Source of the DNA: Candidatus Thorarchaeota archaeon
GTDB lineage: Archaea > Asgardarchaeota > Thorarchaeia > Thorarchaeales > Thorarchaeaceae
Length of the DNA stretch: 8,795 nt
Direction of reading: 5' to 3'
Assembly: GCA_016841005.1 (NCBI GenBank)
Contig: JAEORG010000303.1
Coordinates: 1-8,795, forward strand
Under the pieces are notes generated by a model, which saw only the letters and a program-made list of their open reading frames with translations, was not told where the DNA came from and did not search any database. Below are positions 1 to 8,795 of this stretch, piece after piece. The translations under genes and the position numbers were made by a program. Numbering within the stretch: position 1 is the first letter of the stretch; each line of letters opens with the position of its first letter.

Positions 1-476
1 ATGATCATATGATTGCTGCAATCTATAAGCCAACTGGATTATTCCACGATTATTGGAACTTTACATTTGTTTTGGAAGACACAGTTAGCCCCACAATAGA
101 GAATGTCACTGCTGTTTTCGACGCAGCTCAAAATCAAGTTGTATTTAGTGCATTGATAACAGATTTTGACCTTAATGCGACTAGTGTTTTTCTCATAGTA
201 ATAGATGGTCCAGTAGCTACAACAACACCAGAAATCCATGCGTTAGTATTCAATGGTACTCACTATACTGCGAGTGCTTCTAGAGCAGCCTTTACTAGTT
301 CAGAGGTCTTCTGCAAAGTCTCTGCTAAAGACAATTCAGGAAATGGTGCAGAGTCTTCAGTGCAATCAATACGATTCGCTGTTTCTGAACTAGGACCGCT
401 TGAAGTTATGCTCGCAGTAGGCGTCGGAGTTGCTGTAATAGCAGGAATAGCTGTGTACATGTTTAAACGTCGTTAG
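1..476 (+). CDS. C-terminal part of a membrane-anchored surface protein (5' end outside the window)
   Basis: The reading frame is open from the left edge, so the gene begins upstream and the ATG at position 9 is probably internal. Numbering from that Met, residues 25-127 look like one beta-sandwich (Ig-like or cadherin-like) domain. It has alternating hydrophobic strands, a DTVSPTI entry and a KDNSGNG turn typical of such extracellular modules. Four N-glycosylation sequons (N17, N32, N56, N82) fit an exposed protein. Residues 130-151 form one hydrophobic membrane span ending in a KRR tail, which is a C-terminal anchor with a cytoplasmic positive stop. I infer a cell-surface protein whose bulk lies outside the cell. 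The catalytic or binding function is not visible because the N-terminal part is missing. It converges on the 81-aa gene, leaving a 118-base gap. Confidence 0.75.
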   Translation, partial: DHMIAAIYKPTGLFHDYWNFTFVLEDTVSPTIENVTAVFDAAQNQVVFSALITDFDLNATSVFLIVIDGPVATTTPEIHALVFNGTHYTASASRAAFTSSEVFCKVSAKDNSGNGAESSVQSIRFAVSELGPLEVMLAVGVGVAVIAGIAVYMFKRR

Positions 477-500
477 GAATGCAAAGGAAAAGCAAGATGT

Positions 501-522
501 GCACTCTTGCACTCTTGCACTT
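501..522. repeat. Short tandem repeat, 8-bp unit GCACTCTT, about 2.75 copies
   Basis: Two perfect copies of GCACTCTT at 501-508 and 509-516 are followed by a partial GCACTT at 517-522. The repeat lies in the gap between the convergent ends of the surface-protein gene and the 81-aa gene. It could be slippage-derived. No T-rich terminator accompanies it, and no function is apparent. Confidence 0.6.
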
Positions 523-594
523 CCTGATTTGTCCATTAAAGTGAGGGAAGTGAAAATCAGACGAGGTGTATTGTTCATCACAGGAATTAACGAA

Positions 595-840
595 TCATTT
601 CCAATATCCGGATGGTACACTGTCCATAAGTGCATCAAACATGTTTTGATAGCGAGAAGCAGCATCTTCAAGATTCAATCGATGAGCCAGTTGTATTGTA
701 TCGAGAAGTAGAACCTTTAATTCATCAAAATCAGCCCAATATTCTTCAGAAACGTAGTCATATTGTTTGAGTCTTGTGGATAGTTCATTGATTCTGTCTT
801 CACGAACTGACATCTCTTCCAGTCTATCATCCTGAGACAA
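595..840 (-). CDS. Small acidic, probably helical protein of unknown function (81 aa)
   Basis: I do not recognise this family. The protein is hydrophilic, with no signal peptide or membrane span, so it is probably cytoplasmic. Residues 1-30 are rich in Glu, Asp and Arg with a leucine/methionine spacing suggesting an amphipathic helix or short coiled coil. Residues 34-73 look like a second helical segment. The C terminus carries a PSGYWK end. The start is TTG at 840-838, supported by a GAGGG ribosome binding site at 852-848, 7 bases upstream; the in-frame ATG at codon 10 has no well-spaced site. Only 14 bases separate it from the end of the 168-aa gene, so the two are probably co-transcribed. 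Real-gene status rests on this operon spacing and the ribosome binding site, not on homology. Confidence 0.65.
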   Translation of the reverse strand: MSQDDRLEEMSVREDRINELSTRLKQYDYVSEEYWADFDELKVLLLDTIQLAHRLNLEDAASRYQNMFDALMDSVPSGYWK

Positions 841-854
841 AGGACTTCCCTCTA

Positions 855-1361
855 TTATTCATTCAATTGTATAATTCTTGTTTCTCCAAGTGTACGCGGA
901 TCTTCGTCCTGATATTTACCTTTCACATCACGGATGGTGAGAGTACCGTCAACTTTGAGGTCTTCAACATAAGAACCCTCGTGTACTCCCCAAATACCAA
1001 CATCCGTGTTTTCTCGAACATAGAATAGACTTTGAGTAGCCCAAGAGTTTAGATCATCTATTTTATTAGCTTGAGTCGGTGCAGTTTCTTTTAGACCAAT
1101 CCAATCGTAACGAACCACGCAGTAGAATGGATCGCCGCTTAGTCTATCAGTTGTTTGGTCCATGGTTGATCCTTCCCATCTAAAGACAACGACAACACAC
1201 AACCATTTTCCAATCTCTTGAAAACTAATCGCACCTTCTGGAGATCCATCAGGTCTATGACTACCATATTCTGTGTAGTCACTAAGCCAAGGTAATACTG
1301 AATAGTTGATTATTCGTGCTTCGATATCTTTCATGAGAGCATCAGTCTTCATCTCATCCAT
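855..1361 (-). CDS. Hypothetical soluble protein (168 aa), first gene of a two-gene operon
   Basis: I do not recognise the family. The protein lacks a signal peptide and membrane spans, although residues 53-60 (WLCVVVVF) form a hydrophobic core strand. The rest alternates beta-like strands (80-88, 112-116, 121-127, 139-145) with polar turns. It contains several tryptophans (W25, W53, W62, W87, W107, W124), and the overall picture is a compact alpha/beta or all-beta domain. The first ATG (1361-1359) is used here; a second ATG three codons on (1352-1350) is possible. The gene diverges from the metallo-hydrolase gene with 63 bases between start codons and a shared TATA-like box at 1395-1401. It is followed closely by the 81-aa gene. 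Divergence from the hydrolase may mean joint regulation, but no functional link can be read from the sequence. Confidence 0.7.
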   Translation of the reverse strand: MDEMKTDALMKDIEARIINYSVLPWLSDYTEYGSHRPDGSPEGAISFQEIGKWLCVVVVFRWEGSTMDQTTDRLSGDPFYCVVRYDWIGLKETAPTQANKIDDLNSWATQSLFYVRENTDVGIWGVHEGSYVEDLKVDGTLTIRDVKGKYQDEDPRTLGETRIIQLNE

Positions 1362-1394
1362 CTAAACCACATTCCCTTCCCGAAGATTCACGGC

Positions 1395-1401
1395 TATATA
1401 A
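1395..1401. promoter_or_regulatory. TATA-like box shared by divergent genes
   Basis: TATATAA lies in the 63-bp gap between the 168-aa gene (minus) and the hydrolase gene (plus), and it reads TTATATA on the other strand. Its centre is about 27 bases before the plus-strand ATG at 1425, the usual archaeal TATA-to-transcription-start distance, so the hydrolase mRNA may be leaderless. On the minus strand the same spacing predicts a start near 1371, giving a leader of about 10 bases before the ATG at 1361. This is inferred from spacing only. Confidence 0.5.
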
Positions 1402-1424
1402 CTCATCGGTTCTCAAAATACTCA

Positions 1425-2345
1425 ATGCGTCGAAAGAAGGATATATGCCACAATCAAATTATCTTCCAGCTGATTACGGTGAAGGATGGCACAGACACGT
1501 CGATATCATTCAATAAGATTACACCAAATGTGATAGTTGCCAATTACAAATCATTCTACAATCTTAATGCAGCTGCAGTAGCTCTTAACAACTTCATTAT
1601 TGTCATAGATCCACTCTATTATCCATCACAGGGTAGGAAATTTAGAAAGCACATTGAATCAGAGTTCAAACTTCCAGTCAAATACCTCTTCATAACGCAT
1701 TACCACGGTGACCATGTCTTTGGTATGAGCGCATTCAATGATGTTGATGTAATTGGCACTGATTGCTTAGCTAGTAATATACTCAAGAAGATTGAAACAC
1801 AGTGGACACAAAAAGCTCTAGATGATTGGAAAAATGAAGATCCAAGCATTGCCGCTGAAATTGATGCAATGGTTTTTTGGCCACCTAACATTACGTTCGA
1901 AGATTCATATACAATTCACGATGACAGACTTACACTTGAATTGAAAAGATCTGGAGGGCACACAGGTTGTTCAGCTTTCGCATTCTTACCAAGCGAGAAG
2001 ATACTCTTTGCTGGAGACGATATCGCAGCATTTGATTGGCCATACATTAGTGATGAAACTGGATCTCCTGATAATTACATAAGAACCTTGGAATGCATGC
2101 TAAATCTCGATATCAATAAGGTGGTGCCAGGTCATGGTGTGATTGTGGACAAAAAACTCATCAAAGAATACTTGGATTACATATTGAAATTGAAACAAAT
2201 CGTAATCAAATCCATTACTAAGGGACTCAATCCTGAGGATATTGAAGTTCCTGAATTCTATGATCCAGCTACAGAATGGCAAATTCCTGAGGCTATGAAA
2301 TTCATGCACAAGTTCTATTCAGACCAGATGAACTGTGAATGGTGA
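1425..2345 (+). CDS. Metallo-beta-lactamase-fold hydrolase (306 aa)
   Basis: This is a zinc-type hydrolase of the metallo-beta-lactamase superfamily, in the broad glyoxalase II-like or general MBL-fold group. The full metal-ligand set is visible: the THYHGDH motif gives H92, H94, D96 and H97; H179 is in SGGHTG; D198 is in FAGDD; H237 is in VPGHG. The N-terminal strands (about 30-65) end in the IDP turn usual before the first helix. A helical insert with several tryptophans lies around 120-165, and a helical tail runs from 243 to the end. There is no signal peptide, so it is cytoplasmic. The substrate cannot be deduced. The ATG at 1425 has no ribosome binding site but sits about 27 bases after a TATA box, consistent with leaderless translation. 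A GTG at codon 19 (1479) is an alternative start nearer the usual family N terminus. Confidence 0.9.
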   Translation: MRRKKDICHNQIIFQLITVKDGTDTSISFNKITPNVIVANYKSFYNLNAAAVALNNFIIVIDPLYYPSQGRKFRKHIESEFKLPVKYLFITHYHGDHVFGMSAFNDVDVIGTDCLASNILKKIETQWTQKALDDWKNEDPSIAAEIDAMVFWPPNITFEDSYTIHDDRLTLELKRSGGHTGCSAFAFLPSEKILFAGDDIAAFDWPYISDETGSPDNYIRTLECMLNLDINKVVPGHGVIVDKKLIKEYLDYILKLKQIVIKSITKGLNPEDIEVPEFYDPATEWQIPEAMKFMHKFYSDQMNCEW

Positions 2346-2372
2346 TTGTAATTATTTACGAGCATTAGCACA

Positions 2373-2393
2373 AAATGCATTAATTTTTTAATA
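2373..2393 (+). promoter_or_regulatory. Probable promoter of the C25 protease gene, with a 14-bp motif repeated at 7198
   Basis: AAATGCATTAATTT at 2373-2386 runs into a T/A-rich TATA-like stretch (TTTTTTAATA, 2384-2393). The 14 bases recur exactly at 7198-7211 upstream of the microprotein pair. The end of the motif is 53 bases before the TTG start here and 56 bases before the TTG there. A transcription start near 2415 would leave a short leader containing the GAGGAGG site. Confidence 0.45.
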
Positions 2394-2423
2394 AGCACTA
2401 CTTCACTTCATATTTGATTCGCT

Positions 2424-2430
2424 GAGGAGG
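2424..2430 (+). promoter_or_regulatory. Strong Shine-Dalgarno that fixes a TTG start
   Basis: GAGGAGG lies 8 bases before TTG 2439-2441. It marks that TTG as the start of the protease, directly before the signal-like hydrophobic segment. No ATG lies in a comparable position. Confidence 0.8.
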
Positions 2431-2438
2431 AGTAAGAT

Positions 2439-5201
2439 TTGAAGAAGACTCCAATTTCACTGAAAATTACATCGATTGCAGTGGCATCGATGATTATTAT
2501 TTCATCTGTAGCTACGATTGAAATATATTTCTTAACAAATTCTAAGGGTGATACCAAATCCTGGATTGTAAACAATCCAAGCCAAAGTAGTCCCCTTGTT
2601 GATTATTCAGTTCCTGCAGACCTCGGAGTATGGGTTCCATTTATTTCAGCCGCTGAAGGCACTCCTTCTGAGGTTCATGTCACAAGTTCTAATACATCAG
2701 GAATCACGATTGAGGCTAATTTCCATGGATTTTGGAGGGGAAATGTTTCCATAAACGGTACTCGATTTCATCATCTAGAAATGCCTGGAGCAGGTTCATT
2801 GCAAATTCCAGGTGCACCAGTTCTACCATGTCTGTTCGAGTACATTGAGGTACCTCATAATATTAATATTTCAATTGTTATACTGGGTTCATCATCTAGC
2901 AAATTAAGTGGATATGATATAGAACCATCTGTTTATGAAGACATTCCTTACCCAGTTGCAATTGGCATTGACAGCATAGTACAGACAACACCTCTACCAA
3001 TAAGTTATGGTCCAGAGTACTCGGATAATTCTTTCTTCCCAAATAATCTGACGAGCACAGAAGGAGCATTAGAAAATGAATCAATGATTATGCGGAGACA
3101 CAGGTTGCTAGGACTTAGCTTTTATCCAGTCCTCTACAATCCAACCAACGACACTCTAATGGTGTATTCACAAATCGAAGTAAAAATAAACTACAGCACT
3201 GCAGCATCACTTCAACCAGTCGACGCATGTTTACGCTCAGATGTGTTCGACCGTATCCTGGGTAACACAGTATTGAACTTCTTCTCTATCTATTCGTCTA
3301 TTCCTATTCTAGCATATTCCCCCTTGAATGCAATACCTGCACAAGTATATGATGATGTCCCTGAGTACTTGATTGTAACAACTTCGAGGTTCAAAGCACA
3401 AGCAGATAGATTGGCAGATTGGAAAGATCGGAAAGGTGTTCCTTCGAAGGTTGTCACAGTAAGTGCAGGTGACGCAAATGAAGTTACACAAGTAATTCAT
3501 GATGCATACTTTAATGCATTATCAAACAATAATCCACCTCCATCTTATGGTCTGCTCTTTGGTGATGTTGATGATATTCCAACCAGATATGACACATCGA
3601 TGAGTTCCTGGTATTTCACACTTGGCCAAGGTCCGATTGCATCGGATCTAAGCTATTTCGATGTTCAAGGATCCGGTTACCTCCCAGAGATGGCCTATGG
3701 TAGAATATCAGTTGATACAGTAGAACAGGCAGAAATTGTCGTCGACAAGATACTTCAATATGAAAAAAATCCACCAGATGACACTTCATTCTACAAAGAT
3801 GCGTTTTTTGCTGCGGAATTTCCTGATACGAATCCTCTAGATGGAGAGGAGGACAGTGAATTCAAATTTGTAAGTGTTCTAGAAAGAATTAGGCATTTTC
3901 TGAAAGAGAATGGTTACACAGGCCATATCAATTATTCATCTATGTACATGAATTTTGACTATCCCGGTCACATTAGTGGTTCAAACAAAGATCTAGATGA
4001 TTTGGAACTATTTTGGAGCACACACCCAACCTCAAAATTAGTTTTAGATTCAATCTTCAGAAATGACTATGAAGATTTCTATAAGAACTTCGCATGGTTA
4101 GGTAGATATGACTGGCTTGGAGAGCCTTATGAACCCAATTGGGACAATCCTTTCTATGCAGATGCTATCGACAATGTCACTCGTAGTCTCAACGAGGGTA
4201 GATTCTTGGTCTATTACTTCGGACATGGTGGTTCCGAAAATATGGTTCGACTCGCATTAGGCTACCCGAGGGACTTTGTTGAGGGATGGCAACATCCATA
4301 CCTAGATTTGAATCATCCTCTAGTCAATATAGAAAACGGAGTTGAAACACCTCTAATAATAAGCATGGCATGCAGCACTGGATGGTTTGATGGGGAAACA
4401 GATGAGAGTGTAATGGAGCTTTGGTCAGGTCACGATCTTTTCGAAGATTATGCAACTGAGTGTTTTGCTGAAGACATCACAAGACTCGGTTATGAAACCA
4501 TGGAAATCAATGGCGCAGTTGCAGTGATTGCACCATCTCGTCCTGCTTATGCTCTTGTTGGTGCATACCTAATGGATGGAATAACAGCAGCATTCTGGCC
4601 CGAATTCACTGAGGACGATGGGGACCTCATATATGACAATGGAGGATCAGCACTTTACGAAATAGGACCAGCACTCATTGAAGGAAAGCTATATGCGAAA
4701 CAGAAATGGAGAGAGTGTTATGATAATGCACTAATAGGGTTTAGAGAACTTTGGTATCCTCAACATAAGGCTCCTACAACATTCTACGAATATCATCTCT
4801 TTGGAGACCCTGAAACACAACTCTGGACAGACGTCCCATCAATCTTTGAGGTAATACACCCAGCAAGTTTTTCACTTTCTGATGCTCAACTAGTTCCTAT
4901 AACCGTATTAGATGATGAGTCAGGGTTGCCTGTGGTTGGAGCGAAGGTATGCATTCGACAAATAGTTGATGGGGAGAAAGCTATCTATAAGGTAGGAGAA
5001 ACAGATACAAATGGTCAAGTGAGCTTTGAGATTGATGTGACGTCAGTTTCAAAAATTGATGTCACAGTAACAAAACACAATTATCGCCCGTATATAGGAA
5101 ATATGAATCCATTCGTATACATTGATCCTTTAGTACTGCTCCTCGCAGGAATAGGTATAGTGGTAATAATAATATTGCTCGCAAAGAAAAAGAAAGCCTG
5201 A
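2439..5201 (+). CDS. C25 (gingipain-like) cysteine protease, membrane-anchored at the surface (920 aa)
   Basis: This is a secreted endopeptidase of family C25, clan CD (caspase/gingipain fold). Residues 8-33 are a signal peptide or N-terminal anchor. Residues 75-260 are a beta-rich region in the place of the gingipain propeptide. The catalytic domain spans about 305-800, opening with EYLIVTTSRF. It carries the dyad: H596 in YYFGHGG and C645 in ISMACSTG, each at the end of a hydrophobic strand. FGDPETQLWT (788-797) closes the domain, as in gingipains. Residues 800-885 form an Ig-like or carboxypeptidase-regulatory-like domain (VGETDTNGQVSF). Residues 894-914 are a membrane span, followed by AKKKKA. 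The protein should therefore be tethered to the cell with its catalytic domain outside, probably for digesting environmental protein. Arg versus Lys specificity cannot be read. The TTG start is set by GAGGAGG. A microprotein gene follows 80 bases downstream. Confidence 0.92.
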   Translation: MKKTPISLKITSIAVASMIIISSVATIEIYFLTNSKGDTKSWIVNNPSQSSPLVDYSVPADLGVWVPFISAAEGTPSEVHVTSSNTSGITIEANFHGFWRGNVSINGTRFHHLEMPGAGSLQIPGAPVLPCLFEYIEVPHNINISIVILGSSSSKLSGYDIEPSVYEDIPYPVAIGIDSIVQTTPLPISYGPEYSDNSFFPNNLTSTEGALENESMIMRRHRLLGLSFYPVLYNPTNDTLMVYSQIEVKINYSTAASLQPVDACLRSDVFDRILGNTVLNFFSIYSSIPILAYSPLNAIPAQVYDDVPEYLIVTTSRFKAQADRLADWKDRKGVPSKVVTVSAGDANEVTQVIHDAYFNALSNNNPPPSYGLLFGDVDDIPTRYDTSMSSWYFTLGQGPIASDLSYFDVQGSGYLPEMAYGRISVDTVEQAEIVVDKILQYEKNPPDDTSFYKDAFFAAEFPDTNPLDGEEDSEFKFVSVLERIRHFLKENGYTGHINYSSMYMNFDYPGHISGSNKDLDDLELFWSTHPTSKLVLDSIFRNDYEDFYKNFAWLGRYDWLGEPYEPNWDNPFYADAIDNVTRSLNEGRFLVYYFGHGGSENMVRLALGYPRDFVEGWQHPYLDLNHPLVNIENGVETPLIISMACSTGWFDGETDESVMELWSGHDLFEDYATECFAEDITRLGYETMEINGAVAVIAPSRPAYALVGAYLMDGITAAFWPEFTEDDGDLIYDNGGSALYEIGPALIEGKLYAKQKWRECYDNALIGFRELWYPQHKAPTTFYEYHLFGDPETQLWTDVPSIFEVIHPASFSLSDAQLVPITVLDDESGLPVVGAKVCIRQIVDGEKAIYKVGETDTNGQVSFEIDVTSVSKIDVTVTKHNYRPYIGNMNPFVYIDPLVLLLAGIGIVVIIILLAKKKKA

Positions 5202-5221
5202 TAGTCAACAAGCTAGTAGGA

Positions 5222-5228
5222 TTTTTAA
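5222..5228 (+). promoter_or_regulatory. TATA-like box of the 38-aa microprotein gene
   Basis: TTTTTAA lies 21 bases after the protease stop codon. A transcription start about 25 bases on (near 5250) would leave a leader of about 30 bases containing the ribosome binding site GGAGG at 5267-5271. The small gene may thus be transcribed independently of the protease, although read-through is also possible. Confidence 0.4.
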
Positions 5229-5281
5229 GTAACCTCAACTCTGCTTTATGACTAATCGCGTTCAAAGGAGGAAAAAAGGCG

Positions 5282-5398
5282 ATGGAAGTTCCCAGTTGGT
5301 TATTCTGGCTATTAGTTATCTTAGTAATCTTCTTGTTCATCGAAGCTTTGCATATTGTTGACATCATCCCGAATGTTGGAATTGGATGGCCTAACTAA
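5282..5398 (+). CDS. Single-span membrane microprotein A (38 aa)
   Basis: ATG 5282 is preceded by GGAGG (5267-5271) at a spacing of 10 and ends at TAA 5396-5398. The peptide starts MEVPSW and continues as a hydrophobic span at about residues 7-20 (WLFWLLVILVIFLF), then Glu21-Ala22, an amphipathic stretch HIVDIIP with Pro30, and a tail ending GWPN. It aligns without a gap to the microproteins at 7267 and 7411: E21, A22 and P30 coincide in all three. LVIF and the terminal GWP also match the one at 7267. I know no family with this pattern and infer a small inner-membrane subunit or regulator. The three-way conservation and ribosome binding sites are the evidence that it is translated. It lies 80 bases after the C25 protease gene. 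Confidence 0.72.
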   Translation: MEVPSWLFWLLVILVIFLFIEALHIVDIIPNVGIGWPN

Positions 5399-5616
5399 CT
5401 AGTTCAGACCATCAAATAGATGGAATGCAGAAGAAGACTGCAAACATAACTAGTCGAATTTGAGAATGGGTAAATCATGCGAGATGTCAATATACTTGCC
5501 AATCAAATATACTTCATTCAAGTAGCTCTGTAGATCATTGGCATTATTGGGAGCTGGACTTCAATTAGCCTTGTCATAGTGTGCGATATGAGTCCACATT
5601 TTGATAAATAAGATGA

Positions 5617-7086
5617 CTAAAGCCTATTCTGCAAATCAGCAAAAAAAGGTCTCAAATAATTCAGATTATTTTCATCAATGAGCGATTGGAGCTGTGGAAG
5701 AATCTCTCTGAGGAGAATATCATCATTGTTCAGCATTGCCATTTCTGCTTTGAGCAATAGAACTTGTCCAAGTATTCCAGGTAGTTCTTCAGATATTGCT
5801 CTTTCTTCTAAGATTGCAAGTGATGGAGAAACTACATTACTTTGTGGAGAAGACATAATCTCAATTGCAGCCAGATGACGTAAGAATATGTTCTCCATGA
5901 GCAAGGCAGTTCCCTGATGTTCATAGATTTCTAGTCCCTGTTCAATACTGCTAAGAGCTAATGAATAGTCGCCTTGTTCCATTTCCAAAAGACCTGAAAC
6001 AAAATGAAGCCATGCCATTTGATCTTCATTTCCACCTTTTACAATCTCTTCTCGAATGGAATCAAGGATAGACTGAGCCTCTATCAATCGTTTTAACGAG
6101 ATCAATGCCCAAATTTGAAATAATCGAGCATGATTCAGTAAATATGGTCTACCACTAAACTGATCTTCTGCCATTTGACCCCATTCCAGTCCCGATTCAG
6201 AGTCGCCTATTGCATTATAATAAATCGAAAGGAAAGAAGAAGGATTTCCGTATTCAAAACCTGCTCTTTCAAGGACATTGACCGATTTCAAACATAGTTC
6301 AATTGCCCTATCGAAATCACCCTTTATTGCATCCAAAAAGCTCAGGTTATAGATAACATTAGCATAATTTGCAGGAATTCCTAAACTGGATTCAATTATT
6401 TGATACGCTTCTTCTAAGGCCAAGCGAGCTTGCGCTCTATCAAAGTTCACCGACCTACCTCCTTTTCGCATTAGGAGATGTGCTTTCCGCAACCTATCGT
6501 CAAATTCCTCAGCAATTTGTATTCCTCGTTCAATAAGACGAAACTGTTCCTCTGTGTCTCCGTCTATTTGCGCACGAATCGATAAGAAATCGCATAGAAC
6601 GATTTCATAGAATCCAAACTTTGGATTGCTCTGTATGAGTTCTTCTATTCTCTCCATGGTGGCTGATTCATACATTATTTTAGGGTAATTTCTAATATCA
6701 ACCTCAAACTTAATCAAATTCATTTCAAGAATTAACCAATCATCAGGATCTGTAGCAATGACAGCATCAGCTAGTTCATGGACCTTCTGCTCATCCTCGT
6801 AAACTCCTTGGTACACTGAAGAATAGAAAAGGTTTGGCCGAAGAATCTGATGATGCCCATATTTTTCTCTAATCTTGTCGACATATTTGTAATCCATCGC
6901 AAGCATAGAAAAATGAATAGCAAAGTACACAACCATTACTGGGTTTTCACTACTCAGAATACCTTCACATAATCTATGAACAAAGTCATAGTAGTCCGTT
7001 GCCTCATTCATTGTGGATTCAAGAATATTGCGGGTTTGGTCATCAATGAAAGAGAAGTACTGAGTAATCGTACCAATTGGTTCCAT
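5617..7086 (-). CDS. TPR-type helical-repeat protein (489 aa), cytoplasmic
   Basis: The protein is alpha-helical throughout, with no signal peptide or membrane span. Tetratricopeptide-like units are recognisable at about 240-275 (ANVIYNLSFLDAIKGDFDRA type, small residues at the helix-packing positions), 316-348, and 355-390 (FVSGLLEMEQGDYSLALSSI, a near-canonical TPR). Degenerate units cover 100-235 and 440-475. The arrangement resembles the TPR superhelices of MalT-like and related regulators. No DNA-binding or enzymatic domain is attached, so it is probably a protein-protein scaffold. ATG 7086 is supported by GGAGGTG (7098-7092) upstream. Its promoter probably lies at 7163-7172, and it diverges from the microprotein pair. 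The partner it binds is unknown. Confidence 0.82.
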   Translation of the reverse strand: MEPIGTITQYFSFIDDQTRNILESTMNEATDYYDFVHRLCEGILSSENPVMVVYFAIHFSMLAMDYKYVDKIREKYGHHQILRPNLFYSSVYQGVYEDEQKVHELADAVIATDPDDWLILEMNLIKFEVDIRNYPKIMYESATMERIEELIQSNPKFGFYEIVLCDFLSIRAQIDGDTEEQFRLIERGIQIAEEFDDRLRKAHLLMRKGGRSVNFDRAQARLALEEAYQIIESSLGIPANYANVIYNLSFLDAIKGDFDRAIELCLKSVNVLERAGFEYGNPSSFLSIYYNAIGDSESGLEWGQMAEDQFSGRPYLLNHARLFQIWALISLKRLIEAQSILDSIREEIVKGGNEDQMAWLHFVSGLLEMEQGDYSLALSSIEQGLEIYEHQGTALLMENIFLRHLAAIEIMSSPQSNVVSPSLAILEERAISEELPGILGQVLLLKAEMAMLNNDDILLREILPQLQSLIDENNLNYLRPFFADLQNRL

Positions 7087-7133
7087 CCAAGCACCTCCAA
7101 ATTCAATGTATCATAAGATGATGTTCTTAATCG

Positions 7134-7147
7134 AGAAAAATTTTTCT
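7134..7147. repeat. 14-bp perfect palindrome in the divergent promoter region
   Basis: AGAAAAATTTTTCT is its own reverse complement. It lies between the putative minus-strand TATA box (7163-7172) and the start of the TPR gene, close to the predicted transcription start near 7142. It may be an operator for a dimeric regulator. AT-rich palindromes also arise by chance, so this is tentative. Confidence 0.4.
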
Positions 7148-7162
7148 AAAGTCAATCATCTA

Positions 7163-7172
7163 TTTTATAAAA
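7163..7172 (-). promoter_or_regulatory. TATA-like box of the 489-aa TPR gene
   Basis: TTTTATAAAA is the best TATA candidate upstream of the minus-strand TPR gene. The usual spacing puts transcription start near 7142 and a leader of about 55 bases before ATG 7086. The element is symmetrical and might also be read rightwards, though the microprotein pair has a better-placed box at 7209. Confidence 0.4.
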
Positions 7173-7197
7173 CTTGGTCAAGAAAGATTATGAAATT

Positions 7198-7216
7198 AAA
7201 TGCATTAATTTAAATA
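7198..7216 (+). promoter_or_regulatory. Probable promoter of the microprotein B-C pair, carrying the 14-bp shared motif
   Basis: AAATGCATTAATTT (7198-7211) matches 2373-2386 exactly and overlaps the TATA-like TTTAAATA at 7209-7216. A start of transcription near 7238 leaves a leader of about 29 bases containing AGGAGG (7251-7256). Confidence 0.45.
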
Positions 7217-7266
7217 TCATTTCACAAATCTTCTACGACCGAAATGAATTAGGAGGAATTTGAATA

Positions 7267-7380
7267 TTGGATAGGAAAAATATAGTTATCATTATTCTTC
7301 TTATTCTTGTAATATTCTTCGCACTGGAAGCTTTTGGCATTATAGATTTCTTCCCATATGATGAAGGATGGCCATCATGA
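7267..7380 (+). CDS. Single-span membrane microprotein B (37 aa)
   Basis: The TTG start at 7267 is set by AGGAGG at 7251-7256 (10-base spacing); an earlier TTG at 7260 meets a stop after four codons. The peptide has a positive N terminus (MDRKN), a hydrophobic span at about 6-20, Glu21-Ala22, a second hydrophobic patch FGIIDFFP with Pro30, and a tail ending GWPS. The charge pattern predicts N terminus inside and C terminus outside. It matches microprotein A in the LLILVIF core, EA, the xIxDxxP spacing and the GWP tail. It matches microprotein C in EAF and Pro30. The next gene starts 30 bases after its stop, so the two probably share one mRNA. Function unknown. Confidence 0.72.
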   Translation: MDRKNIVIIILLILVIFFALEAFGIIDFFPYDEGWPS

Positions 7381-7410
7381 GTAAATATGCTGCGAACGGA
7401 GGAAAAGTAA

Positions 7411-7509
7411 ATGGACGGGCGTGATGTACTGATCATTGTTCTCATTATTCTCTTGGTGTGCTTCATCTTAGAGGCATTTGATGCTATCAATTTGTTGCCG
7501 CGAATCTAG
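7411..7509 (+). CDS. Single-span membrane microprotein C (32 aa)
   Basis: ATG 7411 follows GGAGG (7398-7402) at 8 bases and ends at TAG 7507-7509. The peptide begins MDGRD, then has a hydrophobic span at about residues 6-20 with one Cys (C17), then Glu21-Ala22-Phe23, then INLLP with Pro30, and stops two residues later. It therefore lacks the GWP tail of A and B. Residue spacing of E21, A22 and P30 is identical to both. It is the second gene of a pair with microprotein B and converges on the Lrp-like regulator gene 43 bases away. Probable paralogue of B by local duplication; function unknown. Confidence 0.7.
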   Translation: MDGRDVLIIVLIILLVCFILEAFDAINLLPRI

Positions 7510-7552
7510 ACTAACTATCCATGAATATTAATGGTCTACTGAGCAAGAAGCA

Positions 7553-8536
7553 TTACAAATCAACTTCTGTAATCCCTACCTCAGTAATCATCTCTCTTAT
7601 CTTGATAGTACCAAGTCGTGGAAATTTTCGTACAGGATATGAAAGCAATACATCCACAGATCGACAGAATTCTTCCTTCTGCACCGTCTGAGCAATCAGT
7701 TGGGCATCTCGAAAGTGGTCTGTAACAAACTTTGCGAAGACAACAGGTTCCATCGCAGAACAGAAACAGAACCAGTATTCATTTGGGTAGGTCTTTCGAA
7801 ACCATTCATCAATAGACTCTCTAGTCGATATCCGCTCATTGTAGTTGATCTTCAAATAGAATTCATGATTATCTCCTAGACTAAGGTTCCATCTCATCGA
7901 AAACCAGAAGGCACCACTCTCTTGCATCTCTTGAATTGCTCTTCCTGCGCGCCTTGCTGTGATACCAAGACGACCAGCAATCTGACTTACGCTCATTCGT
8001 GCATCACTCAAGAGTAAGTTCAAGACTTGTAGGTGAAGACGCTTGATGTTGAATGTTTTTCCACGTGCCATCAATATAGTATGAAGTTCGATATCAGAGA
8101 CCGAGTCTAATTGTCGAAAGAATGACCCAATCTCCTTCAGACCCTGAGTACCAAGATACTCACAATGCACAAAATATAGACGGTTTGATCCTGCTACTAC
8201 CTCTCCGACCTGAACAATATTGAGGTTCGTACTAAGATAGTCAATAAAATCAACATAATCCTCTGTTCCATCAGTCTTAACAAGCGCAACTAGATATTCC
8301 GATCCAACCATTTCTGGTCGCAAGAGCACTACGAATTCTTCTATCACTCCCTCTTCAATAAGGCGATCCATTCTCTTTCTAATAGCATTTGCAGTGACAC
8401 CTACAGTGTCAGCTATCGACTGATAGGATAGCCTGCAATCACTATCTAGTGCGATGAGAATAGCCTTGTCCAGAGAGTCCAATTTATTCACCTTGGAGAC
8501 AATACAGTTGGTAAAGCACTCTAAATAAATTGTCAT
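7553..8536 (-). CDS. Lrp/AsnC-like transcription regulator with two tandem HTH units (327 aa)
   Basis: The first winged HTH of Lrp/AsnC type is at residues 18-65 (KLDSLDKAIL, then SIADTVGVTANAIRKRMDRL, then EEGVI), followed by a ferredoxin-like ligand-binding (RAM-type) segment at about 66-155. A second HTH is at 167-208 (QIAGRLGITARRAGRAIQEM), followed by a second, diverged RAM-like segment at about 211-300. A typical Lrp protein has one HTH and about 150 residues, so this is a tandem duplication or fusion. It could act as an internal pseudo-dimer on DNA. The start is uncertain. ATG 8536 has no clear Shine-Dalgarno site, and a GTG at codon 16 (8491) lies just before the usual LDxLDxxIL opening. 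A possible TATA (8531-8522 on the minus strand) would favour the GTG. The divergent TPR gene is a plausible target. Confidence 0.85.
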   Translation of the reverse strand: MTIYLECFTNCIVSKVNKLDSLDKAILIALDSDCRLSYQSIADTVGVTANAIRKRMDRLIEEGVIEEFVVLLRPEMVGSEYLVALVKTDGTEDYVDFIDYLSTNLNIVQVGEVVAGSNRLYFVHCEYLGTQGLKEIGSFFRQLDSVSDIELHTILMARGKTFNIKRLHLQVLNLLLSDARMSVSQIAGRLGITARRAGRAIQEMQESGAFWFSMRWNLSLGDNHEFYLKINYNERISTRESIDEWFRKTYPNEYWFCFCSAMEPVVFAKFVTDHFRDAQLIAQTVQKEEFCRSVDVLLSYPVRKFPRLGTIKIREMITEVGITEVDL

Positions 8537-8570
8537 CGGAAATATTGAGAGAATTTAGGTGCTGGAAATC

Positions 8571-8578
8571 CTTTTAGA
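8571..8578 (+). promoter_or_regulatory. Weak TATA-like box before the truncated TPR gene
   Basis: CTTTTAGA in the gap between divergent genes would place transcription start near 8600 and the ribosome binding site GGGAG (8621-8625) in a short leader. On the other strand it reads TCTAAAAG and could serve the regulator gene if its ATG at 8536 is the true start. Tentative. Confidence 0.3.
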
Positions 8579-8628
8579 CAAAGAAGACGAATGTAAACTA
8601 TTCAGTATTTCAGCTAGGAAGGGAGCAT

Positions 8629-8795
8629 TTGACCGATTCTTCTCAACCTGAATTTACACGAGTAAAGAAGATGATTGAGAAGGGAGAATATCAGGATGCA
8701 GTCACTCTTCTTGAAGCGTTAGAAGTTGAAGTATCCAAGGATCCCATCCTTTCTTTAGAAGCGTTAGTTCTCAAAGCTGAGGTCTCTTGGCGTTC
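8629..8795 (+). CDS. N-terminal fragment of a TPR-type protein (runs off the right edge)
   Basis: An open frame from TTG 8629 continues to the window end, giving 55 residues. GGGAG at 8621-8625 is a close ribosome binding site. The peptide reads MTDSSQPEF, then VKKMIEKGEYQDAVTLLEAL (12-31), which is a typical TPR helix A/B start with the G-E/D-Y-x-x-A signature. A second helix, LSLEALVLKAEVSW (41-54), has the alanine spacing of the next TPR. No signal peptide is seen, so it is probably cytoplasmic. It diverges from the Lrp-like regulator, with about 92 bases between the start codons as annotated, so joint control is plausible. Total length and any C-terminal domain are unknown. Confidence 0.7.
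   Translation, partial: MTDSSQPEFTRVKKMIEKGEYQDAVTLLEALEVEVSKDPILSLEALVLKAEVSWR

Follow-up and report, generated by a model that had tools for sequence, protein, structure and literature searches.

The window analysed here, that is, the whole 8,795-nucleotide stretch of Candidatus Thorarchaeota DNA, contains the genes of a C25 cysteine protease, a TPR protein and an Lrp/AsnC-type regulator, together with three short ORFs. One of these, ORF 5282, occupies a slot directly after the membrane-anchored C25 gene and is convergent with the 489-aa TPR gene. The features of the locus are as follows.

2439..5201, + strand: C25 (gingipain-type) cysteine protease, 920 aa (PF01364, E = 3.8e-47; PF08126, E = 1.4e-16)
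5222..5271, + strand: leader of microprotein 1, with the TATA-like TTTTTAAG at 5222-5229, a TCGCG element at 5256-5260 and the Shine-Dalgarno sequence AAGGAGG at 5265-5271
5282..5398, + strand: microprotein 1, 38 aa; the slot copy, after the C25 gene and convergent with the TPR gene
5617..7086, - strand: TPR protein, 489 aa (PF13424, E = 2.8e-8); predicted all-helical superhelix
7209..7256, + strand: leader of microprotein 2, with the TATA-like TTTAAAT and the Shine-Dalgarno sequence AGGAGG
7267..7380, + strand: microprotein 2, 37 aa, TTG start; extra copy beyond the TPR gene
7411..7509, + strand: microprotein 3, 32 aa, without the tail; starts 30 bases past microprotein 2
7553..8536, - strand: Lrp/AsnC-type regulator (PF13412, E = 1.6e-20; PF13404, E = 3.5e-16), upstream of the TPR gene

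The positions and lengths (38, 37 and 32 aa) assigned to the three ORFs in a preliminary description of this DNA were confirmed. The perfect or near-perfect ribosome-binding sites that it had placed 8-10 bases upstream can be read in the sequence; the GGAGG-type sites of ORFs 5282, 7267 and 7411 lie 10, 10 and 8 bases from the respective starts, as measured by hand from the site's end. The three window peptides align without gaps up to Pro30 and have Met1, Leu11, Ile13, Leu14, Glu21, Ala22 and Pro30 in common, which bears out the earlier placing of E21, A22 and P30 in one register. AlphaFold predicts that residues 3-25 of the microprotein form a helix, with good confidence as far as residue 20 or so, and models the tail with low confidence; the helix supports the single hydrophobic span proposed before. 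ORFs 7267 and 7411 are located toward the Lrp gene, on the opposite side of the TPR gene from ORF 5282, and are extra copies outside the slot; their 30-base spacing suggests that they possibly share one transcript. The database protein P0128 resembles microprotein 2.

Because the match among the peptides is mainly hydrophobic, the ORFs could be taken for chance frames that resemble each other through composition. This explanation is refuted by profile and shuffle tests and by the conserved position and leader described below, and we consider it scarcely credible. A profile of 17 sequences from outside the window, part of which were collected with window-seeded searches so that the profile is not fully independent (although the relatives in L001, L003, L005 and L011 came to light in the plain scan described below), recovered all three window ORFs from 8180 six-frame ORFs of the relatives' loci and the window, with E = 1.2e-11 (42.9 bits) for ORF 7267, 9.7e-8 (30.3 bits) for ORF 7411 and 6.8e-7 (27.6 bits) for the remaining one. 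The top ORF outside the family reached 11.4 bits, 16 bits below the lowest window ORF. With the same non-window profile, the real scores were reached by none of 3000 whole-peptide shuffles (11 unscored) and by none of 3000 shuffles confined within the span and the tail; the 0 of 6000 upholds the earlier view that the match exceeds chance. Across 700 comparisons, differences occur at codon positions 1, 2 and 3 in 55, 15 and 65% of cases, respectively. The check for purifying selection proposed earlier gave pN/pS below 1 in 28 of 28 pairs (0.33-0.64), a result that is weak on its own because T is the common second base of hydrophobic codons and synonymous sites are almost saturated with changes. 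Judged by their sequences, ORFs 5282, 7267 and 7411 are real coding genes and constitute one family of single-span microproteins.

Homologous short ORFs, on whose presence in related genomes the preliminary description had let the family stand or fall, were looked for and found. A plain scan for short hydrophobic ORFs with a Shine-Dalgarno sequence, covering 13 loci of the named genome collection brought in by TPR alignment, gave clear relatives in L001, L003, L005 and L011. Whole-genome searching identified the family in five of the 47 genomes of the class at E < 1e-8 (G001, G002, G003, G005 and G011); a sixth, G030, is truncated, with the leader and first nine codons (MEIPSWLFW; MEVPSWLFW in the window) preceding the contig end. 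A search of the phylum matched 23 of 227 genomes at E <= 0.05, comprising the same five genomes as clear matches and 18 at E = 0.006-0.05. Weak places in G033, G011, G045 and G001 were rejected base by base, as they lack the Glu...Pro part or lie in unrelated frames, and the weak phylum matches beyond these four places were judged from the table alone. One frame in G033 (L030:187-315), which starts with MERR and continues hydrophobic without the Glu...Pro part, had E = 2.3e-5 with a window-only profile but 10.8 bits with the wider profile. Within the genomes searched, the family has so far been found in one Thorarchaeota subclade only.

Two protein database searches returned 14 and 18 matches, amounting to 19 different proteins that are unnamed or labelled 'hypothetical protein'; P0123 and P0129 are identical to proteins of L003 and L011. 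Five of the first 14 matches appear, as inferred from the tables, to share a contig with a TPR match (P0121/P0089, P0125/P0030, P0130/P0063, P0131/P0070 and P0133/P0076), and the tags of P0131 and P0070 adjoin (ACTSSE_00460 and _00465). Members are mostly 37-54 aa long, with the third window copy at 32 aa; P0135 and P0136, listed at 76 and 63 aa, both carry extra N-terminal residues. A second subgroup begins with MPRLEG (P0134 and P0137-P0139), a sequence that is also internal to P0135.

In a 20-member alignment the Glu never varies, and the Asp and Pro hardly do. The Glu+3 position is Gly in 15 of 20 members (hand count), and the family signature, as read from the alignment, is a hydrophobic span, Glu and then usually Gly-x-x-Asp-x-x-Pro. 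Two features that had been put forward as family marks did not hold: Ala directly follows Glu in just six of the 20 aligned members (hand count), and the Gly-Trp-Pro tail is restricted to the window pair among the members compared. A strict search, in which E[AST]-x7-P had to follow a hydrophobic stretch, retrieved the window ORFs only, as the family varies after Glu. With the three-peptide alignment, 227 stretches of viral contigs fit a pattern and none was confirmed. An invariant Glu in a hydrophobic setting, in all 20 aligned members, would suit a structural subunit of some other membrane complex, in which Glu is a helix-pairing or ion-binding site and the neighbouring genes are linked by history. 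P0136, a later match outside the alignment, has Asp in place of Glu. The tight position beside one C25 gene, the limitation to one subclade and the sharing of the slot with other proteins make such a role quite unlikely.

Comparison of the 20 members with Pfam gave a best E of 0.036, below the curated cut-off; P0125 and P0134 matched 0 NCBIfam families, and the microprotein profile found nothing significant among PDB sequences. The earlier statement that no known family has this pattern thus stands for Pfam, NCBIfam and PDB, and by these sequence comparisons the microprotein family is previously undescribed. No paper title on the family or the locus occurred among the literature matches listed; Thorarchaeota with peptidase C25 gave no literature match, and with gingipain a title on other archaea only. 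The microproteins are like bacterial single-span small membrane proteins such as YohP in size and layout (PMC7549839, as far as this source presents them). Unlike YohP-type proteins, they occupy a fixed genomic slot, and no common sequence family was found.

The preliminary description had noted that the trio sits beside a protease and a TPR gene. Both neighbours were confirmed, but they are not incidental, a point that it had missed. Gene maps show the same order, a TPR gene with the microprotein and C25 genes on the opposite strand, in L001, L003, L005 and L011, and by coordinates the homologues lie downstream of the TPR gene and convergent with it. In the window, these four loci and L032 (G002, a short contig on which the microprotein follows the C25 gene), the microprotein is the next same-strand gene after C25, at a distance of 80-154 nt. 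The leader and nine codons of G030 likewise follow a C25 gene, and in both G002 and G030 the C25 gene and microprotein lie at a contig end. Nine genomes (G001, G003, G004, G005, G006, G007, G008, G011 and G035) have a TPR and a C25 gene, or pieces of these, oriented toward each other on a single contig, and in nine of nine a small ORF lies between them. The C25 profile gave 48 match rows in 26 of the 47 genomes, and 20 further regions were examined. Five of these are slot loci (G006, G007, G008, G030 and G035), three have no stop before the contig end, and the 12 off-slot C25 genes with a readable end have no family member in the next 900 nt (for one gene, the next 369 nt). Scanning the examined C25 regions with the profile found nothing below E = 0.5. 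In the complete chromosome of G009, the first 240 TPR residues adjoin the start of a C25 gene encoded on the opposite strand; the slot is absent, most simply through deletion. A related TPR gene also occurs in G010 and G017, which have neither a C25 match nor a microprotein. Since the usual place of the family is after C25 and convergent with TPR, the locus is the unit to be explained.

Between the C25 gene and the microprotein, the slot has a leader composed of a TATA-like block, the TCGCG element and a Shine-Dalgarno sequence. This block is alike in L001, L003, L005, L011, L018, L004, L093/L123 and L122, more loosely in L005 and L011, and is conserved in nine of 12 slots; in L006, L007 and L008 it is unrecognizable beyond a TATA-like stretch and a Shine-Dalgarno sequence. 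BLAST of the 81-base leader over the 47 genomes gave matches in 15, all at E = 0.02 or weaker and two of them (G004 and G005) slots; because these matches are weak and mostly off-slot, the leader claim rests on the comparison of slot positions. A similar TTCGC-SD leader is also present in front of the C25 gene, and leadered genes of the group may have it in general. Conservation of the chromosomal position and leader across genomes bears on whether the product is a small membrane-active peptide, for example a type I toxin or a bacteriocin-like product. Short, single-span and present in three copies, the window ORFs would fit such a peptide, and their hydrophobic span followed by Leu-Glu is what we take to be a loose likeness to Fst. 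The conserved position and leader, however, render this very unlikely. Rfam also matched nothing in the window, which is a weak argument, as undescribed antisense RNAs escape Rfam. A tRNA scan of the window was empty as well.

Counting the window, 12 slots hold eight membrane products (one two-span, one cut) and four soluble ones. In L004 (G004) the product behind the same leader is a protein of 70 aa with two spans (by eye); it ends in ITDLIPGTGKGGW, and its basic N-terminus would put its tail inside. The contig-cut gene before this slot matches the end of C25 proteins (best E = 4e-59), while the C25 Pfam domain was not matched in the G004 genome. In G035 the leader precedes the gene of a soluble protein of 143 aa, which is flanked by C25 and part of a TPR gene. 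The slots of L006, L007 and L008 encode soluble proteins of 159, 139 and 136 aa, which have mainly a GPWP end in common, show no Pfam match and have relatives in these three of the 47 genomes only; the TPR proteins of these loci are 41, 43 and 41% identical to that of the window. None of the four soluble occupants has an export signal by eye, and they would remain intracellular. Gly/Pro-rich ends are seen by eye in both the microproteins and the soluble slot proteins. Homology between the microprotein and soluble tails is not established, as 35, 62, 221 and 538 of 1000 shuffles matched the summed local scores for L007, L008, L006 and G035, respectively. Profile comparisons linked the soluble occupants neither to the microproteins nor to the C25 propeptide, and a search for signs that the microprotein derives from the end anchor of C25 gave no match.

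The C25 protein comprises an N-terminal signal-like span (by eye), a propeptide, the catalytic domain and a C-terminal hydrophobic span with a KKKK tail (by eye). Pfam places the C25 domain and propeptide in the window and in L001, L003, L005 and L011, and the catalytic His and Cys contexts (GHGG and ACST in the window) occur in all five. The C25 fold is caspase-type. As in gingipain and PorU, the window protease has a C25 domain and a propeptide, and it gives weak PorU-type NCBIfam matches (46.5 of 420 bits, far under the cut-off); unlike them, it is an archaeal protein with a C-terminal hydrophobic anchor.

TPR proteins are repeat proteins, many of which bind peptides. The window's TPR protein has 142 relatives, the closest named of which belong to Candidatus Thorarchaeota and Promethearchaeota records. 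Its AlphaFold model is a superhelix with a mean pLDDT of 94.2. Foldseek matched this model to IFT-A, TSK, SPINDLY, OGT and LGN, with NprR at rank 11, and VIA-align gave near ties for LGN (23.1), Rap (23.0) and MalT (22.8), with 24 of 50 rows being Rap, AimR or NprR by title. The predicted fold therefore matches LGN and Rap/AimR/NprR about equally, and the fold shows no function. An N-terminal HTH is absent, as Pfam gives TPR-type matches and RPN7 only; a PDB sequence search with the TPR profile returned designed TPR proteins, and mean conservation per helix revealed no single groove that stands out. Lrp look-alikes (by eye) are found upstream of TPR in five of the 11 loci L001-L011, directly in L001, L004 and L011 and with one gene between in L003 and L007.

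These neighbours invite comparison with the RRNPPA systems (Rap-Phr, Rgg-SHP, NprR and AimR), which the sources cited place in Gram-positive bacteria and mobile elements and whose SHP pathway includes a membrane protease, Eep (PMC9765709; PMC12700828; PMC7564271). Here, too, a short hydrophobic peptide gene lies near the gene of a TPR protein, one whose predicted fold resembles theirs about as well as it does LGN. Unlike the RRNPPA systems, the host is an archaeon, the TPR protein is without an HTH, the Lrp-type gene is separate and C25 stands instead of Eep. Rap is itself described as being without an N-terminal HTH, so the absence of this domain is not decisive (PMC9765709). The microprotein might accordingly be a membrane-inserted pheromone precursor, the tail of which C25 would cut outside; after uptake it would be bound by the cytosolic TPR protein, acting with Lrp. 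Such signalling would have the same topology as the partner model given below and would explain the TPR and Lrp neighbours better. It requires steps of cutting, import and binding that are all putative, and the soluble and two-span occupants argue against it if an outside tail is needed everywhere; on balance we regard it as unlikely. More doubtful still is the wider proposal of an archaeal peptide-signalling locus with one fixed slot for varying small precursors, the majority behind the conserved leader, which C25 would cut outside and a Rap/AimR-like TPR protein would read inside together with Lrp.

Our preferred explanation, to which we tentatively assign a probability of about 0.4, is that the microprotein, anchored in the membrane, serves the C25 protease as a partner or regulator. 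The part from Glu onward has a greater net acidic charge than the N side in eight of nine members, and the two sides are tied in window ORF 7411. Membrane spans are oriented by charge according to the positive-inside rule, and the acidic tail would therefore lie outside, with the C25 catalytic domain. This topology and the position behind C25 are together the reason why we favour a dedicated C25 partner over the other explanations. The single span would cross the cytoplasmic membrane, leaving the short N-terminus in the cytoplasm and exposing the acidic tail, with its Pro and Gly residues, on the outer side. The catalytic domain of C25 would lie on that side too, and the protease's own C-terminal helix would anchor it in the same membrane. 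Glu and Gly-x-x-Asp-x-x-Pro at the outer face might dock on the C25 stalk or active-site region and so set its assembly, activation or restraint. The TPR protein and Lrp regulator may couple protease output to a cell response, and the extra window copies could be dose or specificity variants.

Staphostatins and Spi are small partners encoded beside secreted cysteine proteases (PMC3462683). They are presented there as inhibitors of papain-fold proteases that are co-transcribed with them, and mutual sequence kinship is, as far as this source describes such partners, not required (PMC3462683). The present locus is similar in that a small gene lies beside the gene of a secreted, propeptide-bearing cysteine protease, directly after C25 in the window and five further loci. 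It differs in that the protease is C25, the putative partner is in most cases a membrane-spanning protein whose gene carries a separate leader, and an inhibitor role is putative. In favour of the C25 partner are the slot, the C25 match in all six microprotein genomes, the tail charge, pN/pS, the leader and the staphostatin/Spi gene logic. Against it are the soluble occupants in four genomes and the L004 two-span protein with its tail inside, which speak against any model requiring the tail outside in every case. The slot also has its own leader and so does not require co-transcription with the protease, unlike staphostatins. Six C25 end anchors have, by eye, no conserved basic span residue to pair with Glu, and the negative profile comparisons of the soluble occupants with the microproteins and with the C25 propeptide are further points against the C25 partner.

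If the signalling locus were real, it would be an Asgard counterpart of Gram-positive peptide quorum sensing, and RRNPP-like peptide communication would extend outside Gram-positive bacteria; no title on an RRNPP-like system in archaea is among the literature matches listed, which is not proof of absence. Asgard archaea are relatives of eukaryotes. Three short ORFs that had been overlooked are now defined as a protein family that has a customary place in genomes of this group, and the exchange of one small product for another in the slot between the protease and the TPR protein opens their function to direct tests.

In G006, G033, G005 and other genomes, TPR genes of this family yield as many as 12 matches each with E-values of 1e-20 or better, some of them arranged in tandem rows. 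A short frame in the related locus L005 (1037-1189) looks like the beginning of a TPR paralogue and is apparently decayed. The link between TPR and C25 (gingipain-type) protease genes recurs, since in L013 (1112-4589) a distant TPR paralogue (25% identity) and a further C25 gene lie side by side in the same orientation. In a complete Thorarchaeota chromosome (CP070658; L009, 9998-10864), TPR residues 1-240 adjoin the start of a C25 gene on the opposite strand; the slot that directly follows the C25 gene in the window is absent, as are the remainder of the TPR and C25 genes.

Two further features of the window are:

855-2345: a 168-aa protein and a metallo-beta-lactamase, before the C25 gene
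8629-8793: start of a further frame, divergent from the Lrp/AsnC-type regulator gene and interrupted by the window end

Look-alikes of the former pair were recognized by eye near C25 in the related loci L001 (8037-8462) and L007 (16686-17543), and synteny may therefore extend further. A TTCGC(G) element directly 5′ of the Shine-Dalgarno sequence also precedes surface-protein genes (window 2385-2436; L006 near 7406) and may be a leader or initiator element shared within this group.
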